Positions 1-64,000 of a stretch of 64,000 bases of DNA are shown in pieces. Every line of letters starts with the position of its first letter. Position 1 is the stretch's first letter. Below the pieces are notes generated by a model. It was not told the origin of the DNA. It saw only the letters and a program-made list of their open reading frames with translations, and did no database searches. The DNA comes from an uncultured Arthrobacter sp. Its GTDB lineage: Bacteria > Actinomycetota > Actinomycetes > Actinomycetales > Micrococcaceae. The stretch spans positions 1 through 64,000 of the forward strand of contig NZ_CANLXP010000006.1 in NCBI RefSeq assembly GCF_947495145.1, read 5' to 3'. A program made the position numbers and the translations under genes.

Positions 1-421
1 ACGAGATTCGGTTCGTCGAAGGCAACTGACGCGGCGGCGGATCTATGGGAAACTTGCATCTACGAGATGTCCTTCGACTTCGGGTAATTGGTTCTGTGGT
101 AAGTCCAATTTTCCCCGAAACGACGGGCATTTCGTGTTTAAAACGCCGGAGACAACCAAACCCTCATCGGTGGATCAAGGCTAAGGCCGTCTGCCAAAGA
201 GTTTGACTATTTGCCTTGCCGAACCAACCAAATCCGTTGACTTGTGACCGCCGACACATAAAGCTGTAAGGGTGAAGCCCTACAGGCTTCACATCTCTGC
301 TGGCACCCATCGCAACACATGGAATTCACTCACACCGGTCTCGGCCGTGCCAGCAGTGCTGCGGGGGGCTAGGAATGGACTCAAGCGGTATGGCCTTGAC
401 TGATCCTGACTAAGGAGAAGC
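1..421. other. Non-coding leader upstream of the SLH subtilase
   Basis: About 420 bases without a convincing complete gene. Bases 3-29 read GAG ATT CGG TTC GTC GAA GGC AAC TGA and could be the last eight codons of a gene entering from the left, but nothing supports this further. The stretch is less G+C-rich than the genes around it. A -35-like TTGACT at 237-242 is followed, 16 nt later, by TAAAGC at 259-264, a possible promoter for the subtilase. That would leave a 5' UTR of about 150 nt containing a perfect hairpin at 272-292. No known riboswitch consensus was recognised. Confidence 0.5.
272..292 (+). promoter_or_regulatory. Perfect 8-bp hairpin in the subtilase leader
   Basis: GTGAAGCC (272-279) and GGCTTCAC (285-292) form a perfect 8-bp stem with a 5-nt loop. 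It lies about 130 nt before the subtilase start, probably inside the transcript. No clear T-run follows, so it may be a regulatory or stabilising structure rather than a terminator. Confidence 0.45.
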
Positions 422-3400
422 ATGAGCAAGTCATACCGCCGGGGCTCGGGGAAGGCTGTGTTGGCATCGCTGACCGGTCTCGTCCTAGCTTCCAGCATGT
501 GGGCGCCTGCTTCGGCTGTCGAAGCGCCGGATGGCGCTCCCACAGCTGAAGGCCTGCAAGTCCAACCTTCAGCCGATTTGAAGATCGCACCGAGATTTCG
601 GGACACCGCCGGACAAGTCGCCGCTTACATCCAGTTCTCAGGCGAAGGTGCCTTCGAACAGACGCAGCCATTGTCGGTTGTCGCCGGTGATTCTGAGCCC
701 ATCCCTACTGCGGACCAGGTTCTTGGCATTCGCGCCGACATCCAGTCACAGGCAGATGAGGTTGCTGCCGAGGCGTCAGCCTCGCAGCTTTACACCACTA
801 CGAACACCATTCCCGGTGTGGCGATCCAAGGCGATGCCGAAGCCATCAGGGCTCTTGCCGCCCGCCCTGACGTGGTCAAGATCACTGGTATCGTACCCAA
901 AACTCCGGGCAACAAGGGCGCGGATATTGACACCCGCTCGCTGAACGCGTGGACCGAGCGGGACGAAACCGGTGAAGGTGTCACCATCGCCGTTCTGGAC
1001 ACCGGCCTGGACTACACCCACGCGGGCTTTGGTGGCGACGGAGAGATCGCGACATTTGAAGCCGCAAGCGCTCCTGAGGCGAACCTGCCCACCACGCCGC
1101 CCAACGAAGATTGGTATGATCCCGCCAAGTACAAGGGCGGCTGGGACCTCGTAGGCGATAACTACAACGCAGCGTCCACCGAAGCCGCGGATCTCATCCC
1201 GCAGCCGGACGCCAACCCCATGGATTGCCAGAGCCACGGCTCCCACGTTGCCGGAACCTCGTCAGGATATGGCGTCAACGCTGACGGCACCACCTTCGAC
1301 GGCGCATACAACCAACTGACAGCGGAGCAGGTCAACGAGATGAAAATCGGCCCGGGATCAGCTCCCGAGTCCGGCATCGTTGCACTACGCGTGTTTGGTT
1401 GCGAGGGCTCCAGTCTTGTTGTTGGACAGGCACTCGACCTGGTGCTCGATCCCAACCAGGACGGCGTTTTCGACGACGCGTCACAGGTTGTCAACATGTC
1501 CCTGGGCTCAAGTTTCCCAGCCTACGACGATCCTGAGAATGACATTGTGAACGCCCTGACTGGGTTGGGTGTCCTTTCCGTAGTCTCCGCCGGAAACGAC
1601 GGCGATATCTACGACATCGGGGGCTCACCTGGCAGCGCCAAGTCAGCGCTGACCGTAGCTGCCAGCGTAGGTTCACAGATCACGCTTGATGCTGTTGAAG
1701 TGCTCGCACCTGAAGATGTTGCGGGTACGGCTGCTGGCCAATACAGCGTCAACTTTGATTACGCTTCCGCCGACCCTGCCGTGCTCACGGGTACGGTAGT
1801 GAAGCCAGGCGAGGGTCTGGACCCGTTCGGATGTGAGACCTACCCTGCAGGTACTTTCGACGGCCAATGGGTCTGGCTGGAGTGGGAAGTTTCCGGCAGT
1901 CCCTTGCCCTGCCCCTCCGGTGCACGGTTCAACAACGTTGAGCAGGCTGGTGGCGCAGGCGTTGTCCTGAACTCCCCGCGCGACATCTTCGATGCCGGAA
2001 TCGCCGGAAACGCAACCATTCCCGGCGTCCAGTTCAACCGTGAGTTCTCCGAACGGCTGGATCCTGCAGCTGAGGCTGGCGAGTTGGATATTCGTCTCGA
2101 TGCCGACCTTCAGGCCACCGCAACCGGGCTATCAAATGCGCTGGACACGCTGGCTGCCTTCTCCTCGCGTGGAGTCCACGGCTCGAACGGTGTAGTGAAG
2201 CCGGACGTTGCCGCACCTGGCGTATCGATTGGCTCCGTGCAGGTTGGAACCGGCGATGGAGCGTCCGTCAAGAGCGGTACCTCCATGGCGGCGCCCCACA
2301 CCGCAGGCATCGCTGCCCTGGTGGTTGCCGCAACAGACTTCAACCCATACGAAGTCAAGAACATGATCATGAACACCGCAACAACCGATCTCTTGACGGC
2401 TGACGGCATAGAGTATGCACCCAATCGCGTCGGGTCAGGTCGCGTCGATGCCGTAGACGCACTGGATACGCCAGTGATCGCCTATGCTGCTGATGACCAG
2501 GCGCTGGGCTCAGTCAATTTCGGTGTAATGGAGCTCGGATCCGAGCCCGTAACCGAAGTTCGACAGATTACCGTTGAGAACAAGTCCGATGTTGTGAAGC
2601 GTTACACGGCTTCCTACCTTCAGGCATCCACGATGCCTGGTGTCGAAATCACTGTTGTCCCTCAGGTGCCCGTTGAGGGCGATCCTGATGCGTTCGACGT
2701 CTTCGGAAATGGAACAGCAACGCTGGACGTTACGCTGCAGATCGACGACCCAGCAGAACTTGCGAAAACCATCGATCCCGCAGCGGAAGTTATTCAACTA
2801 GGGGCACCTCGGCAGTTCCTTGCGGACGTTTCAGGGCGCATTCAGCTCGAAGGAGAGAACACGTTGCGCGTGCCTGTGTACTCGGCTCCGAAGCCAACCT
2901 CAGAAATGAGCGCTGGCCCCAGGATCGACTTCGCAGATGCGCAGACCATGGACACGCTGGTGACCCTTGAGGGACGAGGCCTGAGCCAAGGTGAAGGCGC
3001 TGCTAACTACACATCACTCGTGTCGCCACTCGTGCTGGGAACGGAAAGCCCTCGAGCCGATGAGCGTCCGTTGGAGTCCCTGTATTCGCTGGACCTGCGC
3101 ACTGTAGGTGCGGCGTCAACCGTGCCTGCGGTGATCGCCGCTGGCGATGATCCCTCAAGCGCAGAGACTCCAGGGTTGCTGAACATTGGTATCAGCACGT
3201 GGCAGAACTGGCCTCAACTGGCAGGAAACAACTCGGTAGAGGTTGAATTCGATACCGATGGCGACGGCGCAGCTGACTTCGTGGGCTTCACCGGCCGCGC
3301 CGACGGTCTTGACCTGATCATCTTCGACGTCTATGCACTCGATGCCGAAGGACAGCTCGTGGAGGACGAGGATGGTGTGCCGGTGCTGCTCGCGCAGACC

Positions 3401-4381
3401 TACGGAAACGGCGTCTTTGGCGACGTGGACACAAACACCTTCGACACGAATGTGATTACCTTCCCGTTCCCCGCCGCAGCGTTGGGTCTCGATCTGACGG
3501 CATCAGCACCGATCAGCTACAGGGTCTCGACCTTCAGCGCGTTCAATGTTGACCCTGACGGCGAGTCGCTTGGACCGGTGGACCAGACCGATTGGATTGG
3601 CTTCAACGTCACCGAACCGGCTCTATGGTTCACGGGCGAAACCCCCGCCACATCGTTCCTCGACGTGGACGGTGCAACGATTGAAGTTAACCGGGAACGT
3701 GGCATCACGGAGGCGAACGCTGTCTTCCTGCATCACCACAACGCCACCGACACCAAGGATGAAATTGTTCCCATCCAGGTTGACCTTCTGCGTTTCCCCG
3801 ATGTGCCGGGCAACCTGCATGAGGATGCGATCAATTGGCTGGCTGACGAGGGTCTCACCACGGGCTACCCGGATGGCACCTACCGCCCGCTGGCCTCGAT
3901 CAACCGCGATGCGATGGCGGCGTTCCTTTACCGTCTCGCAGGCGAGCCGGCCTTCTCCGCGCCAACGGTTTCTCCGTTCACGGACGTGCCGACTACCGAT
4001 CTCTTCTACAAGGAGATCACCTGGATGGAGTCGGTAGGGCTTACGGAAGGCTACGAGGAGGATGACGGAACATTCACGTATCGCCGCCTATCCCCGGTCA
4101 ACCGTGATGCGATGGCTGCCTTCATGAACAGGTTCTCGGGCCTGTACTGCAACATCGCTGACGCCGAGGAATACGTTGCACCGCAGGAGCCTCCGTTCCC
4201 GGACGTACCGGTAGATGACCTCTTCCACCGCGAAATTTCCTGGATGGCGGAGAACGAAATCACCACCGGCTGGCCCGACGGTGAGTACAAGCGTCTGCAG
4301 CCAGTGGCCCGTGATGCCATGGCAGCATTCATCGAGCGCCTTGACACCTATGTCGAGGAGAACGGCGGCTGCAACCCGTAA
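422..4381 (+). CDS. Secreted S8 subtilisin-like serine peptidase with three SLH-type repeats
   Basis: A predicted cell-surface endopeptidase of 1319 aa. The start has AAGGAG at 412-417. Residues 1 to about 32 form a signal peptide (charged start, hydrophobic core, AXA-like end), followed by a likely I9 propeptide to about residue 160. The catalytic triad is visible as Asp193 (VLDTGLD), His272 (SHGSHVAGT) and Ser621 (SGTSMAAPH). The long spacing between His and Ser fits a protease-associated (PA) insertion at about 420-560. Fn3-like beta segments follow. From about residue 1130 to the end there are three S-layer-homology-like repeats, each starting FPDVP or FTDVP and ending RDAMAAF, which normally attach proteins to the cell wall. 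Monocistronic, ending at a strong hairpin. The family call is secure; the substrate is unknown. Confidence 0.93.
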   Translation: MSKSYRRGSGKAVLASLTGLVLASSMWAPASAVEAPDGAPTAEGLQVQPSADLKIAPRFRDTAGQVAAYIQFSGEGAFEQTQPLSVVAGDSEPIPTADQVLGIRADIQSQADEVAAEASASQLYTTTNTIPGVAIQGDAEAIRALAARPDVVKITGIVPKTPGNKGADIDTRSLNAWTERDETGEGVTIAVLDTGLDYTHAGFGGDGEIATFEAASAPEANLPTTPPNEDWYDPAKYKGGWDLVGDNYNAASTEAADLIPQPDANPMDCQSHGSHVAGTSSGYGVNADGTTFDGAYNQLTAEQVNEMKIGPGSAPESGIVALRVFGCEGSSLVVGQALDLVLDPNQDGVFDDASQVVNMSLGSSFPAYDDPENDIVNALTGLGVLSVVSAGNDGDIYDIGGSPGSAKSALTVAASVGSQITLDAVEVLAPEDVAGTAAGQYSVNFDYASADPAVLTGTVVKPGEGLDPFGCETYPAGTFDGQWVWLEWEVSGSPLPCPSGARFNNVEQAGGAGVVLNSPRDIFDAGIAGNATIPGVQFNREFSERLDPAAEAGELDIRLDADLQATATGLSNALDTLAAFSSRGVHGSNGVVKPDVAAPGVSIGSVQVGTGDGASVKSGTSMAAPHTAGIAALVVAATDFNPYEVKNMIMNTATTDLLTADGIEYAPNRVGSGRVDAVDALDTPVIAYAADDQALGSVNFGVMELGSEPVTEVRQITVENKSDVVKRYTASYLQASTMPGVEITVVPQVPVEGDPDAFDVFGNGTATLDVTLQIDDPAELAKTIDPAAEVIQLGAPRQFLADVSGRIQLEGENTLRVPVYSAPKPTSEMSAGPRIDFADAQTMDTLVTLEGRGLSQGEGAANYTSLVSPLVLGTESPRADERPLESLYSLDLRTVGAASTVPAVIAAGDDPSSAETPGLLNIGISTWQNWPQLAGNNSVEVEFDTDGDGAADFVGFTGRADGLDLIIFDVYALDAEGQLVEDEDGVPVLLAQTYGNGVFGDVDTNTFDTNVITFPFPAAALGLDLTASAPISYRVSTFSAFNVDPDGESLGPVDQTDWIGFNVTEPALWFTGETPATSFLDVDGATIEVNRERGITEANAVFLHHHNATDTKDEIVPIQVDLLRFPDVPGNLHEDAINWLADEGLTTGYPDGTYRPLASINRDAMAAFLYRLAGEPAFSAPTVSPFTDVPTTDLFYKEITWMESVGLTEGYEEDDGTFTYRRLSPVNRDAMAAFMNRFSGLYCNIADAEEYVAPQEPPFPDVPVDDLFHREISWMAENEITTGWPDGEYKRLQPVARDAMAAFIERLDTYVEENGGCNP

Positions 4382-4400
4382 GGGTAAGCAATAGCCAATA

Positions 4401-4440
4401 GAAAGTGGCGGTCACCCGGAAACGGGCGGCCGCCACTTTC
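4401..4440. terminator. Bidirectional hairpin between the subtilase and the CGNR gene
   Basis: GAAAGTGGCGG (4401-4411) pairs perfectly with CCGCCACTTTC (4430-4440), an 11-bp stem, and an inner CCCG/CGGG stem can extend it. It lies between two convergent genes and probably ends both transcripts, though neither side has a long T-run. Confidence 0.75.
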
Positions 4441-4455
4441 GTCTTACATGCGACG

Positions 4456-4995
4456 CTACCCGGCCTTCTCGGCCAGCCTCGCGCGATACGCCGCCACCGC
4501 AGCCCGGTTCCCGCAACCGGATTCGCAGAACCGCCGGGACCGGTTTTTCGACAGATCCACCAGTACGTTCCCGCAGTCCGGCGACGCGCAGGTCCGCACC
4601 CGACTCAGCTCCTTGCTCCGCACCAGATCGACGAAGGCCATTGCCGCCTCGACTGCCATGCGCGCCGAAAGCGGAGCCTCCCGCGGCACTGCATGGATGT
4701 GATAATCCCAGGAATCGTGACGGACCAACTGCGGCAGGGCGCTGAACTCACGCAGCAGCGCGTTCACCGCCTCGACCACCGCGTCCTCGCTCCCACCCCA
4801 GAGCGCCCGCAGGCGGGGGCGCAAATGACGGACGGCGTCGAGCTCTGCGTAGTCGAGCGCCAGGTTGCCGGTCCAGTTCCAGTCGCGGGCAAACCGGACC
4901 AGCGAGTCAACGTCGGGGAGCTGTTCGCCGTCCTCGGTATTCACGAGCGCGGCGGCGCTCCGCAGCCCCTCTTCGGTGTCATTGGCAAAAAGCAT
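4456..4995 (-). CDS. CGNR zinc-finger protein (ABATE domain), putative regulator
   Basis: 179 aa. The C-terminus has the treble-clef CGNR motif: Cys136-x4-Cys141, then Cys157-x3-Cys161-Gly-Asn-Arg164. This defines the CGNR family, whose N-terminal part is a stress-response (ABATE-like) domain. Such proteins are small and are thought to bind nucleic acid as transcription factors; no target is known here. It lies just downstream of the RamB-type regulator on the same strand (27 bases apart), so the two may be co-transcribed. The hairpin at 4401-4440 follows its stop. The family is confident, the function is not. Confidence 0.85.
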   Translation of the reverse strand: MLFANDTEEGLRSAAALVNTEDGEQLPDVDSLVRFARDWNWTGNLALDYAELDAVRHLRPRLRALWGGSEDAVVEAVNALLREFSALPQLVRHDSWDYHIHAVPREAPLSARMAVEAAMAFVDLVRSKELSRVRTCASPDCGNVLVDLSKNRSRRFCESGCGNRAAVAAYRARLAEKAG

Positions 4996-5022
4996 GGTGG
5001 CTCCTGTCAGTCTCGCTCCAGA

Positions 5023-6504
5023 CTAGCCCGAGTGCGCCTGCAGGAAGGAGTACACCTCGGTCTCGTCCACGCCCGGAAATGCGCCCGGCGGCATGGCAGC
5101 GAGCAGGTGAGAGTGCGCACGCGCGCTGGGCCAGGCGTAGCCTGACCACTCGCCGGCCAACGACGACGGCGGCAGCTTGCAACATGATTCCTCCGGACAG
5201 CGGGACTCACCACGGATGGAGGTATCGCGTCCGCGAAACCATTTCACGTGCGCATACGGCACGCCGACGCTGAGGGAGAACTCGCCGGCAGCGGCCCGCT
5301 CGGTGCGGGCGGTACACCAGTAGGTGCCGCTCGGCGTATCGGTGTATTGGCTGTAGGCGGAGAAGCGGTCCGGAACATCGAACACCACCCGGGAGGTCCA
5401 CTTCCTGCAGGAGGGCTGACCCTCAATGGCGCCGGTGTGGTCCTGCGGAAAGGTTACGCCGTCGTTCTCGTAGGCCTTATAGATGATCCCGCTCTGGTGG
5501 GTCTTCTGAAAATGGGTGGGGATGCCGAGGTGTTGGGTTGCGAGGTTGGTGAACCGGTGGGCCGCGGTCTCGTAGGAGACGGCAAACGCATCCCGAACGT
5601 CCTCGACCGCGATCTCCTTGGCTGACTTAGCCGCCTGGAGGAAATCGACCGTGGCTTTCTCGGGCAGCAGGAGCGCCGCCGCAAAGTAGTTGGTAGCCAC
5701 CCGCTGCCTCAGGAACTCACGATAATTCTCGGGTGTTTCATGCTGCAGCACGTAGTGGCCAAGGGCCTGGAGCAGGACGGACCGCGGGTCGTGGTCCGTC
5801 CGCTGCGACTGTGTGAGGTAGATGCGCCGATTCTTCAGATCCGTCACTGAACGGGTGGAATGCGGCAGGTCCCCCACATGGTGCAGCGTAAAGCCGAGGT
5901 GCGCAGCGATGTCGGCGATGAGGTGCTGCGAGAGCGGGCCGCTGGTATGTCCGACGGACGCAAGGACCTTCTGCGCCTCCGCCTCGATATCCGTGAAATA
6001 GTTGTTCTGCCGCCGCATGAGGCCGCGGAGTTCGGCGTTGGCACGGCGGGCCTCCTCGGGCGTTGCGACCTGCTCATTCAACCGGCGTTCGAGCTCCGCC
6101 TGCAACCCCACCAGCGCCTCCAGCGCCTCCATCGGTAGCCGCGCCGACGTGCGGACCTTCGGCAGGCCGAGTGACTCGTACAGCGGGCCGCGTTGCGCGC
6201 GTTCCAGCGAAATCTCAAGCGCAGCGCGCCGGCTGGGCGGTTCCGCACCGAGCAGCTGGTCGATGCTCACCCCGAGCGCCTTCGCGAGCGACTGCAGCAT
6301 GCCCAGCCGGGGTTCACGCTTGCCGTTCTCCATCAGCGAGAGCTGGGAAGGCGCAGTCCCGACGACGGCGCCCAGCTCCTCCAGCGTCATGCGCCGGCTC
6401 TTGCGGAGGTGCCGCAGGCGACGGCCAAGGCTGATCGCGTCCTCACCTTCGGCGACTGACTCGGTTTCGGGCTGCCGGGTGCGATTCCAGCTGGAAGTCG
6501 TCAT
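5023..6504 (-). CDS. ramB: RamB/ScfR-type regulator of acetate and short-chain acyl metabolism
   Basis: 493 aa. An XRE-type helix-turn-helix occupies about residues 25-85, followed by a coiled region and an IrrE-like domain (about 190-320). There the usual HExxH is degenerate (QALGHYVLQH, 246-255), as in the RamB/MccR/ScfR family. The C-terminal domain is Cys-rich (CRKW, then CPEESCC). In Corynebacterium and Mycobacterium RamB controls isocitrate lyase and senses short-chain acyl status. Here it is divergent from aceA, the same arrangement as in mycobacteria. The mRNA appears leaderless: TATGGT at 6511-6516 lies exactly 6 nt before ATG, and a 16-bp palindrome overlaps the promoter, suggesting autoregulation. 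Assignment rests on domains plus context. Confidence 0.88.
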   Translation of the reverse strand: MTTSSWNRTRQPETESVAEGEDAISLGRRLRHLRKSRRMTLEELGAVVGTAPSQLSLMENGKREPRLGMLQSLAKALGVSIDQLLGAEPPSRRAALEISLERAQRGPLYESLGLPKVRTSARLPMEALEALVGLQAELERRLNEQVATPEEARRANAELRGLMRRQNNYFTDIEAEAQKVLASVGHTSGPLSQHLIADIAAHLGFTLHHVGDLPHSTRSVTDLKNRRIYLTQSQRTDHDPRSVLLQALGHYVLQHETPENYREFLRQRVATNYFAAALLLPEKATVDFLQAAKSAKEIAVEDVRDAFAVSYETAAHRFTNLATQHLGIPTHFQKTHQSGIIYKAYENDGVTFPQDHTGAIEGQPSCRKWTSRVVFDVPDRFSAYSQYTDTPSGTYWCTARTERAAAGEFSLSVGVPYAHVKWFRGRDTSIRGESRCPEESCCKLPPSSLAGEWSGYAWPSARAHSHLLAAMPPGAFPGVDETEVYSFLQAHSG

Positions 6505-6510
6505 TTCTTG

Positions 6511-6536
6511 ACCATACGCGAAGAAACGCGTTTCTT
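6511..6536 (-). promoter_or_regulatory. Leaderless ramB promoter with 16-bp palindromic operator
   Basis: On the minus strand, TATGGT (6516-6511) is a -10 box 6 nt before the ramB ATG. The perfect palindrome AAGAAACGCGTTTCTT (6521-6536) covers the -35/-10 spacer. A bound protein there would block ramB and could also act on aceA 100 bases away. RamB itself is the obvious candidate, by position only. Confidence 0.6.
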
Positions 6537-6638
6537 TCCAGAGGTTTGCTCTAGTTGAAGGGTTGAAGGATGCTGAATCGTTGATTTCGCCACGTAATTA
6601 CCGCAGAGGCATAGACGCCTCCCGGAAGGAGAAACGCA

Positions 6639-7958
6639 ATGACGCAGGAAGCCGGAACCCCAGGCAGCAACACCCGCACCGAAGCAGTGCGCGAACTCGA
6701 GCTTGAGTGGGCAGCTGATCCGCGCTGGGAAGGGATCCAGCGTGATTACTCGGCTGCCGACGTCGTACGCCTTCGCGGAAGTGTTCAGGAGGAACACACG
6801 CTTGCCCGCCGTGGCGCACAAAAGCTGTGGCAGCAGCTCACCACCCAGGCGCAGACTGGCGAGTACACCCACGCACTCGGTGCGCTGACCGGCAACCAGG
6901 CTGTGCAGCAGGTGAAGGCGGGGCTGAAAGCAATCTACCTGTCCGGCTGGCAGGTTGCCGCTGACGCCAATCTTTCCGGCCAGACGTATCCCGACCAGTC
7001 GCTCTACCCGGCCAACTCGGTTCCGCAGGTGGTGCGGCGTATCAACAACGCGCTTCAGCGTGCGGACCACATCGAGTGGGCGGAAGGGACTCAGTCAGTC
7101 GAAGACTGGCTCGTGCCTATCGTCGCGGACGCCGAGGCCGGTTTCGGCGGCCCGCTCAACGCGTTCGAGCTCATGAAGTCGATGATCGCCGCCGGTGCTT
7201 CGGGCGTGCACTGGGAAGACCAGCTGGCGTCCGAGAAGAAGTGCGGGCACCTTGGCGGCAAGGTCCTGATTCCCACGCAGCAGCATGTCCGCACGCTGAA
7301 CGCGGCGAGGCTGGCGGCCGACGTCGCCGGCGTGCCGTCGGTCATCGTGGCACGGACTGACGCGGAAGCGGCGACACTTCTCACGTCCGACGTCGATGAG
7401 CGGGACCGTCCGTTCCTTACCGGAGGACGCACACCGGAAGGGTTCTACGAGGTCCGCAACGGCATCGAGCCGTGCATTGCCCGGGCACACGCATACGCTC
7501 CTTACGCCGATCTGATCTGGATGGAGACCGGCACCCCGGACCTTGGTCTGGCCAGGCGCTTCGCGGAATCCGTCAAGGCCGAGTTCCCGGACCAGATGCT
7601 CGCCTACAACTGCTCGCCGTCCTTCAACTGGCGCAAGCACCTCGACGACGCGACCATCGCCAAATTCCAGCGTGAGCTCGGCGCCATGGGATTCACCTTC
7701 CAGTTCATTACCCTCGCCGGATTCCATGCGCTGAACTACTCGATGTTCGACCTCGCCCACGGCTACGCGACCGAAGGCATGAGCGCCTACGTGGAGCTTC
7801 AGGAGAAGGAATTCGCCTCCGAAGCACGCGGCTACACCGCAACGCGCCACCAGCGCGAGGTCGGCACCGGCTACTTCGACCAGGTAGCAAGCGCCCTCAA
7901 CCCCACGGGCAGCACCCTCGCCCTCGCCGGCTCCACCGAGACCCAGCAGTTCTCCTAA
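6639..7958 (+). CDS. aceA: Isocitrate lyase
   Basis: Cleaves isocitrate to glyoxylate and succinate, the first step of the glyoxylate shunt needed for growth on acetate and fatty acids; cytosolic. 439 aa, the usual length of bacterial AceA. The catalytic signature KKCGH lies at residues 200-204 with the nucleophilic Cys202, and the Mg2+/substrate-binding region [12 protein letters not shown]-like segment is present upstream. GGAAGGAG lies just before the start. Divergent from ramB, whose product probably regulates it, and followed in the same direction by malate synthase with a palindromic repeat between them. Confidence 0.97.
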
Positions 7959-7969
7959 CCCCTCCCCTT

Positions 7970-8025
7970 GAGTTGGCAGGACACACCCCTTATCGGCACC
8001 CATTCGGGGCGTGTCCTGCCAACTC
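7970..8025. repeat. Palindromic repeat element, copy A
   Basis: Two 20-nt arms (7970-7989 and 8006-8025) are complementary at 19 of 20 positions around a 16-nt loop. The core is GGCAGGACAC/GTGTCCTGCC. It lies between aceA and aceB. Copies B (9689-9748) and C (27536-27599) share the arms and the 16-nt loop length. As RNA it would form a very stable hairpin that could stop, stabilise or process the aceA mRNA. Confidence 0.9.
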
Positions 8026-8053
8026 GACGCAAGCTTTTGAAGGAGCACCTTCC

Positions 8054-9679
8054 ATGAACATCACCAGCCTCAACGGCATCACACTGACCGCACCACCTGT
8101 CCCCCGCGAGGACGAAATCCTTACCCCCGAAGCGCTGAACTTCCTCCGCGAGCTCCACGCCTTCGCGGAGCCCCGCCGCCAGGAGTTGCTCCAGCGCCGC
8201 CGGGAAGCCCGCAACCGGATCGCGCGCGGGGAGGACCCGCGGTTCCTGGCGCACACCGCACATATAAGGAACGACGGCGGCTGGCGGGTCGCGCCGCCGG
8301 CTCCCGGTCTGGAGGACCGCCGGGTCGAAATCACCGGACCGGTGGACCGCAAGATGACGGTCAACGCCCTGAACTCCGGGGCAAACGTCTGGCTGGCAGA
8401 CCTTGAAGATTCGCTGACCCCCACCTGGCCCAACGTCATCAATGGACAACTCAACCTGCACGACGCGCTGCGACGCCGCATCGACTTCACCACCGAAGAG
8501 GGCAAGGAGTATCGGCTTGGCGAGAAGCTGCCCACCGTCGTCGTGCGTCCGCGGGGCTGGCACCTGCCGGAACAGCACCTGCTGGTCGACGGCGAACCGA
8601 TCTCGGGCAGCATCGTGGACTTCGGCCTCTACTTCTTCCATAACGCCCACAGGCTCATAGACTCCGGCCGCGGACCCTACTTCTACCTGCCGAAGCTTGA
8701 GAACCACCTCGAAGCCCGGCTGTGGAACGACATCTTCATCCGCTCCCAGCAGCTGCTCGGCATCCCCCGCGGCACCATCCGCGCCACAGTTCTCATCGAG
8801 ACCATCACCGCCGCCTTCGAGATGGAGGAAATTCTCTACGAACTGCGCGAACACTCTTCCGGCCTGAACGCCGGCCGGTGGGACTACATCTTCTCGCTGA
8901 TCAAGAACTTCCGTCTCCGTGGCCCCCGGTTTGTCCTGCCTGACCGAACCATGGTCACCATGACCGCTCCGTTCATGCGCGCCTACACCGAACAGCTGGT
9001 GCGCGCGTGCCATCGACGCGGTGCCCATGCCATCGGCGGCCCGGCCGCATTCGTTCCCAGCCGACGGGATGACGCCATCAACGCCATCGCCCGCGAGCAA
9101 GCCCGCACCGAAAAGTCGCGTGAGGTCGGCGACGGTTTCGACGGCGCCTGGGTGGCACACCCTGATCTGGTTCCGGTGGCCCGTGCCGTGTTCGACGTGG
9201 TGCTAGGCGACCGTCCTCACCAGTTGGAGCGCCAGCGCACGGACGTAGTGCCCGATGACCGCGCCCTCATCAACCTCACCGGCACGCAGGGGCTCATCAC
9301 GGAAGCGGGCATCCGGACCAACCTGACGGTAGGCGTCCGCTATCTTGAGACCTGGCTGCGCGGCCACGGCGCGGTGACGCTCAAGAACCTGATGGAGGAC
9401 GCCGCCACCGCGGAAATCTCCCGTTCGCAGATCTGGCAGTGGATTCGCGTTCAAGCGGTAACCGACACGGGTGAGATCATCACCCGCGAGTGGGTGGAAC
9501 AGCTGTTGGACGACGAGTTCGAGCGGCTGCCCCGCTTCGATGATGATCGCTATGACGACGCACGGAGGCTCTTCGAGGAAGTGGCCCTCCGCGAGGACTT
9601 CCCCGAATTCCTCACCCTCCCCGCCTACACCCGGCACCTCTGCGCCGGGCAGCGTCCGGTTCTGGCTCTGCAGCGCTAG
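8054..9679 (+). CDS. aceB: Malate synthase A
   Basis: Condenses glyoxylate with acetyl-CoA to malate, the second step of the glyoxylate shunt. 541 aa from the ATG at 8054, which has GAAGGAG at 8039-8045. An in-frame ATG at 7973 would be longer, but it lies inside palindromic repeat A and adds non-conserved residues, so I reject it. The family signature around EHSSGLNAGRWDYIFS is clear, as are VRPRGWHL and the C-terminal catalytic domain. Length fits the AceB (A-type) class, not the longer GlcB. Likely co-regulated with aceA. Confidence 0.96.
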   Translation: MNITSLNGITLTAPPVPREDEILTPEALNFLRELHAFAEPRRQELLQRRREARNRIARGEDPRFLAHTAHIRNDGGWRVAPPAPGLEDRRVEITGPVDRKMTVNALNSGANVWLADLEDSLTPTWPNVINGQLNLHDALRRRIDFTTEEGKEYRLGEKLPTVVVRPRGWHLPEQHLLVDGEPISGSIVDFGLYFFHNAHRLIDSGRGPYFYLPKLENHLEARLWNDIFIRSQQLLGIPRGTIRATVLIETITAAFEMEEILYELREHSSGLNAGRWDYIFSLIKNFRLRGPRFVLPDRTMVTMTAPFMRAYTEQLVRACHRRGAHAIGGPAAFVPSRRDDAINAIAREQARTEKSREVGDGFDGAWVAHPDLVPVARAVFDVVLGDRPHQLERQRTDVVPDDRALINLTGTQGLITEAGIRTNLTVGVRYLETWLRGHGAVTLKNLMEDAATAEISRSQIWQWIRVQAVTDTGEIITREWVEQLLDDEFERLPRFDDDRYDDARRLFEEVALREDFPEFLTLPAYTRHLCAGQRPVLALQR

Positions 9680-9688
9680 CTCCTCCCA

Positions 9689-9748
9689 TTGAATTGGCAG
9701 GACACGCCCCTAATGCGCGCGCAAAAGGGGTGTGTCTTGCCAACTCAA
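9689..9748. repeat. Palindromic repeat element, copy B
   Basis: 22-nt arms at 9689-9710 and 9727-9748 pair with only three mismatches, all of which would be G-U wobbles in one RNA strand, around a 16-nt loop. Same family as copies A and C. Located between aceB and the DsbA/FrnE-like gene. Confidence 0.9.
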
Positions 9749-9801
9749 CGTGGACTTCTGGGACGGGAATAGCGCGCCGCGCCCCTTCCGTTGGAACAGG
9801 T

Positions 9802-10497
9802 ATGCACATTGAAATCTGGTCTGACGTCAAATGCCCCTGGTGCTTTGTGGGCAAGCGCCGCTTCGAAAAAGCCCTTGCCGAGTTCCCGCACAAGGAGAGC
9901 GTTGAAGTGACCTGGAAGAGCTTCCAGCTCGACCCGAACCTTCCCGAGCACTACGACGGCACCGAACAGCAGTACCTCTCCGAACGCAAGGGAATCGCTC
10001 CCGAGCAGGTCCGCCAGATGTGGAACCAGCTCACCTCATCAGCGGCGGACGTCGGCGTGAAGTTCGACTTTGACGCCGTGGTTGTCGGCAACAGCTTCCC
10101 CGCCCACCGGTTCCTGCACCTCGCGAAGTCGCTCGATAAAGGCAACGAAGCGAAGGAAGCCATCCTCTCGGCGCACTTCGAGCAGGGTCTGAACACCTCC
10201 GATACCGACGTGCTCGTGAAGCTGGGCAACAACCTCGGCATCGATGAGCAGTCGGTTCGGGACACCATGGCCAGCGATCGCTTCGCAGACGACGTACGAA
10301 GAGACATCAACGAGGCACAGACCCTCGGTGTCAGCGGCGTCCCGTTCTTCGTGATTGACCGGAAGTACGGCATCTCCGGCGCGCAGCCCGTCGAGCTCTT
10401 CCGCCAGGCGCTGGATCAGGCGTGGCAGGAAGCCCATCCGCTGATCCCCGTGTCCACGTCCCCCGACGGCGAGGTCTGCGGACCGGACGGCTGCTAG
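9802..10497 (+). CDS. FrnE-like DsbA family oxidoreductase
   Basis: 231 aa from ATG 9802. A longer in-frame start at 9694 lies in repeat B and is not credible. A thioredoxin-fold protein with Cys11-Pro-Trp-Cys14 close to the N-terminus and a cis-proline segment (VSGVPFFVID) near the C-terminus, as in the FrnE/2-hydroxychromene isomerase-like branch of DsbA. There is no signal peptide, so it acts in the cytosol, probably as a thiol-disulfide oxidoreductase or isomerase. It follows aceB but is separated by the palindromic repeat. The exact substrate is unknown. Confidence 0.9.
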   Translation: MHIEIWSDVKCPWCFVGKRRFEKALAEFPHKESVEVTWKSFQLDPNLPEHYDGTEQQYLSERKGIAPEQVRQMWNQLTSSAADVGVKFDFDAVVVGNSFPAHRFLHLAKSLDKGNEAKEAILSAHFEQGLNTSDTDVLVKLGNNLGIDEQSVRDTMASDRFADDVRRDINEAQTLGVSGVPFFVIDRKYGISGAQPVELFRQALDQAWQEAHPLIPVSTSPDGEVCGPDGC

Positions 10498-10539
10498 CAA
10501 GCCGGCCGCGCGTCGTCGTCGTTTTCTGCGGTTCCGTTC

Positions 10540-11220
10540 CTACGGAGCAGCCGACGACGGCGCGGGCGTGGGGCTCGCTGTGGACGGCAGTTCGCACACC
10601 AGCCCGCCCGGTTCGGCGTTAATTTCTTCGGCCGGCACCAGCGCCTCATACTCGGAGCCGAGAACCACGTCCACGGTGGCGTCCGGGCGCTCGTCTTCGA
10701 CATAGACGGTTCCGGGGATGGTCCGCTGGAGGGTGAAAGCCTGGGCGTACCCGGCCGGCCCTGAAACGACGATTGCCGTCATGTTGGTCTGCGCGACCGA
10801 CCGGTTCCCGATGGCACTTACGGTGTAGCCGCGCTCTTCGAGTGCAGCCGAAGCGTTGCCCGCGAGGCCGGCGATGCTGGTGCTGTTGAGCACGTTCACG
10901 GTGATGGTGGCCGGGTCAACGAGGTTGAACGGCCCGGCCGGGCACGCACTCACCGGGCTGGGCGATGGTTCGCTGGCCGTCAGCTGGATGTCACCGCGTG
11001 CGAGGGCAAGCGCAAAGAGCACGGCCGCGGTCAGCAGTGCGAGGAGCAGCACCAGAACCACACCGTGGCGAAGCCTGCGCATATAGATGTGCGGGCGTTC
11101 CACATTGCCGTCGTCGGCGAAAACCGTTTCGAGATCGTTTTCGGTGACAATGCGGTGACCGTGCCACTCGATCGGGTTCTTCTTCGACCGGATCGGCTTG
11201 CGTTTACCGGTCCTAGCCAT
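10540..11220 (-). CDS. LytR C-terminal-domain membrane protein
   Basis: 226 aa from ATG 11220. A basic N-terminus (about 45 aa) is followed by one transmembrane segment (about 48-72), a Ser/Pro linker, and an extracellular LytR_C domain (about 90-200) beginning ITVNVLNSTSIAGLA. A Ser/Ala/Pro-rich tail ends the protein. LytR_C domains often accompany LytR-CpsA-Psr enzymes in cell-wall glycopolymer attachment, but no LCP catalytic domain is present here, so this is a stand-alone version. Its start overlaps the end of the upstream 99-aa gene by 8 bases, so the two are translationally linked. Confidence 0.88.
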   Translation of the reverse strand: MARTGKRKPIRSKKNPIEWHGHRIVTENDLETVFADDGNVERPHIYMRRLRHGVVLVLLLALLTAAVLFALALARGDIQLTASEPSPSPVSACPAGPFNLVDPATITVNVLNSTSIAGLAGNASAALEERGYTVSAIGNRSVAQTNMTAIVVSGPAGYAQAFTLQRTIPGTVYVEDERPDATVDVVLGSEYEALVPAEEINAEPGGLVCELPSTASPTPAPSSAAP

Positions 11221-11512
11221 CGATGACCAGGACACGTGCGTGCAGGATGGTGCGCTGATGGAGTGCGGTACGCACGGCCCGGTGCAGCCCATCTTCGAGA
11301 TAGAGGGTGTTCTTCCACTGGACCACATGTGGGAAGAGGTCACCGAAGAAAGTGGAATCTTCTGCCAGTAGCGCCTCGAGGTCGAGGGTGGTTTTGGTGG
11401 TCACGAGTTCGTCCAGCCGGACCTGGCGCGGGGCTACGCCGGCCCAGTCCTTGGGCGTCACGTGTCCATGGTCGGGGTAGGGGCGTCCATCGCTCACTGC
11501 TTTGAAGATCAC
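11213..11512 (-). CDS. Small conserved actinobacterial protein upstream of the LytR_C gene
   Basis: 99 aa from GTG 11512. TAGGCT (11519-11524) is exactly 6 nt upstream, giving a leaderless start; a GTG at 11518 abuts the -10 box and is less likely. It is acidic with no membrane segment. The end reads LYLEDGLHRAVRTAL followed by ILHARVLVIDG, which recalls the D-G-x-H-R motif of ParB/Srx-fold proteins. I recall relatives in Micrococcaceae carrying the name VapB-family antitoxin, but no toxin gene is adjacent here. It overlaps the membrane LytR_C gene by 8 bases. Function unknown. Confidence 0.78.
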   Translation of the reverse strand: MIFKAVSDGRPYPDHGHVTPKDWAGVAPRQVRLDELVTTKTTLDLEALLAEDSTFFGDLFPHVVQWKNTLYLEDGLHRAVRTALHQRTILHARVLVIDG

Positions 11513-11518
11513 CAACAC

Positions 11519-11524
11519 AGCCTA
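11519..11524 (-). promoter_or_regulatory. Leaderless -10 box, TAGGCT
   Basis: TAGGCT on the minus strand, 6 nt before the GTG at 11512, placing the predicted transcription start on the start codon. Confidence 0.5.
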
Positions 11525-11602
11525 GGCAAGATCACGTCGCAATGGAATGTGACGCTCTGGTGGCGCTTCCGTCGTCGCCAAAGAGTTACCGGCGAAACTC
11601 CG

Positions 11603-13303
11603 TCAGGTGGCGTCGATCGGGATGGTGCGTGTTGCGATCACAGCGCCCGTAATCCAGTCCTCCCAGTCGACGCGCAGGTAGTACCTGCCCGGTGTCGGCG
11701 GATGGAGCAGCATGTCGTACCGTTCAGCCGCACCGTACGCCAGCCTGCTTGTCATCAACGGGTACCCGGAGTCCTGGCAGCTGGGCGACGGCGCTCCCGG
11801 TACGGAGGTGTCCCGGAACGGACGTCCGTCATGGGAGATCAGCTCCGCAATCTTTGCTTCCGCCCCTGTGGCATCGGTGATGGTCACCATATTGGGTAGG
11901 TAGTTGGCATTCACCGTCCTCAGCAGCGTCGGCTTGCGGGTGCCGCCCGCAACGTTGGCGCGCAGGCTGGAAAGGCTCCACACCCGTTCCCTGCCTGCCG
12001 GACGCCGTGCCAGTTCACCGCCCAGCAGGTAGAAATGCCGAGGTTCGAACCGGTTGAGACCGGCGTCGTCCCCGGAGAGTCCGTCTGCGTGGTTCATCTC
12101 ATGCCAGCGAGGATCCACACAGTAGGGAGCGAACAGCGCCTCTGTCTCAATGTCATACTCCGGTCCGTCCACAAAAGCACGGCGAGCGCCAGGGCTCACG
12201 GGGTAGTCCGGGTGCACTACCGGATCGATCACCAGCGGCCCGAACATTCCCATCTGGACGTGGAGCGGCGTATTGACGTGGCAGTGATAGAAGTACGTCC
12301 CCGCAGCGCCGTAGTTGGGATCGCCGGGACGGCCCGCTTCGGGCTGCATCTGATAGGTGTATTGCCCGTCCACTTCGAAAGATGTGTGGCCCACCCCGTC
12401 GTTCCGCGGATCAGGTTCCATGCCATGCCAATGGATGGTGTGGGGGCCTTTGCTCGGGTGCACTGTGGCATGAAAGACCCTCCCCTCCTGGACCCGCAAC
12501 GTTGGCCCGGGGAAACCCCGCTCGTACCGTTCGTCCTCGAAGCTCCACATCTCGAACTCGGCGCCGTCGTCCATCACGAGGTCCCGGCTATGGACATCGA
12601 ACTCGACGGAGATAGCAGCCGCCTGGAGGAACTCCGTCACCGGGTCCTCCACCTCCAGTTGGTCCGAACTGAAGTCGACCTGGCTCTGGAACCGGTGGCT
12701 CAGCGTCGGCTCCGGTCCGACGACCGGGCCCGGCTGCTCGGTAGGTTCGGCTGTGGCCGACGGTTCTGCCGTTGTCGAAGGCTCTGCCGTCGTCGACGGA
12801 GTTCCCGACTCGGAGGGGGTCGCGCTGGCTGTGGCGGTTTCCGAGGCGGTCGCGGTGGCGGTGGCACTTGCAGACGCAGACGACGACGTCGCACTGGGCG
12901 TCGGCGAAGCACTCGGCTTCGTGGTCGCACTGGGTTTCGTGGTCGCACTGGGTTTCGTGGTTGCGCTCGGCTTCGTGGTCGCGCTGGGTTTCGTGGTCGC
13001 GCTGGGTTTCGTGGTCGCGCTGGGCTTCGCGCTCGGGCGGCGACGCCGACGCCGTTCCTCTTCCCGACGCCGTTCCTCTTCCCGACGTCGATCCGCCGCC
13101 TCCCGCCGTCGTTCTTCCTCCCGACGACGCTCCGCGGCTTCACGGCGCCGCCTGTCTTCCCTGCGACGCTCCGAGGCTTCCCGGCGACGTTCCGCTTCAC
13201 GCCGCCGCTCTTCATCCCGACGACGGCGCTCGTCGCGTTCCTGTGCTCTCTCGATCCCCCGGATGGAGCGGCGGTCGGTTCGTTTGCGGCTGAAGATACT
13301 CAC
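11603..13303 (-). CDS. Multicopper-oxidase-like protein with charged repeat N-terminus (subunit B of putative split enzyme)
   Basis: 566 aa; GTG start overlapping the upstream stop as GTGA. Residues 1 to about 90 are almost pure Arg/Glu/Ala, likely a long charged single helix. About 90-190 is Ser/Thr/Pro/Ala-rich with PSATTK repeats. The cupredoxin part has His288-Thr-Ile-His291-Trp-His293-Gly and His340-Cys341-His342, then His348 and Met351 or Met353. This gives a complete type 1 copper site and half of the trinuclear ligands. The second cupredoxin region near the C-terminus (GRYYLRVDWEDW) lacks any HxH pair, so the enzyme looks incomplete alone. No signal peptide or membrane segment is seen, odd for a copper oxidase. 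Third gene of the operon. Confidence 0.85.
   Translation of the reverse strand: MSIFSRKRTDRRSIRGIERAQERDERRRRDEERRREAERRREASERRREDRRRREAAERRREEERRREAADRRREEERRREEERRRRRRPSAKPSATTKPSATTKPSATTKPSATTKPSATTKPSATTKPSASPTPSATSSSASASATATATASETATASATPSESGTPSTTAEPSTTAEPSATAEPTEQPGPVVGPEPTLSHRFQSQVDFSSDQLEVEDPVTEFLQAAAISVEFDVHSRDLVMDDGAEFEMWSFEDERYERGFPGPTLRVQEGRVFHATVHPSKGPHTIHWHGMEPDPRNDGVGHTSFEVDGQYTYQMQPEAGRPGDPNYGAAGTYFYHCHVNTPLHVQMGMFGPLVIDPVVHPDYPVSPGARRAFVDGPEYDIETEALFAPYCVDPRWHEMNHADGLSGDDAGLNRFEPRHFYLLGGELARRPAGRERVWSLSSLRANVAGGTRKPTLLRTVNANYLPNMVTITDATGAEAKIAELISHDGRPFRDTSVPGAPSPSCQDSGYPLMTSRLAYGAAERYDMLLHPPTPGRYYLRVDWEDWITGAVIATRTIPIDAT
12910..13030 (-). repeat. In-frame 18-bp tandem repeats encoding PSATTK
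   Basis: About seven near-identical 18-bp units inside the multicopper-oxidase gene encode PSATTK-type hexapeptides, joining the charged helix to the cupredoxin domain. On the N-terminal side (about 13030-13260) there is a second, more irregular repeat of Arg/Glu codons. Confidence 0.9.
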
Positions 13304-14688
13304 GGCGTGGCTCCTGGGTTAGGGCCCTTCAAGGTCCAGTGGGCAACGAGGCCACCGGGGTACATACCTCCGGCGGCAGTCTGGGACGGCTCGGCGTGGC
13401 AGTGCATGGGGTAAACCCAGTCCGTGGTCCGGGCGAACCAGACGGGATCGATTGCGTCCGGCGGCCGCTTGATCGGGATGATGATGTCCTTGCGGTCCAT
13501 TGTTTCAAGTTCGACAACGTCTTCCCACTGCTGGAGGACCACATGGCCGTCGCTGTCCACATACCCTTCGTGCCGCGGCCAGTCCACGCCATTGCGGCGG
13601 ACGGTCCAGACATGATTCCCATGGAAGTGCATCTGATGGAAGACGATTCCCGGGTTGACGAGCCGCACCAACTGGCCGCCGCGAAGCGTCCCTGCCTCGG
13701 CTCCCTCACCGAACTGGCGTACGTCGAGCTGCCGGGGGTAGCCGGAGATCAGCGTCTCCTCCTCGGTGGCGAGGTTGACGGCGTCGTCGAACGTAATACC
13801 GAGCGATTCGAAACCGCTGCGCCCGTTCAACGTAAAGTAGCGGGGCACCGCCCTGGTTGTTGCCGGATTGACGGTCTGGCCCGAGGCTTCCATCGAAGCC
13901 CAGCGCGATTCCACCGCATGGGTGATCCACAGCCATTGCCGCTCGAACGTTGCACGGTCCTCGGCAATGTCCCACTGGTGCTCGGGATCCATCACCACCA
14001 GCACCCCGAACAGACCCAGCACCCGTTCAACCGGCGCGTTCGTCGGATCCGCGAAGATGTACGTCCCGGGCGGCGGGCAGGGGAAATCAAGGGTTGCCAC
14101 GGAGTCCGGAGCAATGGCGCCGGTGGTGAGGTCACCGCCGTCGGGCCCTGCTCCGAAAACCGTCAGGGTGTGGGGCTTGCTCAACCGGTTCTGGATGCGC
14201 AGCCGGATTTCACTTCCCAGCTCGGCGATGATTGTCCGCTGTGGGAAGTAGCTCGCCCAGTAGTTGCGGCGGATAAAGTACTGGCCGGGGTTGGCCTCGT
14301 CGGCCCGCAGCGGCTCGGGCGTGCCGCGGGGAGGTACAGCGGCATCGAGCGGATACGTGCGGCTGGGAACCACGTCACCCGTAGCGGTGATGACGGTCGG
14401 ATCCATGGTGAGGCTTGGATCCGGATCGTCGACGTCGGTAGGCCGGCTGCCGAACCCGCGGTGGTAAACAAGCGTGTCGTCGACCATCTTCAGGTAGCCC
14501 TCATTGATGTAGACGTCCAGCACACCGGGCAACGCAGCGAGCGCCAACGGAATCGGCGTCCGCGCAGCCCGTTGACTCGGAGCAGAGGGCTGAATCAGCG
14601 GCAACGCCGCAAACCCCAACCCGGCAGCCGCGCCGAGCTTGAGGAGATCCCCTCGGGCCAGTATCTCGGGAGGCAACTGCTCAGCCAT
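13300..14688 (-). CDS. Multicopper-oxidase-like protein (subunit A of putative split enzyme)
   Basis: 462 aa from ATG 14688, which overlaps the upstream stop by 8 bases (ATGGCTGA). The N-terminus resembles a Tat signal (ARGDLLKLG followed by a hydrophobic stretch) but has Arg-Gly where the twin Arg should be. The first cupredoxin region (KPHTLTVFG, then GTYIFADPTNAP) has lost the HxH ligands expected of domain 1. The last domain keeps His351-Gln-Met-His354-Phe-His356-Gly and His429-Cys430-His431. The type 1 His that should follow HCH is missing (AEPSQTAAGGM). It therefore supplies one half of a trinuclear cluster, complementary to the next gene, which it overlaps by 4 bases. Confidence 0.87.
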   Translation of the reverse strand: MAEQLPPEILARGDLLKLGAAAGLGFAALPLIQPSAPSQRAARTPIPLALAALPGVLDVYINEGYLKMVDDTLVYHRGFGSRPTDVDDPDPSLTMDPTVITATGDVVPSRTYPLDAAVPPRGTPEPLRADEANPGQYFIRRNYWASYFPQRTIIAELGSEIRLRIQNRLSKPHTLTVFGAGPDGGDLTTGAIAPDSVATLDFPCPPPGTYIFADPTNAPVERVLGLFGVLVVMDPEHQWDIAEDRATFERQWLWITHAVESRWASMEASGQTVNPATTRAVPRYFTLNGRSGFESLGITFDDAVNLATEEETLISGYPRQLDVRQFGEGAEAGTLRGGQLVRLVNPGIVFHQMHFHGNHVWTVRRNGVDWPRHEGYVDSDGHVVLQQWEDVVELETMDRKDIIIPIKRPPDAIDPVWFARTTDWVYPMHCHAEPSQTAAGGMYPGGLVAHWTLKGPNPGATP

Positions 14689-15307
14689 GGTTGTCCTCCA
14701 GGGAGCCGGGTCGAAGGGATATCCGGGGAAGTGCCAGCGCCAGCGGAGCCGGGCCACCCCACGGGTCGGTGAATTGGGCTGCGAGGCCGGAGACGCCGCT
14801 CGGAACCAGGAAGCTGATCCAGAGGCTGCGGAGTGCGCCGGCGGTCAGCAGGATCTTGGAGACGTCGGCTGCGCGGTTGGTGACCGTCGTCGTGTCGCTG
14901 ACAAGCAGGCGCAATTGCCCGGGCGCGAACAGCACATTGCGCTCTGAGGTGTTGCGGACGTCGAGCTTCACGGCCAGGTGTTCGCCCCAGGTGTGGTTGA
15001 ACGGTTGGGCCGAGGCGCCGGGCGGAGCGGCGCCGTGGCCTGCGCTACTTGCGTGACCGCCGACTGCACCGCCCATGCGGGCCTGCCGTTCGGCGGCTGC
15101 AATCCGTACGGTTCCGAACGACGTCGGAACCTCCTCGGTGCCACCGGCGGCGGAGACTATCCCCCAGCCCGCTGCGGTGCCCAGTGCACCGGTGCCTATC
15201 AAAATGCCAAATACTCGTCGCGTGAGTCCGATGGGACGGTCGGCTGCCTCCCCAGGCATTAGGTCAGCCGCATCCTGCTCGGCCAGCGCGATATTTTCTA
15301 TCGCCAT
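14681..15307 (-). CDS. Membrane-anchored accessory protein of the multicopper-oxidase operon
   Basis: 208 aa, no recognised enzyme. A cytosolic N-terminus of about 27 aa is followed by LTRRVFGILIG, a Tat-like or membrane-anchor segment (about 28-55), a Gly/His/Ala-rich linker (GGHASSAGHGAAPPG), then a beta-rich domain (FNHTWGEHLAVKLDVRNTS) reminiscent of DUF4352/telokin-like folds. It is first in the operon and overlaps the next gene by 8 bases, so it likely works with the two oxidase-like proteins, perhaps as anchor, export partner or copper carrier. That role is inference from context. Confidence 0.7.
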   Translation of the reverse strand: MAIENIALAEQDAADLMPGEAADRPIGLTRRVFGILIGTGALGTAAGWGIVSAAGGTEEVPTSFGTVRIAAAERQARMGGAVGGHASSAGHGAAPPGASAQPFNHTWGEHLAVKLDVRNTSERNVLFAPGQLRLLVSDTTTVTNRAADVSKILLTAGALRSLWISFLVPSGVSGLAAQFTDPWGGPAPLALALPRISLRPGSLEDNHG

Positions 15308-15421
15308 TACTCGCCTCTATATCGTGCGTGGATGCTGCAGGAATTCAGTGTTATCTCCAGACCTTGGGGAAACCCTGCATGGGAAACCGTCACGGATTTC
15401 ACCGCCGGCGCCCCGAGCGCC

Positions 15422-15427
15422 GATACT
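15422..15427 (+). promoter_or_regulatory. Leaderless -10 box, GATACT
   Basis: GATACT lies exactly 6 nt before the GTG at 15434 and supports that start for the HAD gene over the upstream in-frame ATG at 15332. Confidence 0.5.
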
Positions 15428-15433
15428 GGGTCG

Positions 15434-16312
15434 GTGACAACTTCTGCCCCCGAATCCGCTCCCATCGGCCTGCTGCTCGACGTCGACGGGCCGGTTGCCA
15501 GCCCCGTTTCGCGAACCGTACGGCGGGAGATCATTGATGCGCTCATCGCCCTGGCTGCGGCCGGATGGCCGGTCATCTTCAACACCGGGCGGTCGGACGA
15601 GTTCATCCGGAAAGAAGTCATGCAGCCGATGCTGGCCGCCGGCATTCCCGCGGGCATCACTTTCCATGCCATCTGCGAGAAGGGCGCCACCTGGTTCAGC
15701 TTCACCTCCGACGGCCCTACCGATGTCCAGGTCGATGATGCCCTCGCGCTCCCGGAAGAGTTTGGAAACGAGGTGCGGCGCCTGGTCGAGGACAAGTTCG
15801 CCGACCACATGTTCTTCGACGAGACCAAGCGCGCCATGGTGTCCATCGAACAGCGCCTCGACGTCGGGAACGAGGATTATCTCGACCGGCAGGGGCCCTT
15901 CGACGCCGCAGTACTCGAGATCATGCAGCACTTCGACATGGGCGTCTGCCGCCTCGCGCACCACCTGCCGGACAGTGACGACAGCGTCGACTACCGGGTG
16001 GATCCCACCATCATCTCCACCGACATCGAATCGGTCCGCGTGGGCAAGGACCTCGGCGCGGAGCGGGCGCTGCGCCTGATTGACGGCGACATTCCGCACG
16101 TCTGGCGGACCGTCGGTGACTCGCGAACCGACTACGCCATGGCTGACTACCTGCACGAGCACGGTTACAGCGTTGCCCACGTCGATGTGCGGCCCGCCGA
16201 CGGCGTCCCGGAGAAGCCCTACCCTGTCCTCACCGAAGGTGAACTGACCCACGACGACGCCGGCGCAGCCTTCCTGCTGCGCTGCGCAGAAACGGCGGTC
16301 TCCCCCGCCTAA
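15434..16312 (+). CDS. HAD-superfamily hydrolase, likely phosphatase
   Basis: 292 aa from GTG 15434. HAD motif I is LLLDVDG (nucleophile Asp and general-acid Asp), motif II is IFNTGRS, and motif IV is VGDSRTDYAM near the end. The large central cap resembles sucrose-phosphatase or Cof-type enzymes. Predicted Mg2+-dependent cytosolic phosphatase; the substrate cannot be read from the sequence. Its TAA overlaps the TAG of the convergent glutathione peroxidase gene, so the two 3' ends share 4 bases. Confidence 0.82.
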   Translation: MTTSAPESAPIGLLLDVDGPVASPVSRTVRREIIDALIALAAAGWPVIFNTGRSDEFIRKEVMQPMLAAGIPAGITFHAICEKGATWFSFTSDGPTDVQVDDALALPEEFGNEVRRLVEDKFADHMFFDETKRAMVSIEQRLDVGNEDYLDRQGPFDAAVLEIMQHFDMGVCRLAHHLPDSDDSVDYRVDPTIISTDIESVRVGKDLGAERALRLIDGDIPHVWRTVGDSRTDYAMADYLHEHGYSVAHVDVRPADGVPEKPYPVLTEGELTHDDAGAAFLLRCAETAVSPA

Positions 16313-16803
16313 CCCTGCAGTGCCTTCTCGATCGCCGCCACGATCTCCTCGGAGTCCGGCTCCACTGTGGGGGCGAACCGCGCAACCACTGTTCCGGCGT
16401 CGTTCACCAGGAACTTTTCGAAGTTCCATTTCACAAGTCCCGGCAACGTGCCCGTCTTGAATTTGGTCAGCTCGCCGTAGAGGGGATGCTGGTTGCGGCC
16501 GCGGACGTCGGTTTTGGTGGTCAGGGGGAAAGTCACGCCGAAGTTCATGGAACAGAAAGCCTGGATGTCTGCTTCAGTTCCCGGTTCCTGCCCCATGAAC
16601 TGATTGCTGGGTACGCCTAGCACCACCAAACCGCGGTCCGCGTACTTCCGGTAGAGCTCTTCCAGGCCCGCGTACTGCGGAGTGAAACCGCACTGCGACG
16701 CGACGTTCACCACCAGCACGGTCTTGCCCCGGAAATCGCCGAAGCTTCGCTCGCTACCGTCGATCATGGTCAGCGGGATGTCGTGAAGGTTCTGCGGGGA
16801 CAC
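16309..16803 (-). CDS. Glutathione-peroxidase family thiol peroxidase
   Basis: 164 aa from GTG 16803, which has AAGGAG five bases upstream; the longer ATG reading at 16884 is unlikely. Family motifs are NVASQCGFTPQY (peroxidatic Cys), GVPSNQF and VKWNFEKF, giving the Cys-Gln-Trp catalytic set. Cys replaces selenocysteine, so it probably uses thioredoxin or mycothiol systems, as actinobacteria lack glutathione. Cytosolic; detoxifies hydrogen peroxide and lipid peroxides. Divergent from the MpaB gene. Confidence 0.95.
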   Translation of the reverse strand: MSPQNLHDIPLTMIDGSERSFGDFRGKTVLVVNVASQCGFTPQYAGLEELYRKYADRGLVVLGVPSNQFMGQEPGTEADIQAFCSMNFGVTFPLTTKTDVRGRNQHPLYGELTKFKTGTLPGLVKWNFEKFLVNDAGTVVARFAPTVEPDSEEIVAAIEKALQG

Positions 16804-16881
16804 TGATGCTCCTTGCTGCTGATTTCCTACTTCAGATTCGTTGGCAATTGCGCCCTGGATGGGACGCACGGGTTGAACCTG

Positions 16882-16887
16882 CATACT
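16882..16887 (+). promoter_or_regulatory. Leaderless -10 box, CATACT
   Basis: CATACT lies exactly 6 nt before ATG 16894 and decides that start for the MpaB-family gene. Confidence 0.55.
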
Positions 16888-16893
16888 AATGCC

Positions 16894-17814
16894 ATGGCGT
16901 CACCCATCTCCCGGCTTCGCATCGAACTCAAGAACACCTTCACCGGCACAGGTGCCGAGCCGCCTGCCTGGACCGAGCAGCTAGCCGAGGGCGACGACGC
17001 CGGCTATTTCGCTCCAGGATCTGCCGTCTGGGCGGTCCACAGCTCCATGACCCCCACGGTGGGCGGCATCCGTGCCCTCCTGCTGCAGGCGCTGCACCCC
17101 GGCGCAATGGCGGGCGTGTATGCGCATTCGAACTTCCGTGAGGACCCGCTTGGCCGGTTGGCCAACACGATCCGCTGGATCTTCACGGTGACCTACGGGT
17201 CCACCGACGCAGCACGCAGCGCTTCGGGATGGGTGCTGCGCCTGCACGAGAAGGTGGCCGGAACGTATGTGGATGCCCGCGGCGTCGAACATTCCTACAC
17301 TGCCAACGATCCGCACCTGCTGCGCTGGGTGCACCTGGCCTTCACCGACGCCTTCCTCAGCGCTCACCAGCAGTACGGGCTGAAATTCCCGGGCGGCGCG
17401 GATAAGTATGTTGACCAGTGGGCGGTGGCCGGTGAACTGATGGGAGTGACTGACCCGCCGCGAAGCGTGGCCGAGCTGCGCTCGCAGCTTGCCGCGTACG
17501 ACGACGAACTTACCTCCAGCCACCAGGTCCAGGACGCGCTGACCTACATCAAGCATCCACCGCTCCCGCGGTCGCAGCGCGTGGGCTACCGGGTGCTGTT
17601 CGCCGGTGCGGTGGCCACGCTGACTCCGCGGCAACGGGAGCTGCTCGGGCTGTCGCTACCGCACATCGGACCGGTGCGGTTGCCCGTCAAGCCGGCGGTT
17701 CTACTGGTACTTGGGGTGCTGAAACTCGGCCTTGGCCGGCAGGGGCCCAGCGAGGCCGCCGCTCTTCGCCGGGTCCGGCGGGTGCGGGAACTGCACCCGC
17801 CGGACGGCGTCTGA
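16894..17814 (+). CDS. Oxygenase MpaB family protein (DUF2236)
   Basis: 306 aa from the leaderless ATG 16894. The DUF2236/MpaB family includes latex-clearing protein and fungal MpaB, b-type haem enzymes that cleave C=C bonds. Family features visible are the N-terminal SAVWAVHSSMTPTVGGIRALLLQALHP-like region (His of the HP pair is a haem-ligand candidate), the HSNFREDPLGRL segment, and WVHLAFTDAFL. A weakly hydrophobic segment near the C-terminus may touch the membrane. Monocistronic. Substrate unknown; proximity to the acyl desaturase operon may point to lipids. Confidence 0.88.
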   Translation: MASPISRLRIELKNTFTGTGAEPPAWTEQLAEGDDAGYFAPGSAVWAVHSSMTPTVGGIRALLLQALHPGAMAGVYAHSNFREDPLGRLANTIRWIFTVTYGSTDAARSASGWVLRLHEKVAGTYVDARGVEHSYTANDPHLLRWVHLAFTDAFLSAHQQYGLKFPGGADKYVDQWAVAGELMGVTDPPRSVAELRSQLAAYDDELTSSHQVQDALTYIKHPPLPRSQRVGYRVLFAGAVATLTPRQRELLGLSLPHIGPVRLPVKPAVLLVLGVLKLGLGRQGPSEAAALRRVRRVRELHPPDGV

Positions 17815-17850
17815 AGTATTCGTGCGCTAGCTGGCCCTGGACAACAGGTC

Positions 17851-19035
17851 TCAGCTGGTCGCGGGCTTCCGATCCGGCATTGCCAACCGGAAAACCTTCG
17901 CCCAGGCGGAGCCGACCTGCTTGAGCAGCGGACCGGTGGTGTACGGCAGGTTGTAGCGGGCGCAGATTTCCCGGATCTTCGGCGCCACCTCGTGGTAGCG
18001 GTTCGACGGCAGGTCCGGGAACAGGTGATGCTCGACCTGGTGTGACAGATTGCCTGTCATCAGGTGCATGAACTTTGAGCCGGAGATGTTGGCCGACCCG
18101 ATCATCTGGCGCACGTACCAGTCGCCGCGGGTTTCGCCGTCGACCATTTCCTCCGTGAAGGTGTCGGCACCTGTCGGGAAGTGTCCGCAAAAGATGACTG
18201 CGTGTGCCCACACGTTACGCACCGCATTGGCCGTCAGCGTACCGATCAGCGCCTGCTTGCCTGAGCCGGTCAGCATGGCAACCGCGGGCGTCGCAGCATA
18301 GTCCTTGCCGAACTGCTTCGCGGCCTTCAGCCCGAGTGCGCGAAGGTCCTTGCGCATGGCTTCCTTGGACTTGAGGCCTTCCTTGTACTCGGGCAGCTCC
18401 AGGTCATACAGGGCGATGCCCCACTCAAAGACCGGCGCCAGGATGGCGTTATACAGCGGGTTGCCCAGGTTGAAGGGCTTCCACGGCTGGTCATCGTCCA
18501 TCCGCAGCAGGTTGTAGCCGACGTCGCGGTCCTTGCCCACGACGTTGGTCCAGCGGTGGTGCAGGTCATTGTGCGTGTGCTGCCAGGAGCGCGCCGGGGT
18601 AACAAAATCCCATTCCCAGGTGGTCGAGTGGATGTCCGGATCACGCATCCAGTCCCACTGGCCGTGGAGGATGTTGTGGCCGAGCTCCATGTTCTCCAGG
18701 ATCTTCGCGAAGCTCAGCATGGTTGTTCCCGCCACCCAGGCAGCCTTGTTCCGGCTTACCAGTAGCGCTGCGCGTCCGCCGAACTCAAGGGCGCGCTGGG
18801 CCTTGATTACCCGGCGGATGTACGCGGCGTCGTGCTTGCCGCGGCGGGCCAGCACCTCGTCGCGGATGGCGTCCAGCTCACGGCCAAGCTCCGCGACCTG
18901 CTCATCCGAGAGGTGCGCGGCGGCCGGCGGACGAACGAGCGGATGGCCCGTGTCCGCGAGCGCACCGGGGCGTCGTCGGGGAGCCGGCTTTTCAACGGCC
19001 GTGTCCTCTGACACTTGTTCTACGAGGTCTGTCAT
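17851..19035 (-). CDS. Membrane fatty-acid (acyl-CoA) desaturase, DesA3-like
   Basis: 394 aa from ATG 19035 with AAGGAG upstream. The three histidine boxes for the di-iron centre are present: HNILH, HTHNDLHHRW and HQVEHHLFPDLP. Length and motifs match mycobacterial stearoyl-CoA delta-9 desaturase DesA3. It introduces a double bond into membrane-lipid acyl chains using O2 and electrons from a reductase. The gene directly upstream (11 bases away) encodes a flavin/2Fe-2S reductase, matching the mycobacterial DesA3/Rv3230c pair. An N-terminal charged stretch (about 60 aa) precedes the membrane domain. Confidence 0.94.
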   Translation of the reverse strand: MTDLVEQVSEDTAVEKPAPRRRPGALADTGHPLVRPPAAAHLSDEQVAELGRELDAIRDEVLARRGKHDAAYIRRVIKAQRALEFGGRAALLVSRNKAAWVAGTTMLSFAKILENMELGHNILHGQWDWMRDPDIHSTTWEWDFVTPARSWQHTHNDLHHRWTNVVGKDRDVGYNLLRMDDDQPWKPFNLGNPLYNAILAPVFEWGIALYDLELPEYKEGLKSKEAMRKDLRALGLKAAKQFGKDYAATPAVAMLTGSGKQALIGTLTANAVRNVWAHAVIFCGHFPTGADTFTEEMVDGETRGDWYVRQMIGSANISGSKFMHLMTGNLSHQVEHHLFPDLPSNRYHEVAPKIREICARYNLPYTTGPLLKQVGSAWAKVFRLAMPDRKPATS

Positions 19036-19046
19036 ACCCTCACTCC

Positions 19047-20108
19047 TTAGATATCGAGGTTCACCGGTCCGGCTGCCGCCGAAACGCACGTTTGTATTAG
19101 CTGACCGGGGTCTCCATGTACTTCGTTGGTACGAAGGTCCCGGACTTGTCCCGCGCGGAGCGGGAGCAGGCAACTGTGGCAGATGCCCATGCGGCAACCG
19201 CTCGGCATGAGCAGCCCCGCGTCCTCGCCGACCTCAAGGAGCGGTGTATCACCGTCAGCCTCGACCTCCCGGTCTGAAGCCTCAAAGGTGACCAGACCAC
19301 CGTCGTTCCCCGTTCCGTCGGCGAGGGCTGTGCTGAACCGTTCGATCGTCAGGGTTCCGGCAGGGAGCTTCGCCTGCTTTTCCCAGAGCGACTCTGCACT
19401 CTCAAGGAACTCCTCAGGGCCGCAGGCGTAGGCCGCCCGATCCCTCCAGTCCTCGCAGAGCCGGTCCAATTCGGCTGTGGAGGAGAAGTCGATACGGCCG
19501 TGCTCGGAGGTGAACCACAGCTTGACCCTGAACTGGCGGAACTGGTCCGCGAGTTCGCGCAGTTCCTCGATGAACAGGCTCTTCAGCGGAGTCCGTGCTG
19601 AATGGATCAGGACAACATCCGAGTCGGGGCGGCGGGGAACCAGCGTGCGGATCATTGACATAACCGGCGTGATGCCGCTGCCCGCCGTCAGCATCAGCAG
19701 CGGCCGAGGCCTGTCGGGGAGCACGAAAGTGCCCTGCGGCGGAGCCAGGAACAGCACATCCCCCGGCTTGGTCTCCCGGACCAGGACGCCTGAGACAGCA
19801 CCCATGTCAGTCACCGTGATCGCGGGATCCTGCCCGGCGGCAGTGCTGAGGGAGTATGAGCGCCAGTGGCGGACACCGTCCAGCTCGACGCCGATTCGCG
19901 CCCATTGTCCCGCACGGTGGGCTTTCCAGCCCCGACCCGGGCGGAAGTGGATAGTCACTGAGTCGGCCGTTTCCGGCACCACTTTCGTGACCACGCCGCG
20001 CAACTGGCGGGCCGAAAAGACCGGGTTGAACAGCGACAGGAAATCTTCCGGCGCCAACGGGGTGGTCAGGGCGGAGATAGCGTGTTTCAGCTTGGGTCTC
20101 GGTGTCAT
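19047..20108 (-). CDS. Ferredoxin reductase (FAD/NAD(P)H plus 2Fe-2S) partner of the desaturase
   Basis: 353 aa. An FAD-binding region (RSYSLSTAAG, residues about 83-95) is followed by an NAD(P)H-binding fold (MLTAGSGITPVMSMIRTL), and a C-terminal plant-type 2Fe-2S domain with CRMGICHSC plus a later Cys (QTCVSA). This is the layout of electron-transfer reductases such as Rv3230c, which supply DesA3. First gene of a two-gene operon with the desaturase. A 14-bp palindrome lies about 115 bases upstream of its start. Cytosolic or membrane-associated. Confidence 0.94.
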   Translation of the reverse strand: MTPRPKLKHAISALTTPLAPEDFLSLFNPVFSARQLRGVVTKVVPETADSVTIHFRPGRGWKAHRAGQWARIGVELDGVRHWRSYSLSTAAGQDPAITVTDMGAVSGVLVRETKPGDVLFLAPPQGTFVLPDRPRPLLMLTAGSGITPVMSMIRTLVPRRPDSDVVLIHSARTPLKSLFIEELRELADQFRQFRVKLWFTSEHGRIDFSSTAELDRLCEDWRDRAAYACGPEEFLESAESLWEKQAKLPAGTLTIERFSTALADGTGNDGGLVTFEASDREVEADGDTPLLEVGEDAGLLMPSGCRMGICHSCLLPLRAGQVRDLRTNEVHGDPGQLIQTCVSAAAGPVNLDI

Positions 20109-20220
20109 CGCTGCAGGTCCAATCGCAACTCCTTACAGGACGGGCACATGGCCGAAGATATCAGGCCGTCACGGCCAATGCAGTTTCCAGTGTGGACTCC
20201 GCACGTAAAGCTTCTATGGG

Positions 20221-20234
20221 ATTCTTATAAGAAT
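20221..20234. promoter_or_regulatory. 14-bp perfect palindrome between the reductase and lipid-kinase genes
   Basis: ATTCTTATAAGAAT is a perfect palindrome in an AT-rich patch between divergent genes. Its inner TATAAG and TATTCT could also act as -10 elements. A TetR/MarR-type operator controlling the desaturase operon, the kinase, or both is plausible. Confidence 0.55.
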
Positions 20235-20306
20235 ACTTTACTCAGCAGGCTTACGATTACTCTAGAGTCCGCTTCCAGGCAGCGGGAAGAACCGACGGAG
20301 ACATTC

Positions 20307-21206
20307 ATGACCGCAACCCACACATTCGACGCCATCTCGATCATTTTCAACCCGAACAGCACCGGAGATGCTCCGAAACTGGCCGACGAACTGCAGCAGG
20401 AGCTCAAGCAGTCCCTCCCGGACTCGGTGGAAATTGAACTGCAGCCGACCGATCACGCCGGTCATGCCGTCGAACTGGCACGCAACGCTGCCGACCGTGG
20501 CGGAAAAGTCCTCGTCGTTTCGGTGAGTGGCGACGGCGGCTACAACGAGGTAGTGAACGGGGTGATGGCCAGCTCCAATCCGGACGCGGTGAGTGCCGTG
20601 CTTGCGGCCGGCAACGCCAACGATCACCATCGCACGATCAGCCGGCAGCCTCTTGCTGACGCCATTGCCGAGGGTGCTGTGCGCAGAATCGACCTGCTGG
20701 AGATCACCATCGAGGCCGGCGCTGACGTTGAATCCGTTTACGCCCACTCCTACATCGGGTTTGGGCTGACGCCGATTGTGGCCATCGATCTCGAGAAGGG
20801 CAGCAAAGGCGCCTTCAAGGAAATGTTCACGGTGGTGCGGACCTTCGCCAAGTTCAGGCCCTTCGAGATCCGTCAGAAGGACGGGAAGCGCCGCAAGTTC
20901 GACAGCCTGGTCTTCGCCAACATCTCGCAGATGGCGAAATACGCCACGCTCAGTGAAGCCGACGACGACGCCTCGGACGGCAAGTTCGAAGTCATCACCT
21001 TCGCGCACCAGGCGAAATGGCGGATCCTGCTCCGCGCACTCCGCGCGACGACGAAGGGACTCGGGGACCAGCCCAGCCTGGATTACTACGAGTTCACGAC
21101 GCTCAAACCCATTCCCTACCAGCTTGACGGCGAGGTCCGGTCGGCGCCTGCCCACACCGTGGTGAAGGTTCGGAGCGAGCGCCGTGCTCTGGCGGTGGTG
21201 GGCTAG
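20307..21206 (+). CDS. Diacylglycerol/lipid kinase family protein
   Basis: 299 aa from ATG 20307, with CGGAG just upstream; a longer in-frame ATG at 20082 would overlap the divergent reductase gene. DAGK-catalytic motifs are FNPNSTG at the N-terminus (nucleotide binding) and SGDGGYNEVVNG (the GGDGT loop). The C-terminal beta domain includes LDGE followed by residues typical of YegS/DgkB. It phosphorylates a lipid such as diacylglycerol or a related polyprenol or sphingoid substrate; which one is unclear. Ends at a strong hairpin. Confidence 0.88.
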   Translation: MTATHTFDAISIIFNPNSTGDAPKLADELQQELKQSLPDSVEIELQPTDHAGHAVELARNAADRGGKVLVVSVSGDGGYNEVVNGVMASSNPDAVSAVLAAGNANDHHRTISRQPLADAIAEGAVRRIDLLEITIEAGADVESVYAHSYIGFGLTPIVAIDLEKGSKGAFKEMFTVVRTFAKFRPFEIRQKDGKRRKFDSLVFANISQMAKYATLSEADDDASDGKFEVITFAHQAKWRILLRALRATTKGLGDQPSLDYYEFTTLKPIPYQLDGEVRSAPAHTVVKVRSERRALAVVG

Positions 21207-21220
21207 ACCGTTTCCACGGC

Positions 21221-21261
21221 ATAAAACACAGCACCCCGGCCGCATGGACCGGGGTGCTGTG
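21221..21261 (-). terminator. Terminator for tRNA-Ser, also downstream of the lipid kinase
   Basis: A perfect 13-bp stem (21227-21239 with 21249-21261) and a 9-nt loop. On the minus strand it is followed by TTTTAT, so it is a typical intrinsic terminator for the tRNA-Ser transcript; it can also stop the convergent lipid-kinase mRNA. Confidence 0.85.
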
Positions 21262-21268
21262 GGAAAAG

Positions 21269-21353
21269 CGGAGGATGGGGGATTTGAACCCCCGAGGGCG
21301 TGAACCCAACACGCGTTCCAGGCGTGCGCCATAGGCCGCTAGGCGAATCCTCC
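21269..21353 (-). tRNA. tRNA-Ser (anticodon GGA)
   Basis: An 85-nt class II tRNA. The acceptor arm GGAGGAT pairs with ATCCTCC, discriminator G, CCA not encoded. The anticodon loop is CTGGAAC, giving GGA, which reads UCC and UCU serine codons. The long variable arm typical of tRNA-Ser is present, and the T arm reads GGGGGTTCAAATCCCCC. All arms fold by eye. Confidence 0.95.
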
Positions 21354-21458
21354 TTGTTTGGAGCAGGTTCCAGAATACCCGTACATGCCTGATGTGCCGA
21401 ATCGGGGAGCAGCCGCCCGAGCGGGCAACCCTCCCATCGGTTTGTGTAGACTATTACG

Positions 21459-21550
21459 CGGCCCCTCATGTGGTGTCATCCTGTTGAACTCCCCCAGGAC
21501 CGGAAGGTAGCAAGGGTAGGCGGGCTCTGGCAGGTGCATGGGGGGTCTTT
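21459..21550 (+). ncRNA. ffs: Signal recognition particle RNA, small bacterial type
   Basis: The conserved SRP core CAGGACCGGAAGGTAGCA occurs at about 21495-21512, with the GGAAG tetraloop helix and the partner GGGCTCTGGC downstream. The 5' CCCCTCATG pairs with the 3' CATGGGGGG, closing a single long hairpin. The -10 box TAGACT (21447-21452) predicts a start near 21459. It works with Ffh in targeting membrane and secreted proteins. Exact ends are estimates. Confidence 0.93.
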
Positions 21551-21597
21551 ACGTTCCCTGACAGCACCTTCCCTGCAGTGATCCCTGAAGGAGTCAT

Positions 21598-22518
21598 GTG
21601 ACCGCCGGACGCTTCGCACCCAGCCCCACAGGTGAGCTGCACGTGGGCAACCTGCGGACCGCCATCCTGGCCTGGCTTTTCGCCCGCTCCACGGGCCGAC
21701 GCTTCCTGCTGCGCGTCGAGGACCTCGACCGGGTCCGCGCCGGAGCGGAGGATGCGCAGCTCGACGAGCTTGCCGCCGTCGGGCTCAGCTGGGACGGCGC
21801 GGTCACGCGGCAGAGCGAGCGGCAGCCCTATTACGACGACGCCGTCGCCCGCCTGCGCCGCGACGGGCGCCTTTTCGAGTGCTTCTGTACGCGCCGCGAC
21901 ATTGCCGAAGCAGCGTCTGCTCCGCATGTCCTCCCGGGCCACTACCCAGGCACCTGCCGGAACCTGTCCGAGGCGGAACGGGAAGCCGCCCGCCGGGTGA
22001 GGCCGGCCGCACTGCGGCTGGTCACCGACGTCGGGCGCTATGACATCCGGGATGTCCTTCACGGTCCATATACCGGTGCGGTTGACGACTTCGTGGTGGT
22101 CCGCAATGACGGGGTGCCCGCGTACAACCTTGCCGTCGTCGTCGACGATGCGGAGCAGGGCATCGACCAGGTGGTCCGGGGCGATGATCTGCTGAGCTCG
22201 GCGCCGCGGCAGGCGTACCTTGGCTCGCTGCTTGGGCTGCCGTCGGTGGAGTACGCGCACGTACCGCTTGCGCTCAACCCCGAACGACGCCGGCTGGCCA
22301 AGCGGGATGGCGCCGTCACCCTCGAAGCGCTCACCGCGGAGGGCTGGGAAGCGGCGGAAATCAGGGCTGTAATTCTGCGCTCGCTGGGCCTGCCTGAAAC
22401 CTCGCTGGAGGCTGCGTTGGCTGCATTTGACCCGGCATTGCTGCCTCGGGAACCGTGGATTGTGGACCCTTCCCACCTGTCCTCCACCGATGCCGCTCCA
22501 GTCCCGCCCAACCGATAG
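21598..22518 (+). CDS. gluQ: Glutamyl-Q tRNA(Asp) synthetase
   Basis: 306 aa from GTG 21598 with AAGGAG at 21587-21592. A shortened class I GluRS catalytic domain: HIGH-like motif in APSPTGELHVGN, KMSKS-like motif RLAKRDGA, and zinc-binding region CFCTRRD with Tyr-x3-Cys (YPGTC). It has no anticodon-binding domain, as expected for YadB/GluQRS. It charges glutamate onto queuosine in tRNA-Asp rather than acting as a general synthetase. Its stop codon overlaps the -10 box of dnaX. Confidence 0.93.
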   Translation: MTAGRFAPSPTGELHVGNLRTAILAWLFARSTGRRFLLRVEDLDRVRAGAEDAQLDELAAVGLSWDGAVTRQSERQPYYDDAVARLRRDGRLFECFCTRRDIAEAASAPHVLPGHYPGTCRNLSEAEREAARRVRPAALRLVTDVGRYDIRDVLHGPYTGAVDDFVVVRNDGVPAYNLAVVVDDAEQGIDQVVRGDDLLSSAPRQAYLGSLLGLPSVEYAHVPLALNPERRRLAKRDGAVTLEALTAEGWEAAEIRAVILRSLGLPETSLEAALAAFDPALLPREPWIVDPSHLSSTDAAPVPPNR

Positions 22519-22521
22519 AGT
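22516..22521 (+). promoter_or_regulatory. Leaderless -10 box of dnaX, TAGAGT
   Basis: TAGAGT includes the gluQ stop codon and lies exactly 6 nt before the dnaX GTG at 22528. There is no Shine-Dalgarno sequence, so dnaX is probably read from its own leaderless mRNA. Confidence 0.55.
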
Positions 22522-22527
22522 TCTTCT

Positions 22528-25368
<2,841 letters not shown>

Positions 25369-25438
25369 CCGTGCCGTCCATCACCGCCCGGCCAACTGAT
25401 TCTGACTCCAAAGCACCACCTACAGCTAAGGCAAACCC

Positions 25439-26035
25439 GTGTACGAAGGCGCAGTTCAGGAGCTCATCGACGAGCTGGGACGCCTGCCCGGCGTGGGCCC
25501 CAAGTCGGCACAGCGCATCGCGTTCTACATCCTGGAAGCAGACGGGGAAGACACCAAGCGTCTCGTCAACGCAATTGTCACCGTCAAGGAAAGGGTCAAG
25601 TTCTGCACGATCTGCGGCAACGTGGCTGAGCAGGAGACCTGCGGCATCTGCCGTGACCCACGGCGTGACCCGACTGCGATTTGTGTGGTCGAGGAGTCCA
25701 AGGACGTCATCGCCGTCGAACGCACGCGTTCCTTCCGCGGTAAGTATCACGTTCTCGGCGGATCAATCAATCCGATCGCCGGGATCGGCCCGGAACAATT
25801 GCGCATTCGGGAGCTCCTGAGCCGCCTCTCCGACGATCAGGTCCAAGAAATCATCATCGCCACCGACCCCAACCTCGAGGGCGAGGCAACAGCTACGTAT
25901 CTGGTGCGCATGTTGAAGACCATCGGCATCAAAGTGACCCGCCTGGCTTCCGGCCTTCCGGTGGGCGGCGACCTCGAATACGCCGATGAGATCACCCTCG
26001 GCCGCGCCTTCGAGGGCCGCCGCACCGTCTCCTAA
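25439..26035 (+). CDS. recR: Recombination protein RecR
   Basis: 198 aa, normal length. An N-terminal helix-hairpin-helix ([17 protein letters not shown]), a four-Cys zinc finger ([16 protein letters not shown]) and a Toprim domain ([14 protein letters not shown] through EGEATATYL). It acts with RecO/RecF to load RecA on gaps. GTG start at 25439, no strong RBS, so it may rely on coupling with dnaX. Confidence 0.96.
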
Positions 26036-26042
26036 GTAGCAC

Positions 26043-26076
26043 CGGCTCACAATTAGACTCACGATTCGGTGAGCCG
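26043..26076 (+). terminator. Hairpin after recR
   Basis: CGGCTCAC (26043-26050) pairs with GTGAGCCG (26069-26076), an 8-bp stem and 18-nt loop just after the recR stop. No T-run follows, so termination is possible but weak. Further downstream TAAGAT near 26088 could be a lysC -10 box. Confidence 0.4.
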
Positions 26077-26231
26077 AAACCTACCGGTTAAGATGGTGTG
26101 CGGTTACCGGGCGGTCGATTGCGATCCTACGGCCGGAGTCCAGTGTGAAGTAGTAGTTCCAGCAACTGACCTGTTTTCGGGCGCCGATGACGCCGCCGGA
26201 TATCATCTCCCAAGTTTCAGCGAGCGTGCGC

Positions 26232-27518
26232 ATGGCCCTAATTGTTCAGAAGTTCGGTGGCTCGTCCGTGGCCGACGCGGAAGGTATCAAACGCGTCGCC
26301 AAGCGCGTCGTGGAGACGCAGGCGGCCGGCAACCAGGTCGTCGTCGTCGTTTCCGCCATGGGTGACAGTACCGATGAGCTGCTCGATCTGGCAGGGCAGG
26401 TGAGCACCTCCTCCAATCCGCGTGAGATGGACATGCTGCTCAGTGCCGGAGAGCGCATCTCAATGGCCCTGCTCGCGATGGCCATTCACGAGGCCGGGTC
26501 AAGCGCACAGTCCTTCACGGGCAGCCAGGCCGGCATGATCACCGATGCCATCCACGGCAAGGCCCGGATCATTGCCGTTTCCCCGCATCGCATTAAGGCG
26601 TCCATCGACAAGGGCGACATCGCGATTGTTGCCGGATTCCAGGGCATGAGCCGGGACAGCAATGACATCACCACGCTCGGGCGCGGCGGATCCGACACCA
26701 CGGCCGTTGCCTTGGCAGCGGCCTTGAAAGCTGACGTCTGCGAGATCTATACCGACGTCGACGGCGTCTATACGGCCGATCCGCGGGTCGTCGCCGCTGC
26801 CCGAAAAATCTCCACCATCTCCAGCGAGGAAATGCTTGAGATGGCAGCTTCGGGGGCAAAGATCCTGCACCTGCGCTGCGTGGAGTACGCCCGTCGTTTC
26901 GGCGTTCCGCTGCACGTCCGCTCATCCTTCAGCCAGCTCGAGGGGACGTGGGTACTGCCCAACCCCGACGACACCATCAAGATTCAAGAGGGAGAACCCT
27001 TGGAACAGCCCATCATCTCCGGTGTTGCCCATGACCGTTCGGAGGCGAAGGTCACCGTGGTCGGTGTGCCCGACATCCCGGGCAAGGCAGCTGAAATCTT
27101 CGGGATCGTTGCCGGCGCCCACTCCAACATCGACATGATCGTGCAGAACGTGTCCACCCACGGCTCCGGTCACACGGACATCTCCTTCACCCTGCCGATC
27201 GTCGAGGGCGCGGAGGCACTGACCGCACTCAAGGCGGCGCAGGAGAACGTGGGCTATGAGGGCATCGAATACGACGAGCAGATCGGAAAGCTGTCGCTGA
27301 TCGGCGCCGGAATGCGTTCCAATCCGGGCGTTTCCTACAAGTTTTTTAAGGCGCTGTCCGACGCCGGTGTGAACATCGACATGATCTCCACCTCAGAGAT
27401 TCGAATCTCGGTGGTCACGAGCGCAGACCTGCTCGACACCGCGGTACGCGCAGTGCATGCGGCGTTCGACCTCGACGGCGATGCCGTGGCGACCGTGTAC
27501 GCGGGTACCGGCCGCTAG
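26232..27518 (+). CDS. lysC: Aspartate kinase (alpha subunit; beta subunit encoded within)
   Basis: 428 aa from ATG 26232. The first step of the lysine, threonine and methionine branch: aspartate to aspartyl phosphate. The kinase domain starts with the signature VQKFGGSSV (residues 4-12) and includes the [11 protein letters not shown] substrate loop. Two ACT domains in the last 170 residues bind the feedback inhibitors. As in Corynebacterium, the ACT part appears to be made separately from an internal start (see 27000). Unlike the usual actinobacterial lysC-asd operon, asd does not follow; a palindromic repeat and a convergent gene do. Confidence 0.96.
27000..27518 (+). CDS. Aspartate kinase beta subunit from an internal TTG start
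   Basis: Codon 257 of lysC is TTG at 27000, preceded by GAGGGAG (26989-26995) at good ribosome-binding distance. Translation from here gives 172 residues, the same length as the known LysC beta subunit of Corynebacterium glutamicum, beginning at the same homologous position (before [18 protein letters not shown]). It would contain both ACT regulatory domains and form an alpha2beta2 enzyme. Inference from motif, length and homology. Confidence 0.65.
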
Positions 27519-27535
27519 GCGTCCGCCCCTTCCCA

Positions 27536-27599
27536 CGTTGATTTGGCAGGACACGCCCCGAATGGCGTCCCAAAAGGGGTGTGTCCTGACAACTCAACG
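27536..27599. repeat. Palindromic repeat element, copy C
   Basis: 24-nt arms at 27536-27559 and 27576-27599 with a 16-nt loop. The same family as copies A and B, here between the convergent lysC and the 92-aa gene, where it could end both transcripts. Confidence 0.9.
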
Positions 27600-27601
27600 C
27601 G

Positions 27602-27880
27602 CTATTCGTCCGTGTGGAGGACCGGGTTCCTGAAGTAGTCCGGGTACTTCTGGACCGGTTCCGTCCGGCGCACTGTTTGGTGGTCCGGATACCTTCGAAC
27701 GGCGTAATGATGCCCGTCGGAATCCACCTCGATGTTGAGTTCGGCAAGTTCGGCTTCTGACGCGGTCTCGAACTCGTCATGTCGGTGCACTACGGGGCCA
27801 TCGAGGTCGTCCCTCTCGGCGGGACCCAGGAAGTTGGGTATTGGATTCCTGATCCAGCGACGCCGGTTTCTCTCAGCCAT
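27602..27880 (-). CDS. Hypothetical protein, 92 aa
   Basis: Start ATG 27880, with AAGG 9 bases upstream; an upstream ATG at 27940 lacks support. The protein is highly charged with an Arg-rich N-terminus (AERNRRRWIRNP) and an acidic centre (EFETASEAELAELNIEVDSD), no membrane segment and no Cys. I do not recognise the family. It is likely real because of the RBS and the orderly gap around repeat C on one side and the hairpin on the other. Confidence 0.6.
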   Translation of the reverse strand: MAERNRRRWIRNPIPNFLGPAERDDLDGPVVHRHDEFETASEAELAELNIEVDSDGHHYAVRRYPDHQTVRRTEPVQKYPDYFRNPVLHTDE

Positions 27881-27961
27881 GGGTATCGCCTTCTTTCTGC
27901 GGCTGTATGAGTACCCACATCTTAAGTCAGCGCGGAGCAAAAAGAGCCGGTATCACGCAGA

Positions 27962-27995
27962 AATCCCCCGCACCGTTACACCAGTGCGGGGGATT
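27962..27995 (-). terminator. Intrinsic terminator of the second subtilase gene
   Basis: AATCCCCCGCAC (27962-27973) pairs perfectly with GTGCGGGGGATT (27984-27995), 12 bp with a 10-nt loop, starting 24 bases after the stop of the minus-strand subtilase. A short T-rich sequence (ATTTCT) follows on that strand. Confidence 0.85.
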
Positions 27996-28019
27996 CGCTG
28001 CTCTTGGGATCGGCTGGTG

Positions 28020-31000
28020 TTACTTGCCGTTCGTCGGAGTGGGTTTTTCGCTCGGACCGGCGGGCAGCTTGTCCGCTTCACCGGTGTCCGGGAGTACCGA
28101 GGTCGAGGCTACGCCCGCTTCGCTCACGACCACCAGAATGTCGGTCACGGCCGCAGAGCCCGCATAGGTCACCCGACCGACGTACGATCCGGGCTCAAGG
28201 CCCGTCCAGCTGAGGGTCACCTCGCCCGAGGTACCGTTGGTCAGCGTCAGCGGATCCGGCGTGAGTGAGGCGTTGTTCTCGTTTGCACCGAGGATAGCCG
28301 CGTCGAAAGTTGCAGCAGTCTCTCGCGCGTCCGTGCTCGCATAGAGATCAACGTAAACCGTGTAGACGCCGGCGGCTGGGCTGCGCAGCGTCAGGGTTTC
28401 GCTGGCGGAAGCCGTTGCCGCCGAGTATCCGCGACCATCCGGCCCAACGACCAGCATGTCGAAGTCCGCTGTGTCATCGGAGCTAAGTACCGAGAACTTG
28501 GCAAGCGGGCTACCGGCTGGAACCGTCACTTTGGTTGTGAAGTTTGCATCGGAGGGCACCATCGAGAGCTTCTCGCTGAGTGCCTTCGACAGACCATTCA
28601 ACGTCATCTCAACCGGGCCGTTGGACCCCGACGTTACGGGAATCGATCCGCTGCCATCCGGCCCCTCAGAGGTGAAGGACACCTCGGACGGAGCAACTAC
28701 CGACTGCGGACGCACCGCTACCGGGGACGTGACGGCTTCCTTCTTGCTCTGCCAGGTCAGCGAGCCCATCGCGAACTTGCCAAAGGGCGCGCCAGCATTC
28801 TCGAACGTAACCTCGAACGTGCGGGTTTCACCGGGCTTGTCGAACTTCAGCTCGGAGGGGGTAACCGTTACGTTGACACCTGGCACATTGGCTGACGCGC
28901 TGTACTTGCCGGGCTTCATACCGGTGACGGTGCGGGTGACAGTGACCTTGCCGGTCAGGCTGCCGACGGCAAAGGACGGAACATTCATGTCCTTGGCGTC
29001 AATGCCCTCGAGTCCGTTGACATCGGCGTAGCCGGTGCCCTCAACAAACTGCAGGTACTCGCGGATGCCGGCGTCGTAGACCAGGCCGGGGCTCAGCACG
29101 TTGGCGGGATCCACCTGGCCTGCACCGGTGGCAAACACGTCGCCGTCCACGCCGCCCTCGGCGTTTTTCACCGGATCAGCAGTGGTCATCATGGCGGACT
29201 TCACCGCAGCAGGTGACCACTTCGGGTTCTCGGCGAGAACCAGGGCGCCGACGCCGGCGATGTGCGGAGCAGCCATCGACGTTCCTGAAAGGAACCCGAA
29301 CTTGTCGCCGCCGGTACCGATCGGAGATACACCGGCGAGAACAGCAACACCCGGCGCCGCGACGTCGGGCTTCAGGAGGTCCGAGCCTTCGGCGAGCAAC
29401 GGACCACGCGACGAGAAGCCAGCGATCTGCGGGACAGGAGGCAGCGGCTCTCCGGTGGTGTCTTCGGGAACCAGCGCAACCTTGAGGTCCGGGTTCGCGG
29501 CAACCTTCTCCTTAAGGGCGGGACCCTGGGGAGCGTTGACGTGGACAGTCGGTACAGAGTGCTTGTCGGTGTCCATCGAGGAGTCGGCGAGGTTCACCAG
29601 GATCATGCCCACTCCGCCGGCCCGCTCGACCTCGGCGGACTTTGCGACGCGGTCATACACACCGCGGTCACACACGACGATCTTGCCGGTTACCAGTGTG
29701 GCATCCAGTGAGTCCGGTCCACAGAGTTCCGGATCCTTTCCACCCGCTGCCGCGGCGTTCCCGCTCAGTATCACCGGGCTTGCGGGGACGCCTGCGTTCA
29801 TGATGCTGGCGCCACGGAACTTGGTCCCGTCGGAGAACTCGGCCGTTCCCTGCAGCGCGTGGCTGAAAGTGCTGGCTGCAACCGTGGTCACCCAGGGCGC
29901 ACCGTGGTTGACGGTGCTGGCAGTCGGACCGGAATTACCGGCCGAAGCTGCCACGAAGATGCCGGCCGAAGCTGCTGACAGGAAGGCACGTGACACAGGG
30001 TCAGTGGTGGTGGTTGCGCTACCGGAGATCGAGTAGTTCAACACGTCCACGCCGTCAAGGACTGCCTGTTCGATTGCGGCGACGGAAGCGGAGGAGTAGC
30101 AGCCGCCGGTGGTCGGATCGTCATCGGCCCAGCAAACCTTATAGACCGAGAGCTTGGCGGCCGGGGCCACACCGGAGGACACGCCGAAGTCGCGGCCGTC
30201 GACGGTCTGGGTGACACCGTTGTTGCCGGCAGCGGTGCTGGCCGTGTGGGTGCCGTGGCTGTCAACGTCGACCGGGGAGAGCACTTCCTCGGGCGCGCGG
30301 TTCGCCTCAGGAACGTATTTAGTGAAGTCATCCGCAAAATACTGCGCGGCAAGGACCTTGGAGTTGCATTCCTCGCCCGTGAAGCCCTCCCCTGCCTGGC
30401 ACTCGCCGAGGAAGGTTGAACCGTCGGCCTTCAGCATTGCGATCCGGCCATCTGAATTGAGATAGGGAACACCTACCTTCGGCTTTCCGTTGCCCTTGAG
30501 CGGCTGCACTGCCTCGCCGGCGAAGAACGCGCTGTCCGGTGTGTAGCCGGTGTCGATGACGCCGACGACGGTTCCTGCTCCGGCGTTCTTCTCCCCGGAG
30601 AACTGGGTCTTCCAGGTACCCTTCTGCCCGCGCAGCTCCAGAATGTCCATGCTGGTGTAGTCATCCGGTGCGTTTTCGATGTCCGGAGCAACCATGCTGA
30701 CGTTCGGGTCCTTGGCGAGCTCGACCGCTTGTTCGGCGGTCAGCTTCGCGCTGAAGCCGTTGAGAGCCGCAGCGTAGGAGCGGTTGATCTCCACGCCCTC
30801 TTCTGCGGCGACAGCCTGCTGCTTCTTCTCCAGGTGCTTCTTGTACTTCTGGAAGTCCTTCTTGCCGCTGAGCTTTTCGCCCTTGTCCGGCTTGGTGGCT
30901 TCGATACCGGGGACACCGCCGTCGTACGTGGCCGCAGGCTCTTCATTGAGCACCACGATGTAGCGGCCGGCGGGGTAGTTGCTGGGATCCACATTCTTCA

Positions 31001-31154
31001 CCGGCTGGATCTGCTGGGTAGCAGTAGGACCAGCCGGTGCCGCAGCGGCGGGAACCGCTGTCATGGAGCCAAGAATCAGCGGCAGGCCAAATACGAGAGC
31101 TGTAGCTCCACGCAATCCGCCTGCCCGCGGATTCCGGTGTTGAGGGTCTTTCAC
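28020..31154 (-). CDS. Secreted S8 subtilisin-like serine peptidase with PA domain
   Basis: 1044 aa from GTG 31154, which has AAAGGT at the right distance; the upstream ATG at 31250 adds an unlikely signal-less extension. Signal peptide to about residue 42 (FGLPLILGSMTAVPAAAAP), I9 propeptide (YIVVLNEEPA onward), then the catalytic triad Asp201 (VIDTGY), His300 (SHGTHTA) and Ser626 (SGTSMAAPH). A PA domain is inserted between His and Ser. An Fn3-like module and bacterial pre-peptidase-like beta domains follow. The C-terminus has LPDTG, but no hydrophobic segment or basic tail follows, so sortase anchoring is doubtful. Expected to be secreted. Monocistronic with its own terminator. Confidence 0.94.
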   Translation of the reverse strand: MKDPQHRNPRAGGLRGATALVFGLPLILGSMTAVPAAAAPAGPTATQQIQPVKNVDPSNYPAGRYIVVLNEEPAATYDGGVPGIEATKPDKGEKLSGKKDFQKYKKHLEKKQQAVAAEEGVEINRSYAAALNGFSAKLTAEQAVELAKDPNVSMVAPDIENAPDDYTSMDILELRGQKGTWKTQFSGEKNAGAGTVVGVIDTGYTPDSAFFAGEAVQPLKGNGKPKVGVPYLNSDGRIAMLKADGSTFLGECQAGEGFTGEECNSKVLAAQYFADDFTKYVPEANRAPEEVLSPVDVDSHGTHTASTAAGNNGVTQTVDGRDFGVSSGVAPAAKLSVYKVCWADDDPTTGGCYSSASVAAIEQAVLDGVDVLNYSISGSATTTTDPVSRAFLSAASAGIFVAASAGNSGPTASTVNHGAPWVTTVAASTFSHALQGTAEFSDGTKFRGASIMNAGVPASPVILSGNAAAAGGKDPELCGPDSLDATLVTGKIVVCDRGVYDRVAKSAEVERAGGVGMILVNLADSSMDTDKHSVPTVHVNAPQGPALKEKVAANPDLKVALVPEDTTGEPLPPVPQIAGFSSRGPLLAEGSDLLKPDVAAPGVAVLAGVSPIGTGGDKFGFLSGTSMAAPHIAGVGALVLAENPKWSPAAVKSAMMTTADPVKNAEGGVDGDVFATGAGQVDPANVLSPGLVYDAGIREYLQFVEGTGYADVNGLEGIDAKDMNVPSFAVGSLTGKVTVTRTVTGMKPGKYSASANVPGVNVTVTPSELKFDKPGETRTFEVTFENAGAPFGKFAMGSLTWQSKKEAVTSPVAVRPQSVVAPSEVSFTSEGPDGSGSIPVTSGSNGPVEMTLNGLSKALSEKLSMVPSDANFTTKVTVPAGSPLAKFSVLSSDDTADFDMLVVGPDGRGYSAATASASETLTLRSPAAGVYTVYVDLYASTDARETAATFDAAILGANENNASLTPDPLTLTNGTSGEVTLSWTGLEPGSYVGRVTYAGSAAVTDILVVVSEAGVASTSVLPDTGEADKLPAGPSEKPTPTNGK

Positions 31155-31411
31155 GCGAGGGTACCTTTCATCGAGAACGCGACCGGACAAAGCCGGACTG
31201 AAAGCAGCTGGTGTGGGGTCTGTGCCCTGAATCACAACCGCGCCTTCCATAGGCTACCCCCGAGTAGGTACCCCAATACGCGCCCCTGAGCAGAACCTGC
31301 CGGTAAACAGAGACTTCGAGCAAAAAGGAGTTTTCATAACGCTCGTTTATTCAGTTTGCGGTGCGGGAATGGTAGGGACCGCTGCTCGAGGCGGTCAGGG
31401 ATAATGGTTCG
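31155..31411. other. Divergent intergenic region, subtilase / 31.4-kb gene
   Basis: 257 bases holding the promoters for the minus-strand subtilase and the plus-strand gene at 31412. The plus-strand promoter is the leaderless GATAAT at 31400-31405. For the subtilase I see GC-rich direct-repeat fragments (TACCCC) but no clear -10/-35 pair. Confidence 0.5.
31400..31405 (+). promoter_or_regulatory. Leaderless -10 box, GATAAT
   Basis: GATAAT is exactly 6 nt before the GTG at 31412. Confidence 0.55.
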
Positions 31412-32353
31412 GTGTCCGTCACCGTCCTTGCTCCGGAAGAGTGGGAGCCCCGCGCCCTCGCCCACGCCGCGCGGGTGCGCACCTACACCGAGCCCTACCT
31501 GCGCCGCCGGGCTGAGCAGCGCAGGCACCCGGTCGAGGACTTCCTGTTCACCTACTACACGCAGAAGCCGGCACAGCTGCTGCGCTGGCATCCGGGTGCC
31601 CATGCGGTGCTGACCGGACCGGCCGCCGTCGAACGCGCAGACTGGAAGTTCTACCGCCCGCTGACCGCCGCGGAGCGGCAGAACCTGGGACTGAACGACG
31701 ACGGCGCCGTCACCCTCGATCTCGCTGCCTTCCTGACGGCGCGGCGTGAGGCGGTGGACTTCGCGGGAATCATCCTCTCCGGTACTGCAGCCCGCCCGGC
31801 ACAGCTGGGCTGTTTCGGCCTGCATGAGTGGGCGATGGCGTACAAGTCGGAGGAGAATTCGATCCGGCATGAGTATCTGAACCTCCGGTTGGGTGCCGGC
31901 GGGACCGATGAAGTGGTCGAAGGGAACCGCATCCGGTGCACCCACTTCGACGCCTTCCGCTTCTACACGCCGCAGGCGGTTCCGCTGAACGAACTTCAGC
32001 CCACCCGCGAGACCCAGCGGAATATTGAGCAGCCAGGCTGTCTTCACGCGAACATGGACCTTTACAAATGGGCCTACAAGCTGACGCCGGCGCTTCCGAG
32101 CGAGCTGGTGATGGACTGCTTCGAACTCACCTGGCGGATCCGGGTCATGGATATGCAAGCCTCGCCGTACGACCTCGCCCAGTGGGGGTACCCGCCGATT
32201 GCCATCGAAACGCCGGCCGGGCGGGCCGACTATGTGCGGGCACAACGCGAGTTCTCGGCTGAATCCCAGCTAAAGCGTGCACAGTTGGTTGAGCACATCA
32301 GCGAACTGCAGTCTGCGCCTGGCCACCGGGTCGAGCCGGCGACGGGCGGTTAG
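31412..32353 (+). CDS. Conserved actinobacterial protein, often labelled 3-methyladenine DNA glycosylase
   Basis: 313 aa from leaderless GTG 31412. Cytosolic, no membrane segment. I recall homologues across actinobacteria carrying the name 3-methyladenine DNA glycosylase, but I see no helix-hairpin-helix/Asp motif or AAG-type active site, so that label looks unsafe. Conserved-looking blocks are HPVEDFLFTYYTQKP, GCFGLHEWAMAY and GCLHANMDLYKWAYKL, rich in His, Trp and Tyr, and could hold a metal or substrate site. The last codons lie in an 18-bp tandem duplication. Function unknown. Confidence 0.8.
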   Translation: MSVTVLAPEEWEPRALAHAARVRTYTEPYLRRRAEQRRHPVEDFLFTYYTQKPAQLLRWHPGAHAVLTGPAAVERADWKFYRPLTAAERQNLGLNDDGAVTLDLAAFLTARREAVDFAGIILSGTAARPAQLGCFGLHEWAMAYKSEENSIRHEYLNLRLGAGGTDEVVEGNRIRCTHFDAFRFYTPQAVPLNELQPTRETQRNIEQPGCLHANMDLYKWAYKLTPALPSELVMDCFELTWRIRVMDMQASPYDLAQWGYPPIAIETPAGRADYVRAQREFSAESQLKRAQLVEHISELQSAPGHRVEPATGG

Positions 32354-32376
32354 CCTGAGGCGGGCGGTTAGCCTGA
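32344..32376 (+). repeat. 18-bp tandem duplication over the stop codon
   Basis: GGGCGGTTAGCCTGA occurs at 32344-32358 and again at 32362-32376 (period 18). The first copy contains the TAG of the preceding gene. Confidence 0.85.
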
Positions 32377-32410
32377 AGAGTACGCAGTGGGGGCAACGAG
32401 GAGGTTTCCC

Positions 32411-32992
32411 ATGAGATCCACAGAAGGCATCGCCGTCAGGAGTGCGTGCCTGCTGACCGGCGCGGTGCTCGCTGCGGCACTGGCTGGATGCGGTGCAGCG
32501 GGTAATCCCGGCACCGAACTGACCGCAGCCCCTCCCAGCTCACCCAGCCCTGAATCAGCCGAACCGTCCGCGTCGCCAACAGCCACGGAGAGCAGCATGT
32601 CATCGCAGACCCCGAAGCCGACCCCCAGCCTGCCGTCCGATCCTGACGCCGTAGGTACCGCGATGCTGGCCATCAGCATCAAGCCCAGCCCCGAGTCGCA
32701 GCCGGTCGAGTATTTTCTTGAGTGTTCGCCGGACGGCATCGGCGAAACCACCACTGTGCCCAACCCGGAGGCAGCGTGCGAGGCCGTCAAGCGTCTGGGG
32801 GCTGCCTTCTTCAACGCGCAGCCGGATCCCAACCGGATGTGCACCCAGCAATACGGCGGCCCGCAGACAGCCGTTGTCAAGGGCACTGTCGACGGGCACC
32901 GCGTGTATGCGTCCTTCTCGGCGACGGACGGCTGTGAGATTGCACGGTGGAACGCGCTGGAATCCATCCTGGGCACAGCGGGCGCGAGCTAG
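32411..32992 (+). CDS. Lipoprotein with subtilisin-inhibitor-like (SSI) domain
   Basis: 193 aa from ATG 32411 with AGGAGG upstream. The signal peptide ends in a lipobox (LAGC), so the mature protein is lipid-anchored outside the cell, followed by a Ser/Pro/Glu-rich linker to about residue 85. The C-terminal 110 residues fit the SSI fold: Cys-Ser-Pro-x-Gly, an Ala-Ala-Cys, then MCTQQYGGP matching the reactive-site loop, and GTVDGHRVYASF with DGCE. Four Cys give the two expected disulfides. Gln sits at P1 instead of the Met or Lys of classic SSI proteins. Proximity to a subtilase 1.3 kb away fits a protease-control role. Confidence 0.75.
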   Translation: MRSTEGIAVRSACLLTGAVLAAALAGCGAAGNPGTELTAAPPSSPSPESAEPSASPTATESSMSSQTPKPTPSLPSDPDAVGTAMLAISIKPSPESQPVEYFLECSPDGIGETTTVPNPEAACEAVKRLGAAFFNAQPDPNRMCTQQYGGPQTAVVKGTVDGHRVYASFSATDGCEIARWNALESILGTAGAS

Positions 32993-33013
32993 GTCAGCTA
33001 AGCCGTAACCCGG

Positions 33014-33042
33014 TTCGGACGAATGCGTTCGGCCGGTAGAAT
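33014..33042 (+). promoter_or_regulatory. Candidate purSQL promoter
   Basis: TTCGGA (33014-33019), a 17-nt spacer, then TAGAAT (33037-33042). Predicted start near 33049, leaving a leader of about 130 nt before purS. The leader shows no recognised riboswitch. Confidence 0.5.
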
Positions 33043-33182
33043 GGAACGGCAAGCTCGCGGAGCGCTGGATCCCGCTTCAGGATCATTCTTGAACACACAC
33101 AATCCAAGCGTGAGACGGCACCCCTCGGGCAACTGCATTTAACCGCATTTTTCGCAGTGTTTACCTTCACAGGAGTTGCCGG

Positions 33183-33440
33183 ATGCCCCGGATCGTTGTT
33201 GATGTCATGCCCAAACCCGAAATCCTCGATCCGCAGGGCAAGGCCATCGCCGGCGCCCTCCCCCGTCTTGGGTTCACCGGATTCGCTGAGGTACGTCAGG
33301 GCAAGCGGTTTGAACTGACCGTTGAGGGTGACGTCACCGAGGAAATCCTGGATCAGGCCCGCAACGCGGCCGCAACGCTGCTGTCCAATCCCGTGATTGA
33401 GGACGTGACGCGCGTCGAGGTCATCGAGGACGCACAGTGA
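33183..33440 (+). CDS. purS: Phosphoribosylformylglycinamidine synthase subunit PurS
   Basis: 85 aa, the usual length. A small beta-alpha protein that bridges PurQ and PurL and helps channel ammonia in the fourth step of purine synthesis (FGAR to FGAM). AGGAG precedes ATG 33183. First of three overlapping genes; the purQ GTG overlaps its stop by 4 bases. Confidence 0.95.
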
Positions 33441-34213
33441 CCGTCGAGACTCCCCTCATCGGCTATTCCAATGCCGAGGTTGTGGACGCCGGCCTGTCCG
33501 GCATCCGCGTCGGTGTTGTCACCTTCCCCGGCACGCTCGACGACCGCGATGCGCTGCGCGCCGTTCGTATCGCAGGCGGTACCGGCGTCCAGCTCTGGCA
33601 CGGTGACCATGACCTGAAGGATGTTGACGCCGTCATCATCCCGGGCGGTTTCTCCTACGGTGACTACTTGCGTGCGGGTGCAATTTCACGCTTCGCTCCG
33701 CTGATGGAGCAGATCACCGCAGCAGCTTCGGGCGGTTCGCTGCCCGTGCTCGGTATCTGCAACGGCTTCCAGGTCCTCACCGAAGCGCATCTACTTCCCG
33801 GCTCAATGGTTAAGAACAACCACCTGCACTTCCTGTGCAAGGACCAGCGGTTGAAGGTCGAAAACAGTACGACGGCGTGGACCTCCGCCTACGCAGATGG
33901 CAGTGAAATCGTGGTTCCGTTGAAGAACCAGGACGGCCAGTTCGTCGCTGACGAACGCACCCTCGACGAGCTGGAGGGCGAGGGCCGCGTGGTCTTCCGT
34001 TACGTGGGCGGCAACCCGAACGGATCCCGCCGCGATATCGCCGGGATCACGAACGAGCACGGAAACGTGGTAGGCCTCATGCCGCACCCCGAGCATGCGG
34101 TCGAGGCCGGTTTTGGCCCCGACTCCTCAGCGTCCGGCGAGGTGGAAACCCGCGGCGGCGTGGACGGACTCGGCATCTTCACTTCGGTACTGCAGAAACT
34201 GGTTAACAAGTGA
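33437..34213 (+). CDS. purQ: Phosphoribosylformylglycinamidine synthase subunit PurQ (glutaminase)
   Basis: 258 aa, class I glutamine amidotransferase. The nucleophile Cys is in LGICNGFQ, and His/Glu of the triad in MPHPEHAVE. It releases ammonia from glutamine for PurL. About 20-30 residues longer at the N-terminus than Bacillus PurQ. GTG start in a GTGA overlap with purS, and its own stop overlaps purL likewise. Confidence 0.95.
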
Positions 34214-36507
34214 CTACAGAGACAACCTCCAAGAAGTTCAACATCGACACGGTTGAGCATGCAGAGCAGACTCCGGAGCAGCCGCTTCCCTGGGCCGAAC
34301 TCGGCCTGAAAGAGAACGAATACCAGAGGGTCGTCGAGATTCTCGGACGCCGGCCCACCGCTGCTGAGCTCGCCATGTACTCCGTCATGTGGAGCGAGCA
34401 CTGCTCCTACAAGTCCTCAAAGGTGCACCTTCGCCAGTTCGGCGACAAGGTCACCGAGGCCATGAAGGAACACCTTCTGGTCGGCATCGGTGAGAACGCC
34501 GGCGTCGTCGACATTGGTGACGGCTGGGCGGTGACCTTCAAGGTCGAGTCCCACAATCACCCGTCCTTTGTGGAGCCGTACCAGGGTGCAGCGACCGGCG
34601 TCGGCGGCATTGTCCGCGACATCATTTCGATGGGCGCCCGCCCGGTGGCAGTCATGGATCCGCTGCGGTTCGGCGCCATCGACCATCCCGACACCGCACG
34701 GCTGGTGCATGGCATCGTGTCCGGTATCGGCGGGTACGGTAACTCCCTTGGCCTGCCGAATATCGGCGGCGAGGTCGTCTTCGATTCCGTTTACCAGGGC
34801 AACCCGCTGGTGAACGCCCTCGCCGTGGGCGTGCTTCGCCACGAGGACATCCGGCTGGCCAACGCGTCCGGCGTCGGCAACCGCGTTGTACTTTTTGGTG
34901 CGCGGACCGGCGGCGACGGGATCGGCGGCGCCTCAGTGCTTGCGTCCGAGTCATTCGACTCGTCGAAGCCCTCGAAGCGGCCCGCGGTCCAGGTAGGAGA
35001 CCCGTTCGCCGAGAAGGTCCTCATCGAGTGCTGCCTTGAGCTGTTCAAGGCCTCCGTTGTCGAGGGCATTCAGGACCTCGGCGCCGCGGGTATCTCCTGC
35101 GCCACCTCCGAGCTGGCGTCGAACGGCGACGGCGGGATGCACGTCGAGCTGACCGACGTCCTGCTGCGCGATCCGTCTCTGACTCCCGGTGAAATCCTGA
35201 TGTCCGAGTCTCAGGAACGCATGATGGCTGTGGTGACGCCGGAGAATGCTGCCGCGTTCGAAGCCATCATGGACAAGTGGAACGTCGAATACTCCTGGCT
35301 GGGTGAGGTCACGGATACCGGGCGCCTCATCATCGAGTGGGACGGCGAGAAGATTGTTGACGTGGACCCGCGTACCGTGGCGCACGAAGGTCCGGTGTAC
35401 GAGCGTCCGTACTCCCGCCCCGAGTGGCTGGACGGTGTGCAGGCGGACTCGTTCAAGGGAGACCGGCCGGCTGACGGCGAGCAGCTCAAGGCCGCTGCCC
35501 TGGAGCTGATGTCATCGCCGAACATGTGCTCCAAGGACTGGATCACCAACCAGTACGACCGCTACGTCCAGGGCAACACCGCACTCGCAATGCCCGACGA
35601 CGCCGGTGTGGTCCGTGTCGATGAGGAAACCGGTCTCGGTGTTGCGCTGTCCACGGACGCGAACGGCCGCTACTCCTACCTCAACCCCTACGACGGCGCC
35701 CGCCTGGCTTTGGCGGAGGCGTACCGGAATGTTGCTACCTCCGGTGCCAAGCCGATGGCCGTCACCGACTGCCTGAACTTCGGCTCCCCCGAGGACCCCG
35801 AGGTCATGTGGCAGTTCGCGGAGTCCGTCCGTGGTCTTGCCGACGCGTGCCAGGAACTCGGCGTTCCGGTCACCGGCGGCAACGTGTCGCTGTACAACCA
35901 GACCGGCGGCGTTGCCATCCATCCCACGCCGGTGGTCGGCGTGCTGGGGGTGTTCGACGACGTCGCCCGCCGCACGCCGTCGGGCTGGCGTGAGGACGGG
36001 CAGGCTATCTACCTGCTCGGCACCACGCAGAACGAACTCGATGGATCCGAATGGGCCAACCTGCGCGGACATTTGGGCGGTCAGCCCCCGGCGCTCGACC
36101 TCGACGCCGAGAAGACCCTCGCGGCGATTCTCGTGAACTCGTCACGTGACGGCATGATCGATGCCGCTCACGACCTCTCCGAGGGCGGGCTCATCGCAGC
36201 ACTGTCCGAAGCAGCCCTCCGCTTTGGTGTGGGTGCGCGGATCGCAATTGATGAACTGTGTGAGCGTGATGGCCTTGATGCTTTCACTGTTCTGTTCTCG
36301 GAGTCCCAGGCCCGCGCCGTCGTCGCTGTTCCCCGCTCCGAGGAGGTGCGTTTCAATGACATGTGCACGGCACGGAATTTCCCGCGGATCCGCATCGGTG
36401 TGGTGGATGCTGAGAGCGAGTCCCTCGACGTTCAGGGACACTTCACGCTCCCACTCGCTGAACTGAAAGAAGCGCACGAAGCTACGCTTCCGAAACACTT
36501 CGCGTAA
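34210..36507 (+). CDS. purL: Phosphoribosylformylglycinamidine synthase subunit PurL
   Basis: 765 aa, the small PurL type that needs PurS and PurQ. ATP-grasp-like AIRS-fold domains are visible: [12 protein letters not shown], the [24 protein letters not shown] nucleotide-binding segment, and a repeated second half ([23 protein letters not shown]). Catalyses FGAR plus ammonia plus ATP to FGAM. GTG start overlapping the purQ stop. A stable hairpin follows. Confidence 0.96.
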
Positions 36508-36518
36508 CTGTTCGATCA

Positions 36519-36555
36519 GGCAGGGCGCCGGTGGATTTTCTGCCGGTGCTCTGCC
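36519..36555 (+). terminator. Hairpin after purL
   Basis: 36519-36531 pairs with 36543-36555 over 13 bp, two of them G-U, with an 11-nt T-rich loop. No T-run follows directly, but the position 12 bases after the purL stop fits a terminator. Confidence 0.6.
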
Positions 36556-36598
36556 ATATCGTTACGTGTACTGTCCATGGGTAGTGCAGCCCAGCAGA

Positions 36599-36604
36599 TA
36601 GGGT
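36599..36604 (+). promoter_or_regulatory. Leaderless -10 box, TAGGGT
   Basis: TAGGGT is exactly 6 nt before ATG 36611. Confidence 0.5.
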
Positions 36605-36610
36605 TGATCC

Positions 36611-36997
36611 ATGACATTTCCGCTATTGAGCGCGCTCTTCGCCATGATCGCGGGTCTGTTGCACGTGTACATTTTCGTGCTTGAGAGTGTCCGTTGGCGG
36701 CACCCATCCGCGTGGCGGAAGTTCGGCATCGCTTCCCAGGAACACGCGAACATCATCCGCCCCATGGCGTTCAACCAGGGCTTCTATAACCTCTTCCTTG
36801 CGGCCGGCGTGATCGTAGGGTTGGCCCTGTCCGGAACCCTCGTCGGGTACGGGATGATCGTCCTTGCCCTGGCAATTATGGTGCTTGCCGCCGTCGTTCT
36901 TGTGGTGACCAACCGGGCGCTGTGGATTGCCGCCCTGGTACAGGGCCTACCGCCGTTTCTTGCGCTGCTGACCCTACCCATGGTTCAACAGACCTGA
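36611..36997 (+). CDS. DUF1304 small membrane protein
   Basis: 128 aa with four predicted membrane helices (about 5-25, 48-72, 78-98, 105-125). DUF1304 family signatures are visible: HVYIFVLESVRW near the N-terminus and the conserved FNQGFYNLFLA. Probably an integral membrane protein of unknown function. Leaderless start, no RBS. Confidence 0.88.
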   Translation: MTFPLLSALFAMIAGLLHVYIFVLESVRWRHPSAWRKFGIASQEHANIIRPMAFNQGFYNLFLAAGVIVGLALSGTLVGYGMIVLALAIMVLAAVVLVVTNRALWIAALVQGLPPFLALLTLPMVQQT

Positions 36998-37055
36998 GTT
37001 TCCCGCACAGCGTCGACGTACGGGAAACATCGCGCCGCGCATAAGGAGGGTGTGC

Positions 37056-37925
37056 GTGCACACGCTTGTCAGCTCCCATGAAGGGCTTGAACAGCTTCAC
37101 AGCGGTTCAGTGTGGACTGAAGGTCCACTGTGGCTACCCGCTACTAAGCGGGTCCGCTGGAGCGACATCCCAAATAACCGCATCCTCGAGTGGGACCAGG
37201 TCACCGGCGTCGCCAGCGTGTATCGCAAGCCGGCCGAATACACCAACGGTCGCGCACTCGACGCCCACGGCCGAGTGGTGCAGTGCAGCCACGGAAGGCG
37301 CGCTCTGGAGCGTGAAGACGCTGCCGGGCTGGAAGTCCTCGTCGAACGCTGGGAAGGGGGACACTTCAACTCTCCCAATGACCTCGCCGTCGTCTCCGAT
37401 GGTTCGATCTGGTTCACAGATCCTCCCTATGGTTTGCACCCCAGCGGACGGGAAGGTTATCCGGGCGAACAGGAGTATGAGGGGTGCTTCGTCTTCCGGT
37501 TCGATCTGGGATCAGGTATCGCCACGCCCGTGATCACGTCAATGGTCCACCCGAACGGGATCGCATTCTCACCCGACGAGACCGTGCTTTACGTCTCGGA
37601 CACCGGAACACACGAGCACCAGCCCGATTCGAAGTGCATCATGACATTTCCTGTGAAGGGCTCGGGCGTCGGAAGGGGTAGGGTCTTCGCCAGGGTGCCC
37701 GTTGGTGCGGCTGACGGCTTCGCCATCGACCGCGAAGCAAGGGTATGGACCTCCGCCGGCGACGGCGTCTACGTCTACTCACCCGCCGGCGAGTTGCTGG
37801 GACACATCCCTGTACCCGAGACGGTATCCAATGTCTGTTTCGGAGGAGAGAACGGTGATGAGCTGTTCATCACCGCGTCAACAAGCCTGTACAGGATCAG
37901 AACAATGACGACGGGCGCGCTGTGA
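37056..37925 (+). CDS. SMP-30/gluconolactonase/LRE family lactonase
   Basis: 289 aa from GTG 37056, 5 bases after AAGGAGGG; a GTG at 37050 is too close to the RBS. The six-bladed beta-propeller family hydrolyses sugar lactones with a divalent metal. Visible motifs are the metal Glu in EGPLWL, ERWEGGHFNSPNDLAV (Asn of the metal site), SIWFTDPPYG, and HPNGIAFSPDETVLYVSDTG with a ligand Asp. Cytosolic, no signal peptide. Substrate probably gluconolactone or a related aldonolactone. Confidence 0.92.
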   Translation: MHTLVSSHEGLEQLHSGSVWTEGPLWLPATKRVRWSDIPNNRILEWDQVTGVASVYRKPAEYTNGRALDAHGRVVQCSHGRRALEREDAAGLEVLVERWEGGHFNSPNDLAVVSDGSIWFTDPPYGLHPSGREGYPGEQEYEGCFVFRFDLGSGIATPVITSMVHPNGIAFSPDETVLYVSDTGTHEHQPDSKCIMTFPVKGSGVGRGRVFARVPVGAADGFAIDREARVWTSAGDGVYVYSPAGELLGHIPVPETVSNVCFGGENGDELFITASTSLYRIRTMTTGAL

Positions 37926-37957
37926 GCAAACTTCGCGTCTTTCTGCGCCCTGCTCAC
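37922..37957. terminator. Weak bidirectional hairpin between convergent genes
   Basis: GTGAGCA (37922-37928) pairs with TGCTCAC (37951-37957). The stem includes the stop codon of each gene, and the 22-nt loop is T/C-rich. Confidence 0.4.
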
Positions 37958-38628
37958 CCCGCGGTTGCCGCCAGCTGACGTGCTGCCGCAAGGTAGCGGC
38001 GGGTGACAAGTTCCTGACAGAACCGTGCAACCGGCGCTCCAAGCCGGTAGAACCAGTTCGCATGCCGGCTGTAGGCGTGCAATTCGAAGAGCACCGAGCC
38101 ATCGGCAGCGAGTATGGCTGCGAAGCTTTCCTCGCCGGTTTCCGGGTGGCCGGGCAGGGTGCCGTAGCCGAAACCGGCTCGGCGATCGCCGTCGGCTGGG
38201 TCATCGTTCGATGTATCGCCGTCGTTGGGTGCGCCGGCGTCGTTCTCGTTCTCGTTCTCGTTCTCGTTCTCGTTCTGCAGCTTCTCAACCCACACCACCT
38301 CGCACGGGGCATTCAATCTAAGATCGCCCAACCCGAAGCCGACGACCACCGAGCCGCCGACCTCGGCGCGTGGTGCAGCCGTAATGCGGAGTTTGGCGCG
38401 GCGGTGAAGCTCAAAGGTGAGGATTCCCTCAGCCAAAGAACGAAAGGCAGCTTCGCCGGTGCCCACACGGATGCGGTGCCGCATCGGCCGGAAGCCTGCC
38501 GGCCACACGCCGGACCGGGTCCAGCCGACTGCGGTGTGGGTGAGCGCGGTGTGAGGAACTGCCGTGTTGGTTCCTGTCGCGGGGGTTCCTGCTGTGTGAA
38601 AGCCCGCCTTGCGCGTGAGCTCAGGCAT
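37954..38628 (-). CDS. DUF1990 family protein with an Asn-Glu repeat insertion
   Basis: 224 aa from ATG 38628, overlapping the upstream gene by 8 bases (ATGCCTGA). Matches the DUF1990 family: GEAAFRSLAEGILTFELHRRA near the start, and GFGYGTLPGHPETGEESF with the C-terminal SRHANWFYRLGAPVARFCQ, expected in this family. In the middle is an insertion of alternating Asn and Glu from a CGTTCT hexamer repeat. Role unknown; relatives are thought to bind a hydrophobic ligand. Confidence 0.88.
   Translation of the reverse strand: MPELTRKAGFHTAGTPATGTNTAVPHTALTHTAVGWTRSGVWPAGFRPMRHRIRVGTGEAAFRSLAEGILTFELHRRAKLRITAAPRAEVGGSVVVGFGLGDLRLNAPCEVVWVEKLQNENENENENENDAGAPNDGDTSNDDPADGDRRAGFGYGTLPGHPETGEESFAAILAADGSVLFELHAYSRHANWFYRLGAPVARFCQELVTRRYLAAARQLAATAG
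38241..38276 (-). repeat. Hexanucleotide repeat (CGTTCT)6 inside the DUF1990 gene
   Basis: Six uninterrupted copies of CGTTCT (plus strand) encode alternating Asn-Glu. Changes in copy number would not shift the frame but would change the linker length. Confidence 0.95.
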
Positions 38629-39016
38629 CGCTGCCCCGTGCAAGTCTGGACCAGCCGAGCGACTCACGGTCCTTTTTCGGCAGTGCTGCCACCACAAGAT
38701 CGTAGGAGTCCTCGATCATGTCGCGGAGCATGTCATCCGGCAATGACCCGGTGCAGTCCACACCGTTCCAGTGGGTCTTGTTCATGTGCCAGGCTCCGAT
38801 GATTTCGGGATGGGCGGCCCGCAACTGTTCCGCAATGTCCGGCTCACACTTGAGGCTGATGAACAGGTTCGGGGAGCCGAGATCTGAGAGCGCGAACATC
38901 TTCGCGGTACCTCCCGGTGCACGCACCTTGAACACGGACGCTTCCGGGCCGAACGGGAAGTCCTCAAACGTGCCGGCGAAGGCCAGACAGGCCGCCCGAA
39001 GCTGTTCTGCATCCAC
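38621..39016 (-). CDS. MmcQ/YjbR family DNA-binding-fold protein
   Basis: 131 aa from GTG 39016; TACCCT (39023-39028) lies 6 nt upstream, and GTC codons further upstream cannot start. The MmcQ/YjbR (CyaY-like fold) family: DFPFGPEASVFKV near the start, AKMFAL, then PDIAEQLRAAHPEI and the C-terminal HWNGVDC with DMLRDMIEDSYDLVV. Small, cytosolic, single-domain. Function is not established. First of a two-gene unit with the DUF1990 gene. Confidence 0.87.
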   Translation of the reverse strand: MDAEQLRAACLAFAGTFEDFPFGPEASVFKVRAPGGTAKMFALSDLGSPNLFISLKCEPDIAEQLRAAHPEIIGAWHMNKTHWNGVDCTGSLPDDMLRDMIEDSYDLVVAALPKKDRESLGWSRLARGSDA

Positions 39017-39022
39017 ATGATG

Positions 39023-39028
39023 AGGGTA
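39023..39028 (-). promoter_or_regulatory. Leaderless -10 box, TACCCT
   Basis: TACCCT on the minus strand, 6 nt before the GTG at 39016. Confidence 0.45.
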
Positions 39029-39075
39029 CTGCGAAGCGGTGACAGACTGTAGGGACCACAGAATTAGGAGTGTAT

Positions 39076-39900
39076 ATGGGAGAAATGGGCCGTCAGGCAC
39101 GCAAGGTTGCGGACGGAGCCGAAGATGCCGCAGATTCCAAGCCATTCATCATTGCTGCACGGGCAGGGTACGTCGCGGCTGGGCTTCTGCACATCCTGAT
39201 CGGCGTCATCGCTGTTCGTGTAGCTGCAGGAGGATCAGGCAGCGCCGACCAGAGCGGCGCGATGGCTTCTCTTGCCGGTACTCCCGGCGGTGGAATCCTG
39301 CTCTGGGCGTGTTTCATCGGCTGTACGGCTCTGGCGCTGTTCCTGCTGAGCGAAGTGATCTTTCCGTCGAAGCGCCTGAGCGGCAAGGACAAGATCAAGG
39401 ACCGCCTGAAGAACGGCGGGAAAGCCGTGGTCTACGCGGCGATCGGCGTTGCATTTGCCCAGTATGCGATGGGTGGCGGCGGCAGCGGTTCTTCCACCCA
39501 GTCCACCAGCGCCGCGTTGATGGCAAATCCCGCCGGAGCGGCCCTGCTCCTCGCGATCGGCGTCGGAATTCTCGTGGTTGGCGGGTACTTCGTCTACAGC
39601 GGCATTACTCGAAAGTTCGAGGAGAACCTGACGGGGAAACCTTCCGGTTCGGTCGGCCAGGCAGTCACTGGCCTTGGCACTGTTGGCTATGTGGCCAAGG
39701 GCGTTGCTTTGGGAGTGCTGGGATTCCTGGTGGCTATTGCGACCATCCGGAACAATCCGGAGGAATCGACCGGGCTCGACGGCGCTTTGAAGTCGCTTCA
39801 GGAGCAGCCGTTTGGCGTGTACATACTCGGAGCAGTTGCGCTGGGCCTGATTGCTTACGGCGTGTTCATGATTGTGCGTTCCCGGTATCAGCGCATGTGA
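39076..39900 (+). CDS. DUF1206 integral membrane protein
   Basis: 274 aa from ATG 39076, with AGGAG at 39066-39070. Six membrane helices in three repeated two-helix units, each starting with an R-x-G-Y-V-A/G-type segment (ARAGYVAAGLLHILIG, GTVGYVAKGVALGVLG). This is the DUF1206 layout. A short charged cytosolic N-terminus precedes helix 1. Function unknown. Confidence 0.88.
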   Translation: MGEMGRQARKVADGAEDAADSKPFIIAARAGYVAAGLLHILIGVIAVRVAAGGSGSADQSGAMASLAGTPGGGILLWACFIGCTALALFLLSEVIFPSKRLSGKDKIKDRLKNGGKAVVYAAIGVAFAQYAMGGGGSGSSTQSTSAALMANPAGAALLLAIGVGILVVGGYFVYSGITRKFEENLTGKPSGSVGQAVTGLGTVGYVAKGVALGVLGFLVAIATIRNNPEESTGLDGALKSLQEQPFGVYILGAVALGLIAYGVFMIVRSRYQRM

Positions 39901-40011
39901 GCGGTGCTTCTCGCGCTGTACGGCTTTCCGGGCTGGTCTGACTTCCAAGCGGCTTGTCTGACTGCGCTGCCGTGCTCGATCAACTGCAGGGCTGGACCAA
40001 GGGTAGGGCGC

Positions 40012-40428
40012 TTACAGTCCCAGTCTCGGCGCCTCGATGGCGGGACAGGTATTCATGACTACTTCCAGCCCGGCATCTGCAGCCCGTTGCGCTGCGGCCT
40101 CGTCTATCACGCCGAGCTGCAGCCAAACGGCCTTGGCGCCGACGGCGATCGCGTCGTCCACCACTGCACCTACCCGCTGGCTGTTGACGAAGCAGTCCAC
40201 CACGTCGATCTCGCCCGGCACGTCTGCCAGCCGCTTGTAGCCGGTGCGACCGTAGACGTCGTCGCCCTTCAGGCTGACCGGCACCACGTCCATCCCGAGC
40301 TGGTCGATGAGAAAGCGCGACACACCCATTGCAGCTCGCCGCGGATTATTTGAAAGCCCGACGACGGCCCAGCGGGCCGGAGTAGTCAGTAGCCGTTTGA
40401 TGGTTGCTGGGTCATTGTGATGCGGCAT
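40012..40428 (-). CDS. CoA-binding domain protein (Rossmann fold)
   Basis: 138 aa from ATG 40428 with AGGAG upstream. The YccU-type CoA_binding fold: WAVVGLSNNPRRAAMGVSRFLI at the N-terminus and KAVWLQLGVID with TCPAIEAPRL at the end. Homologous to the N-terminal part of succinyl-CoA ligases and of the Rex redox sensor, but without catalytic domains. It lies 13 bases after the GlxA-type regulator gene, so they are likely co-transcribed. Confidence 0.9.
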   Translation of the reverse strand: MPHHNDPATIKRLLTTPARWAVVGLSNNPRRAAMGVSRFLIDQLGMDVVPVSLKGDDVYGRTGYKRLADVPGEIDVVDCFVNSQRVGAVVDDAIAVGAKAVWLQLGVIDEAAAQRAADAGLEVVMNTCPAIEAPRLGL

Positions 40429-40441
40429 GGGTGGCGCCTCC

Positions 40442-41452
40442 TCAGGCTGGTTGCAGGTTGAGGGCGTCAGTATTGTCGGTTGCGTTCTGCGCCGTTTCCG
40501 GGTGTCCGCGGAAAGTCCTGCGGTAGGCCGCCGGTGACGTGCCCAAGGCTCGCTGGAAATGATGCCGCAAAAGTACTGCCTGACCGAAGCCTGTTTCCCG
40601 GGCAATGGACTCGACGCTGAGGTCGGATTCCTCCAGCAGGGTTTGTGCGCGGAGGACACGCTGGGCAGTAAGCCAGGCTGCCGGCGTCGTACCTGTTTCT
40701 GCCTTGAAGCGTCTGGCGAAGGTGCGTTCCGACATGTGTGCCCGGGCAGCGAGGGCGCTCACGGAGTGTTCTTCGTCGAGGTGTTCATCCAGCCAGACGA
40801 GGACGTGCTCGAGGGTGTCACACTGGGTGACCGAGATCGGGCGGTCGATGAACTGCGCCTGCCCGCCGGCGCGATGGGGCGGCACCACCATTGAGCGGGC
40901 GATGCTCGTCGCTGCCGTGGCGCCCAGTTCGGTGCGTACGAGGTGCAGGCAGGCGTCGATTCCCGCTGCGGTGCCGGCGCTGGTGATGATGCTGCCGTCC
41001 TGGACGTAGAGCACGTTTTCGTCAACGTGTACCTCCGGATACTGCTCGGCGAGCCGATGGGCGTGAAGCCAGTGTGTGGTGGCACGGCGCCCGTTGAGCA
41101 GGCCGGCCTCAGCGAGCGCGAAAGCTCCGCTGCAGACCGACAGCACCCACGCCCCGCGCTGGTGGGCCGCCTGCAATGCCCGGTGCACTTCAGGTTGCCC
41201 GGGTGCGTCGACACCGAACGGCGGCATGATGACGAGGTCTGCTGTTTCAGTGGCGCGCAGGTCCTCCTCCACAGAAATGGCGAACCCGAGGTTGGTGGGG
41301 ACAAGCCCGGGTGAGGGCGTGCAGATCGAGAATTCGAATGCCGGCAATCCCACCGCGCGTGTGGAGCGGTCGACGCCGAAAACCTCGCACGCAACCCCGA
41401 ACTCAAAGGGCGTTATTCCCGGCAATACAACGACGGCGACCTTCTTCAGCAT
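40442..41452 (-). CDS. GlxA-family transcriptional regulator (DJ-1/PfpI plus AraC HTH)
   Basis: 336 aa. N-terminal DJ-1/PfpI-like domain (VVVLPGITPFEFGVACEVFG; nucleophile-elbow Cys in VCSGAFALAEAG) for ligand sensing, then a C-terminal AraC-type double helix-turn-helix (about 225-315: ALAARAHMSERTFARRFKAETG and SIARETGFGQAVLLRHHFQR). Probably an activator or repressor responding to a small metabolite; the target is unknown. GGAG is close to the ATG, a tight spacing. Confidence 0.92.
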   Translation of the reverse strand: MLKKVAVVVLPGITPFEFGVACEVFGVDRSTRAVGLPAFEFSICTPSPGLVPTNLGFAISVEEDLRATETADLVIMPPFGVDAPGQPEVHRALQAAHQRGAWVLSVCSGAFALAEAGLLNGRRATTHWLHAHRLAEQYPEVHVDENVLYVQDGSIITSAGTAAGIDACLHLVRTELGATAATSIARSMVVPPHRAGGQAQFIDRPISVTQCDTLEHVLVWLDEHLDEEHSVSALAARAHMSERTFARRFKAETGTTPAAWLTAQRVLRAQTLLEESDLSVESIARETGFGQAVLLRHHFQRALGTSPAAYRRTFRGHPETAQNATDNTDALNLQPA

Positions 41453-41499
41453 TCTCCAAGTGTGGCAGGTTTATCGATGATAGTTAAGATCCCGCCACG

Positions 41500-42279
41500 C
41501 TAAATGTTTGGCACCTTCCGAGCGATGAACCGTCGAATCCAATCGAGCGTTTCGGGATGGTCAAGGTGGAAGCCGTGTCTTCCATCCGCGATCTTGACCA
41601 GCACTGAGTGCGGTATGAGTTCACGAAGCACCAGTGCGTTATCGAGCGGGGTAAGAACGTCGTCCGTTCCGTGGAGGATGAGTGTCGGCGCCCGGATGGT
41701 TCCCAAGCTGCTCCGTGCGTCGTGCTCTTTGCTTGCACGGAAGTGCCTGCGCTTGGCCGGCTTGGATGCGCGTGCGGTGAAGAAGGTTCGAACGGCGTCA
41801 CTGTGCTCGGCCGCCCAATCCTCGTCAAAGAACAGCGGTTGCAGCTGTTCCGGATCGCCGCTTGTCAGGGCGCGGGTGGCTTCGGGGTCGCGGTTTTTGC
41901 CAAGGAAGCCGCCTGCCGAGGTGGCAGCCAGGATGAGTGCACCCACGCGGTCCGGGTGATCAATCGCGAGCCATTGCGCCACCCGGCCGCCCATCGAGTG
42001 CCCGTAAATGTGCGCCCGCCGGACACCGGCGGCATCGAGCACCGTTAGGGCATCTGCTGCGAACTCCCTGGTGCTGAGGTACTCGCTTGGGCCTTCGTCA
42101 CTCTTGCCGATCCCCCGATGGTCGAAGCGGATTACCCGGAATGACTCGGCCAACTCGGGCACGATGGGCTCCCAGCCGGTCAATGCAGTGGCCTGACCGG
42201 CGATGAGCAGGAGCGGACTTCCATACCCTTCCGACCGCCAGGCGAGTCGGGTTCTGTCTGCAGCGACTGCAAAGTCCAT
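41500..42279 (-). CDS. Alpha/beta-fold hydrolase
   Basis: 259 aa. The nucleophile elbow GHSMGG has Ser95, the acid is Asp in LHGTDDVLTP, and the His is in DGRHGFHLDHP. The oxyanion-like region is LLLIAGQATALTGWE. No signal peptide, so a cytosolic esterase, lactonase or similar. Follows the aldo/keto reductase by 11 bases on the same strand. Substrate not predictable. Confidence 0.9.
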   Translation of the reverse strand: MDFAVAADRTRLAWRSEGYGSPLLLIAGQATALTGWEPIVPELAESFRVIRFDHRGIGKSDEGPSEYLSTREFAADALTVLDAAGVRRAHIYGHSMGGRVAQWLAIDHPDRVGALILAATSAGGFLGKNRDPEATRALTSGDPEQLQPLFFDEDWAAEHSDAVRTFFTARASKPAKRRHFRASKEHDARSSLGTIRAPTLILHGTDDVLTPLDNALVLRELIPHSVLVKIADGRHGFHLDHPETLDWIRRFIARKVPNI

Positions 42280-42290
42280 GCCTCGGTCCG

Positions 42291-43379
42291 TTAATCGGTG
42301 ATGTTCGACGGCGGTGTGCCGAGGGCGTCCAGCTCCTCCCAGAACGACGGCGGCACTTCCGTTTGCCGCGCCCGCTCAAGCTGTTCAATGCGTTTGGTTG
42401 ACGAGATGCCGACGATTGTGGAGTCGACGAGAGGTGAGCGGAGGGAGAAGTGGAGGGCCGCCGTCGGGAGGTCGGTTCCGTGTCTGCTGCAGAGGCCTTC
42501 GACCTGCCCGACCCATTCGAGGAGTTCCGGCGGGGAGTCCGTGTAGGCATAGGTTGCGCCGCTCGCGGAGCCGCGTGCCAGCAGTCCGCCGCCGAAGGGC
42601 GCGGCATTGAACACACCCATACCCCGCTCCGCTGCATCTTCGATCAGCGGAAGCGCGCTGCGGTCGACCAGTGTGAATCTGTTGTGCGTGAGCAGAACGT
42701 CGAACGCTCCGGTTGCGACGTACTGCCGCATCAGGCTGACTGTTCCTGCTGCTATGCCGATGGCATCAACCAGACCCTCCTCCTTGAGCTCAAGCATGCC
42801 GGCGATGGCGCCGCCGGGTGCCGCTGCCTCTTCGAAGGTGACCGAATAAGGGTCGTGCAGGTGCAGCAGACCGAGTTTGTCCACTCCGAGCCGCCGGCAG
42901 CTCTCCTCGAAAGATCTCCGAACCCGGTTACGGTCAAAGGAACCGGTCTCTGGATTCTGGTCGGCTTTGGTGACAACAGATCTGCCCTCGGCAGCGCCGC
43001 CTTTCGCCAGCGCTAGGCCCAAGACCGTCTCGCTGCGGCCCTGTGCGTAGTTGTTGGAGGTATCGACGAGTGCGTAGGGGCCGTGAAGCATTGCCTGGGC
43101 GATTTCGACGGCGGCCGCTTCCTCAGGATCCCCGGGGCTGGTTCCAGCGCCGAGCGACGAGGTCCCCAGGGTGATCGGACTGGCTAGCAGGCCTGTGCCT
43201 CCCAATGGCCGGGGATCGACGGGGTGTTGGAGTTGTTCGGATTGCTCAGAGTGTTGGAGCTGTTCGGATTGCTCAGGGTGCTGAAGTTGTTCGGGTTGCT
43301 CAGGGTGCTGAAGTTGTTCGGATTGCTCAGGGTGCTGGAGCTGTTCAGATTGCTCAGGGTGCTGAAGTTGTTCGGGCAT
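42291..43379 (-). CDS. Aldo/keto reductase with N-terminal EQLQHP repeats
   Basis: 362 aa. After about 52 residues of 9-residue repeats (EQLQHPEQS), a TIM-barrel aldo/keto reductase follows, starting PLGGTGLLASPITLGTSSLGAG. The catalytic set is Asp in DTSNNYAQG, Tyr in the same motif, Lys in VVTKADQ and His in LLHLHDP. The NADPH-binding end VGISSTKRIEQL is present. The closest type is the L-fucose/D-threo-aldose dehydrogenase group. The repeats are unlike family members and come from a 27-bp tandem repeat. Confidence 0.9.
   Translation of the reverse strand: MPEQLQHPEQSEQLQHPEQSEQLQHPEQPEQLQHPEQSEQLQHSEQSEQLQHPVDPRPLGGTGLLASPITLGTSSLGAGTSPGDPEEAAAVEIAQAMLHGPYALVDTSNNYAQGRSETVLGLALAKGGAAEGRSVVTKADQNPETGSFDRNRVRRSFEESCRRLGVDKLGLLHLHDPYSVTFEEAAAPGGAIAGMLELKEEGLVDAIGIAAGTVSLMRQYVATGAFDVLLTHNRFTLVDRSALPLIEDAAERGMGVFNAAPFGGGLLARGSASGATYAYTDSPPELLEWVGQVEGLCSRHGTDLPTAALHFSLRSPLVDSTIVGISSTKRIEQLERARQTEVPPSFWEELDALGTPPSNITD
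43224..43379 (-). repeat. 27-bp in-frame tandem repeats at the 5' end of the aldo/keto reductase
   Basis: Five to six 27-bp units encode the nonapeptide EQLQHPEQS right after the start codon. The minor variation between units suggests expansion by slippage or recombination. Confidence 0.93.
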
Positions 43380-43452
43380 AGCGTCTCCGTTTCGCGGGCC
43401 GGGGGTTGGCGTTCGATCTGCTAGGTCTGGTCTCTGCTTAGGAACTTACCGG

Positions 43453-45588
43453 TCAAAAGGGCGGCTCGGGGTCGGAAGTGCGAATTGTTCCGGCTCGGGT
43501 ACGCACCACGATGCATCCCGGCTCCGGTTGGTGATACCCGAAAATCCCTTCTGACTTGTACATATGGTGCTTGGGGCAAAAGCACGCGAGATTGCAGTGG
43601 CTCGTGGATCCGCCCCTTGCCCATGGCTCGGTATGGTCGATTTCGCAGCTGACCGCCGCTCTGTTGCAACCCGGATGTCGACACGTTCGATCGCGAGCCC
43701 TCACCCAGTCCTGCAGGTGTTTCGGCGGTCGATACGTTTCGCGCCCGACGTCCAGCGCAGATCCGGTGACAGGATGGGTGAGAATTCGCGTGAATGAAGG
43801 TGCGTGCGCTGCTAGCCGGGCGGCGGTTTCGGCATCGATGGGGCCGTAACCCTCCAGCTCTGCGAACTGGTTGAGACCGCGGGCGTTATTGCCTTCTTCG
43901 GGGTAGCGCCCCACCGGGTAACTTCCCACGGAGTTTCCATCGCTGACCGCGTTGCTGTCTGCTTTGCCTGTCTCGCTGACCGCGTTGCTGTCAGTGTTGC
44001 CTGTCTCGCTGACCGCGTTGCTGTCAGTGTTGCCTGCCTCGCTGACCGCGTTGCTGTCAGTGTTGCCTGCCTCGCTGACCGCGTTGCTGTCAGTGTTGCC
44101 TGCCTCGCGCACCGCGTTGCCATCTACGTTGCTGCACCCGCTGCCAGGTGCCCTGTTGGCTGCGTTGTTGTCCCTTTTGGCATCTGTGGGAAGGACATCA
44201 AGCAGAGCCAAAACCGGCACGGTGATGTTCACGTGGGCGGTAATGCCCTGCCACGCCGGCTTGCCGCTCTGTCCGATTGCAACCCCAGGAGACCCAGCCC
44301 TGCCGCTTTGCACTGCGCTGTCGTCTCCGTTGTTGCCGGTGCCGGGAGCGCCGCTGGGACATACTGACATCTCATCGCCGGGGCAGTTGTGGGTCAACAG
44401 ATCCGTAAGGACGTCGGCTCTAAGTTGCGTCAGGGTGCGGGATTCTTCAGGCACCCTAAGTTTCCGCGCAGTTGCAGTCAACCGTTGGTAGATTCCGCAT
44501 GCCTGTTCTGCAGGAAGAAGCGCATGCAGCCAAGCCATACCGTCATCAGCCGGTTGCACCTCAACATGGCGTTCAGATACTGCTTTCGCCTTCCGGATGG
44601 GCAAAGTGTCCGGATGATGCATCTCGCGGAGTCGGCGCGCGCGGCGCGCCAGTTTGGGCACGGTCATCCCGGACGCTAGATCCAATAGGGCACGCTCGAA
44701 CCCCAGCAGGGCCTCACTCGGCATTCCGAGCGACTCATCCGCGATAAGGACTGCGTGACGGCGTGAGATTGACCCACACTCCAATGCATTCAGGGTGGCC
44801 GGATGTTTCACGACCAGGTCGACGGACTCGTCGACCAGACGAGTTGCAGTCCGCTCCGGAATATTCAAGGTGAGCGCAACTTCGGACGCCGCAACAGACC
44901 GCGCCATCTCCTCCCCTCGATCGCCGCCTGAAAAACGCGGCGAGACGTCGTCGTGGGTGAGATTGGCGAGAGTCGAGACGACTCGCGCCTCCATTGCATC
45001 GATCCAGGAACGAAGCCCAGCCAGGTCCTTCAAGGTCTCTGAGGCGTCATTGAGCTCAAGCCCCTCGAGCCCCGCGAGGACCACCCTGCCGGTCAGACCA
45101 GCACCCGACTTGGGATACGCACGGTTCGCGTCGACACCGTCCGCGTCAACACCGTCGTCCCCGTCCGGATGAACGCCGTCGTCACCGTCCGCGTCAACAC
45201 CGTCGTCAGCGTCCTCGTCCTCGCCCTCGTCCTCGCCGTCGTCGGTGGTGGAAGGCACGAGCTCCCAGACCAATTGGGAAAGTTCCGCCTCACGCTGCTG
45301 CTCTTCACCGCGGGGTTGCGCATCACCCGGTTGGGGTTGAGAGCCTTCAGGATCTTCAGGGAACACTGTCGGATATTCCGGAACCGGACCAGGCAATCCG
45401 GTAGCCCTGGCTTCGCAGTCGAACTCCCAGAGGTCTTCCGGCCGAAAGTCACGCTCGGTGAGGAAGTCGTGCCAGGCATAGTCATCGGCCTGAACCGATG
45501 AGCACTCCAGCTCCGCTTCCAACGTCATGAAAACAGTCAAACACCTGCCACCGACAATTTCGTGAGACCCGTTGTGGTCGCCCGTCAT
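43453..45588 (-). CDS. 13E12-type HNH endonuclease signature protein (DUF222)
   Basis: 711 aa reading from ATG 45588; ATG 45528 (651-aa version beyond residue 20) is equally possible since neither has an RBS. The DUF222 region covers about residues 170-480. The C-terminal HNH domain has CRHPGC, CEIDHTEPWARGG and CNLACFCPKHH. Two low-complexity insertions: an acidic Asp/Gly-rich stretch (about 115-165) and 11-residue repeats (about 490-550). These proteins are multicopy in actinobacteria and possibly mobile, but no intein or intron is visible. Function unproven. Confidence 0.85.
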   Translation of the reverse strand: MTGDHNGSHEIVGGRCLTVFMTLEAELECSSVQADDYAWHDFLTERDFRPEDLWEFDCEARATGLPGPVPEYPTVFPEDPEGSQPQPGDAQPRGEEQQREAELSQLVWELVPSTTDDGEDEGEDEDADDGVDADGDDGVHPDGDDGVDADGVDANRAYPKSGAGLTGRVVLAGLEGLELNDASETLKDLAGLRSWIDAMEARVVSTLANLTHDDVSPRFSGGDRGEEMARSVAASEVALTLNIPERTATRLVDESVDLVVKHPATLNALECGSISRRHAVLIADESLGMPSEALLGFERALLDLASGMTVPKLARRARRLREMHHPDTLPIRKAKAVSERHVEVQPADDGMAWLHALLPAEQACGIYQRLTATARKLRVPEESRTLTQLRADVLTDLLTHNCPGDEMSVCPSGAPGTGNNGDDSAVQSGRAGSPGVAIGQSGKPAWQGITAHVNITVPVLALLDVLPTDAKRDNNAANRAPGSGCSNVDGNAVREAGNTDSNAVSEAGNTDSNAVSEAGNTDSNAVSETGNTDSNAVSETGKADSNAVSDGNSVGSYPVGRYPEEGNNARGLNQFAELEGYGPIDAETAARLAAHAPSFTRILTHPVTGSALDVGRETYRPPKHLQDWVRARDRTCRHPGCNRAAVSCEIDHTEPWARGGSTSHCNLACFCPKHHMYKSEGIFGYHQPEPGCIVVRTRAGTIRTSDPEPPF
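43944..44132 (-). repeat. 33-bp in-frame tandem repeats in the DUF222/HNH gene
   Basis: Five to six near-identical 33-bp units encode NAVSEAGNTDS-type repeats between the DUF222 and HNH domains. No spacers, so not a CRISPR array. Confidence 0.93.
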
Positions 45589-45657
45589 CAGAGCTGAAAC
45601 AGCGTTGTCGGTGGGGTCCCATATGCTTCGATGAGAACCCTACTCGCTAGGAGAACC

Positions 45658-46704
45658 ATGGCTGGACTTCGCGTTTTTGTTCCCACTCCCCTACCCGAAT
45701 CACTCTGTGAACTCATTGAGCAATTGGAGCCGCGGGTCGAATTGATACGCGACCAGTTGTTGCTTCCGCCACAGCTCTACGCCGGTGATCATCAGGGCGA
45801 CAAGGCTTTCCGGCGCACCCCACCGGAGCAGGAAAAATACGAGCGCCTCATCGATAGCGCTGAGTCCCTGTATGGGGTGCCGGGCCAGTCCGGCGAGGAA
45901 TTGCGCCGTGCAGTCCGCTCGAATCCGCGGCTTCGCTGGGTGCACACCACCCCGGCAGGTGGCGGCAGTCAGGTGAAGGCGGCAAGACTTACCTCCGAGG
46001 AGCTGCAGCGCGTCACCTTCACCACCTCGGGTGGTGTTCACGCCGAACCCCTTGCCGAATTCGCTGTGTTCGGCGTGCTCGCCGGCTCCCAGGGGCTGCC
46101 CCAATTGCTCAAGGACCAGCGCGGCCAGGTGTGGGGAGCACGACGCCCGGTGCCTCTGGTATCGAACCAACGGGTCGCCGTCGTCGGACTAGGTGGCATT
46201 GGACGCGCTGTTGCGCGCAAGCTGAGTGCGTTGGGGGCCGACGTCGTCGGTGTGCATCGACGCGAAGTTCACGCCGAAGGGGTGTCGAGGACTCTCCCTC
46301 CCGACCGCCTCGGCGCACTTCTTCGGGACGTTGACGCAGTGGTGCTATGCCTGCCGTTCACCGAGTCGACCCGGCACATGCTCAGCAGGGAGCTGTTCGA
46401 ACAGGTGAAGGAAGGCATCACCGTTGTCAATGTGGGTCGGGGCAGCACCGTGGACGAGGAGGCAATGATCGACGCGCTGACGGACGGGCGCGTGGGATTT
46501 GCCGCGCTCGATGTATTCGAACAGGAGCCGCTTCCAACCGACAGCCCGCTATGGAACCTTCCGAACGTCGTCGTCAGTCCGCACAATGCCGGCACTTACG
46601 AGGAGGAGGAGCGCAAGATTGCCGAGCTGTTCGCCGAAAACGCTCGAAGACTGCTCGACGGCGAACCCCTGCTCAACGTTGTGGACACTGTGGAGTTTTA
46701 CTGA
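45658..46704 (+). CDS. D-2-hydroxyacid dehydrogenase family protein
   Basis: 348 aa from ATG 45658 with AGGAG upstream. The Rossmann NAD-binding motif VVGLGGIGRAVARKL and the three catalytic residues are visible: Arg in VNVGRGSTVDEE, Glu in LDVFEQEPLP, His in VSPHNAG. The N-terminal catalytic half includes a family-like TTPAGGGSQV. It reduces 2-keto acids or oxidises 2-hydroxyacids such as glyoxylate/hydroxypyruvate or phosphoglycerate-like substrates; exact one unknown. Convergent with the CorA-like gene, only 6 bases apart. Confidence 0.92.
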   Translation: MAGLRVFVPTPLPESLCELIEQLEPRVELIRDQLLLPPQLYAGDHQGDKAFRRTPPEQEKYERLIDSAESLYGVPGQSGEELRRAVRSNPRLRWVHTTPAGGGSQVKAARLTSEELQRVTFTTSGGVHAEPLAEFAVFGVLAGSQGLPQLLKDQRGQVWGARRPVPLVSNQRVAVVGLGGIGRAVARKLSALGADVVGVHRREVHAEGVSRTLPPDRLGALLRDVDAVVLCLPFTESTRHMLSRELFEQVKEGITVVNVGRGSTVDEEAMIDALTDGRVGFAALDVFEQEPLPTDSPLWNLPNVVVSPHNAGTYEEEERKIAELFAENARRLLDGEPLLNVVDTVEFY

Positions 46705-46710
46705 CGGGCG

Positions 46711-47727
46711 CTACAGCCACTTCTTGCGTTTGAACGTCAGGTACAAGCCAACGCCCATCAGCAACATGAGCGCAAGCGCAAATGGATAGCCCAGAACCCA
46801 ATCCAGCTCCGGCATGAACTCGAAATTCATCCCGTAGACGGTTCCCACCAGGGTGGGTGCAAAAAGGATCGCAGCCCAGGACGAGATTGTCTTGACCTCC
46901 TCGCTCTGGGCAAGGCTCGCCTCGGAGAGATGACGCATCTCCTCGTTCTGCCGTTGAGTTACGAGAGTTGCATGGACCGAGAGGGCGTTCTGGAGCAGGA
47001 TACGAAAGGAGTCCACCCGCTCGATCACGCGGATCACGTGATCCTGCACATCGCGCAAACGGGGCTGCAGTTCCGAATCCATGCCGTACTTGTCGGCGCC
47101 GGCCAGGAGCGCATCGAGCATCGGCCGCAACGGGTGGGTGGCACGTTGAACGCCGATCACCTCGCGGGAAAGCTCGTAGATGCGGCGTGCAACATCAGGA
47201 GCCGAACTGAAAAGCTCGTCCTCGATTTCGTCGATATCGTTCTCAAGGCCCGCGACGACGGGTGCGTACTGGTCCACCACCTCGTCCAGGATCGCGTAGA
47301 GCACCGCCTGGGGTCCAAGGGCCAGCAGCTCTGGTTGCGCCTCGAGCCGTCGTCGCACTTTCGCGAGGTCGGGCGACTCGGCCTGGCGGATGGTGACAAT
47401 GAAATCGGGGCCGACGAAGACATGCAGCTCCCCGAACTCCACCATCTCCTCGGCATCGAGGTACCGGGCCGGTCGGAGGACTGCAAAGAGGGTTTCCCCG
47501 TAACGCTCAAGCTTGGAACGCTGGTGGCCGTGAAGCGCATCCTCGACGGCAAGTTCATGAAGCGCAAACTCATCCGCCACGCGCTGAACTTCAGCACCAT
47601 CCGGGCGGTACAACCCGATCCAGGCCATGCCGGCGTTATTACGCTTGAGCTCAAACGTCTCATCCAGGTTCTGCGGATCGGCGGTCCGGCGACCGTTCAC
47701 ATACACGCCGTTGTCAACGATGGCCAC
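46711..47727 (-). CDS. corA: CorA-family magnesium/cobalt transporter
   Basis: 338 aa from GTG 47727 with AAGGA upstream. A large cytoplasmic N-terminal domain (about 1-270) is followed by two C-terminal membrane helices, with the GMN selectivity signature (YGMNFEFMPE) just after the first. Ends with KRKKWL. Forms pentameric channels for Mg2+. Stands alone. Confidence 0.95.
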   Translation of the reverse strand: MAIVDNGVYVNGRRTADPQNLDETFELKRNNAGMAWIGLYRPDGAEVQRVADEFALHELAVEDALHGHQRSKLERYGETLFAVLRPARYLDAEEMVEFGELHVFVGPDFIVTIRQAESPDLAKVRRRLEAQPELLALGPQAVLYAILDEVVDQYAPVVAGLENDIDEIEDELFSSAPDVARRIYELSREVIGVQRATHPLRPMLDALLAGADKYGMDSELQPRLRDVQDHVIRVIERVDSFRILLQNALSVHATLVTQRQNEEMRHLSEASLAQSEEVKTISSWAAILFAPTLVGTVYGMNFEFMPELDWVLGYPFALALMLLMGVGLYLTFKRKKWL

Positions 47728-47931
47728 CCTGCTGTCCTTACTCTCGGTAGTCCCGGAAATTCGAGCGCTCCAGGCTTAGGCGAGTCTCTCACGCACTACC
47801 CTCCGCGCAATGCCGCACTTGAAAAGTCAGTTCGCCGTCTGGAGATGGTAGATCAGCGCCACAGCTACGACGTCCCCGCGAATGTTGCAGCCTGGCTTGG
47901 GGTGTCGCCGCTGTCGTCGTCGCCGTCGTCG
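47728..47931. other. Intergenic region, CorA / HTH
   Basis: 204 bases between two minus-strand genes. It holds the CorA ribosome-binding site and a run of GTCGTC-like trinucleotides near 47910-47940. No -10/-35 pair is clear, no hidden gene seen. Confidence 0.4.
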
Positions 47932-48165
47932 TTATTGTCTTTGATTGATGTCCGGCGAGCCGTCAGGCTCCCACCGCAACACATCGCCGGGCTGGCATTC
48001 CAGGACCTCGCAGATGGCTTCAAGGGTGGTGAAGCGGACGGCCTTGGCGCGGCCGTTCTTCAGGACAGCCAGATTGGCGGGGGTGATACCGATGCGTTCA
48101 GCCAGCACACCGACGGGCATCTTGCGCCGGGCGAGCATGACGTCAATGTCCACGATGATCGGCAT
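47932..48165 (-). CDS. Small XRE/YozG-type helix-turn-helix regulator
   Basis: 77 aa. A single helix-turn-helix (about 12-68, KMPVGVLAERIGITPANLAVLKNGRAKAVRF and LEAICEVLECQPGDVL). Its ATG overlaps the last base of the DUF2975 gene (TGATG), so the two proteins are made together. This HTH/DUF2975 pairing is common in Gram-positives. It probably represses its own operon through the palindrome at 48692-48706. Confidence 0.92.
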   Translation of the reverse strand: MPIIVDIDVMLARRKMPVGVLAERIGITPANLAVLKNGRAKAVRFTTLEAICEVLECQPGDVLRWEPDGSPDINQRQ

Positions 48166-48656
48166 CAGATGACCTCATCGAGTTCATCACGCAGGTTTTT
48201 TGCTTCGGCGTCGCGTGCTACAGCCTGCGCGAGCAGAACCCGAAGGACCAGCACAATCAGCGCAACGCCACCGATCAACAGCGACGCACCGCAGATCAAC
48301 AGGATGATTCCTGGAGCGATTTCCCCCGGGGCGAGAAGAACTGCCAGCGCGAATACCAACACGGAAGCGGCGGCGATGGCGCCGAAGATGATGTCGACAT
48401 ACCGGAAAGACCGATTCGAGAAAACCGTTCCGCTGCGGACCATCGTGAGCAGTTTCCAGACGCAGATCGCACTTACCTGAACCGTCAGAATGCCAAAGAC
48501 CACGATGGCGTTGAACGTGATGCGCAACCCGGCAGGCACGCCCGATTCCTCCAGATCCGTCGAGATCAGCGGCACCATCCAGAGCTGAACGAACAACGAA
48601 CCCGCGAGCACCATCGCGATGACGACCTGTAATGCGAGGATGGCCAACTTACCCAT
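48165..48656 (-). CDS. DUF2975 membrane protein
   Basis: 163 aa with four predicted membrane helices (about 6-28, 45-68, 85-108, 116-140) and a charged C-terminal tail. DUF2975 family, typically paired with a YozG-like regulator as here. A GAAGGAG RBS lies just upstream. Function unknown; presumably a sensor or modulator for the regulator. Confidence 0.9.
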   Translation of the reverse strand: MGKLAILALQVVIAMVLAGSLFVQLWMVPLISTDLEESGVPAGLRITFNAIVVFGILTVQVSAICVWKLLTMVRSGTVFSNRSFRYVDIIFGAIAAASVLVFALAVLLAPGEIAPGIILLICGASLLIGGVALIVLVLRVLLAQAVARDAEAKNLRDELDEVI

Positions 48657-48687
48657 CAGGGTTCTCCTTCGATTGATTTACAAGGAG

Positions 48688-48715
48688 AATATATCGAAAG
48701 TCGATAGGTGGTCAA
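48688..48715 (-). promoter_or_regulatory. Promoter and operator of the DUF2975/HTH operon
   Basis: On the minus strand: TTGACC (-35, 48715-48710), 16-nt spacer, TATATT (-10, 48693-48688). The inverted repeat TATCGA-AAG-TCGATA (48692-48706) lies inside the spacer and touches the -10, a good place for autorepression by the HTH protein. One of the few near-consensus sigma-A promoters here. Confidence 0.7.
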
Positions 48716-48825
48716 CCAAGACAACCGGGACGGCCTGGACGCAACAGAACCGCCGGGTTGGTGCAAACGACGCTGCCGTCAAAACAACGATCCTGCACTT
48801 ACCCGGCGGTTCTGTGCGCGTCCTT

Positions 48826-49467
48826 CTACTCGACGCGCAGAACCAGGTCCGCACGAGCCCTCGTCGCCTCGATCAGCTGGGCATTCGGTTCATCAACCTG
48901 CTGAACCCAGTCCGCGGCCGCAGTGGGGCTTTTCCCGAACGTGATGTGCCGCAGAATCAGCCGCTCAACCCGCAGTCGATCGTCCTGTTCGCAGTACCAG
49001 ACCTCAGTGCACTGCTCCCGGGCCTCGCTCCATCCCGGCTGGTCGAGGAGCAGGTAGTTGCCTTCAGTCAAGATAAGCCGGGCGGACGGGTAGATCGGAA
49101 GTGTGCCGGCAATCGCCTGCTCGATCGTCCGCTCGAAACCCGGAGCGTAAACCACAGCATCGCGTGGCCCGCGAAGACGCTTGAGAAGCGCGGCATAGCC
49201 GTAGGCATCGAAGGTTTCGGGAGCGCCCTTGTGCTCCAGCAGGCGAAGCCGCACCAGTTCCGCGTCCGACAGATGAAACCCATCCATCGGCACGTGTGCG
49301 TACCGCTGCCGCTCCGGCTGCGGCTCGTCACGGTTCAAAATGGCCAGAAGCTGCTCGGCAAGGGTGGTCTTCCCCGCTCCCGGCGCACCCGCAATTCCGA
49401 CGACGACGGCGCTACCCTCCGACGCCGACAACCGCTCGATTCGCTTCACAAGATCGGCGAGAGTCAC
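48826..49467 (-). CDS. Nucleoside/pantothenate-kinase-like P-loop kinase
   Basis: 213 aa from GTG 49467. P-loop GIAGAPGAGKTTLAEQL near residue 25, followed by PMDGFHLSD (base/phosphate-binding Asp) and RLILTEGNYLLLDQPGW. This is the uridine-kinase/phosphoribulokinase/pantothenate-kinase superfamily, closest to the FrcK/YggC-like nucleoside-triphosphate hydrolase-domain group, often linked with sugar metabolism. Substrate uncertain. A possible -10 (CAGGAT) lies 6 nt upstream. Confidence 0.85.
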   Translation of the reverse strand: MTLADLVKRIERLSASEGSAVVVGIAGAPGAGKTTLAEQLLAILNRDEPQPERQRYAHVPMDGFHLSDAELVRLRLLEHKGAPETFDAYGYAALLKRLRGPRDAVVYAPGFERTIEQAIAGTLPIYPSARLILTEGNYLLLDQPGWSEAREQCTEVWYCEQDDRLRVERLILRHITFGKSPTAAADWVQQVDEPNAQLIEATRARADLVLRVE

Positions 49468-49526
49468 CCGGCTATCCTGACACGTAGAACTCACCGACAG
49501 CTCCAGTACACAAAGGCGGTCACCCC

Positions 49527-50195
49527 ATGACAACAGCACTGCTCCTGAGCGGCACCGGCCGGTACGCAGACCCCTGGCACCCCTTCGCGGAGACTTCCGC
49601 CGCGGTGGCCAGCCTCCTTGAGGACCCCGGACTAACGGTGAACACTGCCGACGACGTCGACACCTCCCTTGCGAGCCTCCGGGACCCTTCCGCCTGGCCC
49701 GACCTGCTGGTCGTCAACGTCGGCCTGCCCCGCGACGGCGGTACGGCCCCGGGTACTGAGGAAGCCCATGCCGGAATGGACGCCTGGGTGGCCGGCGGCC
49801 GGCCGCTGCTCGCCCTTCATTCCAGCTCCACGAGCTTCACCGACTCGGAGTCGTGGGAGAAGGCCGCCGGAGGACAGTGGGTGCGCGGTGTCTCGATGCA
49901 CCCTGAGTACGGCGCGGCGCACATCCTGCTCGAAGGCTCTTTCCCGGTGGGCGTTCCGGATTTCACGCTCGACGACGAACGCTACAGCTGGCTGCGCACC
50001 TCGCCCGACGTTGTGGTTCACGCGCGCCACGAACACGAGGGCCACCTGCATCCGGTGATGTGGTCGCTGGAACGGCAGGTCGAGACCGGATCGGCGCGAA
50101 CTTTCTACGACGCGCTCGGCCACGATGCGGCATCCTACAAATCACCGGAACACCGTGAGCTGCTGACGCGCGCAGTGGACTGGCTACTCGAATAG
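49527..50195 (+). CDS. ThuA-like domain protein (trehalose-utilisation type)
   Basis: 222 aa, cytosolic. A flavodoxin/class I amidotransferase-like fold as in ThuA: LLLSGTGRYADPWHPF at the N-terminus, GGRPLLALHSSSTSF, WVRGVSMHPEYG, and HARHEHEGHLHPVMW with the conserved His cluster. ThuA-type proteins act on 3-keto-glycosides made by a ThuB/Gfo-Idh oxidoreductase. A Gfo/Idh/MocA gene and other sugar genes lie further along in this window. The last codons lie in a 43-bp tandem duplication. Confidence 0.87.
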   Translation: MTTALLLSGTGRYADPWHPFAETSAAVASLLEDPGLTVNTADDVDTSLASLRDPSAWPDLLVVNVGLPRDGGTAPGTEEAHAGMDAWVAGGRPLLALHSSSTSFTDSESWEKAAGGQWVRGVSMHPEYGAAHILLEGSFPVGVPDFTLDDERYSWLRTSPDVVVHARHEHEGHLHPVMWSLERQVETGSARTFYDALGHDAASYKSPEHRELLTRAVDWLLE

Positions 50196-50244
50196 GAACA
50201 AGCTGCTGACGCACGCAGTGGACTGGCTGCTCGCCCTAGGAACA
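50157..50244 (+). repeat. 43-bp tandem duplication over the end of the ThuA-like gene
   Basis: The last 38 coding bases with the stop codon (from 50159) are followed by a second, slightly diverged copy starting at 50202. Both carry the core GCAGTGGACTGGCT. In the second copy the stop is lost (CTCGCCCTAGG). Confidence 0.85.
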
Positions 50245-50285
50245 CGCAGCAGGAGCAGGAAGTACAAGCAGAGCAGGAGCAGAAG

Positions 50286-51422
50286 TCAGTACCGCTGAAC
50301 AGTCACCGGCATCGAAATAGTGCGCGGCTCTGACGGCGCATCGCCCGCGAGCCGTTCAAACAGCATCCGGGCCGCCTGTGCACCAAGAGCCCGCGGGTCG
50401 TGCGACATGACCGTCAGCGGCACGTCCAACAGATCCGCCAACTCGACGTCGTCGAAACTGGCGATCGCCGGAACCTCCAGGCCGGGATGGTTCCGCCGGT
50501 GATTCCAGACCGCGCGCAGGGCCCCCACCGTCGTCCGGTTATTGGTGGAGAAGAACGCAGTAGGCGGATTGTGCCCACCGAGCGAGCCGGCAACCGCCTG
50601 CAAAGCGGAATCAGCGTCCCGAACAGAATAAAGCAGCGACTCATCGAAGCCCAAACCCCGGGCATCCAGCGCACTGTTGAACCCTTCGAAGCGCCGCCTC
50701 GCCGTCGGAATCCCAGAAATATCGCCGAGAAAGGCAACGCGGGAGTGACCGTCATCAATCAACGCCGTGGTTCCCGCAACAGCCCCGCCCACGTCGTCGA
50801 CGAGCACCGTATCGCTGCGCACACCCTGGACGGCTCGCGTTGCAAGGACCAACGGCATCGATGAGGTGACCTGCCCTTCGCCGAGGACGGACAGCCCGTT
50901 TCCGGCAGGAACAATGATCAGCCCCTCAACCTGACGACCCGCAAAATCATCAAGCAGTTCCCGTTCCCTCGACGGATCCTCCCGCGTGTTCCCAATCAGG
51001 ATGTGCCGGCCATTCTGGGCTGCAACATCCTCGATTCCGAGGGCAAACTGCCCGTAATAAGGGTTACCGAGATTGGTTACTGCCACTCCAATGAGCCCGG
51101 TTGGCCGGCGCAGCCGAGTGTTCCGCGCACTCTGGTTCGGACGGTATCCCAGCTGATCCGCTGCCGCGCGCACCCGTACCTGCACTTCCGGCCGTACATT
51201 CCGGCCGCCCGACATGGTGCGCGACACCGTCATGGGACTGACGCCGGCGAGCGCCGCAACATCGCGAACCGTCGGGGACGAAGGAGACGCCGCAGACCTA
51301 GAAGACGCCGCAGACGAAGGAGACGCCGGGGACGAAGCCGCTGAAACCGACAGAGGCGACGAAGCCGGCGGAGGCGACGAATCCGATGGACCCGACGGCG
51401 GGGACGGAGGGGACGAGGGCAC
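50286..51422 (-). CDS. LacI-family transcriptional regulator with Ser/Pro-rich N-terminal extension
   Basis: 378 aa from GTG 51422. Residues 1-50 are a low-complexity Ser/Pro/Ala extension not found in classical LacI proteins. The helix-turn-helix follows (TVRDVAALAGVSPMTVSRTMSGG, about 51-75), then the hinge and a periplasmic-binding-type effector domain (QLGYRPNQSARNTR; GLIGVAVTNLGNPYYG). No start codon exists between the extension and the HTH that I can see. An ACGTT-core operator lies 2 bases upstream of its start, and similar sites occur at 54216 and 56251, so it probably regulates this sugar locus. Confidence 0.92.
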   Translation of the reverse strand: MPSSPPSPPSGPSDSSPPPASSPLSVSAASSPASPSSAASSRSAASPSSPTVRDVAALAGVSPMTVSRTMSGGRNVRPEVQVRVRAAADQLGYRPNQSARNTRLRRPTGLIGVAVTNLGNPYYGQFALGIEDVAAQNGRHILIGNTREDPSRERELLDDFAGRQVEGLIIVPAGNGLSVLGEGQVTSSMPLVLATRAVQGVRSDTVLVDDVGGAVAGTTALIDDGHSRVAFLGDISGIPTARRRFEGFNSALDARGLGFDESLLYSVRDADSALQAVAGSLGGHNPPTAFFSTNNRTTVGALRAVWNHRRNHPGLEVPAIASFDDVELADLLDVPLTVMSHDPRALGAQAARMLFERLAGDAPSEPRTISMPVTVQRY

Positions 51423-51423
51423 A

Positions 51424-51437
51424 CGATCACGTTACCA
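51424..51437. promoter_or_regulatory. Candidate LacI operator 1
   Basis: CGATCACGTTACCA, identical at 12 of 14 positions to the site at 54216-54229 (TGATAACGTTACCA). It lies just upstream of the LacI gene start, fitting autoregulation. Confidence 0.65.
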
Positions 51438-51482
51438 AGCGGGGCGAGCAGCGTGCCGCGCTCGATCTGATGCCCATACCCG

Positions 51483-51520
51483 TCCGGATGAGAAAGATGC
51501 CATCCGGATGAGAAAGTTGC
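51483..51520. repeat. 20-bp direct repeat upstream of the ROK kinase
   Basis: TCCGGATGAGAAAGATGC (51483-51500) and TCCGGATGAGAAAGTTGC (51503-51520), period 20, 17 of 18 identical. The spacing is about two helical turns, so it may be a direct-repeat operator; it directly precedes the start of the ROK gene. Confidence 0.7.
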
Positions 51521-51523
51521 CTT

Positions 51524-52426
51524 GTGAGGACACAGGCAACAATTCCCGTGCTGGAAATCGGCGGCACCCATGTAACGGCTGCCCTGGTGCAACAGCACGA
51601 CGACGGCTGGTCCGCGCCCGCGGGAAGCCTCCTCAGACTGCCGCTCGACGCGCATGCGTCCGCCAAGGTGATTCTCGACGTCGTTGTGCAGGCGGCCCGC
51701 CTCCTCGGCAACAGCCACAACACCCGGTGGGGCATAGCGCTTCCCGGACCCTTCGACTATGAGAACGGCATCGGCCGCTACGAGCATGTCGGCAAGTTCG
51801 AAGCGCTGAACGGCATTGACGTCGGTGCATACCTGACCGTGGAACTCGGCGCGCTGGTCACCAGCATCGCCTTCCTCAACGACGCCGACGCCTTCGGGAT
51901 CGGCGAGTATGCACTACTCCGCCCAACTCCTGCGCGCCTTGCCTGCATCACTCTTGGCACCGGCGTCGGGTCCGCTTTCCTCGTGAACGGAGTCCCCGCC
52001 AAGGCAGGCCCGGGCGTCCCGCCGAACGGGTCCTGCCACCTCATTGAATACCGTGGCAGCGCACTGGAGGATTCTGTCTCACGCCGCGCCATCCGGCGGC
52101 GGTACTCGAAAACGGCGGGCGGAGACCACGATGTCCACGAGATAGCAGAGCGCAGCCGTCAGGGCGACGGCGCGGCCTCACACGTGCTCAGGCAGGCTTT
52201 CACCTCACTCGGCGAAGCGATTGCCCCGTACCTTCACGACTTCGGAGCAGAGATCCTTGTCATCGGTGGATCCATGGCCGGTTCCTGGGACATCGTGCAC
52301 CCCGCCGTCCGGCACGGTCTCACGTCCGTGAGGCCGCAGCTGAAGCACCTTCCGGTGATCCGCTCGGAGCGTTTCGAGGAAGCGTGCCTGATCGGTGCCG
52401 CGCACTGGGTAACTGAAAACCGCTAA
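51524..52426 (+). CDS. ROK-family sugar kinase-like protein
   Basis: 300 aa from GTG 51524. ROK/ASKHA fold: phosphate-1 motif LEIGGTHVTAAL, ALPGPFDYENGIGRYE, and ITLGTGVGSAFLVNG. The zinc motif of typical ROK kinases (CxCGxxGC) is absent; here PPNGSCHLIEYRG stands in its place. No HTH, so it is an enzyme-type ROK, possibly a sugar kinase. The stop overlaps the convergent manA stop by 4 bases. Sits in the sugar locus. Confidence 0.87.
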   Translation: MRTQATIPVLEIGGTHVTAALVQQHDDGWSAPAGSLLRLPLDAHASAKVILDVVVQAARLLGNSHNTRWGIALPGPFDYENGIGRYEHVGKFEALNGIDVGAYLTVELGALVTSIAFLNDADAFGIGEYALLRPTPARLACITLGTGVGSAFLVNGVPAKAGPGVPPNGSCHLIEYRGSALEDSVSRRAIRRRYSKTAGGDHDVHEIAERSRQGDGAASHVLRQAFTSLGEAIAPYLHDFGAEILVIGGSMAGSWDIVHPAVRHGLTSVRPQLKHLPVIRSERFEEACLIGAAHWVTENR

Positions 52427-54180
52427 CCCTTGAGAGCCGGCTGCCTCTCAGTCCCACGCACATAGGCCTTCACTGTGGCCAGCCGCTGCCCAATCGCCGC
52501 GCCGGTAGGGCGGATGGTGTAGGCGCCCACTGCGGCCGGGACAATGAACGTTTCCGCATAGTGGATCACGAACGGTTCGAAGGCATTGTCCGGACTCTCA
52601 ACCATTGCTTCCGCACCCTCAACCAGATTCAGCACGTTCACCGTGCCGTTTGTATGGTGCGCTACGACGCCTGTGAACCAGTGGCGCCGGGTTTCGATGA
52701 ACTCGAGCTCGTGCAGGCCTGTGCGTTCCTCCGTCCACCCCGGCCCTGAAGCGACCTCCTGCACCTGGTCGACCAGCTGCTCGGTTGCCCATTCGGTATT
52801 GCGGTCCCACTGGATGTTGCGGATTGCGTGGTCCAGGTGGATAGGCCGCGGGCGTCCGTCCAGCCCGAGCCGGCCCCAGTCCCACATTTTGAACGTGAAG
52901 ATGTAAGGGGTGGCGGAGATCTCGAGCACCATGGAGTTCGCGCCTGAGCAGTGGACCGTTCCAGCGGGAATGGAAAAGTGGTCGTGCTTTTTCGCCGGGA
53001 AGGCATTTACGTACTTTTCGGCAGGGAAGGAGCCGCCGCCGTCGGCCGCGTCTTTCAGCTCTGTGATCATGGCATCCGGGTCAGTGCCCGTCTTGAGGCC
53101 GAGGTACACCACGGCGTCCTCATCGCAGTCGAGCAGGTAATAACTCTCGTCCTGCGTGTAGGGCATTCCGAAGCGGTCCTGGATGTACTCGGTCAAGGGG
53201 TGGACCTGCAGCGAGAGATTGCCGCCACCCATGGTGTCGAGGAAGTCGAACCGGATCGGAAACTCGGCACCGAACCGCGCGTGCGTCAGAGCACCGAGCA
53301 GTTTGCGCGGCTGGGCGAGGACCACATCCAGTGCGGGCAACTCGATGACCTCGCCTCCGACGTCGAGCAGGATGCTGTTCTCCTCGGGCACGCAGTCGAA
53401 GCACCACGCATAGTTGTCAGCGTCCGGATCCAGGCCGCAGACCTCTTTCATCCACTGGCCTCCCCACACGCCGGGATCAAAGAACGGCACCACCCGGAAC
53501 GGAGCGGACACGGCCGTTGCCATGCCGCGATGGAACGTATCGGCGGTGATCAGTTTCCCTTCGCGCACGCTGCTGTTGGTGTCGAGTACGTAGTCAAGTT
53601 CGGCGAACAGCGCGCGTTTGTGCCGGTCGGCCGCCCGCCACTCCACGAAGAAGCTTCTCTTGTACTTACGCAGGGTGTCCTCGGCGCCGTTGTCGCAACG
53701 CCAGTTCGGCGCACCGGCTCGCTGCCGCTGCTGCAACTCCCAGCGCGCCATATCGGCCAGCACAAGGGTGCGGTTCGAAACGGGAACCAATGCGGCCCCC
53801 CAGCCGATGAGCACCACCGGAGCGTCCGACGTCGACACCTCCTGTGCCAGTTCCGCCAGCTTTTGCGCATCATAGAAATCCGAAAGCGTGAAATGGCTGA
53901 GCACGCCGAAGACGCGGTCATCCGTCAGGTTCGGCTCGATAAGCCGGTCGATCTCGGCAAGAGGAAGCGCCGCGTAATCCTCGACGTCGATGACCCGACG
54001 GCCGGGTAGCGCCTGCGCCAGAAAATCCTGCAACTCATCGAGACGGACTCCCGGGTAGGTGTCGACGACGATCACCGACGACGACGGGTGGCGTGCAACC
54101 TCCTGCCACGCGTTTTCCCCGGTCCAGAGTCGCGGCTCCCCGGGAACGGTGATACGGGGAAACTTCTTGTATGAGCTCAT
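52423..54180 (-). CDS. manA: Class I mannose-6-phosphate isomerase with N-terminal kinase-like domain
   Basis: 585 aa from ATG 54180. Residues about 1-230 resemble a nucleoside-kinase-like fold but show no P-loop (starts ITVPGEPRLWTGENAW; later VLADMARWELQQRQR). The C-terminal 350 residues are a type I PMI cupin with zinc-site motifs: LSLQVHP (Gln and His), then FSIPAGTVHCSGANSMVLEIS. It converts mannose-6-P and fructose-6-P. The fusion is longer than ordinary ManA (about 320-420 aa). An AACGTT operator is shared with the divergent SGNH gene. Confidence 0.88.
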   Translation of the reverse strand: MSSYKKFPRITVPGEPRLWTGENAWQEVARHPSSSVIVVDTYPGVRLDELQDFLAQALPGRRVIDVEDYAALPLAEIDRLIEPNLTDDRVFGVLSHFTLSDFYDAQKLAELAQEVSTSDAPVVLIGWGAALVPVSNRTLVLADMARWELQQRQRAGAPNWRCDNGAEDTLRKYKRSFFVEWRAADRHKRALFAELDYVLDTNSSVREGKLITADTFHRGMATAVSAPFRVVPFFDPGVWGGQWMKEVCGLDPDADNYAWCFDCVPEENSILLDVGGEVIELPALDVVLAQPRKLLGALTHARFGAEFPIRFDFLDTMGGGNLSLQVHPLTEYIQDRFGMPYTQDESYYLLDCDEDAVVYLGLKTGTDPDAMITELKDAADGGGSFPAEKYVNAFPAKKHDHFSIPAGTVHCSGANSMVLEISATPYIFTFKMWDWGRLGLDGRPRPIHLDHAIRNIQWDRNTEWATEQLVDQVQEVASGPGWTEERTGLHELEFIETRRHWFTGVVAHHTNGTVNVLNLVEGAEAMVESPDNAFEPFVIHYAETFIVPAAVGAYTIRPTGAAIGQRLATVKAYVRGTERQPALKG

Positions 54181-54215
54181 TACTCTGGCCGCCTTCTTCC
54201 TCGTGGCACTGGTTT

Positions 54216-54229
54216 TGATAACGTTACCA
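54216..54229. promoter_or_regulatory. Candidate LacI operator 2, overlapping the SGNH -10 box
   Basis: TGATAACGTTACCA with the perfect core TAACGTTA (54219-54226). The TAACGT within it is a likely -10 box 7 nt before the SGNH ATG, so a bound repressor would block that leaderless promoter and also manA on the other strand. Confidence 0.7.
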
Positions 54230-54231
54230 GC

Positions 54232-54834
54232 ATGCACTCCAACGCCGATAGCGACAAAGCACCTCCGGTCCTGGTGTCCTACGGGCACTCCTGGGTGGCC
54301 GGCGACGGTGCGTCCTTCAGCCGGACGTCGTTCGCCGCGTTGGCCGCCCGCGAGCTTGAGCTTGCCCTGGACAACCGTGCCGTCGGCGGAAGCAGCAGTA
54401 CCGCGACCGCTGAACTCGTGGTTTCAAGCCCGCCGCCGCCCGCGCCGCTGTATGTGGTGATGACCGGGCTCAACGACCTGCGACTCCACGGCGAAGAATC
54501 GTTCGCCCTCTCCGGATACTCCGGGGTGCTGCGGCGGATCCTGACTGCCCTGCGACGCACGTCGCCGAATTCGCTGGTGGTGGCCGTCGCCCAGCCCTAC
54601 CTCGTGGACTTCAGCCTCTACCCGCCCCATAACCGCGGCAACAACCAGCTGGTCGACGACTACAACAGCGTCCTGAGAAGGGCCAGCGCCGAATACTCAT
54701 TCGTTGCACTGGCCGAAACCGACCACTGGGACGCGGAACTCATGCTCCATGAGGACACGGTTCATCCGAACGACGCCGGGCACGCCTGCCTCGCACAGGC
54801 GGTACTTCACGCCGTCGCGAGTCGCAGGAGCTAG
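54232..54834 (+). CDS. SGNH/GDSL hydrolase
   Basis: 200 aa from leaderless ATG 54232. Block I reads SYGHSW, with His in place of the Asp of GDS; the Ser nucleophile is kept. Block II has the Gly of VGGSSS, block III GLNDL (Asn oxyanion), block V HEDTVHPNDAGH with catalytic Asp/His. No signal peptide, so a cytosolic esterase or deacetylase, perhaps for acetylated sugars given its neighbours. Stops overlap with the convergent ROK repressor by 4 bases (CTAG). Confidence 0.9.
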   Translation: MHSNADSDKAPPVLVSYGHSWVAGDGASFSRTSFAALAARELELALDNRAVGGSSSTATAELVVSSPPPPAPLYVVMTGLNDLRLHGEESFALSGYSGVLRRILTALRRTSPNSLVVAVAQPYLVDFSLYPPHNRGNNQLVDDYNSVLRRASAEYSFVALAETDHWDAELMLHEDTVHPNDAGHACLAQAVLHAVASRRS

Positions 54835-55997
54835 CGGGCGAGAGCAGGTTCGTTCAGGCGGGCGTTGATCGCCTTGCTGGCGAAGACCTCGTCCACCACC
54901 ATCCGCGTCATTCCGATGATTCCAGCCCGGTCACCAAGGGTGGCCAGCCGAACATCCAGGTTGCGGGTGGCCCGCGGGAGGGACATCGGGTATAGCGTCT
55001 CGCGAACACCGCTGAGCAGGGAGGAGGAAGCCAGTGCTCCGCCGATCAGCAGCACGCCCGGGTTGATGAGACACACCACCGTGGCCATCACTTCGCCGAT
55101 GCGGCGGCCTGCCTCATGAGTGAGACGCAGCGCCTCAACGTTTCCGCGTGCGAGCAGCTCACCCACATCCCTCCCGGAAGAAGCCTCGACTCCCAGCTCA
55201 GTGAGCTGGCGCGCGATGGCCCGGCCGCTCGCCACAGCGGCGAGGCAGCCCCGCGCACCGCACTGGCAGACGACGTCGGGGTGGTCTCCCAACCGCACAT
55301 GTCCAATGTCGCCGGCACCGCCGTCGATCCCCTGGTACACCCGCCCGTTGATGACAATCCCGGTTCCGATGCCCGTCGAGATCTTGACGAGCGCAATCGA
55401 TGAACAGTCCTTGAAGCCGACGGTGTGTTCGCCGAGCGCCATCGCATTCGCGTCATTCTCAACAAGGACCGGAACCGGCAGCGCGTCATGTAGATACTCC
55501 GCGACCGGGTAGGCATCCCACCCGGGCATAATCGGCGGCTGGCTGGGGCGGGACGTCCGCGGATCAACCGGCCCAGGGACCGAGATACCGATGCCCGAGA
55601 TTCTTCCCGTCGGCGTGCCGGTTCGCTCCAGGAGCCTGTGAATCGACTCGACGATGCCGTGCAGCACTTTCTCCGGTCCGTCGACGACAGCAAGGTCAAT
55701 GCTGTCATCGGCGAGGATCCGGCCGGCCAGGTCGGTGAGCGCTATGTGCGAGTGCGTGGTGTCCACCGTTGCAGCCACCACAACCGAATGCTCGATATTG
55801 AACTCAAGCCGCGTGGGCCTCCGGCCGCCGGAGGGCCGGTCCGATCCGGCTTCACGGATAAGGGAGGCGGCCAGGAGCGCATCGACCCGCTGGGCGACGG
55901 TCATACGCGAGAGCCCGGTGACCTCCTGCAAATCGCCGCGGGTGCGGGCATGACCGTAGCGAATGAGGTCGAAAACCTCCCCCGGTCCAACCGTCAT
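54831..55997 (-). CDS. ROK-family transcriptional repressor (NagC/XylR type)
   Basis: 388 aa from ATG 55997 with AGGAG upstream. N-terminal winged HTH (about 10-65, GDLQEVTGLSRMTVAQRVDALL), then a ROK domain with TVDTTHSHIALTDLAG, ISTGIGTGIVINGRVY and the zinc motif CQCGARGC. A sugar or sugar-phosphate likely acts as inducer. It is divergent from the ABC importer operon and presumably represses it; the inverted repeat GTAAAG/CTTTAC at 56020 is a candidate site. Confidence 0.92.
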   Translation of the reverse strand: MTVGPGEVFDLIRYGHARTRGDLQEVTGLSRMTVAQRVDALLAASLIREAGSDRPSGGRRPTRLEFNIEHSVVVAATVDTTHSHIALTDLAGRILADDSIDLAVVDGPEKVLHGIVESIHRLLERTGTPTGRISGIGISVPGPVDPRTSRPSQPPIMPGWDAYPVAEYLHDALPVPVLVENDANAMALGEHTVGFKDCSSIALVKISTGIGTGIVINGRVYQGIDGGAGDIGHVRLGDHPDVVCQCGARGCLAAVASGRAIARQLTELGVEASSGRDVGELLARGNVEALRLTHEAGRRIGEVMATVVCLINPGVLLIGGALASSSLLSGVRETLYPMSLPRATRNLDVRLATLGDRAGIIGMTRMVVDEVFASKAINARLNEPALAR

Positions 55998-56019
55998 CGT
56001 GAGCTCCTTGATGGGCAGA

Positions 56020-56038
56020 GTAAAGAGTATCCCTTTAC
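56020..56038. promoter_or_regulatory. Inverted repeat GTAAAG-N7-CTTTAC
   Basis: Perfect 6-bp arms (56020-56025, 56033-56038) with a 7-nt spacer, 22 bases upstream of the ROK repressor start. Position fits autoregulation. Confidence 0.5.
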
Positions 56039-56250
56039 GAAACAGTGAATGTTAAAAGTACATCCAAGGCTCATGTTAAGGATAACGATTTGTTCACTAC
56101 TGCTCGACAGCCACTACTCATCCGGCTAATGTTTGGGCATAAGTTGGTGATAGCGACCACACGGTCACCAGCACCTTTCGACGTCAGATGTCCGCACAAC
56201 ATAGCGTCCGCCGGAAAACGACCAGAGGATCGGACCCGGCCAGCGCGCAT

Positions 56251-56265
56251 GGACAACGTTGTTCC
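56251..56265. promoter_or_regulatory. Candidate LacI operator 3
   Basis: GGACAACGTTGTTCC, near-perfect palindrome with perfect core ACAACGTTGT (56253-56262), 25 bases before the sugar-binding-protein ATG. It shares AACGTT with operator 2. Confidence 0.6.
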
Positions 56266-56289
56266 ATGAAGAGCAAGAAGGAGCTTCGA

Positions 56290-57696
56290 ATGAAAATCAG
56301 GACCTCCCAACGGAGAGTCGCCGCTTCCGCGGCGGTGGCAGCGCTGGCTGTCAGCACGCTCGCGGCGTGCTCGGGCGGCGGCGGTGAGGCGGACAGCGAA
56401 GGGCAGTCCATCGTCGTCCAGACCACTGACACCATTCCCGACCGCGTTGCGGCCACGGAGGAGATCATTGCTAACTTCGAGGCCGACACCGGCATCCAGG
56501 TGGAGTTGGTGGGCGTGGCCGAAGATCAGTTCAACCAGGTGCTCACCTCAGGAGCGGCAGCGGGTGAACTTCCGGATGTCATCGGTTCCATCGGCCTGAC
56601 ACAGGTTCGCACTCTCGGGGCCAATGACCTCGTAAACACTCAGGCCACCGCAGAGGTGCTTGAAGCACTCGGGGAAGACACCTTCTCAGCGAGGGCGCTT
56701 GAACTGAACCGGGACGGCGATGAACTACTCGCCATTCCCAGCGAGTCCTGGGCTCAGCTTCTCTACTACCGCACGGATCTTTTCGAAGAGGCGGGCCTGC
56801 CGGCACCGGAAACCTACGATGACATCCTCGCCGCCGCTGAGGCTCTGGACTCACCCGAGATGGCGGGCTTTGTAGGCGCCACCGCACCGGGTGACGCTTT
56901 CACGCAGCAGACGATCGAGCACGTTGCGCTCGGCAACGGCTGTGAGATGGTGAACGAGTCCGGCGAGATCGTCTTCGACAGCCCCGAATGTGTTGGAGCG
57001 CTCGACTTCTACGGCAACCTCATCGAGAACTACTCGGTGCCGGGTGCCCAGGACGTGGACACCGTGCGTGCCAACTACTTCGCGGGTGAAGCCGCCATGT
57101 TCATCTGGTCCACCTTCGTGCTTGACGAGATGGCAGGCCTGCGCGACGACGCGCTGCCCACCTGCCCCGAATGTGCGGACAACCCTGCGTTCCTTGCCGA
57201 GAACACCGGCGTGGTCCCCGCCATCGTCGGTCCTGACGGCAGCACACCGGCCCAGTTCGGCCAGATCACCAACTGGTCCATCACGGCCAGCGCCAACACG
57301 GAGCCGGCCAAGCAGTTCGTCGAGTACATGATGAGTGACGGTTACGTGGACTGGCTGGCAATCGCGCCTGAAGGCAAGGTTCCGGTGCGCTTCGGCACAG
57401 CCGAGAACCCGACCGAATTCTCAGACGCCTGGCAGACCCTCCCCGCAGGTGTAGACCGCAAGGAACCACTGGAAAATTTCTACTCCGAAGAGGTTCTCCA
57501 GGCCCTGCAGACCGGCGTGGATGACCTGCTCCTCTGGGGCATTCCCCAGGGACAGGGTGACCTGGCCGGAGCGGCCCTGGGCGAACTGCCCATAGCCAAC
57601 GCTGTTGCCGAGGTAGCCAACGGCGGAGTGGACCCGGAGACAGCCGTTCAGCAGGCTGCTGAGACCCTGAGCTCCATCCAGGACTCCCTCGAGTGA
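56290..57696 (+). CDS. Carbohydrate ABC transporter substrate-binding lipoprotein
   Basis: 468 aa from ATG 56290, with AAGGAG at 56278-56283; ATG 56266 is possible but has no RBS. A lipoprotein signal ending in LAAC anchors it to the outer membrane face. Family 1 extracellular solute-binding fold: GIQVELVGVAEDQFNQVL, LLYYRTDLFEEAGLPAPETYDDILAAA, and WNGTF-like domains. It captures an oligosaccharide for the two following permeases, with which it forms an operon (GTGA overlap). Confidence 0.93.
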   Translation: MKIRTSQRRVAASAAVAALAVSTLAACSGGGGEADSEGQSIVVQTTDTIPDRVAATEEIIANFEADTGIQVELVGVAEDQFNQVLTSGAAAGELPDVIGSIGLTQVRTLGANDLVNTQATAEVLEALGEDTFSARALELNRDGDELLAIPSESWAQLLYYRTDLFEEAGLPAPETYDDILAAAEALDSPEMAGFVGATAPGDAFTQQTIEHVALGNGCEMVNESGEIVFDSPECVGALDFYGNLIENYSVPGAQDVDTVRANYFAGEAAMFIWSTFVLDEMAGLRDDALPTCPECADNPAFLAENTGVVPAIVGPDGSTPAQFGQITNWSITASANTEPAKQFVEYMMSDGYVDWLAIAPEGKVPVRFGTAENPTEFSDAWQTLPAGVDRKEPLENFYSEEVLQALQTGVDDLLLWGIPQGQGDLAGAALGELPIANAVAEVANGGVDPETAVQQAAETLSSIQDSLE

Positions 57697-58700
57697 GCAT
57701 GAACTCCCGTAAGGCCAGCGAGGCACCGGCGCGCAGAAACGCGTCGGTGCCTCGCACCCGCCAAAAGATCTCACCCATGGCCAAGGCGGAACAGCGCGCC
57801 GGGTTCACGCTGATCTCCCCCACCCTGATCATCGTCTTCGTCATGATCGTGCTGCCGATTCTCTGGACGATCATGCTCGCGTTCCAGCAGATTCGGCTGC
57901 TCAACCTCCGCACAGCGGGAATCTTCGGCAATTACACGGTGTCGAACTTCACCGAAGTGTTCTCCTCACCGGGCTTCATTGAAGCGTTGGTGACAACGCT
58001 TATTTACTCTGTTGCCGGAACGGGGCTGGCCATTCTGTTCGGGTTGATCGCCGCGCTGGCGCTGCGAAAGCCGTTTCGCGGCAGGACCTTCGTCCGCGCC
58101 GCGACGCTGATTCCCTACGTTGCTCCGATCGTGGCTGTGACCTTTGTTTGGACCACCATGCTGAATCCGCAGTTCGGCATCATCAACCACTGGGGAACCG
58201 AATACCTGGGCTGGGACCAGGCAGTCCCCTTCCTGAGCGAGCGCCAGCGGGAGGTTACCTTCCTCGGCCTGACCTTCACGGTCCCGACCGCACTGCTGAC
58301 GGTGATCGCGTTCGAGGCCTGGCGCTCCTTCCCCTTCGCCTTCCTCTTCCTGACGGCCCGGCTGCAGGCGGTTCCCGCGAGCCTGGATGAAGCCGCCCGT
58401 GTTGACGGCGCAACTCCCACCCAGCGCTTCCGTCACATCCTCCTCCCGCAACTGCTGCCGACCATCGCCGTGCTGTCAGTGCTCCGCTTCATCTGGACTT
58501 TCAACAGCTTCGACGACATCTACCTGCTCACCGGTGGCGGCGCCGGAACCGAAGTCGTTGCCGTCCGTGTCTACAACTTCCTCACCGCGCGCGGTGATAT
58601 CGGCGCAGCGTCCGCCCAGGCGCTGGTTCTGGCAGCCATCCTGGCCGTACTCGTCGGCGTCTATCTGAAGTTCTTCGCCAAGAAAGAGGAGGTGGGCTGA
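57693..58700 (+). CDS. Sugar ABC transporter permease, MalF-type
   Basis: 335 aa from GTG 57693 overlapping the previous stop; ATG 57699 is an alternative. Six membrane helices after a 35-residue basic N-terminus. The EAA loop that docks the ATPase reads DEAARVDGATPTQRFRHILLPQL near residue 225. Forms the pore with the next protein. No ATPase gene is in the operon; a shared MsiK-type ATPase is likely. Confidence 0.94.
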   Translation: MSMNSRKASEAPARRNASVPRTRQKISPMAKAEQRAGFTLISPTLIIVFVMIVLPILWTIMLAFQQIRLLNLRTAGIFGNYTVSNFTEVFSSPGFIEALVTTLIYSVAGTGLAILFGLIAALALRKPFRGRTFVRAATLIPYVAPIVAVTFVWTTMLNPQFGIINHWGTEYLGWDQAVPFLSERQREVTFLGLTFTVPTALLTVIAFEAWRSFPFAFLFLTARLQAVPASLDEAARVDGATPTQRFRHILLPQLLPTIAVLSVLRFIWTFNSFDDIYLLTGGGAGTEVVAVRVYNFLTARGDIGAASAQALVLAAILAVLVGVYLKFFAKKEEVG

Positions 58701-59620
58701 TGTCGACCGAAACGCAAACCCGCCGCGAGCGCTCAGCGTCCACCCGACGTCCGTGGTCCCGGGACCGGGTTGAGACCCTGATCCTGACCTGGCTGCGCTG
58801 GATCATCATTGCGCTGATCCTCATAGTGACGCTCTTTCCGTTCTACTACATGCTGATCCTCTCGGTGCGGCCGATCTCCAGCCTCCTCCAAAATCCGGGA
58901 GCGCTGTGGATCTCGGCAACTGAGTTCAGCATTGATACCTACACCTCCGTTCTGCAGTCGCCCTCCGACGGCGGACAGGGCTTCCTGATCTTCATGCGGA
59001 ACAGTGCCCTGGTGGCGCTGGGGACGGTTTTTGTCACGCTGCTGCTGGCCATCCCAGGCTCGTACGCGATCAGCAGGCTCCAGTTCTTCGGCCGTAACAA
59101 GATCAGTGCGCTTTTCCTGGCCGTCTACCTGTTCCCCAGCATCCTGCTCGCGATTCCGCTGTTCGTGTTCTTTACGCGGATCGGGCTCCGGGGAGAGCTT
59201 CTTGGGCTACTCCTGGTCTACGTGGCGCAGGTTGTGCCGGTCAGCATCTACATGCTGCGCAACTACTTCGAGACAATTCCCACCAGTCTCGAAGAAGCGG
59301 CAGCGATCGACGGCGCCAGCCGCTTCGCGATCATGCGTCGCATCAGCCTGCCGCTGGCCATGCCCGCCATCATCTCGAACGCGCTCTACATCTTCATGAT
59401 TGCGTGGAACGAGTTCCTGTTTGCCCTGCTGTTCCTCGTTGAATCGCGGGAGAACTGGACCGTGTCCCTCGGCCTGTCGCAGCTGGCAGGAAGCATCGAA
59501 ATCCCGACAACCGTCCTGATGGCCGGATCAGTCATCCTGACCCTGCCGATCATCATCATCTTCTTCGCGGCCGAGCGCCTCCTCACGGAGGGTCTCACGG
59601 CGGGCGCGGAGAAGGGCTAG
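58700..59620 (+). CDS. Sugar ABC transporter permease, MalG-type
   Basis: 306 aa; ATG overlaps the previous stop (TGATG). Six membrane helices and the EAA loop LEEAAAIDGASRFAIMRRISLPLA near residue 195. MalG-type partner of the previous permease. Confidence 0.94.
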   Translation: MSTETQTRRERSASTRRPWSRDRVETLILTWLRWIIIALILIVTLFPFYYMLILSVRPISSLLQNPGALWISATEFSIDTYTSVLQSPSDGGQGFLIFMRNSALVALGTVFVTLLLAIPGSYAISRLQFFGRNKISALFLAVYLFPSILLAIPLFVFFTRIGLRGELLGLLLVYVAQVVPVSIYMLRNYFETIPTSLEEAAAIDGASRFAIMRRISLPLAMPAIISNALYIFMIAWNEFLFALLFLVESRENWTVSLGLSQLAGSIEIPTTVLMAGSVILTLPIIIIFFAAERLLTEGLTAGAEKG

Positions 59621-59647
59621 TCCTCCACCACCTCAACGAAAGAAGTC

Positions 59648-60700
59648 ATGCCCAGCATCGTGCAATTCTCCGCGCCCAGACTAGTGGAACTGGTCGAGTG
59701 TGAGCAGCAGGAACTGACGCCCGGCACCGTCCGTATCCGCACCTGGTACTCCGGCATCTCCGCCGGCACGGAACTGACCGCCTACCGCGGATCCAACCCC
59801 TACCTCTCCAAGAGCTGGGATGTTGCCCAACGCCTGTTCACCGAGGGAGCCCCCGCCTTCAGTTACCCGGTCGTCGGTTGGGGATACTCCGAGGTGGGGG
59901 AGGTGGTTGAGGCGGCGGACGACGTCGTCGGGCTCGCCGTCGGCGAAGTGGTCTACGGGATCTGGGGTCACCGCAGCGATGCGGTGGTCCCGGCGACGGC
60001 CGTGATGGGCAGGCAGGTCCCGGATGGTACCGAACCCCTGCACGGCATCTTCGCCCGGGTAGGCGCGATCGCCCTGAACGCGGTGCTCGGCGCAAACCTC
60101 CACCTTGGCGAGGACGTTGCGGTGTTCGGCCAGGGCGTGATCGGGCTCCTGGCGACCCGGCTGGCGAACCTGAGCGGCGCAAACGTCGTCGCGATCGACC
60201 ATTTCGGGGTTCGGCTGGAGACCGCCAAAGCCATGGGTGCCCATGATGTGGTGGCGTCGAACGTGGCGGGCGGCGCCGCTGAGAGTATCCGGTCGCTGAC
60301 CAATGGCCGGGGCGTGGACGTGGCCATTGAACTCAGTGGAAACTACCGCGCCCTGCACGAGGCTGTGCGGTCCGTTGGAGCCGATGGCAGGGTGATCGCC
60401 GCGGGGTTCTATCAGGGCGGTGGCGCACACCTGTCACTGGGCGAGGAGTTCCACCACAACCGGGTGCAGATTGTCGCCAGCCAGATCGGCGGTACGCCCG
60501 TAGGCCTGGGTACCCGCTGGACGCCCGCGCGATTGGTCTCAGTGTTCATGGATCAGCTCTCCGCGGGCAGGATCGAGGTTGCACCGCTGATCTCGGACAT
60601 TGTGGACGCCCAGCAGGTGGCGCAGGCGTTCCGCCGGCTCGATGAGGGAGCTCCGCAGACAATGCAGACCGTCCTGCGGTTCGAAGGAGCACCAGCGTGA
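59648..60700 (+). CDS. Medium-chain (zinc-type) alcohol dehydrogenase
   Basis: 350 aa, 27 bases after the permease. GroES-like N-domain (GTELTAYRGSNPYL) and Rossmann domain (VAVFGQGVIGLLATRLANLSGANVVAID). The usual catalytic zinc motif GHE and the structural Cys cluster are not visible, as in BchC-like or zinc-free members. Probably oxidises a sugar or polyol produced from the imported substrate. Confidence 0.88.
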   Translation: MPSIVQFSAPRLVELVECEQQELTPGTVRIRTWYSGISAGTELTAYRGSNPYLSKSWDVAQRLFTEGAPAFSYPVVGWGYSEVGEVVEAADDVVGLAVGEVVYGIWGHRSDAVVPATAVMGRQVPDGTEPLHGIFARVGAIALNAVLGANLHLGEDVAVFGQGVIGLLATRLANLSGANVVAIDHFGVRLETAKAMGAHDVVASNVAGGAAESIRSLTNGRGVDVAIELSGNYRALHEAVRSVGADGRVIAAGFYQGGGAHLSLGEEFHHNRVQIVASQIGGTPVGLGTRWTPARLVSVFMDQLSAGRIEVAPLISDIVDAQQVAQAFRRLDEGAPQTMQTVLRFEGAPA

Positions 60701-61944
60701 GTAATCCCCAAGCTCCCTCGCTGACCGAGGACGTCAAATCTCTCCTCGAGGCACACTGGGATGCCGACCGAGGCTGGACGGTACCGAATCCCAACGTTTA
60801 CCCGCATCTCTGGCTCTGGGACTCCTGTTTCCACGCAATCGTCTGGGCAACCCTCGGCGATGGGCGCGCCCTGACCGAGCTTGACGCAGTACTGCAGGGC
60901 CAGCTGCCGGAAGGGATGGTTCCCCACATGCGGTACGGCGGCGGTCCGGCGGACACGTGGCTGGGACCGTTGCCGGCGTCGTCGTCCCTCACCCAGCCGC
61001 CCATGTTCGGACACGCGGTGAAGGTGCTACGGGAGCGAGGCCTGCAGCCATCCGCGGAGACGATCGAGCGCGCGCGGAAAGGGCTCGACTGGCTCTGGAA
61101 CCGGCGTCGTACGGAAGAGGGCCTGATTTACATCGTCCATCCGTGGGAGGGCGGCAACGACCACTCCCCGCGGTGGGACGATTGGGGTGCACCCGGCCGG
61201 ACGAAGGAAAATTACAGCCGCCCCGCCCGGACTGCCTGGAACAAGGAGCGGGTACGGGACATTTCATTCGCCGACGACGGCGCCGGGCAGTGGTCCTCCA
61301 CCTTCGTCACCTGCCCCGCAAGTTTCAATGCCTACGTTGCATTCAACCTCGCCGAACTCGGTGAATCGCTGGGCGACGACGACCTCACGGCCCGCGCCCG
61401 TCAACTCAGTTCGGCGATGGACGAGCTGCTCTGGGACGAGGAGGAGCAGTTGTGGTCCGATCGTGCGGTGGTGGGCGGCGGCGCGTCAACCCGCATTCCA
61501 ACCAGCGACGGCGTCATGGGCGCCCTGGTCACCAGCGACCCGGCCAAGGCAGCGGCGGCCCTGGACCAGCTCGAGGATCCAGCCCGCTTCGGTAGCGAAC
61601 ATGGGCCGACGAACGTTGCCCGTACCCATCCGTCCTATGATCCGGGAACGTACTGGCGGGGAACGGCCTGGCCACCGCTGAACTACCTGTTGTGGCTCGC
61701 GCAGCTCCGCTGGGACCGGAGCGAAGCGGCGGGCCGGCTGGCGGCGCAAACCGCGCGCTCCGCCGTCGAAAGCGGTTGGGCAGAGTACTGGAACCCTGAG
61801 ACGGGCGAGGGCCTCGGAGCCATTCCGCAATCGTGGACTGGCCTGGTTATCGCGATGGACCCAGCGATGGACCCAGCGATGAATCCAGCCGCGAACACAG
61901 CCATGGATACCGATGCGACGACGGTGAGCGAGCGGAACCAATGA
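60697..61944 (+). CDS. MGH1/trehalase-like (alpha/alpha)6 glycoside hydrolase
   Basis: 415 aa; GTG overlaps the previous stop. An alpha/alpha-toroid glycosidase of the GH63/GH37-like MGH1 type: PHLWLWDSCFHAIVWATLG, LTQPPMFGHAV, IVHPWEGGNDHSP (candidate acid), GTYWRGTAWPPLNYLL, EYWNPETGEGLGAIPQSWTG with candidate base Glu. No signal peptide: it cleaves an imported sugar inside the cell. The C-terminus carries a Met-Asp-Pro-Ala repeat of no known role. Confidence 0.87.
   Translation: MSNPQAPSLTEDVKSLLEAHWDADRGWTVPNPNVYPHLWLWDSCFHAIVWATLGDGRALTELDAVLQGQLPEGMVPHMRYGGGPADTWLGPLPASSSLTQPPMFGHAVKVLRERGLQPSAETIERARKGLDWLWNRRRTEEGLIYIVHPWEGGNDHSPRWDDWGAPGRTKENYSRPARTAWNKERVRDISFADDGAGQWSSTFVTCPASFNAYVAFNLAELGESLGDDDLTARARQLSSAMDELLWDEEEQLWSDRAVVGGGASTRIPTSDGVMGALVTSDPAKAAAALDQLEDPARFGSEHGPTNVARTHPSYDPGTYWRGTAWPPLNYLLWLAQLRWDRSEAAGRLAAQTARSAVESGWAEYWNPETGEGLGAIPQSWTGLVIAMDPAMDPAMNPAANTAMDTDATTVSERNQ
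61852..61887 (+). repeat. 12-bp in-frame tandem repeat at the end of the glycosidase gene
   Basis: Three copies of GCGATGGACCCA (the last one GCGATGAATCCA) encode Ala-Met-Asp-Pro. Confidence 0.9.
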
Positions 61945-63005
61945 ACACGTCCGTTCCCGATTACCGACCGCAGTTCCCGGCGGGAACCAGGCCGGCGATC
62001 GGCATCCTGGGATGCGGCGGCATCGCGCGAACAGCACATCTTCCCGCCTATGAGCAGTATGGGTTGGAGGTCGCCGGCGTCTGGAGCAGGCGTCCTGAAA
62101 CGACGGCGGACGTCCGCGAGCGCTTCCCTTTCGTGGGCCGCATCTACGCAACGCCCGAGGAACTACTGGAGGACCCCGACGTCGGAATTGTGGATCTGGC
62201 AACGCCGGCGGAAGACCGCCTGCGCTGGCTTCGCGCCGCCGTCGCCGCCGGCAAGCACGTCCTCGCCCAGAAGCCCCTCACCACCGATCTGGCGGGGCTC
62301 GCTCCGATTCTTGCGGAGGCCGACGAGCGGGGCGTAATTGTCGCCGTGAACCAGAACGCGCGCTGGGCACCGGCCTGGCGCCTGGCAACGCTGCTGATCG
62401 AGAACGGCGCAATCGGGGAGGTGGTCGGCGTAACGCATCTCCATGACAAGCCGCTGCCGCCCATTGCCGGTACGCCCTTCGATGACCTGGAGCACATGCT
62501 CATCTCCGACTACCTGATGCACTGGATCGACATCACCCGCTGCTGGCTGGCCGGCAAGGACGCGAGCACGGTGCAGGCGGTCGACTCACGGGTGCCGGGG
62601 CAACCGGTCACGGCGAAGAACCCGTGGTCGGCGTCCATCTCGGTGGCCTGCACCGATGGTGCACACGCGCTGCTCCGGGTGGTCGGCGATGTTCGCACAA
62701 AGAAGCCGTCCTGCCCCTTCTGGATCCATGGAACCGAAGGCACCATCCGTGGAAGCGTGCTGGGCGGCTCCGACCGACTGGAACTGGAAAGGGACGACGT
62801 CGTCACCCAGTATTCGCTCAGAGGCCAATGGTTCGTTGACGGCTTCGCCGGGGCGATGGGCGAACTGATGAGCGCAATTGCGGACAACCGTCAGCCCTAC
62901 AACAGCGCCGCTCACAACCTTGCCTCACTGGAACTGATGATCGGTGCGCGCAGGTCCGTCGAGGACGGCTCCCGTCAGCATCCCTTGCCCGGCGTGCAGT
63001 TCTAG
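61941..63005 (+). CDS. Gfo/Idh/MocA-family sugar oxidoreductase
   Basis: 354 aa from ATG 61941, overlapping the glycosidase stop by 4 bases (ATGA). N-terminal NAD(P)-binding domain (AIGILGCGGIARTAHLPAY) and C-terminal catalytic domain. The usual EKP reads QKP (VLAQKPLTTD), and the active-site Asp/His lie in LISDYLMHWIDITRCW. Oxidises a sugar at C3 or a similar position; ThuB-type reactions are one option, which fits the ThuA-like gene at 49.5 kb. Confidence 0.9.
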   Translation: MNTSVPDYRPQFPAGTRPAIGILGCGGIARTAHLPAYEQYGLEVAGVWSRRPETTADVRERFPFVGRIYATPEELLEDPDVGIVDLATPAEDRLRWLRAAVAAGKHVLAQKPLTTDLAGLAPILAEADERGVIVAVNQNARWAPAWRLATLLIENGAIGEVVGVTHLHDKPLPPIAGTPFDDLEHMLISDYLMHWIDITRCWLAGKDASTVQAVDSRVPGQPVTAKNPWSASISVACTDGAHALLRVVGDVRTKKPSCPFWIHGTEGTIRGSVLGGSDRLELERDDVVTQYSLRGQWFVDGFAGAMGELMSAIADNRQPYNSAAHNLASLELMIGARRSVEDGSRQHPLPGVQF

Positions 63006-63019
63006 GAACGGAGGATTGA

Positions 63020-64000
63020 GTGACTTTCAATACAGTTGATGAGTTGACCGTCTCACCTGCCCACGGCCGGATCTACGAGGAGGGCTGGCAAAGCTGGAGC
63101 CCCACCACCACCTACGCGATCACACAGACCTCCCGCCGCCCGGAATCCGGGCTACGCCACCTGATGCGCTTCCGCCCCGGGATGGAACAGCCGGGCAGCG
63201 GGTTCCATGCCGAAGGGCTGCTCGTTGTCGATCCGGGGACAGGGGATCCGGTCCGGGTCTACGGTGCTGTGCCCGGATCTGATGCGGTGCCGTCCATCCG
63301 GGCAGAACTGGATGGGGACACGCTCAGGGTCAGTGCCGACGGACCGGTCAGCTCGTTCGACAGTCCCGATCTGGTTGCGGGCCTTACCCGGTTCGGTGAT
63401 GAATACGGCGCCGCCCGTGTTTCCCCGCTGAAGACACCGCCCGCTGTGTGGTGCAGCTGGTACCGCTACTTCGAGAACGTCACCGAACAGGACATCCTCG
63501 AGAATCTTGACGCGATCGAACGCTCCCAGCTTCCAGTGGATGTCATCCAGCTCGACGACGGTTGGGAAACCGCAGTGGGCGACTGGGCTCCCCGAACGGA
63601 CCGGTTTCCCTACCTGGCAGGAATGGCGCAGCGAATCCACTCCAGCGGCCGGCGGGCGGGAATCTGGGTGGCGCCTTTTATAGCGGGCACCCAGACGGAC
63701 CTCGCCAGGGACCATCCCGATTGGTTGATGGGACCGGCCGGCTTCAACTGGGGGCAGGAGCTGCGCGGCCTGGACCTGACCAACCCCGGATTGCGCGACT
63801 ACCTGTGGACGACCTTCCGGAACCTGCACGAAACCGGCTTCGACTACTTCAAGCTCGACTTCCTCTACGGCGGCGCCCTGCCCGGGGACCGCCTGGTTGA
63901 CGTCGGCGCTGTCGAGGCATACCGGTCGGGGCTGGAGCTGATCCGGGACGCCGTTGGCCCGGACAGCTACCTTGTCGGATGCGGTGCTCCCATCCTTCCA
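63020..64000 (+). CDS. Alpha-galactosidase, GH36 (partial, runs off the window)
   Basis: First 327 codons of a GH36-type enzyme; GTG 63020, with GGAGG 5 bases upstream. A short N-terminal beta domain (EEGWQSWSPTTTY) is followed by the catalytic barrel: VWCSWYRYFENVTEQD, VIQLDDGWE and the nucleophile Asp280 in YFKLDFLYGG. The acid/base lies beyond the edge. No signal peptide, so it acts on imported alpha-galactosides such as melibiose or raffinose, though GH36 also covers other linkages. Last visible gene of the operon. Confidence 0.9.
   Translation, partial: MTFNTVDELTVSPAHGRIYEEGWQSWSPTTTYAITQTSRRPESGLRHLMRFRPGMEQPGSGFHAEGLLVVDPGTGDPVRVYGAVPGSDAVPSIRAELDGDTLRVSADGPVSSFDSPDLVAGLTRFGDEYGAARVSPLKTPPAVWCSWYRYFENVTEQDILENLDAIERSQLPVDVIQLDDGWETAVGDWAPRTDRFPYLAGMAQRIHSSGRRAGIWVAPFIAGTQTDLARDHPDWLMGPAGFNWGQELRGLDLTNPGLRDYLWTTFRNLHETGFDYFKLDFLYGGALPGDRLVDVGAVEAYRSGLELIRDAVGPDSYLVGCGAPILP

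Follow-up and report, generated by a model that had tools for sequence, protein, structure and literature searches.

Copper ligands divided between two overlapping genes suggest a heteromeric multicopper oxidase in Arthrobacter and distant bacteria

Three overlapping genes in the window

The window analyzed here is a stretch of 64,000 nucleotides from an uncultured Arthrobacter sp. (contig NZ_CANLXP010000006.1, positions 1 to 64,000). Its minus strand carries three overlapping genes, M first, then A, then B (Table 1). Their coordinates, frames and overlaps, as reported in the first-pass annotation, were recovered unchanged when the sequence was re-read. Both A and B match multicopper oxidase Pfam domains. 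An alternative GTG start further upstream would lengthen A to 485 aa. Among 17 intact split loci of Micrococcaceae, whose starts were chosen automatically, 9 likewise have a 4-base overlap. The membrane-type partner said to precede A is indeed there, as a gene with a Tat signal and a hydrophobic segment; its DUF4352 match (Pfam E 0.0058) falls under the family cut-off. We propose that M is the export and anchor partner of the other two proteins. A phmmer search detected homologs of M at 31 of the 82 further loci surveyed.

Table 1. Features of the M-A-B locus
Feature	Position	Strand	Description
Gene M	14681..15307	-	208 aa; Tat signal (LTRRVFGILIGTGALG...) and hydrophobic segment, then DUF4352-like domain (weak)
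M stop/A start overlap	14681..14688	-	8 bases; read from sequence
Gene A	13300..14688	-	462 aa, ATG start; two cupredoxin-type domains
A stop/B start overlap	13300..13303	-	4 bases; read from sequence
Gene B	11603..13303	-	566 aa, GTG start; copper motifs confined to domain 1
B N-terminal extension	12722..13303	-	~195 aa; R/E-rich, then K-P-S-A-T-T repeats

The extension of B contains two tandem repeats, of an 18-bp unit (6.2 copies) and a 39-bp unit (3.9 copies). Its length is highly variable across the Micrococcaceae, and it is almost missing in L033 (= L134), L060 and L072. Comparison with two congeners gives a dN/dS of 0.07-0.11 in A and of 0.06-0.07 in the core of B. The window's genome holds one copy of A. 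The neighboring genes in the window encode malate synthase, a DsbA-like protein, LytR_C and VapB-like proteins, glutathione peroxidase, an mpaB-type oxygenase, a desaturase and a 326-aa frame with no Pfam match; none of these neighbors hints at a pathway.

Predicted copper ligands of A and B

In B, the motif HTIHWHG begins at H288, HCH occupies residues 340-342, and H348 follows. On the basis of family knowledge and an alignment with 2zwn, which underlie all of our assignments of His residues to coppers, domain 1 of B is predicted to hold a type 1 site (H288, C341, H348 and, as the axial ligand, M353 or M351, the Met residues that follow H348) and half of a trinuclear site (H291, H293, H340 and H342). 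No copper motif was found in domain 2 of B. In A, it is domain 1 that has no copper motifs. Its second domain presents HQMHFHGNH from H351 and HCH at 429-431, giving a predicted half trinuclear site of H354, H356, H429 and H431, accompanied by an invariant E433. Remnants of a type 1 site persist in A as H351 and C430, and Thr at position 437 replaces the second type 1 His. Thus, the motifs lie at the residues originally claimed, and the reported loss of the type 1 His after HCH in A is borne out. Eight trinuclear His residues and a type 1 His2Cys set are complete only when A and B are taken jointly.

This division of ligands was followed through 83 loci with A (window included) and 79 with B. 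The four trinuclear-type His residues of A and E433 are invariant (83/83), and the second type 1 His is missing from every A. The remaining type 1 positions of A vary: C430 is replaced in 18 loci (C 65, G 9, D 8, S 1), and H351 is H in 74, D in 8 and N in 1. In B, H340, C341, H342 and H348 are present in 79/79 loci and H288, H291 and H293 in 78/79, the exception being the frame-broken L120; the axial position M353 is M in 57 and L in 22. Pattern searches gave 92 confirmed loci, the best 80 of which were used. One search pattern contains HGNH, so the conservation of H354, H356 and H359 of A is partly built in; H429, H431 and E433 of A and all ligands of B lie outside the patterns. A whole-protein search of 197 family genomes added 42 Micrococcaceae loci, many of them from the same genomes. 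They show the same motifs wherever the parts are present, except for the first motif of B in the frame-broken L063.

Extra HxH strings occur outside the motifs in 22/83 A and 6/79 B sequences; by eye, none of them forms a second half-site in either protein. No separate A or B among these 83 A and 79 B loci has both half-sites. The first-pass annotation had suggested a survey of homologous gene pairs for the same reciprocal loss, and that pattern does recur. The conservation of a trinuclear half in A and of both sites in B matches the prediction of a site built by two proteins, and the complementarity of eight trinuclear His and one type 1 site that was proposed for A and B together thus holds across the survey. 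Given the Pfam matches, the low dN/dS and its recurrence across the surveyed loci (83 for A, 79 for B), the ligand pattern goes beyond chance.

Kinship and modeled structure

Profile alignment of A with B (97.8, E 6.7e-13) lays the motif-less domain 1 of A on the live domain 1 of B, and by this alignment the two proteins are paralogs. The entries closest to B are 2zwn and 3g5w, which we take to be type C two-domain multicopper oxidases, an assignment that fits the HCHVN motif in their domain 1. A profile of A domain 2 aligns with domain 2 of 2zwn and covers its HxxHxHG and H-D-H; a PDB search with the same domain as a single sequence returned nothing relevant, whereas the profile succeeded. 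B also aligns with residues 43-322 of CueO (VIA-align). CueO, CotA and the three-domain laccases follow the same logic of eight His plus a type 1 site, but there one chain holds all of the ligands and the type 1 site lies in the last domain. Copper nitrite reductase (NirK) was rejected as a candidate: the equivalog cut-off of TIGR02376 is 296.3 bits, and B and A score 34.6 and 14.9 bits.

In type C two-domain oxidases, domain 1 carries the type 1 site and half of the trinuclear site, as does domain 1 of B, and domain 2 carries the other half-site with no type 1 site, as does domain 2 of A. However, two-domain oxidases are described as homotrimers in which every chain contains both halves, whereas here the halves are encoded by separate genes and each protein has one motif-less domain; a single chain with both halves occurs only in A-B fusions. 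According to PMC13151041, the trinuclear site of two-domain oxidases combines His residues of one protomer's domain 1 with those of domain 2 in the adjacent protomer. On that architecture, A and B would have retained the very halves that face each other across the interface. PMC13151041 and PMC3600357 describe multicopper oxidases of two, three or six domains, the two-domain ones being trimeric. POXA3 laccases of Pleurotus resemble A and B in having two different chains, but their large subunit is itself a laccase and its partner a small protein (PMC3129051).

The natural 779-aa fusion of Arthrobacter hankyongi (L165) was modeled with AlphaFold2 at a mean pLDDT of 92.6 and a pTM of 0.93. Distant A sequences entered the folding alignment as domain-2 pieces, with the motif register checked, and six of them (L089, L090, L095, L099, L110 and L162) were left out. 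The best whole-chain Foldseek matches of the model are factor V, MnxG, ceruloplasmin and factor VIII (TMq 0.40-0.48); 3g5w reaches 0.28 and three-domain laccases ~0.24-0.30. The fusion may share an arrangement of tandem two-domain units with ceruloplasmin, MnxG and factors V and VIII, although the ceruloplasmin/MnxG oxidases have six cupredoxin domains and the fusion four. These six-domain matches are loose, at 8.9-14.1 Å rmsd among the matches listed, and six-domain chains are absent from the 50 VIA-align matches listed. By these scores, A may be placed like a neighboring two-domain unit, to within about 10 Å, for an A located far off would be expected to leave TMq near the score of B alone. 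A piece of L165 limited to A domain 2 and B domain 1 folded poorly (pLDDT 70, pTM 0.62). In one fold search its best matches were factor V at TMq 0.43 and ceruloplasmin at 0.34-0.35, against ~0.24 for single-domain chains; in another, the matches cover the B domain. Neither search is counted as evidence here.

Pairing, fusion and a proposed two-subunit oxidase

Strong matches to A and to B occur in the identical 24 of 197 family genomes. Weak A matches (9/33 genomes; 5/7 in another search) were taken as ordinary oxidases and not counted. The 83 loci comprise 23 A-B fusions, 56 with separate A and B frames (L120 being a broken fusion) and 4 with only A, two of them (L091 and L102) stopping at contig ends. 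In the Micrococcaceae set, 5 of 42 loci have only A; one of these, L071, is frame-broken, and another, L066, resembles the fusion clade. Plasmid pTC1 has M and A with B absent within 13 kb, and a single locus, L166, has only B. Together with the looseness of the Foldseek matches, the A-only loci (5/42 and pTC1) and the B-only locus count against a joint enzyme.

These solitary copies, and the kinship of both proteins to families with homotrimeric members, favor a different account, in which A and B form separate homotrimers: B would transfer electrons through its type 1 copper and have a half-occupied site, with A acting in copper storage or much like a chaperone. We consider this improbable, as it sits poorly with the natural fusions, with the shared genome distribution of A and B, and with trinuclear His residues that are invariant in both proteins while the type 1 remnants of A drift.

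Could a single-chain ancestor instead have broken recently into two frames here, with the pieces reassembling? Fusions are common within the same family, and the extension of B is repetitive and variable. Further, the unfused L148 clusters with the fused L163-L165 in both the A and the B trees, which calls for at least one reverse change or two occurrences; this grouping and that of the fused L127 (Terracoccus) with the unfused L116 indicate more than one change between the fused and split states. Still, all 28 non-actinobacterial loci with both genes are unfused, the fusions are nested within Actinomycetota in both trees, and L111, L126 and L115, which branch early among the actinobacteria, are unfused (groupings as in the FastTree topologies). 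A recent split therefore appears quite unlikely: separate genes seem to be the ancestral state, from which the fusion was derived. The original description as a “split” oxidase consequently stands as regards the division of ligands over two proteins, but its implied direction is probably the reverse. A decaying pair whose motifs are mere leftovers is hardly credible, despite frame-broken copies elsewhere (L060, L063/L120, L068, L071 and L072), given a dN/dS of 0.06-0.11 across A and the core of B and the intact ligands of the window.

By record titles, the loci span about nine phyla: Pseudomonadota, Bdellovibrio, Chloroflexi, Nitrospirae, Desulfuromonadales, Armatimonadetes, Actinomycetota, Bacillus and Phycisphaerae. 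Many of the surveyed loci come from metagenome-assembled genomes. Between the A tree and the B tree, patristic distances show a correlation of 0.975 over 78 loci (frame-broken L120 excluded; 0/1000 permutations as high), as is expected for linked genes. The occurrence of the arrangement in distant bacteria, and of fused single proteins in some relatives, makes this seem an enzyme long composed of two parts, not one that has been broken. Its history appears to be one of early duplication and reciprocal loss, with fusion later in Micrococcaceae and relatives and perhaps separately in Terracoccus.

Non-actinobacterial A proteins have a Tat signal in 29/30 loci, of which a script recognized 26 and inspection by eye 3; the remaining one is truncated by its contig. 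No hydrophobic signal was found on any of the 56 separate B proteins, and the B of the window has no signal peptide. The N-terminus of the window's A is a Tat-like segment with a single Arg. Among unfused actinobacterial A proteins, RR was detected by script in 5/30, spuriously in L118; most retain the hydrophobic segment behind SRW, ARG, GRW or NRA, and L125 has RRW. An RR-type signal is found instead on M, in 30/32 cases including the window (29/32 when only the match-adjacent stretch is read); L116 and L158 are reversed, with RR on A and none on M. The window and most unfused loci thus show the Tat hitchhiker pattern, in which one partner has a Tat signal and the other has none, and the best reading of these sequences is that the whole complex depends on a single Tat signal. 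Counting against that reading, 12 of 23 fusions have no M (phmmer) and no detected signal of their own, L143 among them lying at a contig end.

We conclude that A and B are very likely two subunits of one oxidase with a shared site, derived from a duplicated type C oxidase and exported by Tat on one partner. The core of this reading, a single trinuclear cluster and a single type 1 site divided over an A/B heteromer, is supported by ligand conservation, genome co-occurrence, natural fusions and the matching type C halves. The “obligate heteromer” of the first-pass annotation survives on these grounds as a heteromer, but “obligate” is not supported, in view of the A-only copies and the one B-only copy. 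Oxidase activity of A or B alone is not known to us. In the proposed enzyme, domain 1 of B would supply the type 1 copper (H288, C341, H348 and an axial Met) and four trinuclear His residues, and domain 2 of A the remaining four of the eight. An electron would enter at the type 1 copper of B and travel via its His-Cys-His segment to a cluster lying between A and B, which would reduce O2. Such an enzyme probably arose when a type C two-domain oxidase was duplicated and the copies dropped opposite halves. The complex would probably fold in the cytoplasm and leave through Tat on the signal of one partner, A in most phyla and M in Micrococcaceae.

The substrate may be a metal ion or phenols. An SCO1 gene (copper chaperone family) lies 3' of B in L075, L086-L090 and L104, and is absent from L076 despite room for it; CopC and CopD lie downstream in Bacillus sp. 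EB01, and a CusB-type gene lies upstream in L110. The gene context of the relatives is compatible with a copper enzyme and points to no substrate. The A-only loci L044, L045 and L049 adjoin a P-type ATPase with a cupredoxin domain. Manganese oxidation was considered and set aside: in two plasmids A has MntH as a neighbor, one of them also with a metal-dependent regulator, but elsewhere among the scanned loci MntH was found only in L049. In the one annotated split pair that has both genes on a plasmid, each is named “multicopper oxidase domain-containing protein”, and in another record A is a “hypothetical protein”.

The type of enzyme proposed here is already known, but its heteromeric construction is absent from the open-access literature searched, where we found only fungal POXA3-type heterodimers. 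We think it fairly likely that A and B represent an undescribed and ancient class of heteromeric multicopper oxidases, found in about nine phyla, in which a homotrimeric two-domain oxidase was duplicated, lost half-sites reciprocally and later fused, with export on a single Tat signal that moved from A to M in the window's lineage. If so, this class would be an intermediate, needed by models of multicopper oxidase evolution, between homotrimers and multi-domain enzymes, and its living one-chain fusions would make the step from homotrimer to multi-domain oxidase directly testable. It would also mean that annotation relying on complete motif sets overlooks such two-gene oxidases.

Copies and pairing of A and B

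A copy of A, the cupredoxin-type protein, with no B detected nearby occurs at L044, L045, L049, L071 and L066, and likewise on plasmid pTC1 (L073). Around several of these A copies lie metal-related neighbours, namely a P-type ATPase with a cupredoxin domain, DUF305 and MntH. L166 holds a B copy on a 9-kb contig without A; the same genome also has A-B loci on other contigs. The single genome of Skermanella aerolata carries five A-B-SCO1 copies (L086-L090).

In 12 loci where A and B are fused in one chain (L121, L135-L137, L140, L142-L144, L146, L152, L155 and L159, with L143 at a contig end), neither an export signal of the fusion's own nor a nearby gene for M, the Tat-signal protein, was detected.

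Extension of B and neighbour of M

The repeat-bearing N-terminal extension of B varies widely in length among relatives. A Pfam search with the 326-aa frame beside M returned no match.

Coordinates of individual features
Feature	Location	Description
Repeats in B N-terminal extension	window 12888-13210	18-bp (K-P-S-A-T-T) and 39-bp (R/E-rich) units
326-aa frame	window 15332-16309	adjoins M, divergent orientation
A copy	pTC1 (L073) 5641-7221	
B copy	L166:4522-5688	

Acidic residues beside the half-sites

Each half-site is adjoined by a conserved acid: E433 of A is invariant (83/83 loci), and D302 of B is kept in 78 of 79. The two residues may correspond to the acids that are known to relay protons in other oxidases.
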